In this document: one piece after another, positions 1 to 42,577 of the stretch
Position numbering within the stretch: position 1 is the stretch's first letter
How the letters are laid out: each line of letters opens with the position of its first letter
DNA from: a virus
Length of the DNA: 42,577 nt
IMG/VR virus record: IMGVR_UViG_3300005731_000036
Location: 1-42,577 of that record
Strand: one strand, 5' to 3'
Program-made: the position numbers and the translations under genes
The notes under the pieces: generated by a model
Database searches by the model: none
The model's input: the letters and a program-made list of their open reading frames with translations, nothing else
What the model was told of the DNA's origin: nothing

Positions 1-39
1 AAACATGCCATATCCATCAAGCGGCGGAACAGGCGGTGG
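1..39. repeat. Terminal direct repeat, left copy
   Basis: The first 39 bases are identical to the last 39 bases of the window. A short exact overlap that falls inside a gene is what an assembler leaves when it opens a circular or circularly permuted genome, so the two ends should be joined and one copy dropped. It is unlikely to be a biological terminal repeat: it is very short, it splits the start of a small gene, and it is far from the terminase genes. Confidence 0.9.
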
Positions 40-52
40 CGGGTTTAGCGTC
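5..52 (+). pseudogene. 5' fragment of a small structural gene split by the HNH insertion
   Basis: An ATG (also present at 42543 across the circle joint) follows a good ribosome site, AGGAG, ten bases upstream at 42530-42534. It opens a Gly/Ser-rich frame beginning MPYPSSGGTGGGGFSV. The start resembles that of the preceding gene (MTYPAAR..., also Gly-rich). After codon 16 the frame runs into the antisense HNH gene and would stop at 131-133. If everything between the two GCGTC copies (48-52 and 629-633) is removed, the frame continues into the 3' fragment at 634 and gives a 58-residue protein. Either the gene is broken, or the insert is removed at RNA level. The function is unknown; its position suggests a head or virion protein. 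Confidence 0.6.
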
Positions 53-617
53 ATTGAGTCCTGCCATGATTTGGATGAAAGCCGTGCATTTTCTCTGCGG
101 CTTTCCTCGCTTCTATGGCGTCTTTCTTGTTAATGTAATGGCCTAAGCTAACACGCTTGCCGTTTGAATTTATGTAGGCCCACCATTTTTTGCTGCGCTT
201 ATAGAACGAAACACCTGGAACCCCTGATGTGCTATCCGTCCTGAGCTTTGCATTCTTTGAGTTTCCAGATGAATCAACATCCCTGAGATTTTCAACCCTA
301 TTGTCAGATGTCTCTCCATTGATGTGATCAATCACCCCAACCGGGTCTTTGCCCGTGTGCAACTTCCAAACAATTCTGCTTTTTACGAACTCTTCAGATA
401 GTATTGTGCCTTTTGTCCTGCCGTTTCTGTCTGCGTAATTAAAGCACTCTTTCCCAGCATATAAAGAGTTCCACAGAGAGCATATATGCTCAGCGCTTCT
501 AGACGCGCTTGCTTCAAACATATCTGGGGTTCTTGGCCTCCAGTACAGTTGCCACGTCACTGGATCATAGCTCAAAAGCTTGCGAAGTGTTTCGATTGAT
601 GGTAATGGCTTGGCCAT
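51..617 (-). CDS. AP2-HNH homing-type endonuclease (antisense insertion)
   Basis: A 188-residue protein with an HNH_3-type core near residues 95-125 (VIDHINGETSDNRVENLR) and an AP2-like DNA-binding domain near 130-180 (SGVPGVSFYKRSKKWWAYI). This is the usual architecture of free-standing phage homing endonucleases, which cut a target site and copy themselves in. AGGAGG lies five bases before the ATG. It is the only leftward gene in the head-tail region and sits within a small rightward gene; its stop codon is completed by the target bases TCA. It is a distant paralogue of the HNH gene between the terminase and portal genes. It probably has no structural role. Confidence 0.88.
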   Translation of the reverse strand: MAKPLPSIETLRKLLSYDPVTWQLYWRPRTPDMFEASASRSAEHICSLWNSLYAGKECFNYADRNGRTKGTILSEEFVKSRIVWKLHTGKDPVGVIDHINGETSDNRVENLRDVDSSGNSKNAKLRTDSTSGVPGVSFYKRSKKWWAYINSNGKRVSLGHYINKKDAIEARKAAEKMHGFHPNHGRTQ

Positions 618-633
618 CGGAGCCTCCTGCGTC

Positions 634-762
634 GGTTCTGGTCACAACCCCGGCTGTTGGCGCAGCGCGGGGCCTTTTTATTATAGCATGAACCGTTGTT
701 GTGTGGCAACATATGGCAGCAGCCGCGTTATCATTGAGTACATCTCGCCGGAGGAAAACTAA
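634..762 (+). pseudogene. 3' fragment of the HNH-split small gene
   Basis: An open frame of 42 codons without its own start, rich in Cys, Tyr and Ser, ending ...VIIEYISPEEN. Its stop TAA overlaps the ATG of the next gene as TAATG, the junction style used by many genes in this genome, which suggests that this frame was or is translated. Joined at the GCGTC repeat it is in frame with the 5' fragment. A terminator-like hairpin lies inside it. Homologues in phages without the insertion would settle whether it is a pseudogene. Confidence 0.5.
648..680 (+). terminator. Terminator-like hairpin with T-run
   Basis: CCCCG-GCTG pairs with CAGC-G-CGGGG around a six-base loop with one bulged G, followed by CCTTTTTATT. 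It looks like a strong rho-independent terminator on the rightward strand, but lies within the 3' fragment of the split gene and upstream of essential tail genes. If it works, it acts as an attenuator or needs a downstream promoter or antitermination. The fit could also be chance in a coding stretch. Confidence 0.5.
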
Positions 763-1247
763 TGGCATTCTCAGCAAGCAACACAATCCGCCTTAACTCG
801 CGGTTCACTGATACAGACGGTATTGGCACAGCGAGCCAGCCAGTTGACACCACTTATCAGCTAATCCTTGCAGATGGGACAGGCGCAAATCAAGCTGACC
901 TGCAATATGCAGATACGGCCACCATTGCTGCCAGCACCAATCTGGACATTGACCTGACCTCTGTCGAGGACGCATTCGGAAACGCTCTGGGCGCTGCTGA
1001 GGTGGTGCAGGTTGTCATTGTTTCGGCGGCTGCAAATACAACCAACCTGACAACTGGCGGATCTGGATCTGATTTTGTTGGCCTGCCTGCCCTTACCATC
1101 GCCCCCGGCGGCATGGTTAACTTGGCTAATGGCGGCGCAAATGGTATTGGTGCAGTGACGAACGGCACGGCTGACACTATCCGCATTGCAAACGCGGCTG
1201 GCGCGTCGGCTTCGGTTGATATCTACATTGCAGCACGGAGCGCATAA
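762..1247 (+). CDS. Probable virion structural protein
   Basis: A 161-residue protein rich in Ala, Thr, Gly and Asn with alternating polar/hydrophobic residues, suggesting beta structure, and no obvious catalytic motif. GGAGGAAAA precedes the ATG, which overlaps the upstream stop as TAATG; the stop in turn overlaps the next ATG. It lies after the capsid and spike-like genes and before the head-tail connector, so a head decoration or other virion role is likely. I do not recognise the family. Confidence 0.7.
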   Translation: MAFSASNTIRLNSRFTDTDGIGTASQPVDTTYQLILADGTGANQADLQYADTATIAASTNLDIDLTSVEDAFGNALGAAEVVQVVIVSAAANTTNLTTGGSGSDFVGLPALTIAPGGMVNLANGGANGIGAVTNGTADTIRIANAAGASASVDIYIAARSA

Positions 1248-1636
1248 TGCCATACACGATCACGGTGACAGAAGTTAAGGATGGATTCACAAGCGCCGCG
1301 AGCGATGCGGATCTTGCTAACTATATTGTCTTCGCGGATCAAGCAGACCCATGCCTGACGATGAACAGCGTACCAGATGAGATTGGGCAGCAGCTCAAGA
1401 TTCTGTACGTCAGGCATGTGGCAACCAACCAGAGGGACGGTGGCGCTGTAACAAGCGAAAGAGCCGTTTCTGGGGCGTCCAGGTCATATGCTGAGTATGA
1501 GAGCGGTCACACTGGCTATCTCGACACTCTGCGCCAGTTAGATCAATTCGGCTGTGTATACGGACTCGCGTCCAATAACGGGTTTATCCAGCTTCGCAGC
1601 TCAGGGCGCAGACCGCAAAGGACTTCGACCTACTGA
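1247..1636 (+). CDS. Head-tail connector / head completion protein
   Basis: A 129-residue protein. The N-terminal part (TDADLANYIVFADQ-like helices with 'ASDADLANYIVFAD') and the C-terminal patch (DTLRQLDQFGCVYGLA...IQLRSSGRR) resemble adaptor proteins that dock beneath the portal in siphoviruses. It starts at a TAATG overlap and ends as TGATGG with the next gene, consistent with translational coupling. The order connector, stopper, gp10-like, tail terminator, tail tube is standard. The function rests mainly on gene order. Confidence 0.6.
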   Translation: MPYTITVTEVKDGFTSAASDADLANYIVFADQADPCLTMNSVPDEIGQQLKILYVRHVATNQRDGGAVTSERAVSGASRSYAEYESGHTGYLDTLRQLDQFGCVYGLASNNGFIQLRSSGRRPQRTSTY

Positions 1637-1974
1637 TGGGCAGCTTTTCCTCATGGTCACTAACATCAACCCTCACCATATGGCCCGTGACTCTAGATGA
1701 GTTTTCACAGCCCTTGGTGGGGGAACCTTATTCTGTGCGCGGCACATGGGTAAGGGGCGGTCCTGCTATGCGCGATGATGACGGAATTGAGTTTGTGCCT
1801 GCTGGTCGGTTCTGGTTTGAAAGTGACCGCTCGCCATCTAGGCAGTGGTATATCGCAAACGGAGAGTTCACTGGAAACCCACCTGATGGCACAGAGCTAA
1901 TCCGAGTTGTTACCGCCTATGACATTTCACAGTTTGAGGCTGGTTCGCTCACTGATTACATGGCGGCGACCTAA
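1636..1974 (+). CDS. Probable head-tail stopper or joining protein
   Basis: A 112-residue protein with many Trp, Pro and charged residues (SVRGTWVRGGPAMRDDDG) and an all-beta look, similar in size to stopper proteins that close the head before tail joining. It is coupled at both ends by overlapping start and stop codons. It sits between the connector and the gp10-like gene, the position where a stopper is expected. No signature motif was identified, so the call is mostly by synteny. Confidence 0.5.
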   Translation: MGSFSSWSLTSTLTIWPVTLDEFSQPLVGEPYSVRGTWVRGGPAMRDDDGIEFVPAGRFWFESDRSPSRQWYIANGEFTGNPPDGTELIRVVTAYDISQFEAGSLTDYMAAT

Positions 1975-2336
1975 TGACTGTTACTGTCACAGGCATAAAG
2001 GCGGCGCAGGACGGGCTTGATGACGCGTTGAGAGATATCAACATTGAGAGCGAATTGCTCTTGACGCTTATTCTTCAGGGCATATCTGCCAACACCATGC
2101 CATATGTACCGGTAGATACAAGCTTCTTGATCAATTCTGAATTCAGGTCAACTGAGATGACACCAAGAGGGCCGCGCGGTGAAATTGGCTATGGCGCTTC
2201 TTACGCTGAGTTTGTGCATGATGGCCCGCAGAAGAACTGGCAAAAGGCTGGCGCGTCCAACAGGTTCCTTGAGTTTGGCGTTAGGGATTTCATCGCTGAT
2301 GACTTGTCAGCTCTAATTGCGAGGTTCCAGCCATGA
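1974..2336 (+). CDS. HK97 gp10-like tail completion protein
   Basis: A 120-residue protein with the familiar pattern of the gp10 family: an N-terminal helix with many acidic residues, the segment MPYVPVDTSFLINSEF, then the motif GYGASYAEFVHDGP. Members help join or complete the tail. The ATG overlaps the preceding stop, and the gene ends four bases inside the next one. The family call is good; the precise role in this phage is inferred. Confidence 0.75.
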   Translation: MTVTVTGIKAAQDGLDDALRDINIESELLLTLILQGISANTMPYVPVDTSFLINSEFRSTEMTPRGPRGEIGYGASYAEFVHDGPQKNWQKAGASNRFLEFGVRDFIADDLSALIARFQP

Positions 2337-2731
2337 GTATTTCACTACTACAGCGCATGAGGACTCACCTAGACGCAGGCGGCTTGCTTGATGGGTATCA
2401 GGTGAAGTACTACCAGTGGAGCGACCAGGATCTAAATGGCGACGGTCAGGTGATTGTATTTCGAATGACTGGCACAGAGGGCCTTGGAGCACATGTCATC
2501 CAGTCTCCGGATATCAGCATTCAGATGCTTTGCTCACCATCCCAGGTTAAGGCCGGTGATGAGCGTATGCTGCAAATTCTGCAATACCTCAGAGCCAACT
2601 TTGAAACAGACAACTCGTTTGGCGAGGTGTTTAACATGTGGCCCGTTGGCACCGTAACAGGCCCAACGTTCCTGCAAAACAAAAGAGCGCGGTTCGAGCT
2701 GATAGTGAGAACCATGGTCACAGATCACTAA
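2333..2731 (+). CDS. Tail terminator protein
   Basis: A 132-residue protein in the gene position immediately before the major tail protein. The layout (N-terminal helix LLQRMRTHLDAGG, a central strand with VIVFRMTGTEG, and a C-terminal strand FELIVRTMVTDH) fits tail terminators of the lambda gpU / phage minor tail type, which cap the growing tail tube. It is coupled to the gp10-like gene by an ATGA overlap. A gap of 71 bases with a promoter follows. Confidence 0.6.
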   Translation: MSISLLQRMRTHLDAGGLLDGYQVKYYQWSDQDLNGDGQVIVFRMTGTEGLGAHVIQSPDISIQMLCSPSQVKAGDERMLQILQYLRANFETDNSFGEVFNMWPVGTVTGPTFLQNKRARFELIVRTMVTDH

Positions 2732-2743
2732 GATCGCGATATG

Positions 2744-2772
2744 TTGCGCTGCGGTCTATGTAATGATATAAC
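2744..2772 (+). promoter_or_regulatory. Sigma70-like promoter before the tail tube gene
   Basis: TTGCGC, a 17-base spacer and TATAAC lie 31 bases upstream of the major tail protein start, in one of the few real gaps of the late region. A dedicated promoter would raise expression of an abundant virion protein. Inference from consensus match only. Confidence 0.5.
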
Positions 2773-2802
2773 ACTGGAAAGCGCACAAAAGAGGGCTTAA
2801 AT

Positions 2803-3207
2803 ATGTCTGGATTTGCTGGCCGTCGGTTGCGGCTTGAAATTGACTTCGGTAGCGGTTTTGTTGATGTGGGTGAAGCCCAGACCAACAGCTTCACAATCAA
2901 CCGTGAATCTATTGATGTCACGACCAAGGAAGATGACGGGGTTCGTCGCTTGCTTGCTGAGACTGGAACTTTCTCTGTTGATACGAGTGTTGAGGGCGTC
3001 CTAAAGGACACTACAATTCTTGCTATTGCCGTTGACCCAACTCAAACCACCCTTGTTTCCGCTCGCTTGCTCATCGCTGGCCTTGGCACAATGACTGGGG
3101 ATTGGTTTATGGGTAACTTTGAGTCCAGTGGCGCAGAAGGAGCTGAGGCTATCACCTTCACCGCAAACCTGATGTCATCTGGAACCGTCACCTTCGTTGA
3201 AATTTAA
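2803..3207 (+). CDS. Major tail tube protein
   Basis: A 134-residue protein with the pattern of siphophage tail tube subunits: a beta-rich N terminus (GRRLRLEIDFGSGFVDVGEA), a motif close to INRESIDVTTKEDDG, and a C-terminal strand GTVTFVEI. The segment with 'S.D.T...D.G....L' is typical of the TP901-1/HK97 tube family, which polymerises around the tape measure protein. A ribosome site AGAGGG lies upstream and a promoter precedes the gene. The tail chaperone pair and the tape measure gene follow in the expected order. Confidence 0.85.
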   Translation: MSGFAGRRLRLEIDFGSGFVDVGEAQTNSFTINRESIDVTTKEDDGVRRLLAETGTFSVDTSVEGVLKDTTILAIAVDPTQTTLVSARLLIAGLGTMTGDWFMGNFESSGAEGAEAITFTANLMSSGTVTFVEI

Positions 3208-3216
3208 GGATTACTT

Positions 3217-3552
3217 ATGAGCGTTTTTCGCACTAGCCAAATTGAATGGAAGGGGGAGGCATATGACGTCACCCCCTCCATGTCTCTTCTCAGCAAGATT
3301 GAGCAAAGCGGCAAGAGCCTTGTAGGGATTGCCAACATGGCAGCCAAAGGAAGCCCGCAAATTGCCTTGATGTCAGAGGTTATGGGGCTTGTGATGCGTA
3401 GCGCAGGTATTTCCGTTACTGATGAGGAGATCTATAGCGAGGCAATGTCAGGCTCTCCAACTGAGGTTTTGGCCCTGTGGAACTCTATCTTTGTGATGAT
3501 TAGCCCTATGCCTGCTGAAGGAAAAAAGCCAGACGCCCCAGAAGCAGAATAG
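3217..3552 (+). CDS. Tail assembly chaperone, G-type product
   Basis: A 111-residue protein, the zero-frame product of a gene with a programmed frameshift. It has a mostly helical composition and a short acidic/Pro-rich tail (EGKKPDAPEAE) that begins at the slippery site. Its place between tail tube and tape measure genes is the fixed location of tail chaperones, which hold the tape measure protein during tube assembly. Most ribosomes would stop at 3550-3552; a minority would shift to give the 199-residue product. Confidence 0.82.
   Translation: MSVFRTSQIEWKGEAYDVTPSMSLLSKIEQSGKSLVGIANMAAKGSPQIALMSEVMGLVMRSAGISVTDEEIYSEAMSGSPTEVLALWNSIFVMISPMPAEGKKPDAPEAE
3522..3528 (+). promoter_or_regulatory. 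Programmed -1 frameshift slippery site A AAA AAG
   Basis: The heptamer A AAA AAG is in the correct phase (GGA AAA AAG) for -1 slippage, the same heptamer as in E. coli dnaX. After slipping, the frame stays open from GCC at 3528 to the stop at 3813-3815. The zero frame stops 24 bases downstream of the heptamer. Frameshifting at this place is a conserved feature of long-tailed phages. Confidence 0.85.
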
Positions 3553-3815
3553 TTCCTTCTGAGGGCAATTACGGCGAAGAAAAGATAAACTTTGACGTGA
3601 TGTATCTATCCGCGCGTCAATGGGGAATTCAGCCTAGCGAGTTCTGGGCAATGACGATGCGTGAATGGTACGTTGAGTTTGAGTTCTACAACGACAAGGC
3701 CAGCCCTGACACCTACGCTGGCAAGCTAACAAACGGCGACGTTGACAATATGATTGACGATGCCGAACTGACAACAGATGAATGGTGGCAGAAGCATGGT
3801 TCTCCCAGTAATTAG
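3528..3815 (+). CDS. Tail assembly chaperone, T domain read by -1 frameshift
   Basis: A 95-codon extension in the -1 frame, reached from the slippery site and giving a GT-type fusion of about 199 residues. A GTG at 3597 and ATG at 3600 exist, but there is no convincing ribosome site, so free translation is doubtful. The segment LSARQWGIQPSEFWAMTMREW is typical of phage tail chaperone C domains (W.....P.EF..MT..E). The 3' end overlaps the start of the tape measure gene. Confidence 0.8.
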   Translation, partial: ARRPRSRIVPSEGNYGEEKINFDVMYLSARQWGIQPSEFWAMTMREWYVEFEFYNDKASPDTYAGKLTNGDVDNMIDDAELTTDEWWQKHGSPSN

Positions 3816-5688
3816 AGTTGAGGTCGATGCAGACACGGCTCAAGCCACCGACAATATTCAAGACTTCAAGAGAGAGTTGGACTCGATACCCCAATCTGGC
3901 AGGCGCGCTAGTAGGTCGGCGTCTTCTGCAACTGGATCTTTTGACCGCTTGGGCGTTTCAGCAGCCCTATCGAGCAACCGGGCTAGGCAGCTCACGCAGC
4001 AGCTTTCTCAAGTTGCGCAGCAGTCTGTTGCGACAGGTCAGGTTGCACAGGCTTTTGCAATTCAGGCCGCTGATATTGGCTTAGCGTTTGGCACAGTTGG
4101 CACTATTGTTGGCGCGCTTGCTGGCGTTGCGCTTCCCACTCTAATCTCTGTTTTCTCTGATGCCTCAGATGAAACCAGAGATTATGCTGACATCGTTTCT
4201 GAAGCAGAGGACGCTCTTAGGACGTACACTGAGGCGGTGCGTCTTGCGGATATTAGTACAAACGAGCTTGGCGAGCGGTTTATCGAGATTACCCCTGGCG
4301 TTCGTGCTTTTTCTAATGCCCTTAGTGATGTCGCCGGGCGTGATGTAACCGCAAGAATACAAGAGGCCGTTGAGGCTGTTGCCTTGTTCCAGCGGGCAAC
4401 TGGCCAAGGTGCATCAGCTACAGCAGGGGATGTGACCGGTCTTGCGGCCCTGTTTGATGTTAACATTGCCCTAGCGTTTACAAGGCAGACGATTGAGGCG
4501 AGAGACAGGGCGCGCGAGCTTACTGAGGAATTCGCCAGAACTCAGCTAGAACTTGAGCAGACAGATGGAAACCTTGAGAGACAGTCTGAGCTTTTGCGGT
4601 CCCTTGTGCAGCAGGCTACAGTACTAGCCAACGAGACAGGTGGAATTACTCAGGCTGAGAATGACCTAATTCGCCAAATTGCTCAGGCTCTTTCACTGGT
4701 AGAAGGGCAGTTAGACACTACCAGACGTGCAGAGGCGGCTACCGTCACCCTTGCCCAGAGGTTTGGAGAGGTCCAAGCCGCTGCTGCTGGTGTTATGGCT
4801 ATTGTTGATGGTCTAGAGGGTCCAATTCGTCAGGCTGCTGGCGCTGCTGCTGACCTTGCGACAAATCTGTTTGAGGCGGCTAGGGCTAGGGCTGAAATCA
4901 TTGATAGCGCAACCAGACGAGGTGGCGGCAGGGGCGGTGACCCGCGCCAATTTGGCTTGGACGATGCTGCCATTTCGCTACTGACTGGTTTCGGTGGTGA
5001 ATTCATTGACTTTGGCACCGGTGGCGGCGGCGGTGGCGGTGGCACCGGTGGCGGCGGCGCTGATAGAGGAAGAATTGAGGCCCTTGTAAATTCTCTGCAA
5101 ACCGAACGTGAGCTTGTGGAGCAGTTCAGGACTGAAGGCCTAGAGCTTCTGGCGCTTGCAAATGAAGAAGAGTTGGCGGCGCTGGGCGGCTTCAACGAAG
5201 CAAAATTGAGACTTGAGCAAGAGTATCAGGATAGACTGCTAGGCATTAAGAAGACAGGGGCGGCGGCTGACTTGGCAGTTGCGCTGGGAGCCGGGTCTGA
5301 TGTCTTAACTGCGCTTGGTTCTTTCAATGACAAGGCCTTAAAGATTGCTAGAGTGTTTGGGGCGGCGCAGGCTCTGATTGGCGCATTCCAAGGTGCTGCT
5401 GAGGCTCTCAAGCTTCCATATCCGTTCAACATCGCAGCCGCTGCACAAGTGCTAGGGACAGGGCTTGGTTTTGTTTCTGCCATTAAGGGCGTGAGCAGCG
5501 GCGGATCAGGTGGCGGCTCGGCGGCGGCGACCGGCGCACTTGCGGCGGACCCCGTACAGCCTGGGCAGAATATTGTAATTGACTTCCAGGGCGACACTTT
5601 CACCAAACAAGGCGGAATAGCTTTAATCGAGAGCATCAATGAAGCTTTGCGAGATGGTGGACAGATTGACGGGATACTTGCACGATGA
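3796..5688 (+). CDS. Tail tape measure protein
   Basis: About 630 residues. The N terminus (VLPVIRVEVDADTAQATDNI) is typical of tape measure proteins, with long Ala/Gln/Glu-rich helices, a hydrophobic segment near residues 95-120 (IGLAFGTVGTIVGALAGVAL), a Gly run near residue 415, and a second hydrophobic stretch near 530-580. It sets tail length and is ejected on infection. I chose the ATG at 3796; an in-frame ATG at 3778 lies six codons upstream, and neither has a strong ribosome site. By length it is among the shorter members, predicting a tail near 95 nm (rule of about 0.15 nm per residue). Confidence 0.9.
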   Translation: MVLPVIRVEVDADTAQATDNIQDFKRELDSIPQSGRRASRSASSATGSFDRLGVSAALSSNRARQLTQQLSQVAQQSVATGQVAQAFAIQAADIGLAFGTVGTIVGALAGVALPTLISVFSDASDETRDYADIVSEAEDALRTYTEAVRLADISTNELGERFIEITPGVRAFSNALSDVAGRDVTARIQEAVEAVALFQRATGQGASATAGDVTGLAALFDVNIALAFTRQTIEARDRARELTEEFARTQLELEQTDGNLERQSELLRSLVQQATVLANETGGITQAENDLIRQIAQALSLVEGQLDTTRRAEAATVTLAQRFGEVQAAAAGVMAIVDGLEGPIRQAAGAAADLATNLFEAARARAEIIDSATRRGGGRGGDPRQFGLDDAAISLLTGFGGEFIDFGTGGGGGGGGTGGGGADRGRIEALVNSLQTERELVEQFRTEGLELLALANEEELAALGGFNEAKLRLEQEYQDRLLGIKKTGAAADLAVALGAGSDVLTALGSFNDKALKIARVFGAAQALIGAFQGAAEALKLPYPFNIAAAAQVLGTGLGFVSAIKGVSSGGSGGGSAAATGALAADPVQPGQNIVIDFQGDTFTKQGGIALIESINEALRDGGQIDGILAR

Positions 5689-6503
5689 GTTGCGTACTGG
5701 AGGCCGGGTTTGTCGGTAACACATACAACACCGATCACCCCCGCACATGCCACAAGCGCGCGGTTGGGACTGCTACGGCTACAACTGAGGCTAGCGGATT
5801 CTCTGCATCTTTTGCAAACAGCACCCGCCTTGATAACTTCTGGCAACCTACTGCGCTGCCCGCAACGTGGACCTTGACTTTAGACGCTAACGAAACCGTG
5901 AGTTATTTTGGCATTGCTGCACATGACCTTGGGACGCAAAACGCGGCTATCAAGGTGGAGTACAAGCTTGGAGCTGGGTCTTGGACTGAGCTTAATTTCG
6001 GCGGGAACCATGAGCCAGATGATAACAGTGCAATCCTGTTTCTTTTTGATGAGCTGGAGGTAAGCCAGATCCGGTTGACTGTTGTATCAGCGGACGCAGT
6101 GCCGACCATTGGCGTTATTGCGTCCGGTTTTGCCGATGAGTGGCCCAGAAAGAGCGTCTGGACCGGAACGCCAATCACTGAGAGCGACAACATCAGCTTT
6201 GCGAACAACAGCAGCGATACAGGGGTTTTGATAGGCCGAACCCGCGTAAGCGACGGGTTGCAATTTCAGGTGGCAATTAACAACCTGTCTGAGGATTGGC
6301 GCAAAGGGACATTTAAGGCGTTCAAGACGTATGCCAATGGAGAGGGGGCTGCGTTTTTCATTGCCACCCGTCCCGGTGATTACCCTGAAGAGGCCGCCTA
6401 TGCTTGGTCAAATAACGTGGTGACAATGAGCCGTGACACCCCAAATAAGCGCCTCTCCGGCAGTGTTACGCTTGATCTGATGGGGTATAGGCAGAACCTA
6501 TGA
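5685..6503 (+). CDS. Distal tail / minor tail protein
   Basis: A 272-residue protein coupled by ATGA overlaps to the tape measure gene and to the next gene. The N-terminal half has a discoidin-like beta pattern (TWTLTLDANETVSYFGIAAH, then VSQIRLTVVSADAVPTIGVI); the C-terminal half is a second beta domain. Position directly after the tape measure gene fits a distal tail or hub-proximal protein. I infer a tail tip role without a firm family name. Confidence 0.6.
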   Translation: MSCVLEAGFVGNTYNTDHPRTCHKRAVGTATATTEASGFSASFANSTRLDNFWQPTALPATWTLTLDANETVSYFGIAAHDLGTQNAAIKVEYKLGAGSWTELNFGGNHEPDDNSAILFLFDELEVSQIRLTVVSADAVPTIGVIASGFADEWPRKSVWTGTPITESDNISFANNSSDTGVLIGRTRVSDGLQFQVAINNLSEDWRKGTFKAFKTYANGEGAAFFIATRPGDYPEEAAYAWSNNVVTMSRDTPNKRLSGSVTLDLMGYRQNL

Positions 6504-8296
6504 GCAGCGCAGACACATACGGACGCGAGACCGTCCAGATTGTTGAGATTGAACAGCCGCGCTGCGTAAACAGGTTTGGCACGTCGCCCTGCACAGCGAC
6601 AGGAACCCCCAAATGCTACCAAACCTATTGGACATGCGGCGATACTGGGAACTATGATGGCACCGGGTCTATTAAGTGGCTGTTTTGCAGGCCGCAGGAC
6701 CAATTGCGCCTGACCTATGAAGAGGCGGACGCTGACAACATCACAACCAATTGCTACCCGATGTTGCGCAGTGTCTCCACCACTTCCAGCCGGATTAACG
6801 TGGGGGCCAGCAGATCCGGCGAAAGCCCTCTTGGTACCCGCGCATCTGTAACCATTTCCATGCAAGACGCGCCTTGGGATGACCACGTGGGCGATTTTTA
6901 CACAGCAGACCGGACGCCGCCCGCTCAATTGGCCGGGTTCTGGTCGCTATGGGCGGTTCGAAATCCTCTATATCCCAACATCAAGATTCGCGTTTATGAG
7001 GGGTATAAGGGGCAGGCGCTGGCAGATATGCAGGTTCGCCTTTATGACTTGGAGAATGTAAGTGGGCCGGACGCAAGCGGAAAGGTTACTATCAAGGGTC
7101 GTGACCCCCTGGACAAGGCGCGCGGCAAAAAAGCCAAGTTCCCCAAAACATCGCAGATTGACCTAGCTGCTGACATTGATAATTCCACGCAGGATGTTCC
7201 CGTAACTTGCCTAGAGGAAGAATTGACAGCCGATTACGGCAACACTGGGTCAACAAAGTACATCGCCATTGGTGATGAGATTATTCGCTACATCGGATAC
7301 ACCGGAACGGAGCCAGATTTCACGCTGTCAGAAGTTCGCCGCGCGCAGCTTGGAAGCGCCGCAAGTGACCATTCCGCAGATGATGCAGTGCAGCGCGTTG
7401 GGCGCTATGAAAATATGCGTTTGTACCATATTGCTGAAGACCTGCTAGACAACCATACCGAGGTTGACAGCGCTTATGTGAACACGTCTGGGCAGTGGGA
7501 TAATGAAGGTCAAAGCTACCTATCCACCATCAGGGCCACAGCCACTATCCCAGAGCCAGAGGCGGTTGACGAACTGCTTGGGGAGCTCTGCCGTGACGGC
7601 CTATTCTCTATTTGGTGGGATGAGCGGTTGCAGCGCATTCCATTGCTTGCCGTTAGACCACCAAGTGAGACGCCAGAGGTTTGGAGCGACAGTAGCAACA
7701 TTCTAAGTGGGTCATATTCGCGCGCGGTCAAGCCCGATGACCGGATGACGCGAGTTTCTATTTTCTTCCGTCCTCGTGATCCTTTTGAGTCGCTTGACGA
7801 AACCCAGAACTATGAAAACCGCAGAATTCGCATTGATGGAGAAGTAGAGCTTGCGGAATCTTCTGGCGGGGAGATCTTAGAGAACACCATATATTCCAGG
7901 TGGCTTCAAACGTTTGGTAATGCACTCCTTGTGGGGGCCTCTCAGCTTTTGCGCTACAGGCTACCCCCGCAGTACATCACGGTTAGCGTTGACGCCAAGG
8001 ACAGGGGTGTTGCTATTGGTGACGTAATCGACCTAGAGACGCGCAATCAAATCGACACCGAGGGCAACAGGCTGCAAACGCGCTGGCAGGTTATTGAGGC
8101 TGAAGAGACTGTTCCTGGCGAAAAAGTCCGTTGTGTTTTGCAGTCCTACCAATTCGTTGGCAAGTTTGCTATTATCATGGCAAATGATGCTCCGGTATAC
8201 GCAGACGCTACGGCAGAGGAGCGTTTGTCTGGGTGCTGGATTGCTGAGAACACAGGGCTTATGCCCGATGGAACGGATGGGTATTTGCTGCAATGA
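6500..8296 (+). CDS. Tail tip / baseplate hub protein
   Basis: A 598-residue protein. The N-terminal 60 residues contain several Cys (RCVNRFGTSPCTATG...KCYQTYWTCG), which may bind a metal or form disulfides, similar to tail tip proteins of other siphophages. The middle contains regions like NLSGPD..GKVTIKGRDPLDKARGKK, typical of hub proteins that carry an interdomain strand-rich body. ATGA overlaps on both sides suggest coupled synthesis with its partners. It probably forms the central tip that fibres attach to. Confidence 0.65.
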   Translation: MSSADTYGRETVQIVEIEQPRCVNRFGTSPCTATGTPKCYQTYWTCGDTGNYDGTGSIKWLFCRPQDQLRLTYEEADADNITTNCYPMLRSVSTTSSRINVGASRSGESPLGTRASVTISMQDAPWDDHVGDFYTADRTPPAQLAGFWSLWAVRNPLYPNIKIRVYEGYKGQALADMQVRLYDLENVSGPDASGKVTIKGRDPLDKARGKKAKFPKTSQIDLAADIDNSTQDVPVTCLEEELTADYGNTGSTKYIAIGDEIIRYIGYTGTEPDFTLSEVRRAQLGSAASDHSADDAVQRVGRYENMRLYHIAEDLLDNHTEVDSAYVNTSGQWDNEGQSYLSTIRATATIPEPEAVDELLGELCRDGLFSIWWDERLQRIPLLAVRPPSETPEVWSDSSNILSGSYSRAVKPDDRMTRVSIFFRPRDPFESLDETQNYENRRIRIDGEVELAESSGGEILENTIYSRWLQTFGNALLVGASQLLRYRLPPQYITVSVDAKDRGVAIGDVIDLETRNQIDTEGNRLQTRWQVIEAEETVPGEKVRCVLQSYQFVGKFAIIMANDAPVYADATAEERLSGCWIAENTGLMPDGTDGYLLQ

Positions 8297-8643
8297 CACA
8301 TAAAACAAATGTTTGGTTCAACCCGGCTAATGGTCACCAATATGAAGAGGGCCAGCGTGGAAACCGGCTTAACGGAAAGAGTATTGCCGCGCGCCCAGAT
8401 TGGGTTTCTGGATTGCCCACATATGTCTTTGGCCCGCTTTCAGAGTGGAATGGCGGTGATTGCCCCGTCCCGGCGCAATCAGAAGTGCGATGCTTGTTCC
8501 GAGAGCGTCGGCCATATATCGGGCCAGCCCTGTACCCAGGATTCGACAAGATGGCTCAAAATGCGATGTGGCAACATGCACCCGGCGCGGGCCGTAGCAA
8601 CCCAGGCTCTGATATTGTGGCATTCCAGGCGAGAATTGCATAA
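8293..8643 (+). CDS. Small tail-associated protein of unknown function
   Basis: A 116-residue, aromatic and Arg-rich protein (FNPANGHQYEEGQRGNR) with no motif that I recognise. It begins in an ATGA overlap with the hub gene and ends in a TAATG overlap with the next gene, so it belongs to the tail tip unit. A longer open frame on the same strand at 8309-8668 is out of phase with these junctions. A tip accessory protein is the likeliest role. Confidence 0.6.
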   Translation: MTHKTNVWFNPANGHQYEEGQRGNRLNGKSIAARPDWVSGLPTYVFGPLSEWNGGDCPVPAQSEVRCLFRERRPYIGPALYPGFDKMAQNAMWQHAPGAGRSNPGSDIVAFQARIA

Positions 8644-9176
8644 TGGCATACACCACACCAGACCTTAACGACTATCTGCCGGGGGAGCCTCTGACATCAG
8701 CCAAGGCGCTACTGATGGTAGAGAACCCCATCGCAATTGCCAATGGTGATGACGACGCCCCGCGCGTATCGCCAAAAGCTTGGGGCCACACGCCGTTTCT
8801 GGGCGGGGCTATCGGAACAGTAGTTTTATCTGACTTTAGCGATTATGGCGGGGTTTTCTTTGAGGTGAAATACAGCAATTCCGCCGGTGGAAGCACCACA
8901 ATGACAATTGAACTGAGCGACGATGGCGCAACCTATGCCGCATCTGCTAATATCGCAACTGTAGCCGGGTCTTCGGACGGGGCAGCAACCGTGTTTTGTG
9001 ACTTTGCAACAGGGGCGGTAAAATCCGTATGGTTTGGGACATCAGGCGCAGGCAGCTATGATTTAACAGCAGGGGTTCCCGGCGGAGGGGTATCTCACAT
9101 TCGCATATCTGCGGCAGGAACAACGACAACTACAATGGGCGTCCTAGCGCTGGCAAATGCTGGCACGGTCGCATAG
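8643..9176 (+). CDS. Probable tail fibre or tip accessory protein
   Basis: A 177-residue protein whose second half is a regular beta-rich sequence (GGVFFEVKYSNSAGGSTTMT, then VWFGTSGAGSYDLTAG), as in receptor-binding or virion decoration domains. It lies between the tip genes and the long fibre. No enzyme motif is visible. A gap of only 20 bases separates it from the fibre gene. Confidence 0.6.
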   Translation: MAYTTPDLNDYLPGEPLTSAKALLMVENPIAIANGDDDAPRVSPKAWGHTPFLGGAIGTVVLSDFSDYGGVFFEVKYSNSAGGSTTMTIELSDDGATYAASANIATVAGSSDGAATVFCDFATGAVKSVWFGTSGAGSYDLTAGVPGGGVSHIRISAAGTTTTTMGVLALANAGTVA

Positions 9177-9196
9177 CAATTTAAACGGGACCTATC

Positions 9197-11506
9197 ATGG
9201 CAATCACCAAGACAACAGTTACAGGGCCAATTGTAGATGCGACTGGCGCAGCTTATCAAAGAGCGTATTTGCGGTTCTCTCCTAATGCAACAGGGGGTGA
9301 CGATGCGGCAGATACGGTTATTGCCCGTGGCCCAGTTGAGGTGCAGCCCGATGAAACGACGGGGGCCTTTAGCATTGAATTAGCCCCGTCCGATGACATT
9401 TCATACACAGTTGATTTGTTTGCCGCAGAAACGCCACAGGGCGGCGCGTCTGTCTCCGTAAAGTATCGCGTAGGGCTTATCCAGGTTCCAGCTTTGGGGC
9501 CTGTGGCGCTGCAAGACCTACTGCCTATCTATGACCCCAGCTTGCCAACTAATGCCGAATTGCTTGCAGCCCTGTCTGCGGCGGTAGCGGAGGCCGAGGC
9601 GGCTGCTGACATTGCTGTTGCAGCGGCTACGCCTGCGGCTGAGTTGATTGCAAACGTGCGAGTTACGCGCGATGAGTTTTCAGAGCTTGCTAGTGTAACA
9701 GCTTCAGATCTGGACGTGGGTGAATATGCGCGCGTTATGTCTGTTGGGGCAACGTATCAGAGGGCTGCGGATGCCGCAACGGATGCGCATCTTGATTACA
9801 GTGGGTCCGGTGGGGTGAAGTGGTACTACATTGTTTTCGGCACCATTCGGGCCTCCGCACTTGGTTATGTCGCTGATGGCGTGACCGACAATGCCGATGT
9901 GATTAAGATCGTTGAGGCCATACTTCGGGAACAAGGCGGGGGATTGGCGCTGCTAGATGGTGGTAGCACTGCTATTTCAAGCTACCCAATGATTGTCCCA
10001 TCTTTTTCAAAGGTGGAGATTGAGGGGGAGCTTTCATATACTGGCGTCGGCAATGCCGGTGTTTATCTGGGTCAGCTTAACAGAACAGACATTGCCCGAT
10101 TTGTAGGGGTGGAAGAGGCCGCTTATGACGCAGGGTCTCTGGTAGACGGAGACTATCAGGTCACGCTGGGTGGCAGGTGGAATAATACGGCGTCCGACTT
10201 TTCAAACCCAGCGACTTGGACGCCAGCTGTAGGCGACAGGGTTGTTCTGAATGTGAACGACGACACAGCGTCGTCCCCATCAACGCCAGTTCCTAGCGCG
10301 ACATATTTGAGGCGGGTACTAGGTGTTAGTGGTAGCGTTTTAACACTAGATGCGCCTGTCAGTGTCGCTGGTGATTATGTCATCACCCCAGCGTCAAGAG
10401 GCTTGGGTTATGATCGCACGACATACGGCGGTGTCGGTAATGTTGAAGTTGTAGAGCGCGCGGAGATTGTTGGGCGCGTTTCCGCCACGGGTGGTGTCCC
10501 AGTATTTTACGGAGCGGTGATAGAGCCTTTCGTTGATGTTGATGTACGTGGCAGGACGGGCTGCTTTGGTAACGCAGCGAGGGGCGGGCTGATGCGCGTT
10601 ACCGGAGAAATCACCGAAACAGCATGCGAGATAAAACTTGGCTCGGAAAACCCATTTATTGATTTAGATCTGAGACACAAGGAAGATGGTGTTAGCTATA
10701 CAGCAGCCTTGGTGTCAACTGGAGAAAATTCCATTGGTGCAAGTTTCGCTCGCTGTAATGTCTCTGCCCCTGAATGGGACGGGGATACTGCGCTAAATAT
10801 CAGGTCCCCAGGGGTTTCTCTTAAGGATACAAAGTTGATAACTGCAGCTACGTCAACTTTGGCGTTTGTCGGCTCTTCGACCACAAATGGGTCAGATTTT
10901 CTTGCCTCTGGCGTATTCATTAGCAGCAGCAACGGCGCAATGTCCGGTGTTCTTCTCGATGTGGACCCTGGGTCGAGCAATGTGGTGATCGCTGACATGG
11001 TTTTGTCTGGCGTCCCTACTGCGGCAAACAGTGTTGTATTTGATGGCGATGGCGAGATAAACAGGCTTGAGGTAATTGACGATGCAGGAGTTGTCCGTCT
11101 TAACGGTGACATTGTTGTTTCTGGCGCGGGGATTTTGGCCAGTGGTTCGGTTGTTCACTCTGGGTCGAAAGTGACCCCCAGCCGCGTTTCAGGTATGATT
11201 AACAACAACATTGTATCAACAAGTTACGTTGCCACACTCACACCTTCTGAGTCCCTGAGAATGACATTAACCGGCCCCCTTGATCTGCAAAGTCCGACTA
11301 TTGGGGACTTTGCAGATGGCGACATATTACAGCTTACGTTCACACAGGACGGCACCGGGGGGCATGCTCTTACTTTCGCCGCGGGCAATGTGTTCAGAGG
11401 CCTTGCGGCCCCAGGTTCAGGCTCTGCGAGTGACAGGTTTTCAATGACGATACAAAAACAGGGGTCTGCTTGGATTGTAATATCCACAAACGGGTCTTGG
11501 GCGTAA
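9197..11506 (+). CDS. Tail fibre / tailspike with beta-helix-like body
   Basis: A 769-residue protein. Residues 1-110 form a small beta N-terminal domain (ITKTTVTGPIVDATGAAYQ) that likely attaches to the tip, followed by an Ala-rich coiled helix near 120-155. From about residue 215 there is the start of a right-handed beta-helix (SALGYVADGVTDNADVIKIV), the pattern that opens pectate-lyase-type tailspikes. The last 100 residues resemble a trimerising cap domain (LQLTFTQDGTGGHALTFAAG), a motif common at the ends of phage fibres. It probably recognises, and may cut, a surface polysaccharide. No catalytic residues can be assigned. Confidence 0.78.
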   Translation: MAITKTTVTGPIVDATGAAYQRAYLRFSPNATGGDDAADTVIARGPVEVQPDETTGAFSIELAPSDDISYTVDLFAAETPQGGASVSVKYRVGLIQVPALGPVALQDLLPIYDPSLPTNAELLAALSAAVAEAEAAADIAVAAATPAAELIANVRVTRDEFSELASVTASDLDVGEYARVMSVGATYQRAADAATDAHLDYSGSGGVKWYYIVFGTIRASALGYVADGVTDNADVIKIVEAILREQGGGLALLDGGSTAISSYPMIVPSFSKVEIEGELSYTGVGNAGVYLGQLNRTDIARFVGVEEAAYDAGSLVDGDYQVTLGGRWNNTASDFSNPATWTPAVGDRVVLNVNDDTASSPSTPVPSATYLRRVLGVSGSVLTLDAPVSVAGDYVITPASRGLGYDRTTYGGVGNVEVVERAEIVGRVSATGGVPVFYGAVIEPFVDVDVRGRTGCFGNAARGGLMRVTGEITETACEIKLGSENPFIDLDLRHKEDGVSYTAALVSTGENSIGASFARCNVSAPEWDGDTALNIRSPGVSLKDTKLITAATSTLAFVGSSTTNGSDFLASGVFISSSNGAMSGVLLDVDPGSSNVVIADMVLSGVPTAANSVVFDGDGEINRLEVIDDAGVVRLNGDIVVSGAGILASGSVVHSGSKVTPSRVSGMINNNIVSTSYVATLTPSESLRMTLTGPLDLQSPTIGDFADGDILQLTFTQDGTGGHALTFAAGNVFRGLAAPGSGSASDRFSMTIQKQGSAWIVISTNGSWA

Positions 11507-11544
11507 TTAGCACTTCAACAGCTTAACCAACTAAAGGAAACATT

Positions 11545-11790
11545 ATGGAAATCAACCAAGACCAACTTGCAGGTGCACAGAAGCAGTTGCGCGGGCTTAT
11601 CAATATGGGGCTGGAGATGCGGGACTACTGCTGCGCCACCAGTCAGTGCGATGCACGGGATGATATCATTAAGGCTGTTGGGCACCTTATGTTGGCAGAG
11701 GCCGCAGTGGGACAGCTCAAGTTTTTGGGGCCAGATGCGAAAATGATTGCCACCCGCGCCGGTGCCGATCCTCTTTCAGGTGATAAGTAA
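11545..11790 (+). CDS. Small hypothetical protein before the lysis genes
   Basis: An 81-residue protein, mostly helical by composition, with three Cys close together (RDYCCATSQCDAR). It follows the fibre gene after 38 bases with the ribosome site AAAGGAAA, and is followed directly by the membrane protein gene. The family was not recognised. A chaperone for the fibre or an accessory lysis role are both possible guesses from position. Confidence 0.65.
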   Translation: MEINQDQLAGAQKQLRGLINMGLEMRDYCCATSQCDARDDIIKAVGHLMLAEAAVGQLKFLGPDAKMIATRAGADPLSGDK

Positions 11791-11793
11791 GTG

Positions 11794-12381
11794 ATGGATT
11801 GGCTGGCGCACCCTGTTTGGTACTACCTAATGTCACTGTCAGTTTTGACTTTGGCGGTTTCTGCCGTGTCAGGCCACGCGCTAGCCATTTTCACGTCATC
11901 CGCTATTCTATTTTGTTATGTAATGGTACAAGTTGTTAAACAACTACCCATAAATAGCGACTATTACCCGGTAGTTTGCGCTGGTATATGGACTATAGCA
12001 AGTGGTTCAATCCTGCGCCGCTTCCTTCATAGAGGCAGTAATGTCTCTGCCCTGATGTATGCAGTGCCTGTATTGGTCGCGCTTAATGCACTGTGTTACT
12101 TATGGGCGGACATTTCTAACGCTCCTCGTGTCAAGGGTTCCCCGCCCTATGTTGTGTCAGACATTCTTATGGCGGTGGCGATGCTGCTAACATGGCGGAT
12201 GTTTAATGCTCAACTTAGTGATAGAATACGTGGTTCCTTATCTGGCTTCTGGGGCTTGGGTTCTAATTCTGCTAGTTATCGCAGCGGATTTATGGCTGAC
12301 GAAAAAGGCTCTGGAAGAAGCCTGGAAGCTGGCCAAGCTAGTGAGGCGAGTCCTGCGCAGAAAGTGAGGGTGCATGGCTGA
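11794..12381 (+). CDS. Multi-pass membrane protein, possible holin-class
   Basis: About 195 residues with about five hydrophobic segments in residues 1-140 (for example WYYLMSLSVLTLAVSAVSG and ALMYAVPVLVALNALCYLW). The ATG directly follows a GTG that could also start the frame. The last 50 residues turn abruptly Ser/Gly-rich and look unlike a real domain; in the same stretch another frame encodes a sensible membrane protein. So the C terminus may be a by-product of overlap or of a frame error. It is the first gene of the lysis region, so holin or holin-like function is possible but unproven. Confidence 0.6.
   Translation: MDWLAHPVWYYLMSLSVLTLAVSAVSGHALAIFTSSAILFCYVMVQVVKQLPINSDYYPVVCAGIWTIASGSILRRFLHRGSNVSALMYAVPVLVALNALCYLWADISNAPRVKGSPPYVVSDILMAVAMLLTWRMFNAQLSDRIRGSLSGFWGLGSNSASYRSGFMADEKGSGRSLEAGQASEASPAQKVRVHG
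12206..12367 (+). CDS. Overlapping small membrane protein in the +1 frame
   Basis: A 53-residue frame inside the 3' end of the preceding membrane gene. It starts at ATG 12206 (GTG 12218 is an alternative). One clear membrane helix (GAWVLILLVIAADLWL) is followed by a basic amphipathic helix (KLAKLVRRVLRRK), a layout like small holins, pinholins or i-spanins. It stops seven bases before the next gene. Its composition is far more protein-like than the frame annotated across the same bases. The upstream ribosome site (GGCGGA) is weak, so translation is uncertain; a frameshift fusion with the upstream frame is another reading. Confidence 0.5.
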   Translation: MLNLVIEYVVPYLASGAWVLILLVIAADLWLTKKALEEAWKLAKLVRRVLRRK

Positions 12382-12616
12382 CGATGATCTGCACAGCTAC
12401 CGCAAGACTGCTCCAGAGAGTGAGGAAGAATGGCAGAGGTTTCACCGCGCCGTGAATCGAGCAGACATGATGTGGCCTGTTGTGAAGCCGGTCCAGGCTT
12501 TCGTGGTCAACATCAAGGCTTGGCTCGCCATTATCGCCTTCCTAGCTATCATGCGCCGAACAGAGGTTCTGGCGGCGGTAGACGCTCTGTCAAGTTGGGC
12601 TGGGGGGGCAAAGTAA
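12374..12616 (+). CDS. Small membrane protein, possible holin
   Basis: An 80-residue protein with a charged N terminus (residues 1-40) and a single hydrophobic segment near 48-62 (AWLAIIAFLAIMRR), then a short C-terminal helix. GAGGGTGC precedes the ATG, and the stop overlaps the next start as TAATG. Neighbouring genes encode small membrane proteins and a peptidoglycan peptidase, so a holin or holin-like role is reasonable. Class and topology cannot be settled from sequence alone. Confidence 0.55.
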   Translation: MADDDLHSYRKTAPESEEEWQRFHRAVNRADMMWPVVKPVQAFVVNIKAWLAIIAFLAIMRRTEVLAAVDALSSWAGGAK

Positions 12617-12753
12617 TGAGTACCGTCAAGACCATTCTCATTGCTCTTGGGATTGCGGCTGCTGCCAATCAGATAATTCCGCCACTTATGCCCGATACTT
12701 CCAACGGAAACTGTGATACTATAACAGAGTGCCCGAAAGTGGAGACTGATTAA
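12616..12753 (+). CDS. 45-residue exported or membrane peptide in the lysis operon
   Basis: MSTVKTILIALGIAAAANQI opens a signal-like hydrophobic helix; the remaining 20 residues contain two Cys (NGNCDTITECPKVETD) that could form a disulfide in the periplasm. It overlaps both neighbours by one base of start or stop (TAATG). The function is unknown; it may be an accessory lysis or anti-holin-type peptide. Confidence 0.55.
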   Translation: MSTVKTILIALGIAAAANQIIPPLMPDTSNGNCDTITECPKVETD

Positions 12754-13415
12754 TGAGCTACCAATTTTCCCAAAGATCACTTGATCGGATGAAAAGTCTG
12801 CACCCTGACATTGTTCAGGTAATGAAATTGGCGATTAGCCGTAGCCCGGTTGACTTTACAGTACTTGAAGGGTTGCGTTCTGTTGAGAGGCAAAAACACC
12901 TTGTGGCCACTGGTGCATCCACAACAATGGACAGTCGCCACCTTACCGGCCACGCCATTGACATTGCGCCCTTGGACAACGGCGTTGTGTCTTGGGATTG
13001 GCCTCTTTACCACAAGCTGGCACCCATCATTAAAGAGGCCGCAGAAGAACTTGGAGTTGACCTAGAGTGGGGTGGTGACTGGACCAAATTCAAAGATGGC
13101 CCTCACTGGCAGCTATCTTGGAACAGCTACAACAAAACGGACATGTCCCCCCGTGCTCGGTTGGTTCGGGCTGATGGCTCCGCCGCTGTTCCGCCCTCTG
13201 AGCCTAAGCCAGAAAAAAGCCCTGTAAGGTCCACCACCCTGCAAGCTGCGGCTGGCACGGCTGTAGCAGGCGGGACAGCCACTGTGACCGCTCTCAGCAA
13301 ACTGGACCCCATGGCGCAGTACATTGTGCTTGTATGCGCCGCATTTGGCGCGCTGTGCCTTCTGTGGATTGCTAAGGAGCGAATCCGCAAGTGGGCTAAT
13401 GGTGACACCAAGTGA
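12753..13415 (+). CDS. Endolysin: M15-family peptidase with C-terminal membrane anchor
   Basis: A 220-residue protein. Residues 1-125 form an L-alanyl-D-glutamate / D-Ala-type peptidase of the M15 (VanY/endolysin Ply) group: zinc ligands fit SRHLTGHAID (His63, Asp70) and DGPHW (His118). It cuts peptide cross-links or stems of the cell wall. A Pro/Ser/Lys linker (about 146-160) leads to a hydrophobic helix at about 187-206 and a short basic tail. An M15 endolysin with a C-terminal membrane helix is unusual and suggests attachment to the inner membrane. The start overlaps the previous stop as TAATG. Confidence 0.85.
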   Translation: MSYQFSQRSLDRMKSLHPDIVQVMKLAISRSPVDFTVLEGLRSVERQKHLVATGASTTMDSRHLTGHAIDIAPLDNGVVSWDWPLYHKLAPIIKEAAEELGVDLEWGGDWTKFKDGPHWQLSWNSYNKTDMSPRARLVRADGSAAVPPSEPKPEKSPVRSTTLQAAAGTAVAGGTATVTALSKLDPMAQYIVLVCAAFGALCLLWIAKERIRKWANGDTK

Positions 13416-13633
13416 TGCTGCTAAAACTGCTCACAAGCAAGCTAGGGCGTGGGCTGGCCATCGCTGTGGCTGTCCTGCTGGCGATTGTGACATTCGGGGC
13501 GTCAAAGAAGCGTGAGGGGCGTCAAGAGGCCGTGAATGAGGATATGAAAAATGCGAATGATCTGCGGAATGATGTGCGCAATGATGACCCTGGCAGGGTG
13601 CATGAATACGACGGTGCAGGGTGGAGAGACTAA
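13415..13633 (+). CDS. Inner-membrane spanin-like protein
   Basis: A 72-residue protein. One N-terminal membrane helix (LAIAVAVLLAIVTFGA) follows a short basic start; the rest is charged and Asn/Asp-rich (EDMKNANDLRNDVRNDD), as in i-spanins, although it is short for the family. The ATG overlaps the endolysin stop as TGATG. The lipoprotein gene that follows starts inside this gene in another frame, the embedded arrangement typical of Rz/Rz1 pairs. Confidence 0.6.
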   Translation: MLLKLLTSKLGRGLAIAVAVLLAIVTFGASKKREGRQEAVNEDMKNANDLRNDVRNDDPGRVHEYDGAGWRD

Positions 13634-13775
13634 AAAAGAGGCCTGCTATCATTTGGGGCGCGCTTTGCCGACTAGAAGCCGCAGCGACACCAAGCAAACG
13701 CAAGACGAAATTCAGCGCCTCTATGCTCGATACGCCATTGTCTGCCCAGAGTGGGCCAAGCTAATTCCAGATTAA
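13551..13775 (+). CDS. Outer-membrane spanin-like lipoprotein, embedded
   Basis: A 74-residue protein with a short signal peptide ending in a lipobox (MTLAGC, lipidated Cys at residue 17), then a soluble domain (GGETKKEACYHLGRALPTRS). Its first 83 bases overlap the i-spanin-like gene in a different frame. It is not Pro-rich like Rz1, so the o-spanin call rests on the lipobox, the embedding and the lysis context. It is the last rightward gene before a hairpin. Confidence 0.6.
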   Translation: MRMICGMMCAMMTLAGCMNTTVQGGETKKEACYHLGRALPTRSRSDTKQTQDEIQRLYARYAIVCPEWAKLIPD

Positions 13776-13776
13776 C

Positions 13777-13810
13777 CCCGCCAGCGCAACTTGCCTGGAG
13801 TGCTGGCGGG
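13777..13810. terminator. Hairpin between converging operons
   Basis: CCCGCCAGC and GCTGGCGGG form a perfect nine-base stem with a 16-base loop directly after the lysis operon. No T-run follows on either strand, so it may act as an RNA end-protecting stem or a weak bidirectional terminator. The remaining bases to 13921 hold two smaller inverted repeats (AAAACC/GGTTTT and CCCC/GGGG near 13883-13918) that could end the leftward transcript; no gene is seen. Confidence 0.5.
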
Positions 13811-13921
13811 TAAGTTACATCCAGCCCGAATATGGGTGGTCTTCTCTACCTCCCTTTTGACTACGCGTTGAGATAGACGACTAAAACCTGTCGCCGGTTT
13901 TCCCCATGATTGGGGATCTGG

Positions 13922-14287
13922 TTAAGCCTTTGGAAGGCTGAATCTGTAGTTGTTCCGCACTTGGCTATCACGATGCAGAAAGCCTTTCAGAACGGCGTAG
14001 TTTAGCACCTCTCTGGCATGGCGTGGCTTCATGCCGGTTGCGGCGGCCACTTGGTTGGTGGTCATTTCCCCATTGGCCTTGATGACAGCTAGAACAGTTT
14101 CAGCAGCCGCATTCAGGCGCTTTGTCACCTTGTCTTTGTGCCCGTATCCATTAAACGTCTGCTGGGCAACTGCGGCGTCTGGATCTTTTGCGCAATTGAG
14201 ATAGTGCAGCTCCAGCTTCAGAGCCTCAATTCGGCCATACCGTTTCAGGGGAATTGTGTCACCCTTGTATCCGGTAAATGTCATCAT
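13922..14287 (-). CDS. Winged-helix DNA-binding protein
   Basis: A 121-residue protein. Residues about 60-105 form a MarR/ArsR-like helix-turn-helix with wing (GEMTTNQVAAATGMKPRHAREVLNYAVLKG). The N terminus is unlike known sensors. It is the last gene of the long leftward operon and overlaps its neighbour by ATGA. It may regulate phage or host genes, or act in recombination complexes at the end of this operon. Target unknown. Confidence 0.65.
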   Translation of the reverse strand: MMTFTGYKGDTIPLKRYGRIEALKLELHYLNCAKDPDAAVAQQTFNGYGHKDKVTKRLNAAAETVLAVIKANGEMTTNQVAAATGMKPRHAREVLNYAVLKGFLHRDSQVRNNYRFSLPKA

Positions 14288-14679
14288 ATCATTTCTCCCA
14301 CTCTCTTGCGTGTCTGTTCAATTAACCCATGGTCTGGGCCGTACTTTTCTCGCCAGCTTTCCTTGCCGTTGTGGATGGCCTCTGGCCCGTCCTGATGGTG
14401 AAGCTTGCACAGGGGGACTACATCAAAGTCACTGCTCTTTCTGCTCCCATACCTGTCATGGATGACGTGATGTGCGTCAGACGGGCCAGGAGCGCCGCAT
14501 ACAGCGCATGGAAGCTGCTTTACCATGCCGATGTACTGTCTAGCCGCCTTGCCCTCATCAGAGGCTCTGTAATCTGCCTTGGCCTTGCTCACCTTCTTCA
14601 TGGGCTTTGGCTTGCTGGTGAAGGGTGTTCTGCGCAGGGGCTTGCCGGGGGTTTTAAATCCGGTTCTCTTCATTCCCAA
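14284..14679 (-). CDS. NinG/Ref-like HNH recombination nuclease
   Basis: A 131-residue protein. A basic N terminus (TPGKPLRRTPFTSKPKPMKK) precedes a zinc/HNH core: CAVCGAPGPSDAHHVIHDR, then VPLCKLHH. This matches the group that includes P1 Ref and lambda NinG-related nucleases, which act with RecA or phage recombinases. Its neighbours NinB and ERF support a recombination role. It overlaps NinB by ten bases. Confidence 0.75.
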   Translation of the reverse strand: MGMKRTGFKTPGKPLRRTPFTSKPKPMKKVSKAKADYRASDEGKAARQYIGMVKQLPCAVCGAPGPSDAHHVIHDRYGSRKSSDFDVVPLCKLHHQDGPEAIHNGKESWREKYGPDHGLIEQTRKRVGEMI

Positions 14680-15062
14680 CCCCTCTCAGACCAAACAACA
14701 CCATTCTCTGCGCCCCATTTGTAAACCCACTCGATTAGGTCTGCCATTTGCTTCACCCCTAACTGTGAGCTGCGAAACCCGACCGGGAACGGCTCACCAT
14801 TTAGGCCCATCTCAAATCGCGTCTCATGGCCTAGAGAATGCATAAACAACATCTTCCATGTGTCTGGCGTATACTTCTGCCCGTTATGCTCTGCCTGCTT
14901 TGCTACGTCTCCAAGCATTGCCCACAGTTTCGCGTTCTGGTCAGACGTGCGCCCCGGTTCTGTAATAAATTTCACCACAGAACCATCTGGTGCCTTGTCT
15001 AGCCAAGCCCGCGCCAAAGCGCGAACCCGTGCTGATGATAATTTCAGCGTGTGCTGGGTCAC
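14670..15062 (-). CDS. ninB: NinB recombination mediator
   Basis: A 130-residue protein matching lambda NinB (Orf): an N-terminal strand-helix (VRALARAWLDKAPDGSVVKF), the motif RTSDQNAKLWAMLGDVA, and a conserved C-terminal region (TPDTWKMLFMH, later QLGVKQMADLIEWVYKWGAE). NinB binds single-stranded DNA and SSB and loads recombinase. It sits next to a Ref-like nuclease and, five genes upstream, an ERF annealase. The family length is about 140 residues, so it is full length. Confidence 0.88.
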   Translation of the reverse strand: MTQHTLKLSSARVRALARAWLDKAPDGSVVKFITEPGRTSDQNAKLWAMLGDVAKQAEHNGQKYTPDTWKMLFMHSLGHETRFEMGLNGEPFPVGFRSSQLGVKQMADLIEWVYKWGAENGVVWSERGWE

Positions 15063-15319
15063 TAGCCCATTGCCTCCTCATACATGGAAATTAGAGCTTC
15101 CTCTTCCGCCAGGGCTTCCCGATCCATCTTGCGACGTGCAAGCACCTTGCGAATGATCTTGCCATCATAGCCCGCCGCCTTGGCGGATGCGAAATACTCT
15201 TTCTCCAGCTCCGCAATCTCTGCCTTGTCGGCTTGGATGCGCTCGATCTGCTCAATGAACTGGCGAAGTTCGCTACCTTGAACCCGGCAGCTTTCGTCTT
15301 CTGTTGTGTTGAATGTCAT
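15062..15319 (-). CDS. GapR-family (DUF2312) DNA-binding protein
   Basis: An 85-residue protein with the DUF2312 pattern: LRQFIEQIERIQADKAEIAE, then AAGYDGKIIRKVLARRKMD and an acidic end. GapR of Caulobacter clamps overtwisted, AT-rich DNA ahead of replication and transcription and is confined mainly to Alphaproteobacteria and their phages. Here it may help phage DNA replication or take over host chromosome organisation. It is coupled to NinB and to the 39-residue gene upstream. Confidence 0.85.
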   Translation of the reverse strand: MTFNTTEDESCRVQGSELRQFIEQIERIQADKAEIAELEKEYFASAKAAGYDGKIIRKVLARRKMDREALAEEEALISMYEEAMG

Positions 15320-15438
15320 TAGGTCTCTCCTTTGTGTATCTCAGCCCGTTCTTTCAGGCTCTTTGCTGTTCCAGTGTGACCCCTACCAATGCGGCGAATG
15401 GTAGAGGCTAGGGTGTATAGGCGCTCTGAGGTGGTCAT
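15319..15438 (-). CDS. 39-residue basic protein
   Basis: A short frame, MTTSERLYTLASTIRRIGRG..., ending KERAEIHKGET. The stop overlaps the GapR start as TAATG, and the start overlaps the upstream stop as ATGA, so it is very likely translated as part of the coupled chain. The ribosome site for the GapR gene (GGAGAGACC) is inside its 3' end. The family was not recognised. Confidence 0.6.
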   Translation of the reverse strand: MTTSERLYTLASTIRRIGRGHTGTAKSLKERAEIHKGET

Positions 15439-15638
15439 TGCTGGTCCCTCTCCTCACGCGGCCAGTGATATAATTCACCACGCAGCCATGCAAAGGCTAG
15501 CGATGGCAGGACGATCCACTCAAAGCCCAAGTTCTCAACATGACCGTTTAGAAATGCAATCACTGACACAGCGCCAAAGAAGCATAGGAAGCCAAGTGCC
15601 ATGAAGAAGTCTGCGAAGAATTTAACGATCCACATCAT
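15435..15638 (-). CDS. Small membrane protein
   Basis: A 67-residue protein with two hydrophobic segments (FFADFFMALGFLCFFGAVSVIAF, and a second near residues 40-52), a short loop between them and a charged C terminus (YHWPREERDQQ). ATGA overlaps join it to both neighbours. Function unknown; small inner-membrane proteins in early phage operons often alter host envelope or uptake functions. Confidence 0.6.
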   Translation of the reverse strand: MMWIVKFFADFFMALGFLCFFGAVSVIAFLNGHVENLGFEWIVLPSLAFAWLRGELYHWPREERDQQ

Positions 15639-15679
15639 TCTGCCTCCAGCAGTTCCGTAAGTGCTTCTTTGCGTGTCAT
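15635..15679 (-). CDS. 14-residue coupled micro-frame
   Basis: MTRKEALTELLEAE fills the gap between the ERF gene and the membrane protein gene with ATGA overlaps at both ends. Its start resembles that of the gene before ERF (MTRREHKTQLL), so it may be a decayed copy. It probably serves to pass ribosomes along the coupled chain rather than to make a functional product, and could be spurious. Confidence 0.35.
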   Translation of the reverse strand: MTRKEALTELLEAE

Positions 15680-16299
15680 CGCCAGTCCTCCATCATGCCA
15701 GAGAATGTAAGGTCCAATTGCTTTCTAAGGTGATCTGGAATGGCCTTGTAAGCTGCCTTGAAGTTGTCAGAGTTCCACAGCTCATTAAGCGCGTTGGCGT
15801 CATCACACTTCTTTAGAGCTGCATCCATGCGCCTCATGCGCTCTTCTGGGGTCGGCTGCGCCTGCTGCTGAGAGGGCTTCGGATCGGGCTTGCGCTGCTG
15901 CGGCTTCTCGCTGTTGTCCTTACCGTCTGGATCATGCTCACTGTCATCAATGGCAAAGAGACCGCAGAGAGCGTATTTACGGGCGTAGCTGGACGCTGCA
16001 CCTGTGATCTGCGCCTCATCCATACCCTTCTTTGTGAGCGCATGCATAGCGCAACCCGTGGCCTCTACGGTCTCGCCCTCAAACGTAAACCGAACAGTTG
16101 CTGTGAGAAAGATCTGCTGGCCAACCACTGACATGCTGTCAGACATCACCAAAGATGCCCCTTCGACCTTGAGGCCCTTGTAAGCCGCAATGATATCCTC
16201 TGCCTTGCGGTAGTTGTACTTGCCGAAGTTGTTGCGCTGATCCTTTGGGGCGTTCAGCCTTGCCTGAATGTCAGCCAGTGTTTGCATTACAGTTTTCAC
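15676..16299 (-). CDS. erf: ERF-family single-strand annealing recombinase
   Basis: About 207 residues. The ERF core occupies residues about 5-130: MQTLADIQARLNAPKDQRNN, then FGKYNYRKAEDIIAAYKGL and AQITGAASSYARKYALCGLF. A Gln/Pro/Lys-rich linker and a small C-terminal domain follow. ERF proteins anneal complementary strands during recombination and genome circularisation. I chose GTG at 16299, in a GTGA overlap with the gene upstream and seven bases after GGAG; ATG at 16287 is the alternative. Works with SSB and NinB. Confidence 0.9.
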   Translation of the reverse strand: MKTVMQTLADIQARLNAPKDQRNNFGKYNYRKAEDIIAAYKGLKVEGASLVMSDSMSVVGQQIFLTATVRFTFEGETVEATGCAMHALTKKGMDEAQITGAASSYARKYALCGLFAIDDSEHDPDGKDNSEKPQQRKPDPKPSQQQAQPTPEERMRRMDAALKKCDDANALNELWNSDNFKAAYKAIPDHLRKQLDLTFSGMMEDWR

Positions 16300-16445
16300 C
16301 CGAATCTCCAATCTTTTGCCGGTACGCCCATAATGGCTTGAAGGTATGTAAAGGCCGCGCGCAGGCGGTATGCCCGGTCTGGACTGCCAACGGGATACTT
16401 CAATGCCTCCTTAAGCAGTTGTGTTTTGTGTTCTCTGCGCGTCAT
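16296..16445 (-). CDS. 49-residue protein upstream of ERF
   Basis: MTRREHKTQLLKEALKYPVG..., a helical, basic small protein ending in WRFG. Overlaps (ATGA at the start, GTGA at the stop) place it in the coupled chain. A 14-residue frame after ERF has a similar start. Function unknown. Confidence 0.6.
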   Translation of the reverse strand: MTRREHKTQLLKEALKYPVGSPDRAYRLRAAFTYLQAIMGVPAKDWRFG

Positions 16446-16741
16446 CCCAGAACCTCGCGGACGTGGATGACTTCGATGCCATCATGAAAGATTGGTTTGT
16501 GTCCATGCACTTCCGGCAGCTCTCCAGCCACCTTAACAATCCAAAACTCACGCAGATCTTTGTGCTCCTCTACAACACGAAACAGAAAAGCACGGTCCCA
16601 CAACTTATCTCCCGCCGGAGATCTGAAGTCCATCTTCACCCCCAAGTCGGTAACGTAGACAGCCTCAATAATAGAATTGCAATGAATTGGCCGATCACCT
16701 CCCACCCATGAATGCCACTTCCCGTCATTATAATTGGTCAT
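16442..16741 (-). CDS. Hypothetical 99-residue protein
   Basis: A compact protein with several Trp and His (WHSWVGGDRPIHCNS), probably alpha/beta. The ribosome site is the stereotyped GGAGAGAGACGATG seen before several other early genes. It overlaps the neighbouring frames at both ends. Family not recognised. Confidence 0.65.
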   Translation of the reverse strand: MTNYNDGKWHSWVGGDRPIHCNSIIEAVYVTDLGVKMDFRSPAGDKLWDRAFLFRVVEEHKDLREFWIVKVAGELPEVHGHKPIFHDGIEVIHVREVLG

Positions 16742-16880
16742 CGTCTCTCTCCTTACTCTCTGCGATCTTCCGGCGAAACGATGCCTTGAATATCGCGTAT
16801 TGCTTGTCTGTCAGCTTCACCCCGGCAGCGTCTAAGTCCTCATAGAAGGCACGGGCTAGGGAGAATGGGGTGGGGTGCAT
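16728..16880 (-). CDS. 50-residue helical protein
   Basis: MHPTPFSLARAFYEDLDAAG begins a short, charged, helical frame ending ERDDDQL. Its ATG overlaps the upstream stop as TGATG; its 3' end overlaps the next gene by 14 bases and contains that gene's ribosome site. No family recognised. Confidence 0.55.
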   Translation of the reverse strand: MHPTPFSLARAFYEDLDAAGVKLTDKQYAIFKASFRRKIAESKERDDDQL

Positions 16881-17122
16881 CAGTCAAAAACCTTTGCTTT
16901 AGGCTTTTCTGGCAACTCTACCCAGCTATGAATCTTGCATTCATCGCCCCAACCACCGATAACCCAAACATGACGACCCTTTAGGGCGCTGCCAACAGAG
17001 TACGGAACACTCAGGAAGAAACCCGCCCCCAGAGAACCGTCGATTTCAAGGCATGAAATTGATGTGCCGCCATCATCGTCATACGCGCCGGAAACATACA
17101 TCAGTGTAATTGGATTTCCCAT
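16880..17122 (-). CDS. Hypothetical 80-residue protein
   Basis: A mixed beta-rich small protein (ITLMYVSGAYDDDGGTSIS..., C-terminal PEKPKAKVFD). Starts at a TGATG overlap with the upstream stop and ends in TGATG with the next gene. No motif identified; part of the leftward early operon. Confidence 0.6.
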   Translation of the reverse strand: MGNPITLMYVSGAYDDDGGTSISCLEIDGSLGAGFFLSVPYSVGSALKGRHVWVIGGWGDECKIHSWVELPEKPKAKVFD

Positions 17123-17367
17123 CAGTCTACCACCTCCATGGATCGCACAATGCTATATAGGGATCGCCGCAAATCTTCATTTTCTGGAGATTCCAGTTCG
17201 ATTGCTATGTAGTCCCACTGCAAAGGGTGGGCGCTCATGTGGCATACCATTGAACGCAGAACCGCAACCTGCTCATAACTCGCCATGCCAGCGAACAGCT
17301 TGCCGAAATCATCGGTATCAACCTCCATACGCAGGATTGGCGAGCTACTTGATACGTCAACTTTCAT
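17122..17367 (-). CDS. Hypothetical 81-residue protein
   Basis: MKVDVSSSSPILRMEVDTDD begins with a short strand followed by helices (LFAGMASYEQVAVLRSMVCHM). Its last residues (MEVVD) are the same as those of the preceding gene, and the bases around both junctions (ATGGAGGTGGT.GA) are near-identical, a small local duplication. Function unknown. Confidence 0.6.
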   Translation of the reverse strand: MKVDVSSSSPILRMEVDTDDFGKLFAGMASYEQVAVLRSMVCHMSAHPLQWDYIAIELESPENEDLRRSLYSIVRSMEVVD

Positions 17368-17561
17368 CAGTCCACCACCTCCATAGGGTCACGGGTCATA
17401 GTGTCATATGCTGGGGAAACAAAGTGGGTGAACGCGATATGCGTAACCAGCAGCGCCGCGCAGCCAATGCCTGCGAACCCGAACAGCTTCACCAGCCAGA
17501 CGATCCCGTCCGTGTACTCATCTTGAAAGCTTTCCTCATGTTGCTCTACAATGTGTTTCAT
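17367..17561 (-). CDS. Single-pass membrane protein
   Basis: A 64-residue protein with an acidic N terminus and one membrane helix (LFGFAGIGCAALLVTHIAF). It is coupled upstream by ATGA and uses the ribosome block GGAGAGAGCACG. It ends in MEVVD like its downstream neighbour. A small inner-membrane early protein of unknown role. Confidence 0.6.
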   Translation of the reverse strand: MKHIVEQHEESFQDEYTDGIVWLVKLFGFAGIGCAALLVTHIAFTHFVSPAYDTMTRDPMEVVD

Positions 17562-17884
17562 CGTGCTCTCTCCTTTTCAATGTGCTGCCACTGCTCATCT
17601 GTCATCCAGTCCAAGCGTGGGCGCTTGTTTATCTTGTACAGTTCAATCATCTGCGACCGGTAATCAGTAACCGTATTAGCCACAAGCTTATCCATCAGTG
17701 CGCCAGTCTTGGCCTTATACTCTGCGACCTCTTCAGGCGTCTTTGTGCAGTCTGGAAACCACGGCTCCTTGCATGTGCAGCCACGGCCATTGGATGCCGT
17801 TTTCTCAGCCCATGGGTAGTTTTCCATTCTATGGCCTGTTCCGCTGTACGTAATGTCTGGCTTCAAGCACTTCCCGCAACGCAT
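17558..17884 (-). CDS. Cys-rich protein, first gene of the leftward operon
   Basis: A 108-residue protein with a CxxC (MRCGKC) and a further Cys cluster (GRGCTCKEPWFPDC), likely binding zinc; the C-terminal half is helical and charged. I chose the second of two adjacent ATGs, seven bases after GGAG. The open frame continues upstream to 18001, but that part crosses the promoter and operator. It heads the leftward early operon; function unknown. Confidence 0.6.
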   Translation of the reverse strand: MRCGKCLKPDITYSGTGHRMENYPWAEKTASNGRGCTCKEPWFPDCTKTPEEVAEYKAKTGALMDKLVANTVTDYRSQMIELYKINKRPRLDWMTDEQWQHIEKERAR

Positions 17885-17909
17885 CATCTCTCTCCGTCTT
17901 GCTGAGTTC

Positions 17910-17938
17910 ACACTATGGCATTGATTGCTGGGCGTCAA
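17910..17938 (-). promoter_or_regulatory. Leftward early promoter
   Basis: TTGACG and TAGTGT are separated by 17 bases, about 26 bases upstream of the first leftward gene. The -35 box is good and the -10 weak. The operator-like palindrome lies ten bases upstream. Consistent with a regulated early promoter facing away from the Cro/CI-like gene. Confidence 0.5.
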
Positions 17939-17947
17939 TAATAAAAA

Positions 17948-17984
17948 TGCAAATTTGCAATGATAGCTGTTGCGCACTTGCAAT
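17948..17984. promoter_or_regulatory. Operator-like palindrome plus half site
   Basis: A perfect 12-base palindrome TGCAAATTTGCA (17948-17959) is followed by a repeated half site: TTGCAAT occurs at 17955-17961 and again at 17978-17984. It lies between divergent early promoters and directly upstream of an HTH regulator gene, where Cro/CI-type proteins bind. Binding is an inference. Confidence 0.55.
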
Positions 17985-18000
17985 CTATATGGCATATACA
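17970..18000 (+). promoter_or_regulatory. Possible rightward early promoter
   Basis: TTGCGC and TATACA are 19 bases apart, just before the regulator start codon, with one TTGCAAT half site inside the spacer. The spacing is longer than ideal and the start codon is only five bases past the -10 box, so transcripts may be nearly leaderless or start from another site. Confidence 0.35.
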
Positions 18001-18004
18001 ATGC

Positions 18005-18208
18005 ATGGAAAAGCTAAGGCAGTATTTATCTGACAAGCGCCTGACGCAGAAGGAGTTCAGTAAGCGTTCAGGTGTAAGCGAGAGCGGTCTTTGTCGCATT
18101 CTTCAGGGCAAGATGCCGAATGTAGAGGAGGCTGTTTTCATACAAAGAGCAACGCGGGGGAAGGTTAAGCCTGCGGATTGGATCGAGGAGAGAGTAAATG
18201 AGCAATGA
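18005..18208 (+). CDS. Cro/CI-like helix-turn-helix regulator
   Basis: A 67-residue single-domain DNA-binding protein: LTQKEFSKRSGVSESGLCRILQGK is a canonical five-helix HTH pattern of the HTH_3/YdaS type. The ATG at 18005 fits the domain; upstream in-frame codons run through the operator. It stands first in the rightward early operon, divergent from the leftward one, and likely represses one or both. With no integrase it is probably a Cro-like switch between early and late phases rather than a lysogeny repressor. Confidence 0.78.
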   Translation: MEKLRQYLSDKRLTQKEFSKRSGVSESGLCRILQGKMPNVEEAVFIQRATRGKVKPADWIEERVNEQ

Positions 18209-18446
18209 TGGAGGGCCAGCGTTTCCGGTTGGCAATACAGCAACAGCAAGCGATGACTTGTACCCAGATTTTCCAGGCATGACGCTTCGCGACTATTTTG
18301 CGGGGCAGGCTCTGGCTGGAATGCTGCCTTTTGATGGGTATTCAGCCCCAATCAATTCGGACGGGCTGACTGCTGATATTTTCGCAGAAAGCGCGTATGA
18401 GCTTGCCGACGCCATGCTCTCAGCACGCAAGGAGGGCCAGTCTTGA
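18198..18446 (+). CDS. Conserved phage protein with GMTLRDYFAGQAL motif
   Basis: An 82-residue protein. GGPAFPVG near the N terminus and PGMTLRDYFAGQALAGML are hallmarks of a common, uncharacterised phage protein family found in early operons. The ribosome site GAGGAGAGAG lies inside the end of the regulator gene, with an 11-base overlap. Role unknown. Confidence 0.75.
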   Translation: MSNDGGPAFPVGNTATASDDLYPDFPGMTLRDYFAGQALAGMLPFDGYSAPINSDGLTADIFAESAYELADAMLSARKEGQS

Positions 18447-18724
18447 GCGCGGCGGATCGTAAAATGGACCCAGAGATTGAAGCTGATTGCTTCGACCCGC
18501 ACCGTGGTGAGTATGTCGTACTCTGGGATAAGCACGTTAACTTGATGCGGCAGCGCGACGAACTGGTGGAGGCTTTGGAGGCTGCGGTTGACAGCTTGAA
18601 CTTTTCACAGGCAGAGCTTCGCGCTCAGGCATCAATTCCACAGGAGGACAGTAACATGATCACAGACAGACTATCTTGGTTTTCCTCTCTCCTAGCCAAG
18701 ATCAAGGAGGCAAGCAATGAGTGA
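18443..18724 (+). CDS. Hypothetical coiled-coil protein with TTG start
   Basis: A 93-residue protein; residues 30-60 form a likely coiled coil (RQRDELVEALEAAVDSLNF). AGGAGG is well placed before TTG at 18443, which overlaps the preceding stop as TTGA; the first in-frame ATG is seven codons later. Such small coiled-coil proteins are common in phage early operons. Function unknown. Confidence 0.6.
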   Translation: MSAADRKMDPEIEADCFDPHRGEYVVLWDKHVNLMRQRDELVEALEAAVDSLNFSQAELRAQASIPQEDSNMITDRLSWFSSLLAKIKEASNE

Positions 18725-19037
18725 GGTGGATACAAGCGCAGAGGCTGTGGATCGCGTCATGTTCGGATTGCGCCCAATGAACGGTTCAAACGAAATGGAT
18801 GCAGGCGTGGCCATGATAGAAGCCATAGTTTCCGAGCGCGACACCCTCCGCGCCCAACTCGCCACAGCCCGCGCAGATGCTCTAGAGGAGGCGGCGGACG
18901 CCGTTCATATGGAGTGTTGGACTGATGGGGTTGGTGGTGAAGTAACACCAGAGTTAATGGCGGAGCAAGCCACTACATCACTGGCGATCACTGCAATACG
19001 CGCCCTCAAAGAAACCACACCACAGGAGAAGAAGTAA
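18717..19037 (+). CDS. Hypothetical 106-residue protein
   Basis: Mostly helical, with the segment SERDTLRAQLATARADALEEAADAV typical of short phage proteins that follow the preceding type. The ATG is inside the end of the upstream gene after AAGGAGG. The stop overlaps the next ATG as TAATG. Function unknown. Confidence 0.6.
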   Translation: MSEVDTSAEAVDRVMFGLRPMNGSNEMDAGVAMIEAIVSERDTLRAQLATARADALEEAADAVHMECWTDGVGGEVTPELMAEQATTSLAITAIRALKETTPQEKK

Positions 19038-19306
19038 TGCCGGATTTTGGAAAATATTGGGGCCACAGAAGGGGGCTTGGGATCAAATTTGTCCACAATG
19101 GATGGAATATTGAGATTGGATCTTTTGAGTTCACCAAGCCGGAAGAGTTTTTTGGCATGACATCCTACCAGTACAGAATGTCTAGGAATGACATTGTTCC
19201 AGGCGTATGGACCGATAAAAATGATAGAGCGCGCTTGTTTGATCGTAGATATTTCACCAGCATAGAAGAGGCCAAAGAGGCCGCAATTAAGGAAGCAAGC
19301 AAATGA
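19037..19306 (+). CDS. Hypothetical 89-residue protein
   Basis: An aromatic-rich small protein ([20 protein letters not shown]) with a C-terminal basic helix. Coupled to neighbours by TAATG and ATGA overlaps. It directly precedes SSB in the early operon. Family not recognised. Confidence 0.6.
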
Positions 19307-19752
19307 GCGGATCAGTTAATCGTGTGATTTTGCTTGGTCGGTTGGGACGTGACCCTGAATCGAGAACCTTCCAGAACGGCGGCAAGGTTGTAAACCTTCG
19401 AGTCGCCACTTCTGAGAGCTGGAAGGACAAACAGAACGGTGAGCGTAAGGAGCGCACGGAATGGCACAGCGTGGCTATCTTCAGCGAAGGCCTGTGCCGG
19501 GTTGCAGAGCAATATCTGCGCAAGGGGTCGAATGTCTACATTGAGGGACAGCTTGAAACCCGCAAGTGGCAGGACCAATCGGGCGCGGATCGCTATAGCA
19601 CAGAAATCACCCTTCGCGGTTTTGGCTCTACGCTAACCATGCTGGACAGCCAAGGCGGCGGCAACCAGGACAGCGGAGGCTATGGCGGTCAATCCGGTGG
19701 TGGGCATCAGCAACCATCGCACAATATTGATGATGATGAAATCCCTTGGTAG
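19303..19752 (+). CDS. ssb: Single-stranded DNA-binding protein
   Basis: A 149-residue SSB. The OB fold covers residues 1-110 with typical segments [35 protein letters not shown] and [19 protein letters not shown] Gly/Gln-rich linker leads to the acidic tip DDDEIPW, which recruits partner proteins. It protects single strands during phage replication and likely works with ERF and NinB. Length and tip are those of bacterial-type SSBs. Confidence 0.95.
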
Positions 19753-19829
19753 AACAACAACTTAGCCTATCTGGATGTAGCATGACAGCCGCATCCAGTC
19801 AGCACCAACAGACACAAGGAGAGCTAGAG

Positions 19830-20009
19830 ATGACACTTGATGAGTTTTACAAAGAGCAGCAAGGGCTATTGCTTGGCTTCAAGATGGCTTGGCAGAAGGC
19901 GCACCACTCAAGGCCAGATATGTTTCCGATTGAAATGGAATCTGGAGAATTTGATGAGGCGTTTTATGCGTTCGACGGTAACGAGTTTGATCTGACAGAT
20001 ATCGACTAA
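19830..20009 (+). CDS. Hypothetical acidic protein
   Basis: A 59-residue, strongly acidic protein (ESGEFDEAFYAFDGNEFDLT) starting after AAGGAGAGCTAGAG. The open frame extends upstream to 19746, but without a ribosome site. It lies 77 bases downstream of SSB. A DNA-mimic role is conceivable from charge alone, but there is no further evidence. Confidence 0.6.
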   Translation: MTLDEFYKEQQGLLLGFKMAWQKAHHSRPDMFPIEMESGEFDEAFYAFDGNEFDLTDID

Positions 20010-20058
20010 CCCCCAGGGCTGGCTCCGGCTGGCCCTTTACACATAGAGGAGAGAGACG

Positions 20059-20448
20059 ATGGAAGCACTGCCAAAAATCAGAGACAAGGTTGATGATATG
20101 AAGCCGCTTGAGGCGGTGGATTATTTACTAGGGGTAGTAGAGGAACTGTTCCCCGCTCTTGCTGGGATAGAGCACCAAACGGACAAATGGGGGATGGCAG
20201 TAAGCCCCTCAGAACGCCTTATTCTGTGCGCCCTTGTGGATGCCTATCCCCGGTGGATGAGCTATGGTCAGCTACGGTCTGTTATAGCGCAGCAGGGAGA
20301 CCCTGACAACTTTCCCCCTCGCAGTCTGGTAAAGGTTCACGTTTGCCGCATTCGCCAGCGCCTGTCAAAAAAGCGCGGCGTGATCGAAACTCTATGGGGG
20401 CGAGGCTATCGCTTCATTCCCCATGGCAAGATGGGGGCTATGGTATGA
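20059..20448 (+). CDS. PhoB/OmpR-type winged-helix DNA-binding protein
   Basis: A 129-residue protein. The C-terminal two thirds match the Trans_reg_C winged helix (SLVKVHVCRIRQRLSKKRGV, then GRGYRFIP), the output domain of two-component regulators, here without a receiver domain. It uses the stereotyped ribosome site GGAGAGAGACGATG. The domain is intact including the recognition helix and the RGYRF wing. It may switch phage transcription or interfere with a host promoter. Confidence 0.75.
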   Translation: MEALPKIRDKVDDMKPLEAVDYLLGVVEELFPALAGIEHQTDKWGMAVSPSERLILCALVDAYPRWMSYGQLRSVIAQQGDPDNFPPRSLVKVHVCRIRQRLSKKRGVIETLWGRGYRFIPHGKMGAMV

Positions 20449-20672
20449 ATACCGAAACGCAATGCCGACTTGTTCTAAGCAAGCTCCGCAATAAAGAGAT
20501 CGTAACGCAGAAGGCAGCTAATGACTGGTTCTATCCCGTGGGCAGGCTGGCAGCTCGCATCCAAGATCTGCGCGATGCAGGCCACCACATCAGCACCCAG
20601 CTAGTGAAGAACACCCACAACAACGGCAGGCATGGCGTCTATCGTTTGATCAAGGAGGCAAGCAATGGGTAG
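20445..20672 (+). CDS. Small helix-turn-helix protein (HTH_39-like)
   Basis: A 75-residue protein: QKAANDWFYPVGRLAARIQDLRDAGHHI fits the HTH_39 pattern (bipartite HTH with RLAARI.DLR.AG) common in phages. ATGA overlap with the winged-helix gene and an eight-base overlap with the nuclease gene indicate co-translation. Likely a DNA-binding regulator. Confidence 0.7.
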   Translation: MNTETQCRLVLSKLRNKEIVTQKAANDWFYPVGRLAARIQDLRDAGHHISTQLVKNTHNNGRHGVYRLIKEASNG

Positions 20673-21087
20673 AAATAAGGACAGAGAGGGGCCAATACAG
20701 AAAGCCATAGTTGATTTCCTAAAGAAACAGTATCCGCGCGGTCTCATATTCTCTGTTCCGAATGAGCTGGCATCTAAGGTTGGTGGCGGTGACTACACCC
20801 CGGCAGGAAAGATCAAGCGCCAAAAGATGATCCGAAATGTACAGGCCAAAGCTAAGGAGCTTGGGATGCTTCCGGGGATGTCTGATTTGTGCCTTCTTCT
20901 TGATGGTATGTTCTATGCCTTTGAGGTTAAAGCTGAGGGTAACAAGCAGCAACCAAACCAGAAGATGGCTCAGATCAACATTGAGGCCAATGGCGGTGTG
21001 TATGCAGTCGTTAGGTCAATTGATGACGTTCAGGACGTTATGCGCGGTCATACGGCTATTATCGAGCATCGCGGCACCATCAGCTAG
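20665..21087 (+). CDS. VRR-NUC domain endonuclease
   Basis: A 140-residue single-domain VRR-NUC (PD-(D/E)XK superfamily). Key pieces: N-terminal Gln/Lys helix (IQKAIVDFLKKQYPRG), PGMSDLCLLL with the catalytic Asp, AFEVKAEGNKQQPNQ with the ExK pair, then GVYAVVRSIDDV. Phage members probably resolve junctions or trim DNA in replication and recombination. AAGGAGG precedes the ATG. Last gene of the rightward early operon, followed by a hairpin. Confidence 0.87.
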   Translation: MGRNKDREGPIQKAIVDFLKKQYPRGLIFSVPNELASKVGGGDYTPAGKIKRQKMIRNVQAKAKELGMLPGMSDLCLLLDGMFYAFEVKAEGNKQQPNQKMAQINIEANGGVYAVVRSIDDVQDVMRGHTAIIEHRGTIS

Positions 21088-21094
21088 ACGTGAA

Positions 21095-21133
21095 AAGACC
21101 CGCCTGGATCTGGGAGAGAGACGGGCGGGCCTT
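21095..21133 (-). terminator. Terminator for the leftward block
   Basis: AAGGCCCGCC pairs with GGCGGGTCTT (one mismatch) around a loop of about 18 bases; read leftward it is followed by TTTTC. It sits between the VRR-NUC gene and the end of the leftward block, so it probably ends both transcripts. A second stem, ACCCC/GGGGT near 21200-21225, lies between it and the next gene; the remaining bases show no gene. Confidence 0.6.
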
Positions 21134-21254
21134 AACAGGTAAACACAAGGCGGAGAAGGCCTTTAATGCTCCCCTTGTTACAACATAACCTGTAACGAGT
21201 AAACCCCCAGCCGTTAAGCTAGGGGTCTGTGCCGTGAGTGGGCTTGGTGGTAGG

Positions 21255-21461
21255 TTATCTTAGAGCTAAGGCTTTAACAACCCATCTTGGGGGCTTGTAC
21301 GCAAAGTCAGCCGTTTTCACAGGCCCTTTTTCGATATCCCCAATAAAATCACATTGGAAATGCGGTCCGCTATCGACGTTCCCTACAGATACCCAGGCGG
21401 TGTTAGACATATTTCTTTTCTTCCATTCGACTCGAACCCCGCCAATACTTTTAACTGCCAT
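21255..21461 (-). CDS. Hypothetical protein, end of leftward block
   Basis: A 68-residue basic, aromatic protein (GVRVEWKKRNMSNTAWVSVG), mostly beta by pattern. Last of four leftward genes that face the neighbouring early operons. GAGGTGAGAG precedes the start. Family not recognised. Confidence 0.6.
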   Translation of the reverse strand: MAVKSIGGVRVEWKKRNMSNTAWVSVGNVDSGPHFQCDFIGDIEKGPVKTADFAYKPPRWVVKALALR

Positions 21462-21464
21462 CTC

Positions 21465-21674
21465 TCACCTCTCTATGTGTTGCTGTGCTGGGGTGGGTAC
21501 AACAGACACCAAGTCGTGTAATGGGTTTCCCTCCTCATAGCATGAATAAAACTTTCCGTCTTTTGACCATGTGTGTCCTAATCCGTCACTGAATACATTG
21601 GGGTCACGTTCAGATGTTATGGTGTATTCACCACCATCATCAGACCTGTAAGTCTTGCCAACTTCAATTTCCAT
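21465..21674 (-). CDS. Small protein with VGKTYRSDDGGEY domain
   Basis: About 69 residues. EIEVGKTYRSDDGGEYTITS and the following GHTWSKDGKFYS resemble the N-terminal part of the larger gene at 28706 (LQIEVGKYYRTRDGRKVGPM), a small beta domain repeated in many phage accessory proteins. I chose the ATG after GGAGAGACTT; an ATG four codons upstream is less well placed. Function unknown. Confidence 0.65.
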   Translation of the reverse strand: MEIEVGKTYRSDDGGEYTITSERDPNVFSDGLGHTWSKDGKFYSCYEEGNPLHDLVSVVPTPAQQHIER

Positions 21675-21687
21675 AAGTCTCTCCATG

Positions 21688-21712
21688 GTTGGTGTTAGGC
21701 TGGGGAAGGGTG
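21688..21712. repeat. 25-base direct repeat, copy 1
   Basis: The 25 bases starting GTTGGTGTTAGGCTGG and ending GAAGGGTG recur exactly at 21974. Each copy sits just upstream of a leftward gene, before the ribosome site. This suggests duplication of a regulatory leader or a module boundary. Confidence 0.85.
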
Positions 21713-21958
21713 TTATTCTTTGTCAAAGCCAAAAATGACTGGACGGTGGCTTGATGCCATCATGACCGTCTCTAGACACGCTGTTACAGGCTTTTGCATA
21801 TCCGCGTAAATAGCCCTTACAATTGAATGAAGCTCTGCATGGAAGAGTGATGCCTCCCGCCGATCCTCTGGCATCCACCTCTCAACGAAATCTGCAATCC
21901 TATGGTTCAAAATATCCTCTTCCTGTTTATCTCTCATTTTCGAAGTGGCAGTTTCCAT
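21713..21958 (-). CDS. Hypothetical helical protein
   Basis: An 81-residue, charged, mainly helical protein (KMRDKQEEDILNHRIADFVE). The ribosome block GGAGAGAGAGTTATGG is identical to that of the next gene upstream. It lies between the two 25-base repeats. Family not recognised. Confidence 0.6.
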   Translation of the reverse strand: METATSKMRDKQEEDILNHRIADFVERWMPEDRREASLFHAELHSIVRAIYADMQKPVTACLETVMMASSHRPVIFGFDKE

Positions 21959-21973
21959 AACTCTCTCTCCTTA

Positions 21974-21998
21974 GTTGGTGTTAGGCTGGGGAAGGGTG
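21974..21998. repeat. 25-base direct repeat, copy 2
   Basis: Exact copy of the repeat at 21688, placed between the first and second genes of the leftward block. Confidence 0.85.
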
Positions 21999-22002
21999 GA
22001 GA

Positions 22003-22212
22003 TTAGTACGTCAAAACGCACTCATAAACAGCAATTCCTGCAATAGGAGTATTCTCATCGCAAAACGAAACCATCGCCATAGATGCCGCCTCATGGGCCG
22101 AATTTGCATCGTTAATTAGTTCTGTTTTTTGATACCCGTTCTGCTTATCTGGTGTAACAAAGCTTGCGGTGACGCGATACTTTACGCTGCTGTGACTGTT
22201 GTGCTTTTCCAT
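22003..22212 (-). CDS. Hypothetical protein, first of the leftward block
   Basis: A 69-residue protein, alpha/beta by pattern: KYRVTASFVTPDKQNGYQKT, a helix DANSAHEAASMAM, and a final strand GIAVYECVL. That fold pattern recalls small phage proteins of about 70 residues with no assigned function. A leftward promoter lies just upstream. Shares its ribosome block with the next gene. Confidence 0.6.
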   Translation of the reverse strand: MEKHNSHSSVKYRVTASFVTPDKQNGYQKTELINDANSAHEAASMAMVSFCDENTPIAGIAVYECVLTY

Positions 22213-22237
22213 AACTCTCTCTCCTTTTGCTACTCAA

Positions 22238-22266
22238 CAGATAGACCACAACAAAGGCCGCGTCAA
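22238..22266 (-). promoter_or_regulatory. Promoter of the leftward four-gene block
   Basis: TTGACG and TATCTG with a 17-base spacer, 26 bases upstream of the first leftward gene. The -35 box is close to consensus, the -10 less so. Confidence 0.45.
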
Positions 22267-22272
22267 CCCCTT

Positions 22273-22300
22273 TTGCAATTGACTGGCACCAAAATATATG
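22273..22300 (+). promoter_or_regulatory. Divergent rightward promoter
   Basis: TTGCAA, a 16-base spacer and TATATG, followed after 13 bases by ATG 22313. TTGACT overlaps the spacer. Together with the leftward promoter it forms a divergent pair in 62 bases. Confidence 0.4.
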
Positions 22301-22312
22301 CAACAAGATGGC

Positions 22313-22486
22313 ATGGCAAACAGAGAGTATACAGCCGAATGGCGAAAGAACATGCGCCCCGATGAAAGCCAGGAGCTTGCGGCGGCATGGAATGAACGAG
22401 AGATGGCCAAGCTAAACTACCAGGCCGTTTCTAAGCTAATCAAGGATCGCGTGATTAAGCGCATGATACGAGCAAGGGGGAAGTAG
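22313..22486 (+). CDS. Small basic helical protein
   Basis: A 57-residue, very basic protein (NREYTAEWRKNMRPDESQEL, ending KRMIRARGK), likely DNA- or RNA-associated. I prefer ATG 22313 to ATG 22298, because the latter lies in the predicted -10 box. The next gene follows with no gap. Function unknown. Confidence 0.5.
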   Translation: MANREYTAEWRKNMRPDESQELAAAWNEREMAKLNYQAVSKLIKDRVIKRMIRARGK

Positions 22487-22675
22487 ATGGAATGGCAACC
22501 GATTGAGACAGCACCTAAGAACGAGACAATTTTAATTGCGTATGGGGTCGATGAGGTAGGAACTGGCCTACATTGGCTGGGGAATGAATGGGATTGCGAT
22601 CAGGAAGAAGGGGTTGTTGTCCCCACCCACTGGATGCCCCTCCCCCAACCCCCACAGCATGGAGAGACGGAATGA
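22487..22675 (+). CDS. DUF551-like protein
   Basis: A 62-residue protein. EWQPIETAPKNETILIAYG and PTHWMPLPQPP are the two hallmarks of DUF551-type phage proteins (W.PIETAP at the start, HW.PLP.PP at the end). The gene at 29963 has the same domain. It is coupled to the next gene by ATGA. Function unknown. Confidence 0.75.
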   Translation: MEWQPIETAPKNETILIAYGVDEVGTGLHWLGNEWDCDQEEGVVVPTHWMPLPQPPQHGETE

Positions 22676-22932
22676 CTTGGCGCGAGGATTGGGCCTTAGA
22701 CATTTACGAGGCGACAAAGGATCTGCCAGACGATGCGCCTTTGGCTGAACGCATCAAGATCGTTGATCAGGTCAGGGATGGATGCAGCGCGTACAGCTCC
22801 ACTAGCTGGGGAAAGAAATCATGGCAAGCCGCTCGCCGTGATTATCTGGTGCGGTTTGGATATGTGCCAAAGACCAAAAAGGCAAAGGCGGCTGGCGATC
22901 CTCTGCCACTATTTGATGCAGACACTCAATGA
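22672..22932 (+). CDS. Hypothetical protein
   Basis: An 86-residue protein, helical and charged (WREDWALDIYEATKDLPDDA, then SWGKKSWQAARRDYLVRFGY). It overlaps both neighbours as ATGA. It looks like a globular early phage protein of a family I do not recognise. Confidence 0.65.
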   Translation: MTWREDWALDIYEATKDLPDDAPLAERIKIVDQVRDGCSAYSSTSWGKKSWQAARRDYLVRFGYVPKTKKAKAAGDPLPLFDADTQ

Positions 22933-23066
22933 CCCCACAACTATCCGCTGACCTTCACCAGCAAGGGCTTCTACCCACCACAGAGGCCATGTGGATCTAT
23001 GACAGAAAGGGCCGGGTAATCGCCAACCTGCGAGCCATGATCAAAGATGGCGAACCAGTATTTTAG
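22929..23066 (+). CDS. 45-residue HTH_39-like protein
   Basis: MTPQLSADLHQQGLLPTTEA, then WIYDRKGRVIANLRAMIKDG, follows the HTH_39 pattern (helix, turn, EA..Y..R.I..LR..G). ATGA overlap with the gene before and AGGAG at its stop serving the gene after make it part of a coupled chain. Probably a DNA-binding peptide. Confidence 0.55.
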   Translation: MTPQLSADLHQQGLLPTTEAMWIYDRKGRVIANLRAMIKDGEPVF

Positions 23067-23076
23067 GAGAGATGGA

Positions 23077-23298
23077 GTGAACATAACGGCAACGCAATTT
23101 AGCTTAATAGCTCTTATAGCCTCATTGTTTAGAGTGGTTGGCCGTATTGTGCGAAAAATCAACCATGGTAGGCATATTGAGGCATCTAATGACATAACCC
23201 ATTTTATTGAACGCATCAAGGTTGAGCATAAATATATCATTGCCAGCGTAAACAATCATCACGCCAAGGAGACACCCAATGACCAACAAACTGATTGA
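23077..23298 (+). CDS. Small membrane-associated protein, GTG start
   Basis: A 73-residue protein with a hydrophobic N-terminal segment (ATQFSLIALIASLFRVVGRI) and a charged helical rest. I chose GTG at 23077, seven bases after AGGAG; the frame is open from 23047, but there is no ribosome site there. It overlaps the next gene by 20 bases. Function unknown. Confidence 0.5.
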   Translation: MNITATQFSLIALIASLFRVVGRIVRKINHGRHIEASNDITHFIERIKVEHKYIIASVNNHHAKETPNDQQTD

Positions 23299-23638
23299 GG
23301 CTGCAGACCGTCTAGCGACTTCCGTTCGCAGGATAGGGTATAGAGAAGATAGCAACGGTAAGGTGACGCTTTTCGATCAATACGGAATGGAACCTCTAAT
23401 TGAGGCCCTAACAGCCTACCGCGCTGCCAGAGAGAGTGCAGGGGAGGTGGATGCGGATGGGTTAAAGTCGTGTCCATGCTGTGGCGTCGACATGATTGGT
23501 GGCGCTCGTGGCAACGAAGATAATGCCGGTGAGTTTTTCTATTACCACCCGCACAACCAATGCATTCTTCAGAACGTAGGCGTATGGCCGCACAACGTTG
23601 ACAGTTGGAACACGCGCAGCGCTCTAGCAGGAGGATGA
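23279..23638 (+). CDS. Lar-like zinc-ribbon protein
   Basis: A 119-residue protein. The second half shows LKSCPCCGVD, then HPHNQCILQNVG and VDSWNTR, the Cys/His zinc-ribbon and SWN.R ending of Lar-type (restriction alleviation) phage proteins. Lar of Rac modulates type I restriction, but most homologues are untested. The N-terminal 60 residues are helical. AAGGAG lies before the ATG. Confidence 0.65.
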   Translation: MTNKLIEAADRLATSVRRIGYREDSNGKVTLFDQYGMEPLIEALTAYRAARESAGEVDADGLKSCPCCGVDMIGGARGNEDNAGEFFYYHPHNQCILQNVGVWPHNVDSWNTRSALAGG

Positions 23639-23642
23639 GGGG

Positions 23643-23816
23643 ATGGAACACTTAACGGACGATCAGGTTTTAGATGGAATGCATCAAAAGTACAGGGACG
23701 CAAGGTCAGCCCCGAAGGAAGGCAAAGGAACGCCAAGGGGTTGCGGTATGGCCGGAAGAATTGCGGCAGAGTGGATGAGGTGGAGATCTGAAGCCTTGCG
23801 GCGCGGCCTAATCTAA
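23643..23816 (+). CDS. 57-residue basic protein, end of block
   Basis: MEHLTDDQVLDGMHQKYRDA starts a small frame that ends in a basic amphipathic helix (EWMRWRSEALRRGLI). AGGAGGATGAG precedes the ATG by a few bases. A rho-independent terminator follows 12 bases after the stop. Family not recognised. Confidence 0.55.
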   Translation: MEHLTDDQVLDGMHQKYRDARSAPKEGKGTPRGCGMAGRIAAEWMRWRSEALRRGLI

Positions 23817-23828
23817 CCACCCACAGCG

Positions 23829-23850
23829 CCAGCCTTCGGGCTGGTGTTTT
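23829..23850 (+). terminator. Rho-independent terminator
   Basis: CCAGCC-TTCG-GGCTGG with a following TGTTTTGC: a compact stem with a stable TTCG tetraloop, right after the last gene of the rightward block. The stretch from here to the tRNA cluster contains only the tRNA terminator; no gene is seen. Confidence 0.8.
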
Positions 23851-24009
23851 GCTATGAAGGGTAGTTTGAGCGCGTCCGTGTCGCTAGTACGGTCTCACCA
23901 ACTAAAGCAGCCCATTGCAATCCGTCGATCCAATGGCGGGCACTGTGTACTCTGGCCTGCCGCCGCCGCGCTCGATACACACTACCACAACAGGCAGTAG
24001 TAGGCAAAG

Positions 24010-24034
24010 AAAAACCCCAGCCGCAGCCAGGGTT
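24010..24034 (-). terminator. Terminator of the tRNA operon
   Basis: Read leftward, AACCC pairs with GGGTT around a GC-rich loop and is followed by TTTTTC. It lies about 90 bases after the last tRNA gene. Confidence 0.6.
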
Positions 24035-24123
24035 AGTTGGAAAGAGCAGAAACCAAACCGACAACAAAAGGAAGGGATTAGCTTCTATAGGGAGTGTAGC
24101 AGAGAAATGGGGTTCTTGGAAGG

Positions 24124-24200
24124 TGGTGCACCCGGCAGGATTCGAACCTGCAATCTTGGGGATAGAAGCCCCCTGCATTATCCAGTTATGCTACGGATGC
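24124..24200 (-). tRNA. tRNA-Arg (anticodon TCT)
   Basis: A 77-base cloverleaf: acceptor GCATCCG/CGGGTGC, D stem GCAT/ATGC, anticodon loop CTTCTAT, T arm GCAGG-TTCGAAT-CCTGC, and an encoded A-CCA. Reads AGA/AGG, which are rare codons in many GC-rich hosts. Last of the five tRNA genes; one base separates it from the next. Confidence 0.93.
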
Positions 24201-24201
24201 T

Positions 24202-24276
24202 TGGTTGCAGCACCAGGGATCGAACCTGGGACAGAGGCGTTATGAGCGCCGCGCTCTACCACTGAGCTATACTGCA
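24202..24276 (-). tRNA. tRNA with CAT anticodon (Met or Ile2)
   Basis: A 75-base cloverleaf: acceptor TGCAGTA/TGCTGCA, D stem GCTC/GAGC, anticodon loop CTCATAA, T arm CCAGG-TTCGATC-CCTGG, encoded A-CCA. CAT can be elongator Met, or Ile reading AUA if the C is lysidinylated; sequence alone cannot decide. One mismatch at the base of the anticodon stem. Confidence 0.9.
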
Positions 24277-24280
24277 ATGT

Positions 24281-24353
24281 TGGCGCTCAGGGGTGGAGTC
24301 GAACCACCGCAACCAGGGATCGCAACCCTAGAGCCAGATCCGCTGGCCCAAGC
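24281..24353 (-). tRNA. Probable tRNA-Arg (anticodon GCG) with short D-arm region
   Basis: A 73-base unit: acceptor GCTTGGG/CCTGAGC (two wobble pairs), anticodon stem TAGGG/CCCTG with loop TTGCGAT, T arm GGTGG-TTCGACT-CCACC, discriminator G and encoded CCA. Only 16 bases lie between acceptor and anticodon stems, best folded CCAG-CGGAT-CTGG, without the usual two linking bases. A GCG anticodon is unusual in bacteria, which use ACG (inosine). Directly abuts the next tRNA. Confidence 0.65.
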
Positions 24354-24425
24354 TGGCACCCCGTGAATGAGTCGAACATTCCAAGCAAGGGTCGAAACCT
24401 CGCCGCCGGGTCCACCGGACAGGGT
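24354..24425 (-). tRNA. tRNA-Arg (anticodon TCG) with short D-arm region
   Basis: A 72-base unit: acceptor ACCCTGT/ACGGGGT, anticodon stem CGAGG/CCTTG with loop TTTCGAC, T arm GAATG-TTCGACT-CATTC, discriminator G and encoded CCA. The region between acceptor and anticodon stems is again 16 bases (CCGG-TGGAC-CCGG-CGG), as in its neighbour. Would read CGA. Its 3' CCA is followed with no gap by the next tRNA. Confidence 0.7.
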
Positions 24426-24427
24426 AT

Positions 24428-24503
24428 TGGTGCTGATGGTAAGGCTTGAACTCACGACATCCTGATTACAAATCAGGCGCTTTACAAACTGAACTACACC
24501 AGC
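24428..24503 (-). tRNA. tRNA-Thr (anticodon TGT)
   Basis: A 76-base cloverleaf: acceptor GCTGGTG/CATCAGC, anticodon stem CCTGA/TCAGG with loop TTTGTAA, T arm GTGAG-TTCAAGC-CTTAC, encoded A-CCA. The D stem GTTC/AAGC has one mismatch. First gene of the tRNA operon, about 60 bases downstream of its promoter. Reads ACA. Confidence 0.92.
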
Positions 24504-24567
24504 ACGAAAACGGCTTAACGCCGCGTCGTCATTCGTCTTCGTATGGTGGTCAGTTTGTTCATACCCT

Positions 24568-24596
24568 TTTGTACCACACTCCCCAGCATGTGTCAA
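24568..24596 (-). promoter_or_regulatory. Promoter of the tRNA operon
   Basis: TTGACA (consensus) and TACAAA with exactly 17 bases between them, 65 bases upstream of tRNA-Thr. It is the best -35 box seen in the window. It lies just downstream of a hairpin that isolates it from other transcription. Confidence 0.75.
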
Positions 24597-24600
24597 ACGA

Positions 24601-24633
24601 AAAGGCTCCCAACCGAAGCTGAGAGCCTTGACT
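24601..24633. terminator. Bidirectional terminator hairpin
   Basis: AAGGCTC and GAGCCTT (24602-24608/24623-24629) form a stem extended by further pairs. Read leftward it is followed by TTTTC, read rightward by GACTTTTCCC. It separates the tRNA operon promoter from the divergent gene. Confidence 0.7.
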
Positions 24634-24656
24634 TTTCCCGTGGTGGCGGGCAATAT
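24628..24656 (+). promoter_or_regulatory. Tentative promoter for the gene at 24735
   Basis: TTGACT, a 17-base spacer and CAATAT. The -35 box overlaps the end of the terminator stem. The -10 box is weak; TATAAC at 24682-24687 is another candidate without a matching -35. Confidence 0.3.
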
Positions 24657-24734
24657 GGCGATACTACAAACGCAAGGTGATACTATAACGGGTGGTGCCG
24701 ATAGTCAACCTTGCCCCAACATAGGGGGCCTAAT

Positions 24735-25265
24735 ATGGCTTACTATCATCCTTGCAAAAACTGCGCTGTCAATATCTATGCTTGTGAGCGCCGCGCGCAG
24801 GTGCGTGAGGCTATCGCCGGGCTTCATGTGACCTCTGTAAAATTTCGGTGCGCTGACCGCAAGCCGATGTTTCGAAGTGGCCAGCGCGTCAAATTTGCTT
24901 GGTCGCACTGGGAGCAGTCTGACTATGACGGGTCTGGGTGTGAGAACAAACTTGTGTTTTCTGGGACAGTTGTAGCCGAGAAGGCAACAAAATTCATTGT
25001 GAGGGTTGACGATGTAGATGGCATTGCGGTTGACGATAACTATGAGAGCATGAACCCGCGTGATGTTTTTAATAATAAGCGTTTGGTGGTGAAGGTAAAA
25101 CCGTGTGACATGGTGGCTCTGGATGAGCCTGACAGGCCAATGTGCGAAAGCTGCCTTGCATACGATGCAGAAGAGGCAAGATCGAGCTGTCATGGGTTCA
25201 ATGGTGGGGCTTGGGACGTTTATCATCCGCCTGGCTGTCTGGTTGAGAAAAGTGAGCTAAAATAG
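24735..25265 (+). CDS. Hypothetical Cys-containing protein
   Basis: A 176-residue protein, MAYYHPCKNCAVNIYACERR..., with Cys pairs at both ends (CKNC; later CESCLAYDAEE and PPGC), suggesting one or two zinc sites, and a central beta domain (RSGQRVKFAWSHWEQSDYDG). AGGGGGC precedes the chosen ATG; the frame also has an ATG at 24711 without a ribosome site. It stands alone between terminators, which suggests an independent accessory gene. Family not recognised. Confidence 0.65.
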   Translation: MAYYHPCKNCAVNIYACERRAQVREAIAGLHVTSVKFRCADRKPMFRSGQRVKFAWSHWEQSDYDGSGCENKLVFSGTVVAEKATKFIVRVDDVDGIAVDDNYESMNPRDVFNNKRLVVKVKPCDMVALDEPDRPMCESCLAYDAEEARSSCHGFNGGAWDVYHPPGCLVEKSELK

Positions 25266-25278
25266 ATAGCACATAGAG

Positions 25279-25306
25279 CCACCCTGTTAGCGCGGGGTGG
25301 TTTTTT
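25279..25306 (+). terminator. Rho-independent terminator
   Basis: CCACCC/GGGTGG with a ten-base loop, followed directly by TTTTTTC. Strong and well placed 13 bases after the stop of the preceding gene. Confidence 0.85.
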
Positions 25307-25326
25307 CTTACCACGGCAAAGAAAGA

Positions 25327-25352
25327 GGCCCGCTAGATTACTCCGGCGGGCC
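25327..25352. terminator. Second hairpin
   Basis: GGCCCGC/GCGGGCC with a 12-base loop, 20 bases after the main terminator. Followed by TTGCATTTCT rightward and TCTTTCTTT leftward. It may be a back-up terminator. Confidence 0.5.
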
Positions 25353-25404
25353 TTGCATTTCTAGCTGTGGGAAGCTATGGTGCGAGTGTCAAGTTCGCTG
25401 GGTA

Positions 25405-25429
25405 TGTTCTAGCAAAAATCAAAAGAACA
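25405..25429. promoter_or_regulatory. Inverted repeat upstream of the replication operon
   Basis: TGTTCT and AGAACA separated by 13 A-rich bases, about 35 bases before the start of the replication operon. TATAAG at 25447-25452 could be a -10 box. An operator is possible; the arms are short. Confidence 0.3.
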
Positions 25430-25460
25430 ATCAACACCCGGCCTAGTATAAGGTCAAAGA

Positions 25461-26003
25461 ATGTCTAATCACACACGAAAGCAGATAGGCAAGCGTCTTC
25501 GCTTTGAGATATTCAAGCGCGACAACTTCACATGCCAATATTGCGGGGGGCATCCGCCCGCGGTAATCCTGCATGTAGATCACATCCTGGCTGTGGCTAA
25601 CGGCGGCGGGAATGATGCAGAAAACTTGGTTACAGCCTGCCAAGACTGCAACCTTGGAAAGTCCGCGGTCCCACTATCCGTAAAGCCTAAGACTCTGGAG
25701 TCCGCGGCACTTGAGGCAAGAGAGGCCGCGGCGCAAGTCAGAGAGCACGCAAAGATGGTTGCCGCGGCGCGTGACGCTATGGAAGCTGTGTGCTGGGAGA
25801 TAGCAGAGGTTATTCACCGCGGCGCTGGAGATGGCTGGAGTGCCGACAAGTTCTCTGGTGTGAAGGGGTTCGTGAAGAGGATAGGATACGCCGAAACCCT
25901 CAAGGCAGCTCACATTGCCGCGGACAGATACCACGAGGGGCCGCGGCGATTTAAGTATTTCTGCGGCATCTGCTGGAACCGGGTAAGGGATGCAGAGCAA
26001 TGA
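25461..26003 (+). CDS. HNH endonuclease at the head of the replication operon
   Basis: A 180-residue protein. Residues about 10-75 are a standard HNH domain: FEIFKRDNFTCQYCGG, then ILHVDHILAVANGGG and ENLVTACQDCNLGK, with two CxxC-type zinc pairs. The Ala/Glu-rich helical C-terminal part (about 85-180) is not familiar. It overlaps the initiator gene by ATGA. Eight CCGCGG sites lie within it. HNH genes beside replication initiators are common in alphaproteobacterial phages; the role may be in replication or superinfection exclusion. Confidence 0.85.
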   Translation: MSNHTRKQIGKRLRFEIFKRDNFTCQYCGGHPPAVILHVDHILAVANGGGNDAENLVTACQDCNLGKSAVPLSVKPKTLESAALEAREAAAQVREHAKMVAAARDAMEAVCWEIAEVIHRGAGDGWSADKFSGVKGFVKRIGYAETLKAAHIAADRYHEGPRRFKYFCGICWNRVRDAEQ

Positions 26004-26119
26004 GCGGAACCGTAAATATCTCCCGCGGCATCTGGCATGACGTGGCGTTCAAAGATGAGCCATTCTCGGAGCGCGAGGCATTTATCTGGATCATTATGGA
26101 GGCATCATACAAGCCGCGG
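25558..26119. repeat. Cluster of ten CCGCGG palindromes
   Basis: CCGCGG begins at 25558, 25663, 25702, 25726, 25762, 25817, 25918, 25941, 26023 and 26114. The copies fall in all three codon phases of the two genes they cross, so codon choice alone does not explain them. I found a single further copy in the rest of the window (11379). They end about 130 bases before the iteron set. Confidence 0.85.
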
Positions 26120-26866
26120 GAGAAGCGCGTAGGCTCAATTACTGTCAGCCTGGAGCGCGGCCAACTCGTTACATCTGTTAGATTTATGTGCTCTGCGTGG
26201 TCTTGGTCAAAATCCAGAGTAGATAGGTTCCTAAAACGTCTCGAAAATCGGGACATGATCGGGACAGACAGCGGGACAGGAATAAACGTCATAACAGTTT
26301 GCAAATACAACGATTATCAGAACGGAGTTAAGCCAAGCGGGACAGCCGGAAATGAAAAGCGGGACAGCAGCGGGACAGCAGCGGGACAGCAGCGGGACAA
26401 ACCTAAGAAGGGTTTAATACCAGAAGCAAGAAAGATGCAAAAAGAGGATACTAACGTATCCTTGTCATTAGTGCCTACTGACGATGGTGGAGATTCAATC
26501 TCTGAGGCTATTTCAATGTTCAAAGAAGCCGCTGAGAAAAGCGGATGGCCAGTGCCTAGGGTTCTGAGCAAGGCTCGCAGGTCAGCTCTCACAGCGAGGC
26601 TCAAGGAATGTGGAGGCATTGAAGGCTGGCGGGTTGCTTTGGAAAAGGCGCAGGCATCGGCTCACTGCTGCGGAGACAATCAACGCGGCTGGGTTATGAC
26701 GTTTGACTTTATCACAACACAATCATCATTCGCCAAACTTATGGAGGGCAACTATGACAACCGGACTAACAACCATTCCAAAGCACATTCCCAAGCCAAC
26801 GCCGGAGCTAGCGCAATCGCTGCTGCCGCAAGAATTAGAAGATCACAGAGCGGAGATCTGTTCTGA
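26000..26866 (+). CDS. Replication initiator, lambda O-like
   Basis: A 288-residue protein. Residues about 5-110 form a winged-helix domain of the phage replication O / DnaD N-terminal type (EREAFIWIIMEASYKPREKR, then SWSKSRVDRFLKRLENRDMI). The middle (about 115-150) is low-complexity because the iterons are encoded there. The C-terminal part (about 170-250; WPVPRVLSKARRSALTARLK) is shared with many phage replication proteins and may contact the helicase loader. The origin within its own gene matches lambda O. AGATGCAGAGCA lies before the ATG in an ATGA overlap. Confidence 0.82.
   Translation: MSGTVNISRGIWHDVAFKDEPFSEREAFIWIIMEASYKPREKRVGSITVSLERGQLVTSVRFMCSAWSWSKSRVDRFLKRLENRDMIGTDSGTGINVITVCKYNDYQNGVKPSGTAGNEKRDSSGTAAGQQRDKPKKGLIPEARKMQKEDTNVSLSLVPTDDGGDSISEAISMFKEAAEKSGWPVPRVLSKARRSALTARLKECGGIEGWRVALEKAQASAHCCGDNQRGWVMTFDFITTQSSFAKLMEGNYDNRTNNHSKAHSQANAGASAIAAAARIRRSQSGDLF
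26249..26399. repeat. CGGGACA iterons, probable replication origin
   Basis: Eight copies of CGGGACA, all on the same strand, begin at 26249, 26260, 26272, 26338, 26360, 26371, 26382 and 26393. Spacings are 11, 12, 66, 22, 11, 11 and 11; all but one are multiples of 11 bases. The last four share a longer unit, AGCGGGACAGC. An AT-rich stretch (26280-26336) lies between the two groups. Helically phased iterons within an O-like gene are the classic organisation of lambdoid origins. Confidence 0.82.
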
Positions 26867-27215
26867 CGTTGAGGCGATTCTTGACGGGTACTGGAAGGAT
26901 CGCCCAGATGTGGAAATGAAAACCCGTATCCTGGTAGATTGGGCTGATACGCTTGAGGACTGGCCCCAAGGAGATGTTTTGGGTGCGCTGCGAAAGTGGC
27001 GCAATGAGAACCCGAACAAGAAGCCAAACCCTGGCCACATCTTGGCGCTACTCAAGGAAGCAAGGGGCAAGGCAGAGGCCGAGCGCATGGCCCTTTCTAA
27101 GCCAGCTCCCCAGCCACCACGCCAGGAGATCACAGAGGAAGAGAGGGCGCGCCGCAGGGCCATCGCAGAAGAGCTAGGCGTGGGATTTGCAATGAAGCCA
27201 GAAGGAGAGAGTTAA
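26754..27215 (+). CDS. Replication-associated protein, possible helicase-loader analogue
   Basis: A 153-residue protein, Pro-rich at the N terminus (TTIPKHIPKPTPELAQSLLP) and then helical, with VDWADTLEDWPQGDVLGALRKW and NPNKKPNPGHILALLKEARG, a pattern seen in phage proteins downstream of initiators. It overlaps the end of the initiator gene by 113 bases in another frame, after GGAGGGCAACT. Lambda P occupies this position, but no AAA+ motif is visible, so it would be a P-like recruiter at most. Confidence 0.6.
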   Translation: MTTGLTTIPKHIPKPTPELAQSLLPQELEDHRAEICSDVEAILDGYWKDRPDVEMKTRILVDWADTLEDWPQGDVLGALRKWRNENPNKKPNPGHILALLKEARGKAEAERMALSKPAPQPPRQEITEEERARRRAIAEELGVGFAMKPEGES

Positions 27216-27418
27216 TGGAATTGAAGACGCCAAACGAGTGGCTTGAAACGCCAGAATTTGAGGGTGTAATTGTTATGGACCCAGATGGGTGGCGCTATGA
27301 GGGTGCCCCGAAATGGACGGACCCAATAACCCTAGACGAGTTTAAGCGCAGGCTTATGGAGTGCACGGTTATGATTCCATCTGCCGCTACCCGGTCTAGT
27401 GTAGAAGAGAAGGAGTAG
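27215..27418 (+). CDS. Hypothetical 67-residue protein
   Basis: A small acidic/aromatic protein (TPNEWLETPEFEGVIVMDPD) that resembles short phage proteins with a W.....F.G...DPDGWR core. AGAAGGAGAG precedes the ATG, which overlaps the previous stop as TAATG. Function unknown. Confidence 0.6.
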   Translation: MELKTPNEWLETPEFEGVIVMDPDGWRYEGAPKWTDPITLDEFKRRLMECTVMIPSAATRSSVEEKE

Positions 27419-27423
27419 AGACA

Positions 27424-27597
27424 ATGAAATCCAATGATATTTGCTTTGTTCGAGAGTGCTTCAAGGATGGTTACGGGGTTGAGGATATAGCTAACATGTC
27501 CTTGCTTACAGAAGCGGATATACGTCAGGAAATGAAGGAAATGCGAAAGCTTGGTGTTTTTTCTGATGGATTTTTCACCCCCCCCACCACCCAATAG
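27424..27597 (+). CDS. Small HTH-like protein
   Basis: A 57-residue frame: IADM-type region FVRECFKDGYGVEDIANMSL, then TEADIRQEMKEMRKLGVF, a helix-turn-helix-like pattern with the sense of GYGVEDIA. GAAGGAGTAGAGACA precedes the ATG. The 3' end holds an eight-C run, a possible site of sequencing or replication slippage that would alter the C terminus. Confidence 0.55.
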   Translation: MKSNDICFVRECFKDGYGVEDIANMSLLTEADIRQEMKEMRKLGVFSDGFFTPPTTQ

Positions 27598-27659
27598 CGA
27601 ATAGATGTTGACTATTAACCTGCTTGGTGGTTTAGTGTTTGTACAATGCGGAGATGATG

Positions 27660-27872
27660 ATGATTAACAAGGTGGACAAGGCAGAGATTTTAGGTCTGCT
27701 TCAGGAAAGAATTGGCTACAACTACAGCCAATCTGACATGGCAAAAGATGTGGGCGTTTCACCAGCATTTGTCACGGAAGTTCTTGCGGGTAGGAAGGCT
27801 CCAACGCAGAAGTTTTTCGACTACCTGGGCATAGAGAAAGTTGTGACCACAACGTATGTGAGGAAGTCGTAA
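27660..27872 (+). CDS. HTH DNA-binding protein
   Basis: A 70-residue protein; residues about 5-50 form a Cro/CI-type HTH (YSQSDMAKDVGVSPAFVTEV). Three consecutive ATGs follow GGAG; I chose the third for normal spacing (six bases). It sits within the replication operon and may regulate it or act as an accessory origin-binding factor. Confidence 0.7.
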   Translation: MINKVDKAEILGLLQERIGYNYSQSDMAKDVGVSPAFVTEVLAGRKAPTQKFFDYLGIEKVVTTTYVRKS

Positions 27873-27907
27873 AGGCCCCACGGTACAGCGCATAAGGAGA
27901 GAGATAG

Positions 27908-28234
27908 ATGAGGGCAAGCGTAATAGTTGACGCAATCAAGGGAGAGGCGGCTATACGGTTTGGAGTGAGCGCCAATGATATTGATAGCCACAAGCGCCAA
28001 AGGCCAATAGCAAGGGCGCGTCAGGCCTGCATGGCGGTAGCGCTGGAGAAGGTAAACAACTCAAGCCTCAACAGCATAGGCGCAATTTTCAAGCGCGACC
28101 ACACCACAGTTATGCATGCTAGGGACGCGACAGCACAGAGAGAAAAAGAAGACCCTGAGTACCCGGCAATTCTTAACGCAATTCGCGCTCGCGCCGACCT
28201 TGAGCGCAAGTATTGGAAGGATTTGGTTGGATGA
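27908..28234 (+). CDS. Stand-alone DnaA domain IV protein
   Basis: A 108-residue protein matching the C-terminal DNA-binding domain of bacterial DnaA: AIRFGVSANDIDSHKRQRPI, RQACMAVALEKVNNSSLNSI, then the signature FKRDHTTVMHA. Domains I-III (including the ATPase) are absent. It could bind DnaA boxes on phage DNA, or compete with host DnaA and so block host initiation. GGAGAGAGATAG precedes the ATG; overlaps the next gene by ATGA. Confidence 0.88.
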   Translation: MRASVIVDAIKGEAAIRFGVSANDIDSHKRQRPIARARQACMAVALEKVNNSSLNSIGAIFKRDHTTVMHARDATAQREKEDPEYPAILNAIRARADLERKYWKDLVG

Positions 28235-28434
28235 GTGGTCCGTATGAAACGATGGTTTGGGCGATAGAGTCAGTCAAGCGGGAGGCTTTACCTCATGGCA
28301 GACCTCTTTCTAAGCCAATCCCCCGCGAAGAGGATGGCTTGATAGACATCAGCATATTCGACCTGGGGCCAACAGAGACACAAGCAGCAATTCAGGGCAG
28401 CAAAGGCCGCCCCGGTTTGGGCAAATACGGATAG
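28231..28434 (+). CDS. Hypothetical 67-residue protein
   Basis: Coupled to the DnaA domain gene by an ATGA overlap. The sequence (MSGPYETMVWAIESVKREAL, then EEDGLIDISIFDLGP) shows no known domain. The chosen ATG fits the overlap style of the genome; the open frame extends six codons upstream. Confidence 0.6.
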   Translation: MSGPYETMVWAIESVKREALPHGRPLSKPIPREEDGLIDISIFDLGPTETQAAIQGSKGRPGLGKYG

Positions 28435-28445
28435 GGAGAGAGACA

Positions 28446-28649
28446 ATGACAGACATTCTCAGCAAATGGGCCACCTACCGCCAGACCTGCCACCAGGAAT
28501 ACGAGGCAGACACTCTAGGCGATGAGATGGCTAAAGAGGTGGAGAGGCTCAAAAAGGCTTTGGAGAAAATTAGGGATCATTACACGGATACTGACCTTGC
28601 AATTCTCCACACTACGGCAATTGCTCGTTCTGCCCTTCAAAGCAAATGA
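28446..28649 (+). CDS. Hypothetical coiled-coil protein
   Basis: A 67-residue protein with a helix likely to form a coiled coil (DEMAKEVERLKKALEKIRDH) and a short C-terminal ATAIARSAL segment, a frequent small phage protein type. Uses the stereotyped ribosome block GGAGAGAGACAATG. Function unknown. Confidence 0.65.
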   Translation: MTDILSKWATYRQTCHQEYEADTLGDEMAKEVERLKKALEKIRDHYTDTDLAILHTTAIARSALQSK

Positions 28650-28705
28650 CCCCAGCCACTCAACCATACTAGATCGCATACTGACATGCACAAAGGAGAG
28701 AGACG

Positions 28706-29284
28706 ATGACACAGACAGGAACACTACAGATTGAAGTTGGAAAATACTACCGCACTCGGGATGGGCGTAAGGTGGGGCCTATGGTGGGTCGTGATTTTAA
28801 GTGGGTTGATGGTCAGGGGGGGAGTACTGACCCAGAATGGAATAGAGATGGAACGCACCGGAGCGGATTTACCACGTATGCAGATGAACTAATCGCCGAG
28901 TGGACCGATCCCCCCAAGACATGGGGCGAGATGACCGACGCTGAGAAGGGCGCGCTGTTGTTGGCTGAGTTTAATGGAGTACCTCTGGAACAAAAAGGCA
29001 AAGTGATTGTCGGTGGTGAGCGTTTGTTCCGCTGGGCACCAAAACAAGATGGTTGCTGGCTGGGTAGTTTTGCATACCGCATCAAGCCAGAACCCGTTGT
29101 GGAAGAGGTGGTGATGACGGGGGCGGTGAGTCGTAACGGTAATTTCTGGTTTGATTCCACTGGGGTTGGAATCTCTAATGATACCCACAGCATCACATTC
29201 ACCACAAAAGACGGTGAAATGGCTACAGGCACATTCCGCAATGAAGCAGGCGATGTGCTCAAGGTGGAGCGGATCAATGACTAA
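28706..29284 (+). CDS. Accessory protein with VGKYYRTRDG domain
   Basis: A 192-residue protein. Residues 1-65 contain IEVGKYYRTRDGRKVGPMVG and EWNRDGTHRSGF, a small beta domain shared with the gene at 21465. Residues 70-130 form a second small domain (WGEMTDAEKGALLLAEFNGV...WAPKQDGCWLG) found in phage hypothetical proteins. The last 60 residues are beta-rich. A mosaic of small modules; no enzymatic motif. Uses ribosome block GGAGAGAGACGATG. Confidence 0.65.
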   Translation: MTQTGTLQIEVGKYYRTRDGRKVGPMVGRDFKWVDGQGGSTDPEWNRDGTHRSGFTTYADELIAEWTDPPKTWGEMTDAEKGALLLAEFNGVPLEQKGKVIVGGERLFRWAPKQDGCWLGSFAYRIKPEPVVEEVVMTGAVSRNGNFWFDSTGVGISNDTHSITFTTKDGEMATGTFRNEAGDVLKVERIND

Positions 29285-29843
29285 TCACAGAACAGGTTCT
29301 GCATGGTGGTGGCTATTCAGGGTTGCTGCTGTTGCAATCATTCTGGCAGCAATTATGGGGCTTTCTGCGTGTTCACCTAACTTCTCAGTACCTCAGTCAG
29401 GCAGCCCGTTTGTGGTGCCAGCAGAGAACGCGCAAGGTGGGTCGCTTGATGACTTCGAGCTGCACCGCAGAGCGTTAAACGCAAACAAGAACCCAATCGA
29501 GATCCGCCGCAACATTTACAGCGCTGCAACATTCTACTTGGCGGGGGACGTGTCGTGCATTTCTCCAGACGTAAAGGTCGGGTATCATGGCCCAATCAAC
29601 AGCGGCCCTGCTATTGCGACATCTATTCTGCTAACTGGTATTCCGGTTGATGACTTTATGTCGGACGCTGAGCATGACCGGGTAGTGAGATTGATGCAGG
29701 ACATCTATGCACAGAAGTCCCCTCGCATGGCCAAGTGGTTTGTGGAGTCTGGGGCGTCTGACAAGTTCGGCGTATTCTTCACCACCAAGACCGGACAGGA
29801 AGTGCATGACGAATTTGGAATCCCATTGTGCGAAGGAGTGTGA
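29277..29843 (+). CDS. Lipoprotein with ClpP/crotonase-like core
   Basis: A 188-residue protein. A signal peptide (WLFRVAAVAIILAAIMG) ends in the lipobox LSAC, lipidated Cys32. The mature part has GGSLDDFELHRRALNA, then YSAATFYLAGDVSCISPDVK and VGYHGP, which follows the pattern of predicted periplasmic ClpP-class proteins of Alphaproteobacteria (G..L..Y...R, S..C/A-T, C..P...GFH). Candidate nucleophile Ser82 and base His104. It may be a protease or a non-catalytic relative acting at the envelope, for example in superinfection exclusion. The start overlaps the previous gene by eight bases. Confidence 0.6.
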   Translation: MTNHRTGSAWWWLFRVAAVAIILAAIMGLSACSPNFSVPQSGSPFVVPAENAQGGSLDDFELHRRALNANKNPIEIRRNIYSAATFYLAGDVSCISPDVKVGYHGPINSGPAIATSILLTGIPVDDFMSDAEHDRVVRLMQDIYAQKSPRMAKWFVESGASDKFGVFFTTKTGQEVHDEFGIPLCEGV

Positions 29844-29846
29844 GTG

Positions 29847-29966
29847 ATGCTGGACAGAACTCGCACCATCATAGGAAGGGCGTTGATTGGATTAGGGGTT
29901 CTAATTGTGCCCGACCGATATTGGGACGAAATGGTAAAGGCTATCAGGAAGGAGCAAGGGGAATGA
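29847..29966 (+). CDS. 39-residue protein with hydrophobic segment
   Basis: MLDRTRTIIGRALIGLGVLI, then a charged helix (YWDEMVKAIRKEQGE). GAAGGAGTGTGAGTG precedes the ATG, and the stop overlaps the next start as ATGA. It may be a small membrane-associated peptide. Confidence 0.55.
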   Translation: MLDRTRTIIGRALIGLGVLIVPDRYWDEMVKAIRKEQGE

Positions 29967-30463
29967 GTGATGCACCAAAAGTGGTTTGGGTATGGCCTGA
30001 TGGCGTTAGTGGCTGGTATAGTGCAGGTGCATCGAATGAGGTAAATCTAGGCCTCCTAGGCAAGCAAGCCGATCTACAAACCAAATACCACCACGACGAC
30101 ACAGTGACCGCCCTGCAAAAGGAGCGCGATCAATCCCAAGCAGCGTATAGCCGGGCATGCAATCGCATCGACGCCCTGCAAGCCAAGGTGGCGCGGCTGG
30201 AATGGACGCCAATTGAGACAGCGCCAAGGGATGGGACAGCCTTCGACTGCTGGTGTATATCTCCAGACAGTGCAAGCCAAAGCTGTAGGTTTACGGACGT
30301 GCGAATGAGAGGTGACAAGTCCGGATTTGGCTTCATTCAACATGAGCCGGAGCCGAAGTGGTATTACCTTGATGCACGGGACACTGACACATTCCCAGAA
30401 TGGATACCAACCCATTGGCGTAGGGCCCCTGAGCCGCCAAGCCCTCAAGGAGGCCGCCGATGA
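29963..30463 (+). CDS. DUF551-containing protein with coiled coil
   Basis: A 166-residue protein. The N-terminal part is unknown; residues about 50-78 form a coiled coil (ALQKERDQSQAAYSRACNRI), followed by a DUF551 domain (EWTPIETAPRDGTAFDCW ... PTHWRRAPEPP). The same domain alone occurs at 22487. ATGA-type overlaps link it to both neighbours. Function unknown. Confidence 0.7.
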   Translation: MSDAPKVVWVWPDGVSGWYSAGASNEVNLGLLGKQADLQTKYHHDDTVTALQKERDQSQAAYSRACNRIDALQAKVARLEWTPIETAPRDGTAFDCWCISPDSASQSCRFTDVRMRGDKSGFGFIQHEPEPKWYYLDARDTDTFPEWIPTHWRRAPEPPSPQGGRR

Positions 30464-30903
30464 CTGAACTACCAAAAAGCCTTTGGATTGGTTTTGATGG
30501 ACGGGATTACCACCCAGTTTTTAAGACTGCGCAGGCGGCGAAAGATCATGGCTGGAACGATGCGGACCTGGCCTCTGCCCCTGAGTTTGTGAGACTGGAC
30601 GCCATAACCCCACAGCAGGCCGCAAAGGTGTTGTTGGAGGCGTATGACAATTTTATGAGCGGCGGCCCGGAAACTGAAACATCAAAGGCGGTGTCACTGG
30701 CTGGTTGTTTTGGCGGGGCTGCACATGAAATGGGAGCGGGAGGGCAGGCGGTTCATGCGTTGACCAGATCATTTCTTATTGCCCTAATAGATCCCGCTGA
30801 TGAACAGCTCGATTATCTGAGGGCTGATCCGAGATCTGGCGCTGTAGCCAGGGAGGCATCTGCAAGCTTGCGCGCCATTGCAGAACAGAAGCAAGACACA
30901 TGA
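30460..30903 (+). CDS. Hypothetical 147-residue protein
   Basis: The N terminus (SLWIGFDGRDYHPVFKTAQA) resembles small substrate- or host-interacting phage proteins; the rest is helical and Ala-rich. It is coupled by ATGA upstream and overlaps the next open frame downstream. Family not recognised. Confidence 0.6.
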   Translation: MTELPKSLWIGFDGRDYHPVFKTAQAAKDHGWNDADLASAPEFVRLDAITPQQAAKVLLEAYDNFMSGGPETETSKAVSLAGCFGGAAHEMGAGGQAVHALTRSFLIALIDPADEQLDYLRADPRSGAVAREASASLRAIAEQKQDT

Positions 30904-30926
30904 ACACCAGCCGCAAAGGGAAGACC

Positions 30927-31166
30927 ATGAAACGAACAGCCGCAACCATCGCCCTCCTAACCGCTCTGGGAGCCTGCACAGCAACGCCAGAGATGATCGA
31001 CGCTCAAAAGGGCCGGTGCAGCCAGACAGGATACACAGAGGGCACCATTGAACACGCTCAGTGCGTAGAGCGGGGAACCATGCAACAACAGCAGACGCAG
31101 AACGCAGTGGTAGGCGCAGCCGCAGAGGCAGCAATCGCAACGGCACTCATTAACGCGTTCTTCTAA
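30927..31166 (+). CDS. Small lipoprotein
   Basis: A 79-residue protein: signal MKRTAATIALLTALGAC with lipobox LGAC, then a short mature part with two Cys and a C-terminal hydrophobic helix (AVVGAAAEAAIATALINAFF) that may enter a membrane. AAAGGGA is spaced well from this ATG; an in-frame ATG at 30900 overlaps the previous stop and would add nine residues. Possible roles are envelope modification or superinfection exclusion. Confidence 0.65.
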   Translation: MKRTAATIALLTALGACTATPEMIDAQKGRCSQTGYTEGTIEHAQCVERGTMQQQQTQNAVVGAAAEAAIATALINAFF

Positions 31167-31190
31167 GGGCGCTAGACCACGCACGGTCAT

Positions 31191-31207
31191 TGTGATAATA
31201 TAACACA
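31191..31207. promoter_or_regulatory. Imperfect palindrome before the terminase genes
   Basis: TGTGATAATATAACACA has TGTG/CACA ends and an AT centre that contains -10-like TATAAC. It lies 27 bases before the small terminase gene. It could be an operator, a late promoter element or part of a packaging site; no matching -35 box was found. Confidence 0.3.
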
Positions 31208-31233
31208 TACAGCTAAGCAGATAGGAGACTCAC

Positions 31234-31629
31234 ATGCCCGGCGGCAGGCCAACAAAGTACACCCCAGAGCTACTAAAGGCCGCCGAGGAATACTTGGCAG
31301 GAGCATGGGAAGACGCAGGTGATGTAGTGCCCACCGTAGTGGGGCTAGCCATCGCTATTGGAATCCAAAAAAGCACTTGTTACGCATGGGCAAAAGAGCC
31401 TGGAAAAGAACGGTTTTCAGACATCTTAGAGGAAATCGAGAACAAACAGGAACAAAAACTCGTAAATGGGGGGCTTGAAGGGAAATTTGTTTCGCCAATC
31501 GCAAAGATGATGCTCACCAAGCACGGATACAGTGATAAGATCGAGCAAGACCACAAATCAAGTGATGGGTCTATGACACCAAAGGGGATGGCGGATTTCT
31601 ACGCAGATGCTGGATCAGACGACGAATAA
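31234..31629 (+). CDS. terS: Terminase small subunit
   Basis: A 131-residue protein. The N terminus GGRPTKYTPELLKAAEEYL, the HTH region VVGLAIAIGIQKSTCYAWAK and the C-terminal KMMLTKHGYSDK are typical of P22 gp3-type and related small terminases, which pick the packaging site and feed DNA to the motor. AGATAGGAGACTCAC precedes the ATG. It overlaps the large subunit gene by 23 bases. Headful packaging would agree with a permuted, circular assembly. Confidence 0.88.
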   Translation: MPGGRPTKYTPELLKAAEEYLAGAWEDAGDVVPTVVGLAIAIGIQKSTCYAWAKEPGKERFSDILEEIENKQEQKLVNGGLEGKFVSPIAKMMLTKHGYSDKIEQDHKSSDGSMTPKGMADFYADAGSDDE

Positions 31630-33001
31630 GCCGACCATGAACCCGGCACTTAGGTCGTTCTGGTCTAAGCCATCACGGGGCAAGGTGCTACATGGGGGGC
31701 GCGGTAGTTCAAAGAGTTGGGACGCTGCGGCCCGTCTTGTTTGGATTACTCAGGCTGTCAAGGTGCGGGCGCTGTGCACTCGCATGTTCCAGAATAAAAT
31801 CCAAGAGTCAGTATATAACCTAATCAAATCTCAGGCAGAACGCTTCGGCGTTGCGCATGAGTACGATTTCCAGCAGACACGGATTATTCATAGGCGCACA
31901 GGCTCAGAGATCCTATTCTATGGCCTTGCTCGCAACATTGACGAGATCAAGTCCCTTGAGGGGATAGATATCCTATGGATGGAAGAGGCGCATAACCTCA
32001 CAGAGACAATGTGGGACACTCTGGAGCCTACTATCATTAGGAACAAGGGGTCAGAGGTATGGGTGATCTTTAACCCTCGCTTGCGGTCTGACTTTGCCTA
32101 TCAACGCTTTGTGGAAAACCCGCCCACGGGATACGTTGTCAGGCAGATCAACTACAATGAAAACCCGTTCCTTGATGATGGCATGGTTAAAGCAATCCAG
32201 GAGATGGAGCGCAAAGACCCAGAAAAGAAGCGCCATGTCTATGATGGGGTGCCAGATAATGACGATGACCAAGCGGTTATCAAATCCACATGGCTGGAGA
32301 GCGCGGTTGATGCTCACATTAAGCTAGGCATAGAGGTAACAGGAAGCCGCAGGATTGGGTTTGACGTTGCCGACGATGGTAGCGATATGAACGCTACGTG
32401 TGAGGCGCATGGCATTCTCTGCGAGGGTGTCAGCGAGTGGAAGGGGCTGGAGGATAAGTTGCTGATGAGTTGCGCCCGCGTATATAGCAGGGCAAGCGAA
32501 ATTGGCGCTTCTATCACCTATGATAGCATTGGTGTCGGCGCTACCGCAGGGGCCAAGTTCTCAGAGCTTAACGTGGGTAAGAGCCCGCCTGTGCAGTACT
32601 CCAAGTTTAACGCTGGCTCGAAGGTGATTAACCCAGATCGCGAATACATGCCAAACACCAAGAATCGCGACCACTTTGCTAACCTCAAGGCCCAAGCATG
32701 GTGGCTAGTGGCAGACAGGCTCAGGGCCACCCATGAGGCTGTGACCAATGGCGGAGACTTCGACCCGTCGGAGATCATCTCTATATCATCTGAGTGCCAG
32801 CACCTTGAGAAATTAATCACCGAACTATCAACGCCACACCGCCACTTTGACAGTGCGGGCAAAGTTAAGGTAGAAAGCAAGCAGGATCTGGCCAAGCGCG
32901 ACGTGAAGTCTCCAAACTTGGCTGATGCATTTATAATGGCCTACGCACCTGTAGAGCAGCAGGCTATGGGCATGATGGTTAAAGCAAGGCATAGGCGATG
33001 A
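31607..33001 (+). CDS. terL: Terminase large subunit
   Basis: A 464-residue packaging motor of the Terminase_3 (PBSX/P22-like) group. Walker A is GGRGSSKSW near residue 28; Walker B is IDILWMEEAHN near 120; the coupling motif region IFNPRLRSD follows near 150. The nuclease domain begins near residue 250 with GFDVADDGSDMNA, and LADAFIMAY carries a late acidic residue. The stop overlaps the HNH start as ATGA. Length is normal for the family. Confidence 0.95.
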   Translation: MLDQTTNKPTMNPALRSFWSKPSRGKVLHGGRGSSKSWDAAARLVWITQAVKVRALCTRMFQNKIQESVYNLIKSQAERFGVAHEYDFQQTRIIHRRTGSEILFYGLARNIDEIKSLEGIDILWMEEAHNLTETMWDTLEPTIIRNKGSEVWVIFNPRLRSDFAYQRFVENPPTGYVVRQINYNENPFLDDGMVKAIQEMERKDPEKKRHVYDGVPDNDDDQAVIKSTWLESAVDAHIKLGIEVTGSRRIGFDVADDGSDMNATCEAHGILCEGVSEWKGLEDKLLMSCARVYSRASEIGASITYDSIGVGATAGAKFSELNVGKSPPVQYSKFNAGSKVINPDREYMPNTKNRDHFANLKAQAWWLVADRLRATHEAVTNGGDFDPSEIISISSECQHLEKLITELSTPHRHFDSAGKVKVESKQDLAKRDVKSPNLADAFIMAYAPVEQQAMGMMVKARHRR

Positions 33002-33579
33002 GTGTACCAGAACTGAACTCCAAGCAGATGGAAGCTGGTGGCAGGCCGACCCCTAGCCAGGTGCGGGAACTTGTTTCATATGATCACGCAACTGGTCTTG
33101 CCATATGGAATGCGCGCGGGCGTGAATGGTTTAAGAGGGACCAAGATCATGTCACGTGGAACAAGCGGTTCGCTGGCCGCCCAGCGCTTAACAGCGTTGA
33201 CAAAAACGGCTATAGGTGCGGATGCATTTTGTCCCACCCAACGTCATTGCATCGTATCGCATATGCTTGGATGACAGGAAACTGGCCAACTGACAGCATA
33301 GACCATATAAACCGAGATAAGCTTGACAATAGATGGGTAAACCTCAGGCATGTTACGGCGAAAGAGAACCAAAGGAATACAGCGCTTAGTAAGAACAATA
33401 ATTCTGGGCATAATGGGGTGCATTGGAGTAAGGGCGCAAAAAAGTGGCAGTCGACTATAACAGTTGATAGAAAAACAATATACCTTGGAGTTTATGAGCA
33501 TATTGCCGATGCGGTATCGGCACGAATTTGCGCCGAGGACAAGTACGGCTTTATGGCCGGACATGGGGTTCCCAAATGA
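32998..33579 (+). CDS. AP2-HNH homing-type endonuclease between terL and portal
   Basis: A 193-residue protein with an HNH_3 core near residues 95-125 (DSIDHINRDKLDNRWVNLR) and an AP2 domain near 135-185 (NSGHNGVHWSKGAKKWQSTI). It is linked by ATGA overlaps to both the terminase and the portal gene, so it has been fitted into the packaging operon without harming either. It is a paralogue of the antisense HNH gene at 51-617. Probable selfish element; a role in packaging, as for some HK97-type HNH proteins, is possible. Confidence 0.87.
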   Translation: MSVPELNSKQMEAGGRPTPSQVRELVSYDHATGLAIWNARGREWFKRDQDHVTWNKRFAGRPALNSVDKNGYRCGCILSHPTSLHRIAYAWMTGNWPTDSIDHINRDKLDNRWVNLRHVTAKENQRNTALSKNNNSGHNGVHWSKGAKKWQSTITVDRKTIYLGVYEHIADAVSARICAEDKYGFMAGHGVPK

Positions 33580-34982
33580 ACAAAGTATTGCTTACTGATG
33601 AACAGATGAGGGCCGCGAAAGCGATCACGAATGGATCTGGAACTTATAGGGCTTTCGGGAATGTGCTCCCTGGGAGGGATCTCAATAGTCTTCTTGGGTC
33701 TTCTCGTCTTTTGTCAACAAAACATGATTTTACATTTGACTTTGGCTACAAAGATGATGTGGATTTTTTTGATTTATACGCCATTTATAAGCGCAACGGG
33801 GTAGCCAATGCGGTTGTAAACAAGACCGCAGGCAAGACGTGGGAAACCATGCCAACCCTGCAAGAGGGAAAAGAGGAGCATGACGAGACTGGCCTAGAGG
33901 CTGAGATCCGCAAGAACTTCTCTCATAACCGCTTCTGGCAGCAGCTAAAGGAGTGCGATAAGCGCAGCCTTGTGGGTGAGTATTCCGGTGTTATCTTTCG
34001 CTTCGCTGATGGAAAGGACTTTGACCAGCCAGTAGAGGGCGGCCTAAACGGCATTGATGGACTTGTTGGCATTATCCCGGCATGGGAAGGCCAGTTGCAG
34101 ATTAGCCAGTGGGACCAGAACCGACAAAGCCCGACATTTGGTGAACCTGTTATGATGACATTCACTGAAAGCAGCGTTGACAGTGACCAGGGCAAGACCA
34201 AGGCATTCTACGTTCATCCCGACCGGGTATACATCTGGTCTCAGGACCGGACCACGTTTAATGATAGCGATCTGGAGCCAGTCTATAACTCGCTGGTGGA
34301 CATGGTGAAGATTCGCGGCGCAGGTGCTGAGGGCTTCTGGAAAAACAGCAAGTCTCAGCCAGTATTGCAGGCGGACGCAGATGTTAATTTCCAGCAGCTC
34401 GCACAGATGCTAGGGACAGACCTTGCAGGATTGCCAGAGGCGCTTGATAACGTGGTAGCAGACTGGAACAAGGGCTTTGACCAGTCTCTTATCCTTCAGG
34501 GCATGGAAGCCAAGACGCTGGGCATCACCCTTCCCCAACCAGAACAGTTCTACACCATCGCAGCGCGTGAGGTGGCGGCAGCTTGGAACATGCCGGAGAA
34601 GATCCTATTTGGGAACCAGACAGGCGAGCGGGCATCTACTGAGGACGCGGCAAGCTGGAACCGTCACAACATGGGGCGGCGCGAGGCACAGGTTAAGCCA
34701 AACATCATGGATATCATCCAGCGCTTGGTTAAGTTCCGCATTCTTCCAGAGCGAGACTACCACATCAAGTGGGATGACCTGACAGAGGCCAGTATGGAAG
34801 AGAAGATCGACCGGGCGCTTAAGATGGCAGAGGTTAACGCCAAAATGGCGGCTACTGGCTCCACAGTATTCTCTGACGATGAGATCAGAGACGCTGTAGG
34901 CCTGCCTCCTATTGAGGAGAGCGATCTGTCAGAGTTCGGCGATGGCGATGATGAAGACGATGACGAGCAGGACCAGCGGTAA
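33576..34982 (+). CDS. Portal protein
   Basis: A 468-residue protein. Features of the DUF1073-type portal group: an N-terminal FDLYAIYKRNGVANAVVNKT, the crown/stem part with MPEKILFGNQTGERAS, and an acidic tail (DEDDDEQDQR). Portals form the 12-subunit ring for DNA passage. It is coupled to the HNH gene by ATGA and to the MuF-like gene by TAATG. I chose the ATG at the overlap; the open frame runs 16 codons further upstream. Confidence 0.88.
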   Translation: MNKVLLTDEQMRAAKAITNGSGTYRAFGNVLPGRDLNSLLGSSRLLSTKHDFTFDFGYKDDVDFFDLYAIYKRNGVANAVVNKTAGKTWETMPTLQEGKEEHDETGLEAEIRKNFSHNRFWQQLKECDKRSLVGEYSGVIFRFADGKDFDQPVEGGLNGIDGLVGIIPAWEGQLQISQWDQNRQSPTFGEPVMMTFTESSVDSDQGKTKAFYVHPDRVYIWSQDRTTFNDSDLEPVYNSLVDMVKIRGAGAEGFWKNSKSQPVLQADADVNFQQLAQMLGTDLAGLPEALDNVVADWNKGFDQSLILQGMEAKTLGITLPQPEQFYTIAAREVAAAWNMPEKILFGNQTGERASTEDAASWNRHNMGRREAQVKPNIMDIIQRLVKFRILPERDYHIKWDDLTEASMEEKIDRALKMAEVNAKMAATGSTVFSDDEIRDAVGLPPIEESDLSEFGDGDDEDDDEQDQR

Positions 34983-35875
34983 TGCCGGGTCAGCCGCTTA
35001 TTCCCAGGTCTAGAACAAATCCGATTGGTCAAACCGCTAGGATGGCCCGTGCCAAGAAGGCCACCAACAAGCGACTTCGCCGGATCGAAAAGCAGCTACT
35101 GCGTGAGCTGGAGCGTATCCCTGTAGAGGTGCAGAACGGGCGCTTGCTGACGAATCAATTCTACGAGTATCTGATCAGCCTTGACGCTCTCAGGGCCATT
35201 ATCAACGTGCTAACGCAGAACCTACAGGACGTTGGCCAAGACGTGCTGGCAGAGCAGGTTAGGCAGGCATACATAGAAGGCACAGGCAAAGCTGTAGAGA
35301 ACCTGTCACGCATCTCTGACGACTACACCCGCACCATTACCCAAGTGCTATCATCTAGGCCCTGGCTGCGCCGTGCGGCCCTTGCTGCGTCTAGGGTGTT
35401 TGAGCTTATGGATGGTTTCTCTGGCGATATGGCTGCAGATCTAAGCCGGATACTGTTTCAGGCTGTGCAGGATGGCGTTTCTCCTAGGGTTGTCGCTAAG
35501 GATATTAGGGATAGGTTCGCCATCTCAAGAAGAAGAGCTGAACTTATTGCGCGTACGGAAATCACTATGAGTCTCCGCAGGGGGCGATATGATGAAGCTA
35601 GAGATGCAGAAGATAAGTTTGGTATCAGAGTAGCGCTAATCCATTACTCTGCGCTGATCCCTGGACGAACAAGGCAGACCCACGCCCGCAGGCATGGGCG
35701 AATTGTCACGATTGAAGAGCAAACAGAGTGGTACAGCAGAGACGGGAATTTCGCCAACTGCCTTTGCTCGAGTACAGAGGTTACCCTTGATGAGAGAGGT
35801 AACCCAATTCAAGGGCAAAAGCTTCTTGGCAGGCTTGAAGAGCAGAGAAAGGCGTTTATGGGCGCTGGGATTTAG
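34982..35875 (+). CDS. MuF-like minor head protein
   Basis: A 297-residue protein. The MuF pattern is in the C-terminal third: ELIARTEITMSLRRGRYDEA, then HARRHGRIVTIEEQTEWYSR and CLCSSTEV (R...H..L...W...C.C). The N-terminal half is helical and basic. Such proteins enter the head with the portal and may be ejected or help assembly. The 3' end overlaps an antisense gene by 20 bases. Confidence 0.87.
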   Translation: MPGQPLIPRSRTNPIGQTARMARAKKATNKRLRRIEKQLLRELERIPVEVQNGRLLTNQFYEYLISLDALRAIINVLTQNLQDVGQDVLAEQVRQAYIEGTGKAVENLSRISDDYTRTITQVLSSRPWLRRAALAASRVFELMDGFSGDMAADLSRILFQAVQDGVSPRVVAKDIRDRFAISRRRAELIARTEITMSLRRGRYDEARDAEDKFGIRVALIHYSALIPGRTRQTHARRHGRIVTIEEQTEWYSRDGNFANCLCSSTEVTLDERGNPIQGQKLLGRLEEQRKAFMGAGI

Positions 35876-36041
35876 GCTTGCCCACGGCAACAATCTCACT
35901 CCCGTTCCAAGACCATTCCATGCCTTCCAGTTGGTCAATAACTGATATTGGTGCGGTGATGGTAAATTCGCCTGACTTCACCCCGTTCATCCAGTCTCCC
36001 TTCCCGGAAAACTGGTCTAACATCTCCTGAAGTGTATTCAT
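35856..36041 (-). CDS. Hypothetical protein, end of the antisense cassette
   Basis: A 61-residue protein, helical at the N terminus (TLQEMLDQFSGKGDWMNGVK) and beta at the C terminus. GGAGGATAAGCG precedes the ATG in an ATGA overlap. Its 3' end overlaps the 3' end of the MuF gene, so no space is left for a terminator. Function unknown. Confidence 0.6.
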   Translation of the reverse strand: MNTLQEMLDQFSGKGDWMNGVKSGEFTITAPISVIDQLEGMEWSWNGSEIVAVGKPKSQRP

Positions 36042-36196
36042 CGCTTATCCTCCATCCCAAACGCAATAAGCACCCCGATAGGCCCCAGCAGGAACCCCAG
36101 CAGCGCAGCCATGCCAGCCTTGCTAGGCGCTCGCTTCTCTGCAACCATGTATGCAAACGCTGCACAGGCGATCCAAATCAGTACAAAAATTCCCAT
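36038..36196 (-). CDS. 52-residue membrane protein
   Basis: Two membrane helices (GIFVLIWIACAAFAYMVAEK and AALLGFLLGPIGVLIAFGM) joined by a short basic turn, a compact hairpin like many small phage inner-membrane proteins. Coupled on both sides by overlapping codons. Function unknown. Confidence 0.65.
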   Translation of the reverse strand: MGIFVLIWIACAAFAYMVAEKRAPSKAGMAALLGFLLGPIGVLIAFGMEDKR

Positions 36197-36453
36197 TAGT
36201 CTTTCTCCTTGCGGCGTCTATCCTTAGATTTGTGAGTCTCCCACCAGTGGATCAGCTCAGCCTCTTGCAAGCCCACTTCCTCCCAGTCCATTGCCAAGAT
36301 GAGGTCTGTGGTCCGCCCGGTTGCATCCATGACGGTCATAATCCCGCACAGCAGGGCCTCTAGTCTGGCTGTCTTGTCTTGTTGTTCGCTAAGCTGGCGC
36401 TGATAGTAGGAGCTGTTTCCAGTGTCGTGGTCTCTTGAATCATAGCAGGGCAT
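36196..36453 (-). CDS. Coiled-coil protein of the antisense cassette
   Basis: An 85-residue protein with YYQRQLSEQQDKTARLEALL, a likely coiled coil, and a highly basic end (THKSKDRRRKEKD). GGAGG is six bases before the ATG; a GTG sits one codon upstream. The stop overlaps the next ATG as TAATG. Function unknown. Confidence 0.6.
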   Translation of the reverse strand: MPCYDSRDHDTGNSSYYQRQLSEQQDKTARLEALLCGIMTVMDATGRTTDLILAMDWEEVGLQEAELIHWWETHKSKDRRRKEKD

Positions 36454-36484
36454 CACTTCCCTCCATAAGCTTTAATGTTGTGCA

Positions 36485-36931
36485 TCACAGGCTTTTGTCT
36501 ATGTGTCGCTGATGTTGAACCCTTAGCATTCTCCTGATGCGTTTAGCGCACCACCTGACAAGCTTCTCTTTAGACTCCAGCCTCTTAATCCTGCCTTCAA
36601 GATGTTTGATTTTCTTATTGGCCTCTCTGAGTTCGCTTGTGTCTTGCAGCTTTCTTATCACAGCCTCTAACGTTTGCCCGTCAAACGCTGGAACCCTCTG
36701 CGACAATACTCTTTCTGCTGTACCGTCGTGATCGCCAGCTTCCAACCTGCAATTTAGCCTGGATCTTTCTGCCTCCTGCTCTAGGGCCAACCTCTCTCTT
36801 ATCGGTTTGATAACCTCATCTTGAAAGTGGGCAGATACAGAATCCTGTACATATTTTACATAGTCGATAAATGCGCGGCGGTCTTTTTCGCTGCCCTCTG
36901 TTTTGCCAAAAATCATGTCCTCGAAACTCAT
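36485..36931 (-). CDS. Long coiled-coil protein
   Basis: A 148-residue protein; from about residue 85 an extended coiled coil (LEAVIRKLQDTSELREANKK, ending LRVQHQRHIDKSL), with an acidic/basic pattern before it. The ATG overlaps the upstream stop as TGATG. It may be an oligomeric accessory or regulatory protein. Family not recognised. Confidence 0.6.
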   Translation of the reverse strand: MSFEDMIFGKTEGSEKDRRAFIDYVKYVQDSVSAHFQDEVIKPIRERLALEQEAERSRLNCRLEAGDHDGTAERVLSQRVPAFDGQTLEAVIRKLQDTSELREANKKIKHLEGRIKRLESKEKLVRWCAKRIRRMLRVQHQRHIDKSL

Positions 36932-37128
36932 CACTTCTCCCCAAATGCCTTGATATTATGCATAAGGGCGGCACAAGCGAAGGCTAGCACCCTATCACCG
37001 CCCCGTTTCTTCATCCGGTAGTACGTTGCTCTACTCACTCCAAGCCGCAAAAGCATGTCCCTGTCCCTAATGGGTCCATAGGTTGCACGGTAATCGGCTA
37101 GGAACTGCAAGAATTCATCTTTTGTCAT
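36931..37128 (-). CDS. HTH DNA-binding protein heading the antisense cassette
   Basis: A 65-residue protein with FLQFLADYRATYGPIRDRDM and LLRLGVSRATYYRMKKRGGD, a helix-turn-helix that resembles small phage regulators with a Y..... R..D...LGVSR.T.YR pattern. A promoter precedes it. It may control the cassette and possibly the divergent capsid operon promoter about 90 bases away. Confidence 0.65.
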   Translation of the reverse strand: MTKDEFLQFLADYRATYGPIRDRDMLLRLGVSRATYYRMKKRGGDRVLAFACAALMHNIKAFGEK

Positions 37129-37134
37129 GGGGTG

Positions 37135-37163
37135 AATATAGGGCCAAGAGTATCACAATGCAA
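37135..37163 (-). promoter_or_regulatory. Promoter of the antisense cassette
   Basis: TTGCAT and TATATT with a 17-base spacer; the -10 box is close to consensus and ends seven bases before the ATG, which suggests a very short leader or a slightly different start site. Confidence 0.45.
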
Positions 37164-37230
37164 CAATATTATCCATATTAATGGCAAGTAGACGCATACT
37201 GATACTGCAAGCCATTGATAACGCTTAGGG

Positions 37231-37259
37231 TTCACAAATGTTAAGTTGCCTGTTATATT
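37231..37259 (+). promoter_or_regulatory. Promoter of the capsid operon
   Basis: TTCACA and TATATT with 17 bases between, both five of six to consensus, 24 bases before the protease gene. It restarts rightward transcription after the antisense cassette. Confidence 0.65.
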
Positions 37260-37282
37260 CTAACAAACAAGATGGGGTTAGT

Positions 37283-38836
37283 ATGCCAAGACCTAGGCCC
37301 GATGAAGAGCGTGACGCTTTTCTTGACAGATGCATGGAGAGTGACGAGGCGGTTAGCGATTTTCCTAACCGTTCGCAGCGCTTCGCCGTGTGCCAATCGT
37401 TCTGGGAGCGCCGGAACAACCAAGATGACATCAACTTCACCCCGCCGCAGGGAGTAAGATCCGCTGCCCGCCGTGGAATTGAGATGCATGAGGATGGCAA
37501 GTCAGGTGACGGAATCGAGCCTGGAACCATTCGCATTGCACGGAAGCTTGCGGCTGGTGAGGCTATCTCTGAGGAGCAGGCCCGTAAGGGTAATAGGTTC
37601 TGGGGACGGAATGAGCGCTTTCTTAGTGAGCCAAAGGACAGCCCTGCATATGTCTCAGCCCTCCTGTGGGGTGGACGTCCTGGCATGTCTTGGTATCGCA
37701 AGCTCTTTCGCCAGCTAGAGGCGCGAAAAGGAAAGTCAAATATGAGTGACGGTCAACAGGTACGTGTCAACATTAAGTCACGGGTCAACGCTGCTAACAT
37801 CATGCGAGGTGAGCGGAACGGGCGAGAGGTTATCATTGTCCCATCGGCGACCCTGCCTGATGACGTGGTGATGAACAACATCAAGTACCCGGCGGAAGAG
37901 ATCGAGGCTAGCTTTCGCAGCCTGAATCAAACGCCCGCGCCTTTGGGTCACCCTGTAGACGAGAACGGCGACTTTATGTCAGCCACCTCTGGCGATGGTC
38001 TAAACGGGTTCTATGTCGGCGCATTCAATGAGAACGCCCGCCGCCGCGATGGCCGGGTATTCGTTGACAAGATCATTGATGTTGAGATGGCCAATGCGCT
38101 GGACCGTGGCAAGCGGTTGATTGAGGCGCTGAACCAAGGCGACCCCATCCACACTTCAACAGGGCTTCTCTGCAATATTGAGGAAGCCGGACCGGACGAT
38201 GGGTGCGACTTCATTGCCCGCAATATTATTTTCGACCATGACGCCATTCTCCTAGACGAGACAGGCGCGGCCACCCCAGAGCAGGGCGTAGGCATGATGG
38301 TCAACAAGGCTCTCGATAGCGAGGGCAACAAGATTAGCGTCTACAATTGCGAGATTGACGGCGTTGATGAGGTTCTTTCAGAGCCTCAGAAGGTGGGCTT
38401 GCTCCACCAAATCAAGACCGCCATCAAGGATGCACTCGCGCCTGAGCGGAAACCCGAAACAAACTCAGATGAGGTTGATATGACTGATACAGTCGATAAA
38501 GCCCAGTTTGACGAACTTTCCGCCAAGGTAAATGCTCTGGCTGAAACTCTCGACGGACTGGACTTCAAGTCTGCGCTGAATGAAGCGCTGGAGCCGATCA
38601 CCGAAAAGGTTGACGGTCTGGTCTCTGCCAGCAACGCCGAAAAGGACGCAAAGCGCAACGCACTTGTTGAGCGTGTCGTCAATAAGGGCATGTTGGAGGC
38701 AGATGTGGCCAAGGAAACCCCTATCGCTGCTCTGGAAGCAATGCTGGCCAATACTGGCGGCCCTGCTGCTGGTTTTATGAATGGGTTTGACCCCAAGCCT
38801 GAAACTGGCCTCAAGCGCGAACTGCCGGAGGATTAA
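37283..38836 (+). CDS. Prohead protease with N-terminal add-on and C-terminal scaffold
   Basis: A 517-residue protein in three parts. Residues 1-145 carry small conserved domains (ERDAFLDRCMESDEAVSDFP; RRGIEMHEDGKSGDGIEPGT) often fused to phage proteases. Residues about 160-350 are a DUF2213-type protease (TPAPLGHPVDENGDFMS with a candidate His, then IHTSTGLL with a candidate Ser). Residues about 400-517 are coiled-coil scaffold (AKVNALAETLDGLDFKSALN). It shapes the procapsid and then digests the scaffold. Start chosen at ATG 37283 by comparison with the family; the frame is open from 37238. Confidence 0.85.
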   Translation: MPRPRPDEERDAFLDRCMESDEAVSDFPNRSQRFAVCQSFWERRNNQDDINFTPPQGVRSAARRGIEMHEDGKSGDGIEPGTIRIARKLAAGEAISEEQARKGNRFWGRNERFLSEPKDSPAYVSALLWGGRPGMSWYRKLFRQLEARKGKSNMSDGQQVRVNIKSRVNAANIMRGERNGREVIIVPSATLPDDVVMNNIKYPAEEIEASFRSLNQTPAPLGHPVDENGDFMSATSGDGLNGFYVGAFNENARRRDGRVFVDKIIDVEMANALDRGKRLIEALNQGDPIHTSTGLLCNIEEAGPDDGCDFIARNIIFDHDAILLDETGAATPEQGVGMMVNKALDSEGNKISVYNCEIDGVDEVLSEPQKVGLLHQIKTAIKDALAPERKPETNSDEVDMTDTVDKAQFDELSAKVNALAETLDGLDFKSALNEALEPITEKVDGLVSASNAEKDAKRNALVERVVNKGMLEADVAKETPIAALEAMLANTGGPAAGFMNGFDPKPETGLKRELPED

Positions 38837-38839
38837 TCA

Positions 38840-39292
38840 ATGGCTCGTTACGGAACTATCTTTGCTGGCGGCATCACCAAGACTATGCCACCTAGCTTGA
38901 ACCGCGATGTTGACGTGGCACTTGCGCCCGGCACCATCTGCACCTTGAACGGTGATCAGGAATTTGTTGCTCATGCCACGCAAGGTGTTCGCGGCTCTTT
39001 CTTCATCTTGGCTGAGGGCTACCTGACCCAGGATGACACTGACACCAACATTCCAGCAAACGAAACCGGTGTGGGTTACTACCCGCTTGATGACAAGTTC
39101 TTCTATGTGCTTGTCGAGACCGGAACCAGCGTTGTAAATGAGGTTACTCTACTGACTTCTAACGGCTCTGGTGCACTTGAGATTGCCGCCAGCGGTGACG
39201 AAGTGCTTTTCGTTGCGGCTGAGACCTACAACAACACGACCGGCTCTAACCAACTGGTTGCAGTTCGTCCATACAAAGGGAGCGTTGCATAA
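38840..39292 (+). CDS. Probable head decoration protein
   Basis: A 150-residue, beta-rich protein (VDVALAPGTICTLNGDQEFV, later EVLFVAAETYNNTTG) between protease and capsid, the position of lambda gpD-type decoration proteins. It follows the protease by three bases and overlaps the capsid start by TAATG. The sequence is not clearly gpD-like, so the role is inferred from position. Confidence 0.65.
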   Translation: MARYGTIFAGGITKTMPPSLNRDVDVALAPGTICTLNGDQEFVAHATQGVRGSFFILAEGYLTQDDTDTNIPANETGVGYYPLDDKFFYVLVETGTSVVNEVTLLTSNGSGALEIAASGDEVLFVAAETYNNTTGSNQLVAVRPYKGSVA

Positions 39293-40359
39293 TGTCGGCC
39301 CCTAAGTTCAATTTCTACCCGAACAAGAAACTGTTTGATGGCATCACTGGCGGCGCACATCTCGCCAATCGCTACCAAGAGGCTCTTGATTCCCGCGACC
39401 ACTTCAACACCAACGAATGCATGCGATTCGGCAACCAAGCGGCCCTGTTGCCTGACGATGCTTGGCGTGAGGTGGACGAAGTAACCATGCGCGTTCTGCG
39501 TGAGGATGAAGGTCAGGCGTATATGCAGGATCTGATGCCCATGGCCCGCGCTGTGGATATCGGCAAGACTGCGCATGTCTACCGGACCTCTTCTGACCTG
39601 TCCAACCGGGTTAACATTTCGATGAATGGTCAGGAACCGACCCTTCGCGATAAGGTCAACTACGAGTTCAACGGCCACCCAATCCCGATCTTTGACACCG
39701 GGTACGGCCTGAACTGGCGCGAATGGCGTGGTATGCAGTCGGAAGGCTTTGATGGCATCTCTGATGACCAGGAAGCCGCTGTGGCCAATGTTGAGCAGGT
39801 CGCGGCTCAGTATGTCCTGAACGGTGACACCTCCATTAACGTGGGCGGTTACATCGGTTATGGCATCAAGAACCACCCAGAGACCAACGTCATGGACCTG
39901 GATGCTTCTGGCTTCAACATTGATCTGTCCAGCTTTGCTACCACTTCGGATGCTATCGAGGACTTCTTTGTTCGAGACTTCCGCCAGATCATGCACAACA
40001 ACCTGATCATGGGCGCGATGAATATCTACATTTCGCCTGAGATTGAGCGCCGCTGGTCTCGTAGCTACTCTGGGTCTTCGGGCTTCAAGGGCGGCACCAT
40101 GATGGACTTCCTGATGGGCTTGCCCTTCATCAACGACATCAAAATGACCTACGAGCTGGATGGCAACGAGTTCTTTGCTTATCCCCTGATGCCGAAGTAC
40201 ATCCGCCCTCTGATGGGTATGGCAATGACCACCATTGCTATTCCTCGCGTCCAGATGACCGATGATTACAACTTCCGCGTTATGAAGGCACTGGGTCTTG
40301 AGATCCGCGCGGATGCGAATTCTCGCTCTGGTGTTATCTATGGCGCAGAGATTGCCTAA
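39292..40359 (+). CDS. Major capsid protein
   Basis: A 355-residue protein of the HK97-fold group related to Enc34-type/linocin-like capsids (DUF6260-like): N-terminal LFDGITGGAHLANRYQEALD, the middle DTGYGLNWREWRGMQSEGFD and AAQYVLNGDTSINVGG, and a C-terminal VQMTDDYNFRVMKALGLEIR. Such capsids place the protein after a separate protease/scaffold. A 63-base gap with a small hairpin follows. Confidence 0.88.
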   Translation: MSAPKFNFYPNKKLFDGITGGAHLANRYQEALDSRDHFNTNECMRFGNQAALLPDDAWREVDEVTMRVLREDEGQAYMQDLMPMARAVDIGKTAHVYRTSSDLSNRVNISMNGQEPTLRDKVNYEFNGHPIPIFDTGYGLNWREWRGMQSEGFDGISDDQEAAVANVEQVAAQYVLNGDTSINVGGYIGYGIKNHPETNVMDLDASGFNIDLSSFATTSDAIEDFFVRDFRQIMHNNLIMGAMNIYISPEIERRWSRSYSGSSGFKGGTMMDFLMGLPFINDIKMTYELDGNEFFAYPLMPKYIRPLMGMAMTTIAIPRVQMTDDYNFRVMKALGLEIRADANSRSGVIYGAEIA

Positions 40360-40422
40360 CCCAACTGGCGGGGGCTGTAATGGCCCCTGCTACCCACTCA
40401 AGCCCCAATAAGGAATAAGCAA

Positions 40423-40821
40423 ATGGCTGTAGAAGTAGAAGTGATTGGCAAGAACTATTGGTCTCGACGCAATGGCGTTGTCCAGCGCCTCCCTGTAGGC
40501 ACTAAGATGGTAGTTAAGGGCGTTCCTGAAGCGCTTAAGGACAAATTGAGGGTCATCAAGGAAGTTGACGATGGTCAGCTTATTGTGAATGACAACCCAG
40601 AGGCATCCAAGCTTCGAGCAGAGGGTAAAGTTGCCGCTGCTGACAAGCTGATGTCAGAAGAGAATGAACGTAAGGCCGCTGCCGATACCGGCGATGAGGA
40701 GCTTGACAATCTTCGCGCGTCCTACACCGAATTGACTGGCGATGAGCCAGATAAACGATGGAAAGCCAAGACTATCATCGCAAAAATTGATGAAGCCGCT
40801 GGCAAGACTTTGGAGGCCTAA
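40423..40821 (+). CDS. Head-associated protein with HeH/LEM-like end
   Basis: A 132-residue protein. The N terminus is beta (VEVIGKNYWSRRNGVVQRLP), the centre acidic and helical, and the last 35 residues (LDNLRASYTELTGDEPDKRW) form a small HeH/Rho-N-like helix-extended-loop-helix motif common in phage head genes downstream of the capsid. AAGGAATAAGCAA precedes the ATG. Possibly a head completion or minor head protein. Confidence 0.6.
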   Translation: MAVEVEVIGKNYWSRRNGVVQRLPVGTKMVVKGVPEALKDKLRVIKEVDDGQLIVNDNPEASKLRAEGKVAAADKLMSEENERKAAADTGDEELDNLRASYTELTGDEPDKRWKAKTIIAKIDEAAGKTLEA

Positions 40822-40824
40822 GAT

Positions 40825-41226
40825 ATGGCAATCCCCTACTGGTTCAGAGATGGCACAGCCCAAGACAGCACAACTATCCTGCCGGTAGCGGGAAACCCAA
40901 CTTATACCATTACAGGAATGGACCTGACATATTCGATTGGTAACTGCGTGGTTATCTTTACCGATGCGTCAGGGACACCTGTAACCCCAACTGGTGGAAC
41001 TATCCGTTTCGAGGCTACCCCCATTGAAGGTCAGTGGCTGGAGCCTCCCGCTGAAATGACGATTGACGCAACCACAGTTATTGCTGCCTCTGATGGCGGG
41101 GGAACTGGGCTGGCGACCTATACGCTGCCCTCCTTTGACGGGCCAGTCCAGGCGGCTCGCATTATCCTAACCGGAGTGACAGGGGCAACTCATGTCCGCT
41201 CATATCACTGGCGAGCCAGCACTTGA
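40825..41226 (+). CDS. Hypothetical virion protein
   Basis: A 133-residue, beta-rich protein (YWFRDGTAQDSTTILPVAGN; then GGTIRFEATPIEGQWLEPPA), likely a single Ig-like or jelly-roll domain exposed on the particle. Three bases separate it from the preceding gene, and it overlaps the next start by TTGA. No family assigned. Confidence 0.6.
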   Translation: MAIPYWFRDGTAQDSTTILPVAGNPTYTITGMDLTYSIGNCVVIFTDASGTPVTPTGGTIRFEATPIEGQWLEPPAEMTIDATTVIAASDGGGTGLATYTLPSFDGPVQAARIILTGVTGATHVRSYHWRAST

Positions 41227-42530
41227 CCTATCCGGCGGCAAGAAACAGGCGGCGCAGGGGGCCATCTTATGGCGGTGGCTCCGGTGGTTCTGGGGTTTGC
41301 TCTGGCGCTTCCCCGGCCTTGCTGCACCTCGACCCTGTGGCAAACCGCTATTACACGCGCACAGATGGGCAGATTGGGGTTACATCTCACCCCTTTGCGG
41401 ACCTGCTGACCTTTACTGGCCCAGCGGGGCGAACCTACGTAAACGCAGCGGGGCGGATCGTCACCGCTGGTTTGAATGTGCCTAGGATCGAAAACTATAT
41501 CGACACGGGGTCTGGACTGTTTAACGCAGGACAGTTGTTTGAAAGTGAAGCGCGTACTAACCTTATAATCCGTTCCGAAGAATTTGACCTGTGGGGCGGC
41601 GGGGGAGCGGTCACGGTTACAACCAATACCCACATTTCCCCAGACGGAAATATGACCGCAGACACGCTAACCTCTGGCGGTGGTTCTACCGACTTTCTTA
41701 TCAGGAGTGGTGTTGCAAGTGACGGGCAGGTCAAGTCTATGTATGCAAGAACTGTATCGGGAACCGGAACGGTTGCAATTCTAGGCCACAACTCAGTTGG
41801 TGCAGCGCTAACTACCCTTACCGAGGAATGGCAGCGGTTTGACCTGCCCGTAGATACCGCAGAGACAGGTGGCACAAATTTCTACGCTGTGGATTTCAGG
41901 GCCGGTGATCTTACCGAGATTGTTGTCTGGGGAGCGCAGCTCGAAACCGGGGAAAACCCCAGCTCGTACATCGAGACTGAGGCGGCTGCCGTCACCCTAG
42001 CCGGTGAGACCATGCAGATTGATCCAGCAGTTTTGCAAGCGGCCCTTGGCGTAACCATGCCTGCCGCCTTATCGGGCGCGATGAGCACCTACATAACTTA
42101 TGCCGACTTGAACGCTGCCAATCAGGTCACGATATACGACCACAGGGCAGATGCAAACAACCGCATGACGGTCACTCTCAGCACGGACGGGGCAAGCACT
42201 GGCCTGTTTACCTTGACAATGGTCAATGGTGGCGTCTCGGCCTCTGTTTCTGCTCCGGTGCAGATCATGCCTGGAACAAACGTGGCCGCGAATGTTGCAT
42301 GGTATGCAGACGCCGCAGGGATAAACATTGCGGTGAACGGTTCCGCTGCAACCGAGGTGGCAACCGCCATAGGGTTGCCAAATTTGATTGGTGCCGATGT
42401 TGATCTAGCGACCGACTTTAACGGCAGCATTTTACATACCACAATCACTGCTGACAATCTGGAAGTCGCAGGCATTCAAGACGCAACAACTACCGGCTCT
42501 GGGTTTAACCCCCTGTGTCCATTCGACTAG
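41223..42530 (+). CDS. Head spike/fibre-like protein with carbohydrate-binding pattern
   Basis: A 435-residue protein. After a Gly/Arg-rich N terminus, residues 35-230 show a pattern common to phage spike and lectin-like proteins: FESEARTNLIIRSEEFDLWG, then SPDGNMTADTLTSG and VVWGAQLETGENPSSYIET. The C-terminal 180 residues are another beta sandwich. It may bind polysaccharide from the head surface. TTG at 41223 overlaps the previous stop; the N terminus resembles that of the next small gene, which supports this start although the ribosome site is weak. Confidence 0.7.
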   Translation: MTYPAARNRRRRGPSYGGGSGGSGVCSGASPALLHLDPVANRYYTRTDGQIGVTSHPFADLLTFTGPAGRTYVNAAGRIVTAGLNVPRIENYIDTGSGLFNAGQLFESEARTNLIIRSEEFDLWGGGGAVTVTTNTHISPDGNMTADTLTSGGGSTDFLIRSGVASDGQVKSMYARTVSGTGTVAILGHNSVGAALTTLTEEWQRFDLPVDTAETGGTNFYAVDFRAGDLTEIVVWGAQLETGENPSSYIETEAAAVTLAGETMQIDPAVLQAALGVTMPAALSGAMSTYITYADLNAANQVTIYDHRADANNRMTVTLSTDGASTGLFTLTMVNGGVSASVSAPVQIMPGTNVAANVAWYADAAGINIAVNGSAATEVATAIGLPNLIGADVDLATDFNGSILHTTITADNLEVAGIQDATTTGSGFNPLCPFD

Positions 42531-42538
42531 GAGTAAGT

Positions 42539-42577
42539 AAACATGCCATATCCATCAAGCGGCGGAACAGGCGGTGG
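42539..42577. repeat. Terminal direct repeat, right copy
   Basis: Identical to bases 1-39. The ATG at 42543 is the true start, with its ribosome site upstream, of the small gene that continues at base 5. Confidence 0.9.

Follow-up and report, generated by a model that had tools for sequence, protein, structure and literature searches.

A probable free-standing homing-endonuclease cassette with a conserved leader lies antisense in the start of a phage appendage gene

Results

The window, by which we mean the whole stretch of 42,577 nucleotides analysed here, is a circular phage genome, as bases 1-39 are repeated exactly at 42539-42577. At its left end, a plus-strand frame opens at position 5 with the 16 codons MPYPSSGGTGGGGFSV (5-52). 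Because the genome is circular, this frame has a true Shine-Dalgarno sequence (SD), AGGAG, at 42529-42533 across the circular join, in agreement with the ribosome site that the initial annotation had placed in front of it. An antisense ORF of 188 amino acids occupies 51-617 on the minus strand behind its own SD (GGAGG, 623-627, minus strand), and the next virion gene, of the phrog_22694 family, lies on the plus strand at 762-1247. The SD of this next gene (GGAGG, 750-754, plus strand) is overlapped by the codons 'EEN*' of a plus-strand open frame, and the stop TAA of that frame (760-762) overlaps the ATG at 762, the TAATG coupling described previously. Elsewhere in the window, a region of short ORFs (21678-22226) contains repeated copies of TCTCTCC.T...GGCTGGGGAAGGGTG (35 nt) and TTTCCATAACTCTCTCTCCTT (21 nt), which are possibly repeated regulatory sites.

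The antisense ORF had been called an AP2-HNH gene, and domain searches agree. It matches HNH_3 at 44.7 bits (cut-off 24.8) and phrog_99 at 1e-52, with AP2 at 27.8 bits, under that model's cut-off of 33.3. The gene is intact, with its DHINGE motif present, and its C-terminus, HPNHGRTQ*, matches the HPNHGRTA* of Sulfitobacter phage phiGT1. Its G+C content is 45%, against 52% for the window. It stands outside any intron or intein, being antisense to the interrupted gene, and Rfam returned no match in positions 1-2000 at E<=1, intron core RNA and symR (RF01809) included. By its HNH_3 and phrog_99 matches, the product is a predicted free-standing homing endonuclease.

The 16 codons to its left resemble a known gene start. 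A family of phage appendage genes, 150-600 amino acids long and present at the equivalent position in other phages, begins with MPYP..GGxGGGGF. The same N-terminus (MPYPPRGGIGGGAGFTLG.., MPYPRAGGGGGSGFSLG..) occurs in L103, L105 and L093, and L095 and L094 have related forms. The window gene at 40825-41226 (phrog_25621) has homologues in Vibrio phages and an uncultured phage, and directly after the homologue a gene starts with MPYSGSGGGG (L094), MPYNRRSGGGSGFELGP (L095) or MPYPPRGGIGGGAGFTLGPAQN (L103); similar gene starts are MPYPRAGGGGGSGFSLGP (L093), MPYPGLIGGGGGGFTLGPAQN (L105) and MPYPRPGEGG (L006). One large gene lies between the phrog_25621-type gene and the MPYP gene in L006, L093 and the window (41223-42530). 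When DNA patterns for this N-terminus were searched in viral contigs and genome contigs, they recovered true relatives in the former (L103, L105 and L112) and had no match in the latter. The window has the N-terminal motif, the SD and the position after a phrog_25621-type gene, and, judged by these features, the left 16 codons form a genuine gene start, the 5' remnant of a virion-appendage gene. A six-frame search of the window did not recover the body of the family (GPxQNxF...RAAAExxRDxY...), and the most plausible interpretation of the appendage gene is a truncated remnant with 16-18 codons left. The MPYP..GGG N-terminus is also seen on appendage-type genes with quite different bodies (L006, L093, L103, L105 and L118), and is possibly a virion-attachment tag.

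On the right, the minus strand carries a sigma70-type promoter (680-709) that agrees with the consensus at 11/12 positions, TTGCCA-18-TATAAT, and has an extended -10 (TGcTATAAT). Starting from this -10, a conserved leader (635-688, minus strand) comprises a stem-loop with the hexaloop CGCCAA and a TGACCAgAAC box. The stem-loop itself, GGCCCCG-C-GCTG-CGCCAA-CAGC-CGGGGTT, spans 646-674 on the minus strand; on its own strand the leader matches no Rfam family. The elements follow the order -10, stem-loop, CTAACC-like box, SD and ATGGCT, with TGACC and ATGGCC as the variants of the window. Read on the plus strand, 646-680 is a stem-loop followed by TTTTT (CGGGGCC-TTTTT), a terminator-like arrangement for rightward transcription that could exert polarity on the gene at 762 and those after it. 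We set aside the idea that the stem-loop is a mere plus-strand terminator, since on the minus strand it is placed where the transcript should start, and sense-oriented genes have it conserved as well.

The initial annotation noted that GCGTC flanks the gene, at 48-52 and 629-633, and that deleting one copy with the intervening DNA gives MPYPSSGGTGGGGFSV|GSGHNPGCWRSAGPFYYSMNRCCVATYGSSRVIIEYISPEEN*, 16 and 42 codons in frame; both observations are correct. From them it derived two alternatives, the first being that the HNH gene was recently and precisely inserted at GCGTC, breaking up an intact 58-codon gene. The in-frame join, with an SD in front and TAATG behind, would fit such an event. The join also places a G and an N as in the appendage family (GSGHN against GPAQN), and against the appendage-family model the joined protein reaches 10.1 bits, a score attained by only 2.6% of random right halves. 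We take the G/N agreement as a coincidence. A few host codons to the right of 633 remain conceivable, given that 2.6%. The GCGTC pair is a chance occurrence. The motif occurs 48 times in the window; repeats of at least 5 bp linking both flanks number 11, against 8.5 in shuffled flanks, and 4 of the 11 give an open frame. Each of the 47 in-phase joins that we tested reads through to the TAA without a stop, so the in-frame GCGTC join is no evidence for that border.

The contents of the flanks also argue against an exact interruption. The insert had been said to hold only the HNH gene and its ribosome site, yet the supposed second exon contains both the HNH promoter (709-680, minus strand) and the leader stem-loop (674-646), and the right GCGTC copy sits just upstream of the HNH SD, within the 5' UTR of that gene. 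Promoter and conserved leader overlap 25 of the 42 right-hand codons, and with 618-709 apparently given over to the promoter and structured leader, these codons are probably largely noncoding. A phage search for relatives of the joined protein returned only a chance match, and the relatives that do share the MPYP N-terminus are far from 58 residues in length. The 58-residue gene is without support, and we consider insertion at GCGTC into such a gene improbable. What stands of the precise insertion is that an HNH cassette was inserted in the start of a real gene; its borders are other than the GCGTC repeats.

The same in-frame junction, and nothing else, speaks for the second alternative, an intervening sequence removed at the RNA level. 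The antisense ORF makes up about 97% of the proposed insert, too much for a ribozyme to fit beside it, and this antisense gene is served by a promoter of its own. Rfam gave no match, intron or other, in positions 1-2000 at E<=1. An intron-like reading is hardly tenable.

In a homologue alignment, the order -10, stem-loop, SD and ATG is common to the leaders of HNH homologues, namely those of Paracoccus phage KLEP18-1, Sulfitobacter phages phiGT1 and pCB2047-A, Rhizobium phage RHph_Y1_10 and contig L059/L155. L156, found later by protein search alone, has the same leader order. HNH relatives inside operons (L147, L152, L153, L154 and others) are without the leader. A descriptor consisting of the stem, the hexaloop CGNYAA and the inner stem matched 7 of 3120 upstream regions, six of them belonging to HNH genes, with one leader counted twice via a second ATG. 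We then built a covariance model, R1, from six leaders with the window left out. It gave a single match in the window, at 688-635 on the minus strand (32.2 bits, E=7e-6).

R1 also found new leaders in L145 (the second HNH gene of phiGT1), L045, L054 and L053, where the ORFs after the SD are zinc-finger/HNH-like, and in L084 at E=0.7, where the ORF behind the leader has a LAGLIDADG-like stretch and no Pfam match. A second, stricter model, R2, did not report the window at E<=2 and added L060, L063 and a second L084 site, before ORFs of the same kinds. In the A11 alignment, whose structure was partly chosen from those same sequences, pairing is 97%, 6 of 10 pairs are changed on both sides, and 0 of 500 shuffles reach this pairing. 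The second codon is GCT in 21 of 23 leaders, across unrelated proteins. In alphaproteobacterial phages, sequence comparison places the promoter/stem-loop/CTAACC/SD/ATGGCT leader in front of genes for at least two types of nuclease, and the alignments show it as a conserved element tied to predicted endonuclease genes. Homing-endonuclease-type ORFs follow the leader in the window, L145, L146, L149, L150, L155, L156, L045, L053, L054, L060, L063 and L084.

Sulfitobacter phage phiGT1 (MT584811) has the same leader as the window at both phiGT1_9 and phiGT1_12, and gp9 is an HNH_3 protein 45% identical to the window HNH. The sister cassette, phiGT1_12, is present in phiGT1 and absent from pCB2047-A. 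The two phages align at 70-75% on either side of a single point, where phiGT1 has 669 extra bases, and this insert (L145, 2561-3229) is exactly a promoter, the leader (2583-2640) and the HNH ORF (2662-3228). Both phiGT1_9 and phiGT1_12 are in sense orientation and lie between genes, whereas the window cassette is antisense inside a gene. By analogy, the window cassette would begin at the HNH stop (51) and end either close to the -35 (709) or at the right copy of TCATTGAGT (739).

The second of these borders comes from the longest flank-to-flank repeat, the 9-mer TCATTGAGT, whose only two window copies lie at 51-59 and 731-739 on the plus strand. It could be a target-site duplication or a microhomology scar around a 680-bp insert, with the empty-site product MPYPSSGGTGGGGFSVIEYISPEEN (25 codons). 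The join there is likewise in frame and the insert would include the whole promoter, with the right copy as the outer candidate for the right border. The repeat has a P of about 0.035 by shuffling. Its left copy also encodes the HNH C-terminal TQ* (TA* in phiGT1), and may belong to the cassette; moreover, the phiGT1 cassette starts close to its -35, and an equivalent border in the window would fall near 709. We regard the TCATTGAGT border as doubtful, though worth keeping in view. As no cassette-free close relative was found, the borders in the window and the ancestral gene are not fixed. Close relatives of the window phage were found neither among phages by DNA, nor in viral contigs by three proteins, nor in genome contigs. 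Capsid alignment yielded 80 distant contigs (46-53% identity), none of which matched the joined protein or the neighbour gene at 762-1247.

We also looked for the leader in bacterial genomes. At E<=0.01, R2 matched 11 of 385 genomes of the alphaproteobacterial class and 4 of 355 of the Acidovorax class, where chance alone would give about 3.7 in either sample. These bacterial matches are weaker evidence, a modest excess over chance. No HNH relatives occurred in the 385 genomes of the alphaproteobacterial sample. Small ORFs starting MA[KTSDN] lie behind the leader in six bacterial sequences (L161, L165, L167, L168, L169 and L170) and in a viral contig (L181); the bacterial ones that were scanned had no Pfam match.

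In L167, the strand antisense to the leader (1470-1547, plus strand) gives a full-length match to symR (RF01809) at 39 bits (E=2e-4). Like the SymR RNA of the SymE/SymR system (PMC1891008), it has two stem-loops and the complement of a start codon at its 5' end. It differs in that 39 bits is below the Rfam cut-off of 61, only one leader shows the match, and no SymE-like protein accompanies it. The leader may act as an mRNA-protecting 5'-terminal stem, serve as a binding site for a protein, or pair with a cis-antisense RNA; this last role is suggested by the L167 match together with the terminator-like CGGGGCC-TTTTT on the plus strand of the window.

Discussion

Collectively, our data make it likely that the locus is a free-standing homing-endonuclease cassette of about 660-690 bp (51 to 709-739), inserted in antisense orientation into the 5' part of an appendage gene that it truncates. 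The cassette would consist of an extended -10 promoter, a structured leader, an SD and the HNH_3-AP2 ORF. By the precedent of the T4 mob and seg genes (PMC2988022), the HNH protein would nick or cut the cassette-free allele, and repair would copy the cassette in. The leader may set nuclease expression independently of the surrounding operon, and the remainder of the appendage gene would have been lost during the event or later.

This arrangement has partial counterparts. The Aeh1 system likewise places an endonuclease gene, with a hairpin leader, inside a phage gene. There, the host gene stays functional in two pieces, whereas in the window only a short 5' remnant of the host gene is left. The free-standing HNH and GIY-YIG endonucleases of T4-like phages (mob, seg) stand alone between conserved genes under their own regulation, and several have RNA hairpins near the SD; in seg43(25) of Aeromonas phage 25, a stable hairpin lies upstream of the SD, which is not sequestered (PMC2988022). 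The window resembles these systems in being a phage-borne, stand-alone nuclease gene with its own regulation and a hairpin near its SD. It differs in its HNH_3-AP2 subfamily, its antisense orientation and its sigma70-type, rather than T4 late, promoter, and its leader is common to different nuclease families.

More tentatively still, the leader may be a portable RNA control device, possibly involving a SymR-like cis-antisense RNA that ends at the stem-loop. It would have been captured independently by unrelated endonuclease families (HNH_3-AP2, His-Me/zinc-finger HNH and possibly the LAGLIDADG-like ORF) in alphaproteobacterial phages and be shared with small host genes, acting as a type I antitoxin-like brake on selfish nucleases. 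We offer this as speculation.

Stand-alone homing endonucleases are common in phages, but what is known of how they regulate themselves comes chiefly from T4-like phages. The locus carries a warning, in that an open frame across a cassette (42 'codons' here) need not be coding. The leader provides a practical mark for recognising endonuclease cassettes and, if our reading is true, nuclease genes would move as units of promoter, leader and ORF with one shared control mechanism.

Follow-up and report, generated by a model that had tools for sequence, protein, structure and literature searches.

Palindrome clusters in single genes of several phages point to a hitherto undescribed, selected type of DNA pattern

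Why should a phage genome hold nearly all copies of one six-base palindrome in a single short region? The question is raised by a virus record of 42,577 bases (52% GC), here called the window, i.e., the whole stretch of DNA that was analyzed. By motif count, CCGCGG occurs 11 times in the window, and 10 of these copies lie within 562 bases (25558-26119). The clustered sites, listed without strand and numbered here 1 to 10, are at 25558-25563, 25663-25668, 25702-25707, 25726-25731, 25762-25767, 25817-25822, 25918-25923, 25941-25946, 26023-26028, and 26114-26119, and the sole copy outside the cluster is at 11379-11384. Dinucleotide shuffles of the whole window gave a mean of 10.3 copies; hence, the total is ordinary and the placement extraordinary (p about 1e-15 under random placement). 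The counts agree with a sequence-only reading of this DNA, which had reported ten copies in 562 bases and one elsewhere, a chance expectation of more than ten for the whole window, and depletion outside the cluster (one copy in the other 42 kb). No other palindromic 6-mer in the window comes close to CCGCGG in clustering, the runner-up reaching 3 copies in 562 bases. GGCGGC and GCGGCG, neither of them a palindrome, have 12 and 11 copies near 5.0 kb but are also common elsewhere (50 and 43 copies). Other palindromes are scarce in the window as well (GGCGCC, 0 versus 17 expected; CAGCTG, 1 versus 14 expected), and rarity of palindromes in a phage genome is a usual sign of restriction avoidance.

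Eight of the ten sites fall in a gene for an HNH endonuclease of 180 aa (25461-26003, plus strand; PHROG 14314, Pfam HNH), which also contains three one-mismatch copies, and sites 9 and 10 lie inside the gene for a DnaD/O-like replication initiator (26000-26866, plus strand). The simplest explanation would be chance, or amino-acid or codon composition. The sites do use all three codon phases, as had been claimed, though six of the eight HNH sites are in phase 1 (Ala-Ala or Ser-Ala), which would suit a compositional origin. Nonetheless, eight copies were observed where 0.93 were expected, and the codon-shuffled null that had been proposed as a check never reached eight in 20,000 shuffles of the HNH gene. 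Codons do not explain the cluster, and with the recurrence of clusters in eight lineages described below, composition is already refuted and retains hardly any probability. Taken alone, the initiator gene is not significant (2 copies versus 0.38 expected; 143 of 3,000 shuffles reach 2). Those residues of the window HNH protein that site codons encode have a lower mean frequency among homologs than its other residues (0.25 versus 0.43, p 0.011; 58 of 80 homologs used, the 22 dropped being mostly near-duplicates or the most distant), and the location of the window sites largely in a variable linker may be the cause. Among 81 HNH genes, the window gene and L028 stand out, and L020 does so weakly (three TGATCA); with only two or three such genes, the HNH family as such is without clusters.

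Among other possibilities, the cluster had been read as an element of the replication origin. Within the initiator gene, CGGGACAG-type repeats at about 26249-26405 look like origin iterons, and they are well conserved in L004, a 5.8-kb contig, and in the Sulfitobacter phage pCB2047-A. L004 is the closest relative found (HNH 75% identical) and has three CCGCGG, all near its HNH gene. The persistence of sites in relatives had been put forward as a check on the cluster, and in L004 it is partial: sites 2 and 3 are shared (at 845 and 884 of the contig), and the other eight are not. The match between pCB2047-A and the window covers 429 bases of the first half of the initiator gene (79% identity). 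In pCB2047-A, all 15 CCGCGG in 36.8 kb lie at L084:10340-11605, over the integrase and the small genes preceding it, while the initiator homolog is at L084:20000, about 8-9 kb from that cluster. Sulfitobacter phage NYA-2014a has 14 of 15 copies in the integrase region, the fifteenth being 158 bases before the record end, and pCB2047-C has 15 of 16 there and no match to the window initiator. The difference between pCB2047-A and pCB2047-C is a region of about 2 kb (PMC4047441). Since pCB2047-C keeps the cluster without a window-type initiator, the cluster is independent of the initiator, and the origin interpretation did not survive this comparison. The sites were accordingly rejected as origin iterons, as they do not travel with the initiator gene in pCB2047-A and pCB2047-C. 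The iterons annotated in gene O of the lambda record are likewise repeated DNA sites in a replication gene and have a counterpart in the CGGGACAG-type repeats, whereas the CCGCGG sites are distinct from these repeats, lie upstream at irregular intervals, and have no tie to the initiator. Elsewhere in the window (27908-28234), a small protein has as its sole match DnaA domain IV (Bac_DnaA_C), and one such protein is also annotated in the phiGT1 record.

Two further phages illustrate the pattern at higher copy number. In the environmental phage G027 (41.8 kb), which was found via its HNH gene, all 23 CCGCGG fall within 9114-10629, a segment that spans a tyrosine integrase gene, with 18 of the copies, and a small gene upstream of it. 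G071 (39.5 kb), likewise environmental, encodes an integrase 91% identical to that of G027 and has 23 of 23 copies in the matching region: the integrase holds 15, a small ORF upstream of it 4, and a convergent neighboring ORF 3, with one more copy behind the integrase. As it continues past the integrase into this convergent ORF (L257:3926-4150), the G071 cluster is not strictly confined to a single gene. The Sulfitobacter phages, G027, and G071 thus carry 15-23 CCGCGG each, nearly all in the integrase region. ARAGORN found no tRNA beside the G027 and G071 integrases, and hence no attachment site is claimed; in the window, no tyrosine integrase (PF00589) was found. Additional palindromes are concentrated in the same places, namely, CAGCTG in the pCB2047 integrase region (6 of 8), and GGATCC (7 of 9) and TCCGGA (8 of 10) in that of G071. 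The G071 integrase gene itself has 6 GGATCC, 7 TCCGGA, and 15 CCGCGG, versus 0, 2, and 18 in its G027 sister, and the G027 genome is without any GGATCC. Furthermore, the DnaB gene of G071 holds six of the seven CTCGAG of this phage (0.70 expected).

Other phages have clusters of other palindromes. CTCGAG occurs at the integrase of G014 (9 of 10 copies), GCCGGC (9 of 11) and CGGCCG (7 of 7) in the integrase of G012, where the two words largely overlap, CTGCAG in the HNH gene of G013 (5 of 5), and GGGCCC in a phiGT1 gene with a weak HNH match (5 of 5). At a cut-off of p below 1e-6, a palindrome cluster was present in 10 of 39 phage records, a non-random sample assembled via HNH, initiator, or integrase relatives. 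Three of these ten are near-identical Sulfitobacter phages, and the ten represent eight lineages, or seven when G027 and G071, whose integrases are related, are counted as one. The bases covered were 36,813 of 40,929 for pCB2047-A, 40,286 of 40,931 for pCB2047-C, 39,134 of 53,160 for Ruegeria phage 45A6, and the first 40,000 for G021 and G046. Among the 29 negatives, the strongest signals were CGCGCG in G010 (4e-6) and then GAGCTC in G072 (2e-4, at the integrase), and none of six known phages (lambda, P22, Mx8, JBD44, Acica, and Alfacinha3) has a cluster. Local clustering of 6-mers belongs to palindromes: 16 of 1,179 palindromic tests passed (near-identical Sulfitobacter phages included) versus 86 of 72,953 non-palindromic tests, and 31 of those 86 were left after repeat removal, several of them overlapping the palindromes. 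Interrupted palindromes and 4-, 5-, and 8-mers gave no comparable cluster beyond sub-words of those already found, the remaining matches being mostly in few genomes and taken for repeat or biased regions. The gene types hit are integrases, HNH nucleases, and the DnaB helicase, and, less certainly, a primase fragment and a terminase.

These clusters almost certainly result from selection at the DNA level, as the sequence-only reading had argued, and more precisely from selection on how many sites one place contains; they are not accounted for by chance, codon usage, RNA folding, or simple import. In addition to the depletion elsewhere, the main palindrome exceeded codon shuffles in the cluster gene of all eight lineages (0 of 2,000 shuffles each; for GCCGGC in G012, 2 of 5,000 in another run). 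One-mismatch neighbors of the sites are scarce, with 3 observed versus 8.2 expected in the window HNH gene, 3 versus 20.4 in the G027 integrase, and 7 versus 18.8 in G071, and weaker deficits in G012 (16 versus 18.3) and G013 (3 versus 3.9). They are below the shuffle mean in seven of seven lineages (combined z about -5.1, with G071 omitted as the sister of G027). In cluster genes, exact and near sites together come to about the total that is expected, as if near-sites had become sites, and the deficit arises partly because the surplus of sites draws on the same codons. Between the G027 and G071 integrases, synonymous third positions inside G027 sites changed in 3 of 34 cases versus 102 of 288 elsewhere (p 0.0015). 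From G027 to G071, 14 of 18 CCGCGG sites are kept, other all-G/C hexamers also being fairly conserved (40 of 66). Folding within the mRNA was rejected as a cause: the energies of seven cluster genes are ordinary, from -1.7 to +1.9 sd of codon shuffles.

Few near-sites together with many full sites are also what would be predicted if methyltransferase-coupled biased repair created sites without function, the ratchet proposed for HIPs (PMC4390886). Such a process would be expected to act genome-wide, whereas the other 40 kb of the window avoid the site, and this local confinement makes the ratchet highly improbable. According to the same work, cyanobacterial HIP1 and alternate HIPs are tied to a cognate methyltransferase, and they resemble the phage clusters in being GC-rich palindromes of 6-8 bp that are over-represented at the DNA level and differ in identity between genomes (PMC4390886). 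They differ in being genome-wide and mostly at 0.5-2.5 per kb, as opposed to about 15-18 per kb in one region with the rest of the phage genome avoiding the site; the single copy in the other 42 kb of the window is no genome-wide over-representation of the HIP kind. Genomes of HIP type do exist, and import of a segment from a donor with such a highly iterated palindrome would suit the pCB2047 integrase region, where CAGCTG is also concentrated. Nonetheless, import is very unlikely, given the published HIP densities. Moreover, six bacterial genomes with integrase relatives (3.8-7.1 Mb) have 0-29 three-copy CCGCGG clusters each, and none of 30 chromosomal integrase loci (108 genes) is enriched. 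Import is also opposed by the different extra palindromes of G027 and G071 within the same gene, and by the turnover of the G014 CTCGAG cluster, which is missing from an 81%-identical relative. Turnover is also seen in full-length relatives of the G027 integrase at 57-68% identity, whose genes contain 0-1 CCGCGG or lack a cluster.

If the sites are selected as DNA, what reads them? Recognition by the window HNH protein had been proposed. A full-length homolog of this protein occurs in four of the eight positive lineages and a match in 21 of the 29 negatives, which speaks against the proposal, although, as most surveyed genomes were found through the HNH gene, the counts show only that HNH and cluster do not go together. 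Packaging had also been suggested. In pac of phage P1, seven methylatable sites occupy about 160 bp by the packaging gene; like GATC clusters at origins, pac resembles the present case in that methylatable palindromes are clustered inside phage coding DNA. Here, in contrast, the palindrome varies by phage, and the integrase or HNH genes that contain it are distant from the terminase. In the window, terS (31234-31629) starts 5.1 kb from the cluster, so that neither a packaging site nor, specifically, a P1-type methylation-sensed pac in or beside the terminase is upheld. A methylation- or restriction-related role of the cluster is possible.

No gene was found in all cluster-positive lineages. 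The most widely shared is the large terminase, in five of the eight positives versus 4-8 of the 29 negatives, varying by query and method. A link to the terminase (5 of 8 versus 6 of 29, p 0.035, post hoc) was not upheld; the same query by tblastn gave 5 of 8 versus 8 of 29. These results bear on a dedicated phage or host DNA-binding protein (a silencer, or a compaction, partition, or packaging factor) that would nucleate on the cluster and change its specificity between phages. Such a protein would suit many short, irregularly spaced copies in one place with few near-sites left, as well as the G071 cluster that crosses a gene border, and sites would be avoided elsewhere because the cluster address must be unique. 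Even so, we regard it as unlikely, with no gene common to all positives and the large terminase not clearly associated. CCGCGG is also avoided in several relatives free of CCGCGG clusters (observed/expected: G012, 0/24; G004, 1/24; G006, 1/10; G007, 2/34; G010, 1/22), and the three palindromes in one G071 gene would require several proteins. Several palindromes in one gene, as in G071 and as CCGCGG with CAGCTG in pCB2047, fit restriction or modification enzymes better than one binding protein.

Type II restriction-modification enzymes and methyltransferases act on contiguous 6-bp palindromes, and CCGCGG in the window is such a word, avoided in the rest of the genome and likewise in the several cluster-free relatives just listed. 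Site-loading of one gene is therefore favored by the Type II-like palindromes, the avoidance elsewhere, and the DNA-enzyme genes that are hit. Our tentative inference, at somewhat less than an even chance, is that the sites are recognized by palindrome-specific host enzymes, either of Type II restriction-modification or an orphan methyltransferase, and that selection loads one gene with them. Ordinary anti-restriction selection would clear the enzyme's sites from the rest of the phage genome, while selection would favor many sites in a single integrase or endonuclease gene that lytic growth presumably does not require. Host modification or cleavage would then act at the loaded gene and nowhere else, and the output of this gene would vary with the previous or current host of the DNA, making it a switch or sensor. 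Integrases are dispensable for lytic growth, and the HNH gene is assumed to be; the CTCGAG cluster in the G071 DnaB gene, which is hardly dispensable, argues against the reading. A phage cut at one locus normally still dies, and so a benefit from local cutting has to be assumed. The absence of CCGCGG avoidance in some cluster-free phages (observed/expected: G021, 55/42; G053, 25/23) also counts against this enzyme-based reading, as does the small number of window sites, two of ten, shared with L004. A search for two methyltransferase families found PF00145 in 3 and PF01555 in 4 of 16 records, neither being common to the positives and none being in the window. A broader version, which we consider doubtful, is that some phages in several lineages mark one DNA-enzyme gene (integrase, HNH, or helicase) with a dense epigenetic address. 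A host-read palindrome would be removed from the rest of the genome and brought near saturation in this gene, and host modification state would control the gene as a memory of the previous host.

Cutting might instead be steered to a dispensable gene as a sacrificial locus, with the rest of the genome staying in one repairable piece, or CRISPR spacers might be drawn from a gene that can be lost. The cluster-bearing genes are mostly integrases or endonucleases and the window contains the recombination genes Erf, NinB, and SSB, as this would have it. It is decidedly unlikely, however, as it does not by itself explain the gain of sites beyond chance, and the DnaB gene is hit too.

Studies of restriction-site avoidance in phages concern the same kind of palindromes, depleted over most of the genome, but the words "cluster" and "integrase" are absent from the main text, as available, of PMC6286503. 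A search of the open-access literature by titles and the beginnings of abstracts, most subscription papers being outside its scope, returned no description of gene-confined palindrome saturation, in agreement with the earlier statement that no phage element of this type is described. The clusters in several phages point to a selected type of DNA pattern that is so far undescribed, superimposed on phage coding genes, specific each time to a single gene and a single palindrome, and recurring across lineages. If restriction-modification-type enzymes read it, phages would use host modification and not merely evade it, and a palindrome found by clustering would predict the specificity of a host enzyme. 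The isolated Sulfitobacter phages pCB2047-A, pCB2047-C, and NYA-2014a make the pattern directly testable.

Two methyltransferase-like genes were noted in the relatives. G027:6764-7267 matches a C5-cytosine methyltransferase, in a phage with one of the densest CCGCGG clusters, and an ORF at L004:4885-5565 has a DPPY-like motif by eye, suggesting a candidate amino-methyltransferase in the closest relative of the window. A scan for three close copies gave, among the matches listed, many GC-rich or repeat cases. The L627 primase gene was rejected as a cluster (56 of 1,500 shuffles, not significant), and L470, L493, L604, and L479 are uncertain; in L479, among the matches listed, six CTCGAG lie in 163 bases (5412-5574) inside a large terminase gene, with none elsewhere in the 6.8-kb locus. 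L685:1068-1883, also among the matches listed, looks like a further case, with all nine GGATCC of a 7.5-kb locus, six of them in one unassigned gene, and 3 near-sites versus 8.3 expected.
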